A DNA stretch of 5,748 bases from Acidobacteriaceae bacterium (GTDB lineage: Bacteria > Acidobacteriota > Terriglobia > Terriglobales > SbA1), in NCBI GenBank assembly GCA_003136335.1, contig PLEA01000374.1, positions 1-5,748 on the forward strand. Reading direction: 5' to 3'. The notes beneath the pieces are model-generated. The model ran no database searches. It worked only from the letters and a program-made list of their open reading frames with translations, and was not told where the DNA came from. The position numbers were made by a program, and so were the translations under genes. Positions 1 to 5,748 of this stretch are shown one piece after another. Every line of letters starts with the position of its first letter. Position 1 is the first letter of the stretch.

Positions 1-936
1 GTGGTGCACTACACCACGACCAACGCGAACGTGAAATATCTTTTCGCGACGGCGGAACCAGTGTTGCATTTGAAGCCGGGAGACATTCTCGACACCAATA
101 TGCTCGACTGCTTTGGCAACGTGCTTAAGAAACCCGGGGACACGCTCAGCATGGTGAAGGGCGACAATCCGCTGGCGGGGCCGTTTTATGTGGAGGGCGC
201 GGAGCCAGGCGACACGCTGGCGGTGAAGATTCTTGACCTGCAGGTGGACGGCGACACGGGCGTGGGCGCGTTCTCGTTCGGATTTGGGGCGCTCAACGAG
301 ACCAACTACACGCCCATGCTGCACGCGCCGCTGCCGGAGCGGGTGTGGTTTTATCACATCGATCATGCGGCGAATACGGCCACGTTCAAGGCGCTGGATT
401 CTGATTTCTCGGTGAAGATTCCGGTGCATCCGTTCTTTGGGTGTATTGGCGTGGCTCCGGCCAATGGCGAGGCGCGCACTTCGGTGGTGCCGGCGGAGTT
501 CGGAGGGAACATGGATTCGCCTGAGGCCAGCGTGGGCAACACGGTGTACTTTCCGGTGAACGTGAAAGGAGGCTTGTTCTACATTGGCGATGGGCATGCC
601 GCCATGGGCGATGGCGAGATTGCGGGAACAGCCATTGAGGTGCCGCTTAAAGCGCGAGTACAGCTCAGCGTGATCAAAGGACGCACGATCAGCTGGCCTC
701 AGTTTGAAAATGACGAGGCCATTATGACGGTGGGCGCGTATCGTCCCGTCGACGACGCAGTGCGGATCGCGTTTACGGAGTTGGTGCATTGGATCCACAA
801 GGACTATGGGTTATCGGAACTGGACGCTTATGAGCTGCTGTCGAAGGTGGCGAAGATTCATTTGAACGAGATGGTGGATCCGAATTATGTGGTGGTGGCT
901 TCGATTGAGAAGAAATATTTGCCCGCGAAGAAATGA
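1..936 (+). CDS. Acetamidase/formamidase family protein, N-terminus probably missing
   Basis: This gene encodes an amidohydrolase of the FmdA/AmdA family, whose members release ammonia from formamide, acetamide or related short amides. The visible 311 residues cover the family core: a GCIGVAP segment near residues 147-153, GGNMD at 168-172, and the dense GDGHAAMGDGE...GTAIE block at 196-213. His, Asp and Glu in this block are the expected metal and active-site residues. The gene ends at TGA 934-936. The reading frame is open from the first base with two GTG codons, and no ribosome binding site can be seen. The true start, possibly with a signal peptide, therefore probably lies before the window. 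The protein starts close to the family core, so little besides a leader should be missing. The next gene is convergent, so there is no operon downstream. Substrate is unknown: family members also act on other amides, and some have no tested activity. Confidence 0.88.
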   Translation: MVHYTTTNANVKYLFATAEPVLHLKPGDILDTNMLDCFGNVLKKPGDTLSMVKGDNPLAGPFYVEGAEPGDTLAVKILDLQVDGDTGVGAFSFGFGALNETNYTPMLHAPLPERVWFYHIDHAANTATFKALDSDFSVKIPVHPFFGCIGVAPANGEARTSVVPAEFGGNMDSPEASVGNTVYFPVNVKGGLFYIGDGHAAMGDGEIAGTAIEVPLKARVQLSVIKGRTISWPQFENDEAIMTVGAYRPVDDAVRIAFTELVHWIHKDYGLSELDAYELLSKVAKIHLNEMVDPNYVVVASIEKKYLPAKK

Positions 937-961
937 GGCTGCGTTGGCGCGGCCTGAGGAT

Positions 962-1025
962 AGTAGGTCCCTCCACTCCGCATGCCCTTCCATTCGGAAG
1001 GGCATGCTCCGGGTCGGGATGACAG
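962..1025 (+). repeat. Dispersed intergenic repeat with 12-bp hairpin, copy A
   Basis: This is the full-length copy of a repeat that recurs at 2589-2634. Its core is a perfect inverted repeat, GCATGCCCTTCC (980-991) against GGAAGGGCATGC (996-1007), with a 4-base ATTC loop. The flanks (962-980 and 997-1025) match the second copy with only a few changes. It lies between the convergent ends of the amidase and oxidoreductase genes. The hairpin could slow or stop transcription from either side, but no T-tract follows it on either strand, so a terminator role is inference. It resembles the REP-like repeats scattered through acidobacterial genomes (recollection, not searched). Confidence 0.7.
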
Positions 1026-1046
1026 GCGGTCGGGGGCGAGTGAAAG

Positions 1047-1069
1047 GGGACAGCCGAGGCGGCTGTCCC
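1047..1069. terminator. 10-bp stem hairpin in the convergent spacer, possible terminator
   Basis: GGGACAGCCG (1047-1056) pairs perfectly with CGGCTGTCCC (1060-1069) around a 3-base loop. It lies 12 bases beyond the stop codon of the minus-strand oxidoreductase gene. Read on that strand it is followed by CCTTTCACT, only a weak U-rich tail. It could be a weak terminator for that gene or another REP-like palindrome. The stem is certain; the function is inferred. Confidence 0.5.
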
Positions 1070-1081
1070 TACGTGAGCGTT

Positions 1082-2446
1082 TTAGGCTTTTACGATCTTT
1101 TTGGCGGATGGATCCCAGACTGCGACTGATTTGTTGAAGTAGGCGAAGTTCGCCAGGTGGCAACCGATGGCTGCGTAGTTGCCGAACACTTCGTTTTCGA
1201 CGACGGGTTTACGGGTGCGGACGGCGTTGTAGAAGTTGGCCTGGTGATCGACGGTGTCGTTGTATCCCGGAGGCGCCGAGTAGGACTCTTCCTCGTCGTC
1301 GACTTTTGACGCCAGGGCCGCGGGTTGCGGATGGTCTTCGTGCCACTTCTGCAGATACTGGTCGCGCAGTTCCTTCGGCCAACCAAAAATGGAATAGCCT
1401 TCGGGCTCCGGACGTGTGTCCTGCGGCCTGAAGCTGAGGGTCGAATCCTTGATGATCATCGTGCCTTTGGTGCCGTAGAAGCCGATGAACTCGCCGCCGT
1501 CGTTGTTCAGGTTGCAGCGCAGGGTGACACGGAAGTTGGGGTAGTCGTAGAGAGTCTCGATGAGGTCGGGAAACTCGCGGCCATCTTTGAAGTGGTAGAG
1601 GCCTCCGCTGGATTGGGCGCGCTGGGCGGGCTCTTTCGTGCTGGTGATGAAGTGGATTCCGGAAATCAGATGGACGAAGAGATCACCGCCCAGGCCTTCG
1701 CCATAATCGGTGTAGCAGCGCCAGCGGAAGAAGCGGACGGGATCGAAGGCGCGCTTGGGCGCGGTGCCGAGGAAGGCGTTCCAGTCGATGGTTTTTTCGC
1801 TGGCGTCGGGCGGAATGGGATAGACCCAGGCGCCGCTGGGGGAATTGCGGTCCCAGTAAGCGTTGATGGAGAAGACCTCGCCGAGCTTGCCGGAATCGTA
1901 AATCTCTTTGGCTTTGGCGTAAAGGACGGAGCTGACACGCTGGCTGCCAACTGCGACCATGCGATTGGCTTTGTGGGCGGCTTCGACCATGGAGAATCCA
2001 TCTTCGACGGTGTGCGACATAGGCTTCTCGCAATAGACGTCTTTGCCGGCGGCGCAGGCGTCTTCGAAGATGTGGCGATGCTGGTGGTCCATGGTGGCGA
2101 TGAGGACGGAGTCGACGTCTTTACGATCGAGGATGGAACGATAGTCGCGCGTGGCTGGGACGTTGGGATTCTTGACCGCTTCCTGCGCGGCGGTGTGGCG
2201 GCTGTCATAAAGGTCGCACACGGCGACGCATTGAATGCCGGGGACGTCGAGAGAAGCCTGGAGATGTTCGCATCCGCGAATGCCGGTGCCGATGGAGGCG
2301 AAGCGTATGGTGTCGCTGGGCGCGACGGGACGCGCCGCGGCGGAGAGCAGGTGAGGCTGCAGGACAGTCTTGGCGACCGTAGTAGCGGCGATGGCGCCAG
2401 TGCCGATGTGGATGAATTGACGACGAGTCAGGGGATTGTTAGCCAT
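1082..2446 (-). CDS. Tat-exported Gfo/Idh/MocA family oxidoreductase
   Basis: This is a 454-residue NAD(P)-dependent sugar or polyol oxidoreductase of the Gfo/Idh/MocA family. The N-terminus is a twin-arginine signal: TRRQFIHIG at residues 7-15, a hydrophobic stretch, then an Ala-rich stretch near 36-38 as likely cleavage site. The Rossmann fold has GTGIRG at 53-58 and an acidic D78 at the end of the second strand, which favours NAD. The family EKP motif is at 140-142. GGDLFVHLISGIHF at 253-266 supplies the likely active-site His residues. The start at 2446 is chosen because GGAG (2453-2456) lies 6 bases upstream; the GTG at 2470 would add 8 residues without such a site. Tat export implies folding with bound cofactor and work in the periplasm, as in glucose-fructose oxidoreductase. 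Such proteins are numerous in Acidobacteriota and Planctomycetota, often near carbohydrate genes, but none are visible here. The substrate cannot be told from sequence. Confidence 0.9.
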   Translation of the reverse strand: MANNPLTRRQFIHIGTGAIAATTVAKTVLQPHLLSAAARPVAPSDTIRFASIGTGIRGCEHLQASLDVPGIQCVAVCDLYDSRHTAAQEAVKNPNVPATRDYRSILDRKDVDSVLIATMDHQHRHIFEDACAAGKDVYCEKPMSHTVEDGFSMVEAAHKANRMVAVGSQRVSSVLYAKAKEIYDSGKLGEVFSINAYWDRNSPSGAWVYPIPPDASEKTIDWNAFLGTAPKRAFDPVRFFRWRCYTDYGEGLGGDLFVHLISGIHFITSTKEPAQRAQSSGGLYHFKDGREFPDLIETLYDYPNFRVTLRCNLNNDGGEFIGFYGTKGTMIIKDSTLSFRPQDTRPEPEGYSIFGWPKELRDQYLQKWHEDHPQPAALASKVDDEEESYSAPPGYNDTVDHQANFYNAVRTRKPVVENEVFGNYAAIGCHLANFAYFNKSVAVWDPSAKKIVKA

Positions 2447-2518
2447 GAGATTCTCCACTTTAGATTTCACTGCGTCCGTGACAGCGATGGCGCCGGCGCG
2501 GAATGCTTACGGGGAGGA

Positions 2519-2549
2519 ATTATGCCACAGGAGCTGGCGCAGAGGTAAA
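2519..2549 (-). promoter_or_regulatory. Candidate promoter of the Gfo/Idh/MocA gene
   Basis: On the minus strand CATAAT (2524-2519) matches the -10 consensus at 5 of 6 bases. It is preceded by TGG, giving an extended -10. A weak -35, TTTACC (2549-2544), matches 4 of 6 bases at a long 19-base spacing. Transcription would start near 2512, leaving a leader of roughly 65 bases before the ATG at 2446. Position and strand fit the gene; the -35 is the weak part. Confidence 0.4.
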
Positions 2550-2588
2550 TCGATTTTGTTGAGGGAGTCTTAGTGGCTAACGCGGAAC

Positions 2589-2634
2589 AGCAGGTCTCTC
2601 CACTCCGAAGGGCAAGCTCGGGTCGAGATGACAG
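2589..2634 (+). repeat. Dispersed intergenic repeat, degenerate copy B
   Basis: This is a second, shortened copy of the repeat at 962-1025, in the same orientation. Bases 2589-2607 match 962-980 at 17 of 19 positions. Bases 2607-2634 match 997-1025 with two substitutions and one missing base. Missing are 16 bases corresponding to 981-996, the left hairpin arm and loop, so this copy can no longer form the 12-bp stem. The two copies flank the oxidoreductase gene as direct repeats. Confidence 0.65.
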
Positions 2635-2696
2635 TTCTTCGAAGGGTGCACTGACGGGGAAAGTTCAGAGGATAAGAAAAAACGGGTGGGAGAAAA

Positions 2697-2724
2697 TTGA
2701 AAGGGCCGTGACATTGGTTATGCT
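2697..2724 (+). promoter_or_regulatory. Sigma70-like promoter without an obvious gene
   Basis: TTGAAA (2697-2702, 5 of 6 to the -35 consensus) and TATGCT (2719-2724, 4 of 6 to the -10 consensus) are 16 bases apart. Transcription would begin near 2731 and run toward rnhA. The first ATG downstream (2766) opens a 103-codon frame that does not look like a protein. The promoter may serve an untranslated RNA or a long rnhA leader, or be a chance match. Confidence 0.4.
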
Positions 2725-2734
2725 CTAGCCGCCA

Positions 2735-2750
2735 GCTCCTGCGAGGGAGC
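2735..2750 (+). other. Small hairpin with GNRA-type loop
   Basis: GCTCCT (2735-2740) pairs with GGGAGC (2745-2750), including one G-T wobble, around a GCGA loop. GCGA fits the GNRA tetraloop class that stabilises RNA hairpins. It lies just after the predicted transcription start of the 2697-2724 promoter and would be the 5' hairpin of that transcript. It is short, so chance is not excluded. Confidence 0.3.
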
Positions 2751-2863
2751 CAACAACGTGGAGACATGTACCGTCACGACCCCTTGATGCGATCACTGCT
2801 TTCGCAGTTCCAAACCCCAACTACCCCTCGCAGAGCCGTCGGTTTTTTCAGGTCTGGTCGCCG

Positions 2864-2879
2864 GGCGGGTCGCCCCGCC
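2864..2879. other. GC-rich 6-bp hairpin in the long spacer
   Basis: GGCGGG (2864-2869) pairs with CCCGCC (2874-2879) around a TCGC loop. No T-tract follows, so it is not a typical intrinsic terminator. A second weak stem, CAGTC/GACTG, lies at 2892-2908. Apart from these, 2751-3012 shows no gene or recognised site. Confidence 0.3.
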
Positions 2880-3013
2880 TTGCTGATCACTCAGTCTAGT
2901 TTGGACTGGCTCATTTTACTGTGCCAGCCCTTTCGACCGTCGACGTCACCAACCTTAGCAGAGCACTGCGAAAAGTCAACGCAAACTTTTGGTGCAATAG
3001 CTCTTTGCAAAGC

Positions 3014-3092
3014 TGTGCATAACCGAAAATGCAAACGGTTGCAAGGCGGGAGGTTATCCACAGGCGATTTTAATTGATCCGCTTTTTGCACA
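3014..3092. promoter_or_regulatory. DnaA-box cluster, candidate oriC or DnaA-regulated region
   Basis: Three exact matches to the DnaA-box consensus TTWTNCACA lie within 79 bases. They are TTATGCACA on the minus strand (3022-3014), TTATCCACA on the plus strand (3054-3062, identical to the strongest E. coli boxes) and TTTTGCACA on the plus strand (3084-3092). A relatively AT-rich run follows the central box (about 3064-3094). The cluster is intergenic and 111 bases before rnhA. Clusters of this density mark replication origins, but also DnaA-controlled promoters or DnaA-titrating sites. No dnaA, dnaN, rpmH or parAB is visible to support an origin. The boxes are plain in the sequence; their role is inferred. 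Confidence 0.55.
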
Positions 3093-3150
3093 TCGGGTGC
3101 ACAGTAACGGGGCGTGCTGCAAAACGCTGAAAGCGAACCCAAATATCATC

Positions 3151-3179
3151 TTGACGATGGATCGAGATGAGCGCATCTT
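3151..3179 (+). promoter_or_regulatory. Weak candidate promoter of rnhA
   Basis: TTGACG (3151-3156) matches the -35 consensus at 5 of 6 bases. At 17 bases spacing lies CATCTT (3174-3179), a poor -10. Transcription would start near 3186, giving a leader of about 17 bases before the ATG at 3203. This fits the chosen rnhA start better than the ATG at 3167. Confidence 0.22.
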
Positions 3180-3202
3180 GCAGAGAGCGACGGAAAGAGC
3201 CG

Positions 3203-3604
3203 ATGTCAGAACTGGTGGCTTACGTGGACGGGGGTTGCCTGGGGAATCCGGGGCCCTCGGGCATTGGAGTCGTGATCAATGGCTGCGCCAATGGACCGGT
3301 GCGCATCGCGAAGTGGATTGGCCACCAGGACAACAACGTGGCCGAATATGCCGCTCTAATGGAAGCTCTGCAGTACGCCTTGTCGCTCAAGGCCCAAAAG
3401 CTGCATGTGTATTCCGACTCGGAAGTGATGGTTAGACAGATGACGGGGCAGTACGTCTGCCGCAGCCCGCGGCTCTACTCTTTGCACTGGACGTGCCGCA
3501 AACTGGCTCGCACGCTGAAATTTTCCATCTCGTATGTGCCGCGGGAAAATAATGTTGAAGCGAACGGGCTGGCGCAGTCGGCGCTGCGCCGGCGGCCTGT
3601 GTAG
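3203..3604 (+). CDS. rnhA: Ribonuclease HI, short form, with Asp-to-Asn at the fourth catalytic position
   Basis: This 133-residue protein is an RNase H1-fold endonuclease that cuts RNA in RNA-DNA hybrids such as primers and R-loops. The catalytic order is clear: D9 in YVDGG followed by GNPGP, E48 in NNVAEY, and D72 in YSDSE. The fourth acidic residue would fall in VPRENNVEAN, where related proteins read EAD; here residue 121 is Asn (AAC, 3563-3565). E. coli RNase HI tolerates Asn at the matching Asp134, so activity is plausible. The protein is shorter than the 155-residue E. coli enzyme and lacks its basic handle, as in many short bacterial and archaeal versions. The start at 3203 is preferred because GGAAAGAG (3192-3199) precedes it at suitable spacing. 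The in-frame ATG at 3167 would add 12 residues without a good site. The TAG stop (3602-3604) lies inside a palindrome. Confidence 0.88.
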   Translation: MSELVAYVDGGCLGNPGPSGIGVVINGCANGPVRIAKWIGHQDNNVAEYAALMEALQYALSLKAQKLHVYSDSEVMVRQMTGQYVCRSPRLYSLHWTCRKLARTLKFSISYVPRENNVEANGLAQSALRRRPV

Positions 3605-3628
3605 AGACGTTGCTTGCAACGTCTCTAC
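3601..3628. repeat. Perfect 28-base palindrome overlapping the rnhA stop, possible terminator
   Basis: GTAGAGACGTTGC (3601-3613) and GCAACGTCTCTAC (3616-3628) are exact reverse complements around TT. As RNA it would fold as a 12-bp stem with a CUUG tetraloop closed by G-C, a known stable loop. The left arm contains the rnhA stop TAG (3602-3604). No T-tract follows on the plus strand, so rho-independent termination would be atypical. It may protect the mRNA 3' end, attenuate read-through into the GAF gene, or be a mobile REP-like element that landed at the gene end. Confidence 0.75.
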
Positions 3629-3714
3629 GAACCGCACTTTCGGCTTAGTACTTCCGCGTGGGGGATTTCTTGACACCGCGCTCCCCCCGAGCGAGACTCC
3701 AAGTACTGCATCCT

Positions 3715-3720
3715 TATAAT
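3715..3720 (+). promoter_or_regulatory. Consensus -10 hexamer before the GAF gene
   Basis: A perfect TATAAT lies 4 bases before the ATG at 3725. No -35 sits at normal distance. A perfect TTGACA occurs at 3670-3675, but 39 bases away, too far to form one promoter. If used, transcription would begin near 3727, at or inside that ATG, which favours a downstream start codon. Confidence 0.35.
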
Positions 3721-3724
3721 TTAG

Positions 3725-5416
3725 ATGAGTTTGAGCCGGGAGCATTGCGGCCATAGCGGCCCTATTCTTCCGACTCCAAGGATGATGGCATGGGTCATGG
3801 AAACTTCCCCTAGTCGTGATCACGCGTTGTCGGTGACGGCCAATTCCCCTTCGGCCAATCTTTCTTCCAACGTGCGTTTCTCCGGAGAGGAAGGAGGACA
3901 GTCGCTGGCCGAGATGGCGCGGCGCGATCTTGACGCCGCCCTGCAGTTACTGGCCGACCGGGCGCAATACATTACCGGCGCCAGCGGAGCGGCAATCGCC
4001 CTGCGTCGCAATGGCAAGAAGGACATGCTGTGCCGCGCCAGCACGGGATCGAACGCGCCGGAACTGGGGGCGCTGCTGTCCACCGAATTCGGACTTTCGG
4101 GCGAGAGCGTGCGCACGCGCCAGCCGTTGCGCTGTGACGATGCCGAGCGCGACGCGCGGGTAAATCACGAAGTGTGCCGCCAACTGGGGATTGCCTCCGT
4201 GGTGGTGATGCCGGTGGTGAACGACGACGAGGTGCTGGGCGTCTTTGAACTTTTTTCGGGGAGGGTGAACGCCTTCGGCGAGCGCGATCTTTCGGCGGTG
4301 CAGCGGCTGAGCGAAATGGTGGAAACCGCGGTTCGGCTGGCCGAGGCCACAGAGAATTTGCCGGAACGGCTGAGAACGAGCGAGATTTCTGCGCCGGAAG
4401 TTGGCGATGCTGGGGTGGAGGAAGATAAAGTTTTGGGAGGACAGGTTCTGGAGGAGTTGGTACTGGAAGGTCCGATTCCGGGAGAACTGGTTGCGGAAGA
4501 GCTGGTTCTGGAGGAGGTTGTTCTGAAAGAACCAGAGCTGGTGCTGGAGGTTGCGGCCGAAGCGAATGCCGAAAAAGCTCGGTCCGGTGGGTCAGGGATG
4601 GAAGGCCTCGCCGAAAATATTGCAGGCGCAACTCCCGAACCGCTGCAAGAGAAAGTCCCCACCCCTTCGAGGAGCTTAGAGCAGGCTCTCGCGCAAAAGG
4701 CGCGAGAGGATGGGGCACCCATTGTCCAAGGGACGGCCGCCGCAGCGGCGGAACCGCCGAAAGATAAAGGTACGGTCGCCCAGTCTGCAGTCACAACCGC
4801 ACCGGTCACTTCCGTTGAAACCGCGCCGCCCAAGAAGCTACTGTTCTGGTCGGCTGCGCAGACTCCTGCTGGCGATGACGAAAGGCCCGAAGAGGCCGAC
4901 CAGAGCCACATCCCACCGGTGCTACGGAGCCTGCGCAAGTGCGAGGCTTGTGGCTTTCCGGTTTCTGCCGGTCGGGTGCTTTGCGTGGAATGTGAGGAAA
5001 AGAAGTGGCGAGGGAAACTGAGAGTGCCGCAGGCGCGCGGGCCCCGGCAAGTTGCAGCTCCGGCTCGAGTCGCTCCGGTTGCAGTGGCGCCTACAGCGGA
5101 AGCGCGGGCATTCGCGGTTGCGGCTCAATCGGTTGCGGCTGGCATTCCTGCGCCGTCGACGCAGCGAATATCCGCCGCGGTGAAGGAATCGAAAGTAGGC
5201 ACAGGCCAGTTGCTAGCTGGGCGATCGGCCGCACATGCCCCCGCCCCTCAAACGGCGTCCGTGCCAGCGCCGGAGCCCTTGGGTGTTTCATCCGCGAGCT
5301 TCGTTTTGAGCGCGGGACTGGAGCCCTCGCAATCATGGCTCTCGGCGAACAAATACGTAATTGGAGTACTTCTGGTGGTCGCGATCATCGGCGCTGTTGT
5401 CTTTTTAATGCGCTAG
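3725..5416 (+). CDS. GAF domain / zinc-ribbon protein with C-terminal membrane anchor
   Basis: I do not recognise a named gene; this 563-residue protein is described by parts. Residues 1-60 are low-complexity. A GAF sensor domain spans about 62-208, from the helix LAEMARRDL through GVFELFSG (172-179) to FGERDLSAVQRL and the closing helix. An acidic Leu/Val/Glu stretch with LVLE repeats follows at 241-276, then a long Pro/Ala/Glu linker. A zinc-ribbon-like knuckle has C406, C409, C420 and C423 (CEAC...CVEC). After a second Ala/Pro linker, a single membrane helix lies at 544-562 with one Arg behind it. The layout suggests a tail-anchored protein with sensor and zinc knuckle in the cytoplasm. 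No kinase, cyclase or DNA-binding output domain is visible. The start is uncertain: 3725 has no ribosome binding site and sits against a -10 hexamer. ATGs at 3782, 3785 and 3797 are alternatives; 3797 would give 539 residues with all domains intact. Confidence 0.8.
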   Translation: MSLSREHCGHSGPILPTPRMMAWVMETSPSRDHALSVTANSPSANLSSNVRFSGEEGGQSLAEMARRDLDAALQLLADRAQYITGASGAAIALRRNGKKDMLCRASTGSNAPELGALLSTEFGLSGESVRTRQPLRCDDAERDARVNHEVCRQLGIASVVVMPVVNDDEVLGVFELFSGRVNAFGERDLSAVQRLSEMVETAVRLAEATENLPERLRTSEISAPEVGDAGVEEDKVLGGQVLEELVLEGPIPGELVAEELVLEEVVLKEPELVLEVAAEANAEKARSGGSGMEGLAENIAGATPEPLQEKVPTPSRSLEQALAQKAREDGAPIVQGTAAAAAEPPKDKGTVAQSAVTTAPVTSVETAPPKKLLFWSAAQTPAGDDERPEEADQSHIPPVLRSLRKCEACGFPVSAGRVLCVECEEKKWRGKLRVPQARGPRQVAAPARVAPVAVAPTAEARAFAVAAQSVAAGIPAPSTQRISAAVKESKVGTGQLLAGRSAAHAPAPQTASVPAPEPLGVSSASFVLSAGLEPSQSWLSANKYVIGVLLVVAIIGAVVFLMR

Positions 5417-5462
5417 CGGGCCATTCCGCGCTATCTTGCACGACACTGATCCCCTGAAACCC

Positions 5463-5490
5463 TTGACAACACAGGCAGTTCTGGTAAAGT
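5463..5490 (+). promoter_or_regulatory. Strong sigma70-type promoter of the coiled-coil gene
   Basis: A perfect -35 TTGACA (5463-5468) is followed after 16 bases by TAAAGT (5485-5490, 4 of 6 to the -10 consensus). TGG directly before it makes an extended -10. Transcription would start near 5497, leaving a leader of about 40 bases before the ATG at 5537. Its position 47 bases after the GAF stop implies that the next gene is transcribed independently. Confidence 0.7.
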
Positions 5491-5536
5491 GCGAAGAAGC
5501 TTGCAAACTACGACACACCAAGTAGGTGCCATGGTC

Positions 5537-5748
5537 ATGAAGAATGTGTATGAAGTACTGCGGCAGAAAGAGATGGAACTGACCCGTCTGGAGAAGGAAG
5601 TGGAGGCTCTGCGGCTGGTGGCCCCACTGCTTTCCGAGGAAAAAGAGATGGTGTCGGACATGGCGAAGCCCACGTTGGCCACCGCCGTCAACGGGCCGCA
5701 AGCTGCACCCCGCATTCCGGTGCCTTCGTCGCCGTCGATTCCCGCGCC
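5537..5748 (+). CDS. Small coiled-coil protein, 3' end outside the window
   Basis: This frame is open to the window end, giving at least 70 residues. It begins MKNVYEVLRQKEMELTRLE. Residues 1-35 form a highly charged helix with heptad-like Leu spacing, probably a coiled coil. From about residue 46 it turns into a Pro/Ala/Ser-rich, likely disordered tail. The start at 5537 is preferred because AGGTG (5524-5528) lies 8 bases upstream; the in-frame ATG at 5531 is only 2 bases from that site. A strong promoter lies before it. No function can be assigned. Similar short proteins are, from memory, common in Acidobacteriota. It could pair with another coiled-coil partner or be the head of a longer protein. 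Confidence 0.7.
   Translation, partial: MKNVYEVLRQKEMELTRLEKEVEALRLVAPLLSEEKEMVSDMAKPTLATAVNGPQAAPRIPVPSSPSIPA

Follow-up and report, generated by a model that had tools for sequence, protein, structure and literature searches.

Three DnaA boxes lie close together upstream of a gene encoding ribonuclease H (RNase H) in a stretch of 5,748 nucleotides from an Acidobacteriaceae bacterium (contig PLEA01000374.1), which is referred to here, at its full length, as the window. An earlier note on this DNA offered two readings of the cluster, a replication origin or a DnaA-controlled switch. The question of what these boxes serve was approached by comparison with related genomes. The reading favored here, to which a probability of roughly 0.64 is given, is that the boxes form a conserved DnaA operator shared by two divergent genes, the RNase H gene (here named rnhA1) and a predicted gene for a structured non-coding RNA (ncRNA). 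The features concerned are listed in Table 1.

Table 1. Features of the region between the ncRNA and the RNase H gene, in window coordinates
Feature	Position	Strand	Description
Structured ncRNA, about 250 nt (predicted)	2690..2945 (start 2945)	-	Alignment, covariation and fold; terminator-like 3' stem followed by a U-rich tract
Predicted ncRNA promoter	2952..2979	-	-35 TTGACT (2979-2974), spacer 16 bp, -10 TAAGGT (2957-2952)
TTGCACC element	2991..2997	-	Just upstream of the ncRNA -35; TGCAC in 66/66 relatives
DnaA box 1, TTATGCACA	3014..3022	-	Exact match; about 70 bp upstream of the predicted ncRNA start, in the same orientation
DnaA box 2, TTATCCACA	3054..3062	+	Exact match; equals the strongest E. 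coli box; found in some relatives only
DnaA box 3, TTTTGCACA	3084..3092	+	Exact match; conserved core box
Tandem partner site, GGGTGCACA	3095..3103	+	11 bp after box 3, start to start; not exact in the window
Predicted RNase H promoter	3150..3179	+	-35 (C)TTGACG (3151-3156), spacer 17 bp, -10 CATCTT (3174-3179)
RNase H gene, rnhA1	3203..3604	+	Pfam RVT_3 / RNase_H

Genes of the window and the RNase H promoter

The protein genes around the boxes encode a formamidase-family protein, a Gfo/Idh/MocA oxidoreductase, RNase H and a GAF-domain protein. A defense-system search with the four window proteins gave no match. The product of rnhA1 matches the Pfam families RVT_3 and RNase_H above the cut-off; the NCBIfam equivalog cut-offs are not reached. 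The start codon was placed from the alignment and the position of the -10 element, and a start at ATG 3203 is more likely than one at ATG 3167, given the conserved -10-like element at 3174-3179. The TTGAC of the predicted -35 element is present in 65-66 of the 66 aligned relatives, and the -10 element is similarly constant (C in 64, A in 65 and T in 61 at its first three positions and T in 65 at its last). This promoter was absent from the output of a consensus promoter scan. Its -10-like hexamer (CATNNT) begins with C in 64 of the 66 relatives, which is unusual for a sigma-70 site.

A further peculiarity concerns the protein itself. Among 120 proteins related to this RNase H in the database, 119 have a VPR stretch, and the 20 commonest variants of this stretch, which cover 114 of the 119 proteins, all contain AN. 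RNase HI usually has AD at that place, which we take to be the fourth catalytic position. The window protein has VEANGLA.

DnaA boxes in the window

The three exact matches to TTWTNCACA described in the earlier note are real and are the sole exact matches in the window. Their number exceeds chance, as had been claimed: shuffled sequences hold 0.17 on average, and none of 200 shuffles reaches three. When one mismatch is allowed the count becomes ordinary, with 7 sites against 4.58 expected and 39 of 200 shuffles reaching 7. The AT-rich run that was reported beside the boxes exists and is modest (GC 0.47 in 2940-2999 and 0.40 in 2970-3029, in intervals of 60 bp). The surrounding stretch (about 2471-3202) had been called gene-free; it has no callable protein gene, yet it holds the conserved, predicted ncRNA gene on the minus strand.

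Conservation of the boxes in related genomes

The relatives are metagenome-assembled Acidobacteria, many of them labeled Candidatus Sulfotelmatobacter, in which 63 loci were found via the RNase H protein. One or more exact boxes, mostly at regular places, were found at 55 of the 63 loci within at most 600 bp upstream of the RNase H gene. Two of the 8 loci that have no exact box there comprise 65 bp of upstream DNA or less. The boxes do not accompany RNase H genes as such: no exact box occurs in the 600 bp upstream of the RNase H paralog in 13 of 13 genomes, and the boxes therefore mark the control region of rnhA1 and the ncRNA rather than RNase H genes generally.

The DNA between the ncRNA start and the RNase H gene was compared in a set built from the 63 loci and 30 further ones. 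This set gave 82 segments, and 73 after the removal of nine repeated loci (L118 and L138 among them). Loci with no match to the 5' motif of the ncRNA (L003, L041, L045, L056, L057, L058, L061, L063 and L140-L142) were left out, as was L021, the segment of which measures 754 bp; a model of the ncRNA (R1, see below) finds the RNA in L003, L021, L056, L058, L141 and L142 and a part of it in L045. An exact box is present in 67 of the 73 segments (105 boxes in all), with at least two in 29 and at least three in 9; L047, L049, L131, L133, L136 and L143 have none. In 200 runs with shuffled segments a box was held by 3.3 of 73 on average and by 9 at most. Before de-duplication the corresponding counts were 76, 35 and 11 of the 82 segments. 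Because the sequences are related, these box counts are not independent events.

Column counts were made from 66 aligned rows, unselected for a match, which omit the reversed-pair segments (L034, L036, L042, L043, L044, L130 and L132). Box 3 is the best preserved, with T in 59 rows (A in 7), T in 66, T in 55 (A in 10, C in 1), T in 66, any base, C in 66, A in 66, C in 66 and A in 65 at positions 1 to 9; a set of 68 rows, which still contained two repeats, looked alike. A fourth box-like site, the partner at 3095-3103, is conserved as WTNCACA at positions 3-9 (T 45 or A 17, T 63, G/C/T, C 65, A 66, C 65, A 65). In box 3 and in its partner, changes are nearly confined to positions 3 and 5, the places where a DnaA box may vary, which speaks for DnaA. 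Box 1 keeps part of its sequence (T4 in 54, C6 in 49, A7 in 52, C8 in 48 and A9 in 45 rows), and box 2 keeps TTA alone (63, 62 and 46 of 66). The identity of the box at 3054 with the strongest E. coli box, to which the earlier note drew attention, holds, but this box is lineage-specific and the least conserved, and the core of the cluster is the 3084/3095 pair. The earlier note had named a denser cluster elsewhere, together with a lack of conservation upstream of rnhA in relatives, as what would speak against its readings; on the second of these two points the alignment clearly shows the opposite.

The RNase H-side boxes face the opposite way in seven segments, L034, L036 and L042-L044 among them, so the geometry of the pair is not fixed. 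Exact boxes lie 12 bp apart in L125, L134 and L139.

The structured ncRNA

A conserved structured ncRNA gene divergent from rnhA1 is predicted on the minus strand. In the alignment of the relatives, a block near 2886-2945 is better conserved than the boxes. The predicted promoter is likewise conserved, with TTGAC in all 66 rows and with the first and last T of the -10 element in 61 and 62 of them.

Of the 53 long sequences of the ncRNA, 49 were kept in an alignment (A1) with a mean column identity of 86%; L002, L021 and L028 were removed by the filter for N or length and L053 for a deletion. The fold of A1 is one structure of 78 pairs, 32 of which show compensatory changes. The loops of two hairpins have complementary sequences, UGCGAG and CUCGCA (A1 columns 121-124 with 210-213), and might form a kissing contact. 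With this four-pair loop-loop contact included, 97.6% of the cells of the structure are paired, and 32 pairs change on both sides; shuffles give a mean of 16.0 such pairs, and a slid structure gives no more than 12. The four loop-loop pairs are invariant in 49 of 49 sequences, and the contact is thus without support from covariation. The minus-strand fold of 2728-2935 has a z value of -5.63.

The model R1 was built from 31 of the 49 sequences of A1, picked for diversity. It matches the core of the ncRNA in the window (2696-2890) at E 3.2e-59, with the window being among the sequences of R1 itself. Neither in the window nor in five divergent loci does the ncRNA match a family of Rfam 15 (E <= 1), and the same scans of the window and the five loci found no RNase P, tmRNA or SRP RNA.

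Several other identities and roles of the predicted RNA were considered and rejected. For 6S RNA (RF00013), the covariance model has no match in the window, and 6S RNA above the cut-off is found elsewhere in 9 of 11 relatives. A small RNA on the plus strand at 2728-2850, suggested by a promoter-like site, folds less well relative to shuffles, with a z value of -2.77 compared with -5.63 on the minus strand, to which the conserved promoter and the terminator-like end also belong. Pairing of the ncRNA with the start of the dnaA mRNA gave z values of -0.8 to 1.5 in ten genomes and of -2.87 in the eleventh, and is therefore not supported.

Copies and distribution of the ncRNA

Matches to R1 were found in 33 of 150 genomes of the order and in 8 of 297 genomes sampled across the phylum, all 8 being among the 33; the filters used in these searches lose weak matches. 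In a slightly different sample of the order, the RNase H gene is present at 65% identity or more in 30 of the 33 R1-matching genomes. Among the others, G098 has an RNase H of 48% identity beside a copy of the ncRNA, and G044 and G049 have a weaker ncRNA match and distant RNase H matches only. No box was found within 460 bp of the ncRNA homologs of G044 and G049.

Some genomes contain up to four copies of the ncRNA. Three copies that lie beside RNase H (L191_111286, L201_29267 and L197) were left out of the comparison of copies elsewhere, and 19 remained. An exact box is located 30-110 bp upstream of the RNA start in 6 of these 19 (shuffle mean 0.3, maximum 2). When one mismatch is allowed the excess is weak (11 of 19, against a shuffle mean of 4.3 and a maximum of 10). 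The sequence TTGCAC is present in 13 of the 19 copies, and in several ncRNA copies TTTTCC-type boxes recur, as judged by eye, at intervals of 11-12 bp.

Tandem copies of the ncRNA were seen at the loci L191, L201 and L058, with distances of about 540 bp in G030, about 430 bp in G025 and about 250 bp in L058. Extra copies in L193 and L199 lie near frames that by eye resemble recombinases or transposases, and the ncRNA may spread with mobile DNA. Carriage by viruses was rejected, as 11 viral contigs match a short pattern and none of them matches R1 at E <= 0.1. Carriage by plasmids was also rejected, with no match in a plasmid collection. A different RNA, Acido-Lenti-1 (RF01687), is present at L047:8569-8615 above the gathering score.

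Tandem box pairs in whole genomes

Two such boxes 11-12 bp apart were sought as a tandem pair in 18 genomes, with the reversed pattern as control, and the places were assigned from coordinates. Twenty-seven pairs were found, and the reversed pattern gave 7. Of the 27 pairs, 16 lie at the region between RNase H and the ncRNA and 2 more, both in G119, at ncRNA copies that have no RNase H; 15 of the 18 genomes are represented among these 18. In 8 genomes the sole tandem pair is at this locus or at ncRNA copies. The pattern search did not find the pair at the locus in G005, G076 and G142. Single boxes are far more frequent, with 115 to 233 per genome in 13 genomes against 73 to 175 for the reversed pattern.

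The surroundings of eight of the nine other tandem pairs were inspected. Two are inside open frames, one is between frames and one precedes queG. A gene for a nucleotidyltransferase with a poly(A)-polymerase head is preceded by a pair in L244 (near 1960) and L245 (near 2010), and a gene for an S4/FtsJ methyltransferase, presumably TlyA-like, in L238 (near 2011) and L240 (near 2015). No further copy of the ncRNA was found at these eight places (best E 0.74).

Possible control by DnaA

The boxes lie between two conserved promoter-like elements, the predicted promoters on the ncRNA side and on the RNase H side. The regulatory reading of the earlier note is upheld by sequence conservation and is changed in two respects, as the region would also serve the ncRNA and its core would be the pair at 3084 and 3095 instead of the box at 3054. 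In the proposed mechanism, DnaA would occupy the pair at 3084/3095, toward RNase H, and in the lineage of the window it would also take up boxes 1 and 2, which are nearer to the ncRNA promoter. The amount or nucleotide state of DnaA would then set the transcription of the ncRNA, of rnhA1 or of both. From sequence comparison we infer the binding of DnaA, the expression of the ncRNA, a responding promoter, activation or repression at that promoter and a link to the replication cycle.

The DnaA of a relative contains the Bac_DnaA_C helix-turn-helix and reads GGKHHTTVLHS there, which we take to be close to the box-binding signature of DnaA. DnaA is described as working elsewhere as an activator or a repressor (PMC8203912). 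Besides the unfixed geometry of the pair, the segments and ncRNA homologs that lack a box, the three genomes with no tandem pair at the locus and the weak one-mismatch excess at ncRNA copies, two features count against an operator. Box 3 has G at position 5, and boxes of the TTTT type in E. coli are reported to be bound far better with C at this position (PMC5835720). The pair also precedes the predicted RNase H start site by about 80-100 bp, which is far for direct contact with the polymerase. A connection between DnaA and RNase H is made plausible by work on E. coli: a DnaA-dependent alternative initiation zone is reported in E. coli RNase H mutants after UV (PMC12000880).

A wider proposal is that DnaA couples the replication cycle to a trans-acting structured RNA and an enzyme that removes RNA-DNA hybrids. 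R-loop removal and the ncRNA could then, for instance, rise or fall together with initiation capacity, and the boxes at some extra ncRNA copies would make the ncRNA a dedicated output of the initiator. This extension of the operator reading is doubtful.

Other explanations of the boxes

The boxes could instead be a locus for titration or nucleotide exchange of DnaA, like datA or DARS of E. coli, with their place between promoters being incidental. Such a role would be consistent with a conserved and rare tandem cluster and with the unfixed orientation of the pair, which titration tolerates, and titration of DnaA on the E. coli chromosome has been reported (PMC12371093). It accords less well with the exact boxes at the ncRNA promoter elsewhere in the genome (the 6 of 19 copies) and with a cluster of two to four boxes only, and box 3 is of a type described as weakly bound in E. 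coli (PMC5835720). We regard titration as unlikely.

A different regulator with a site resembling the DnaA box could also bind here. The box motif is short, and a second invariant motif, TTGCACC by the ncRNA -35, has a fixed G where the DnaA box is free; at least one other factor may therefore act in the region. For the boxes themselves such a regulator is quite unlikely. The unfiltered columns of box 3 and its partner show the degeneracy of DnaA (W at position 3, any base at position 5), and boxes that follow one another at 11-12 bp, roughly one turn of the helix, agree with a DnaA array. Boxes of similar type also occur in the interval between dnaA and dnaN and, in most of 11 genomes, upstream of dnaA (at most one mismatch).

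An origin of replication, either the chromosomal or a second one, is highly improbable at this locus. It would explain why DnaA boxes and an RNase H gene occur together with a moderately AT-rich stretch, and since the genomes are fragmented the distance of the locus from dnaA is not shown. The usual anatomy is found elsewhere, however. In a search of 13 relatives dnaA was matched in 12 and complete in 11, and all 11 of the latter have an oriC-like arrangement between dnaA and dnaN, in which a box such as TTTTCCACT is followed by a CCTACTGTTACTGCTGG-type run and then by an AT-rich stretch. The run, which we assume to be like a DnaA-trio, satisfies a strict expression in 9 of 11 genomes; G011 and G013 are one base off with the same run visible. 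Pfam identified dnaN in both of the loci that were checked for it. This anatomy by itself would leave an origin away from dnaA possible. No trio-like run was seen by eye beside the boxes of the locus, and dnaA and rnhA1 are on different contigs in the 11 genomes. Cumulative GC skew on the contigs of two relatives has no clear minimum there, but the signal is weak and patchy and counts for little in either direction. The origin reading of the earlier note is not supported, and this locus is unlikely to be the origin.

Chance clustering in GC-rich DNA, for which the near-expected one-mismatch count of the window could be cited, is negligible as an explanation in view of the shuffles for three exact boxes and of the conservation of the sites across the clade beyond that of shuffles.

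Comparison with known systems

Judged by titles and the beginnings of abstracts, no paper found in the one open-access library searched deals with DnaA boxes before rnhA or with this ncRNA in Acidobacteria, and none was found to present a structured ncRNA that lies opposite an RNase H gene and is a conserved target of DnaA boxes. The words rnhA, RNase H, small RNA, sRNA and noncoding have no occurrence in the main text of the review PMC8203912.

Structured ncRNAs of Acidobacteria are known from Acido-1 and Acido-Lenti-1 (RF01686 and RF01687), as described in PMC2864571. Neither of them matches the ncRNA of the window in Rfam scans. The ColE1 RNA primer/RNase H system brings an RNA, RNase H and DnaA boxes together, and DARS is reported to be present in the ColE1 origin (PMC5835720). 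Unlike in ColE1, the RNA predicted here would be transcribed away from the boxes and end at a terminator-like stem, and it lacks a match in the plasmid collection.

CcnA of Caulobacter is described as an ncRNA whose gene has weak DnaA boxes and is linked to the replication cycle (PMC8959179). By its description in the same source it differs in its length of 182 nt, in its place at the origin and in its presumed activation by CtrA, whereas the ncRNA of the window is about 250 nt long and away from the oriC-like region. The E. coli loci datA and DARS resemble the present one in that each has a few DnaA boxes grouped outside oriC (PMC5835720). They differ from it in that the boxes here are located between two promoter-like elements and that some extra ncRNA copies have boxes at their promoters.

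The role of DnaA as a transcription factor is already known. The promoters that it regulates, including those of dnaA (autoregulation) and mioC, are similar to the present region in having boxes in an intergenic promoter region (PMC8203912, PMC5835720), and the targets proposed here, a structured ncRNA and an RNase H gene, are different. If the operator reading is true, replication initiation would be tied in a concrete way to RNA control and to the removal of R-loops, and an RNA without an Rfam match would be added to a group of soil bacteria. The conserved, likely DnaA sites suggest a replication-linked genetic switch rather than a start point for copying.
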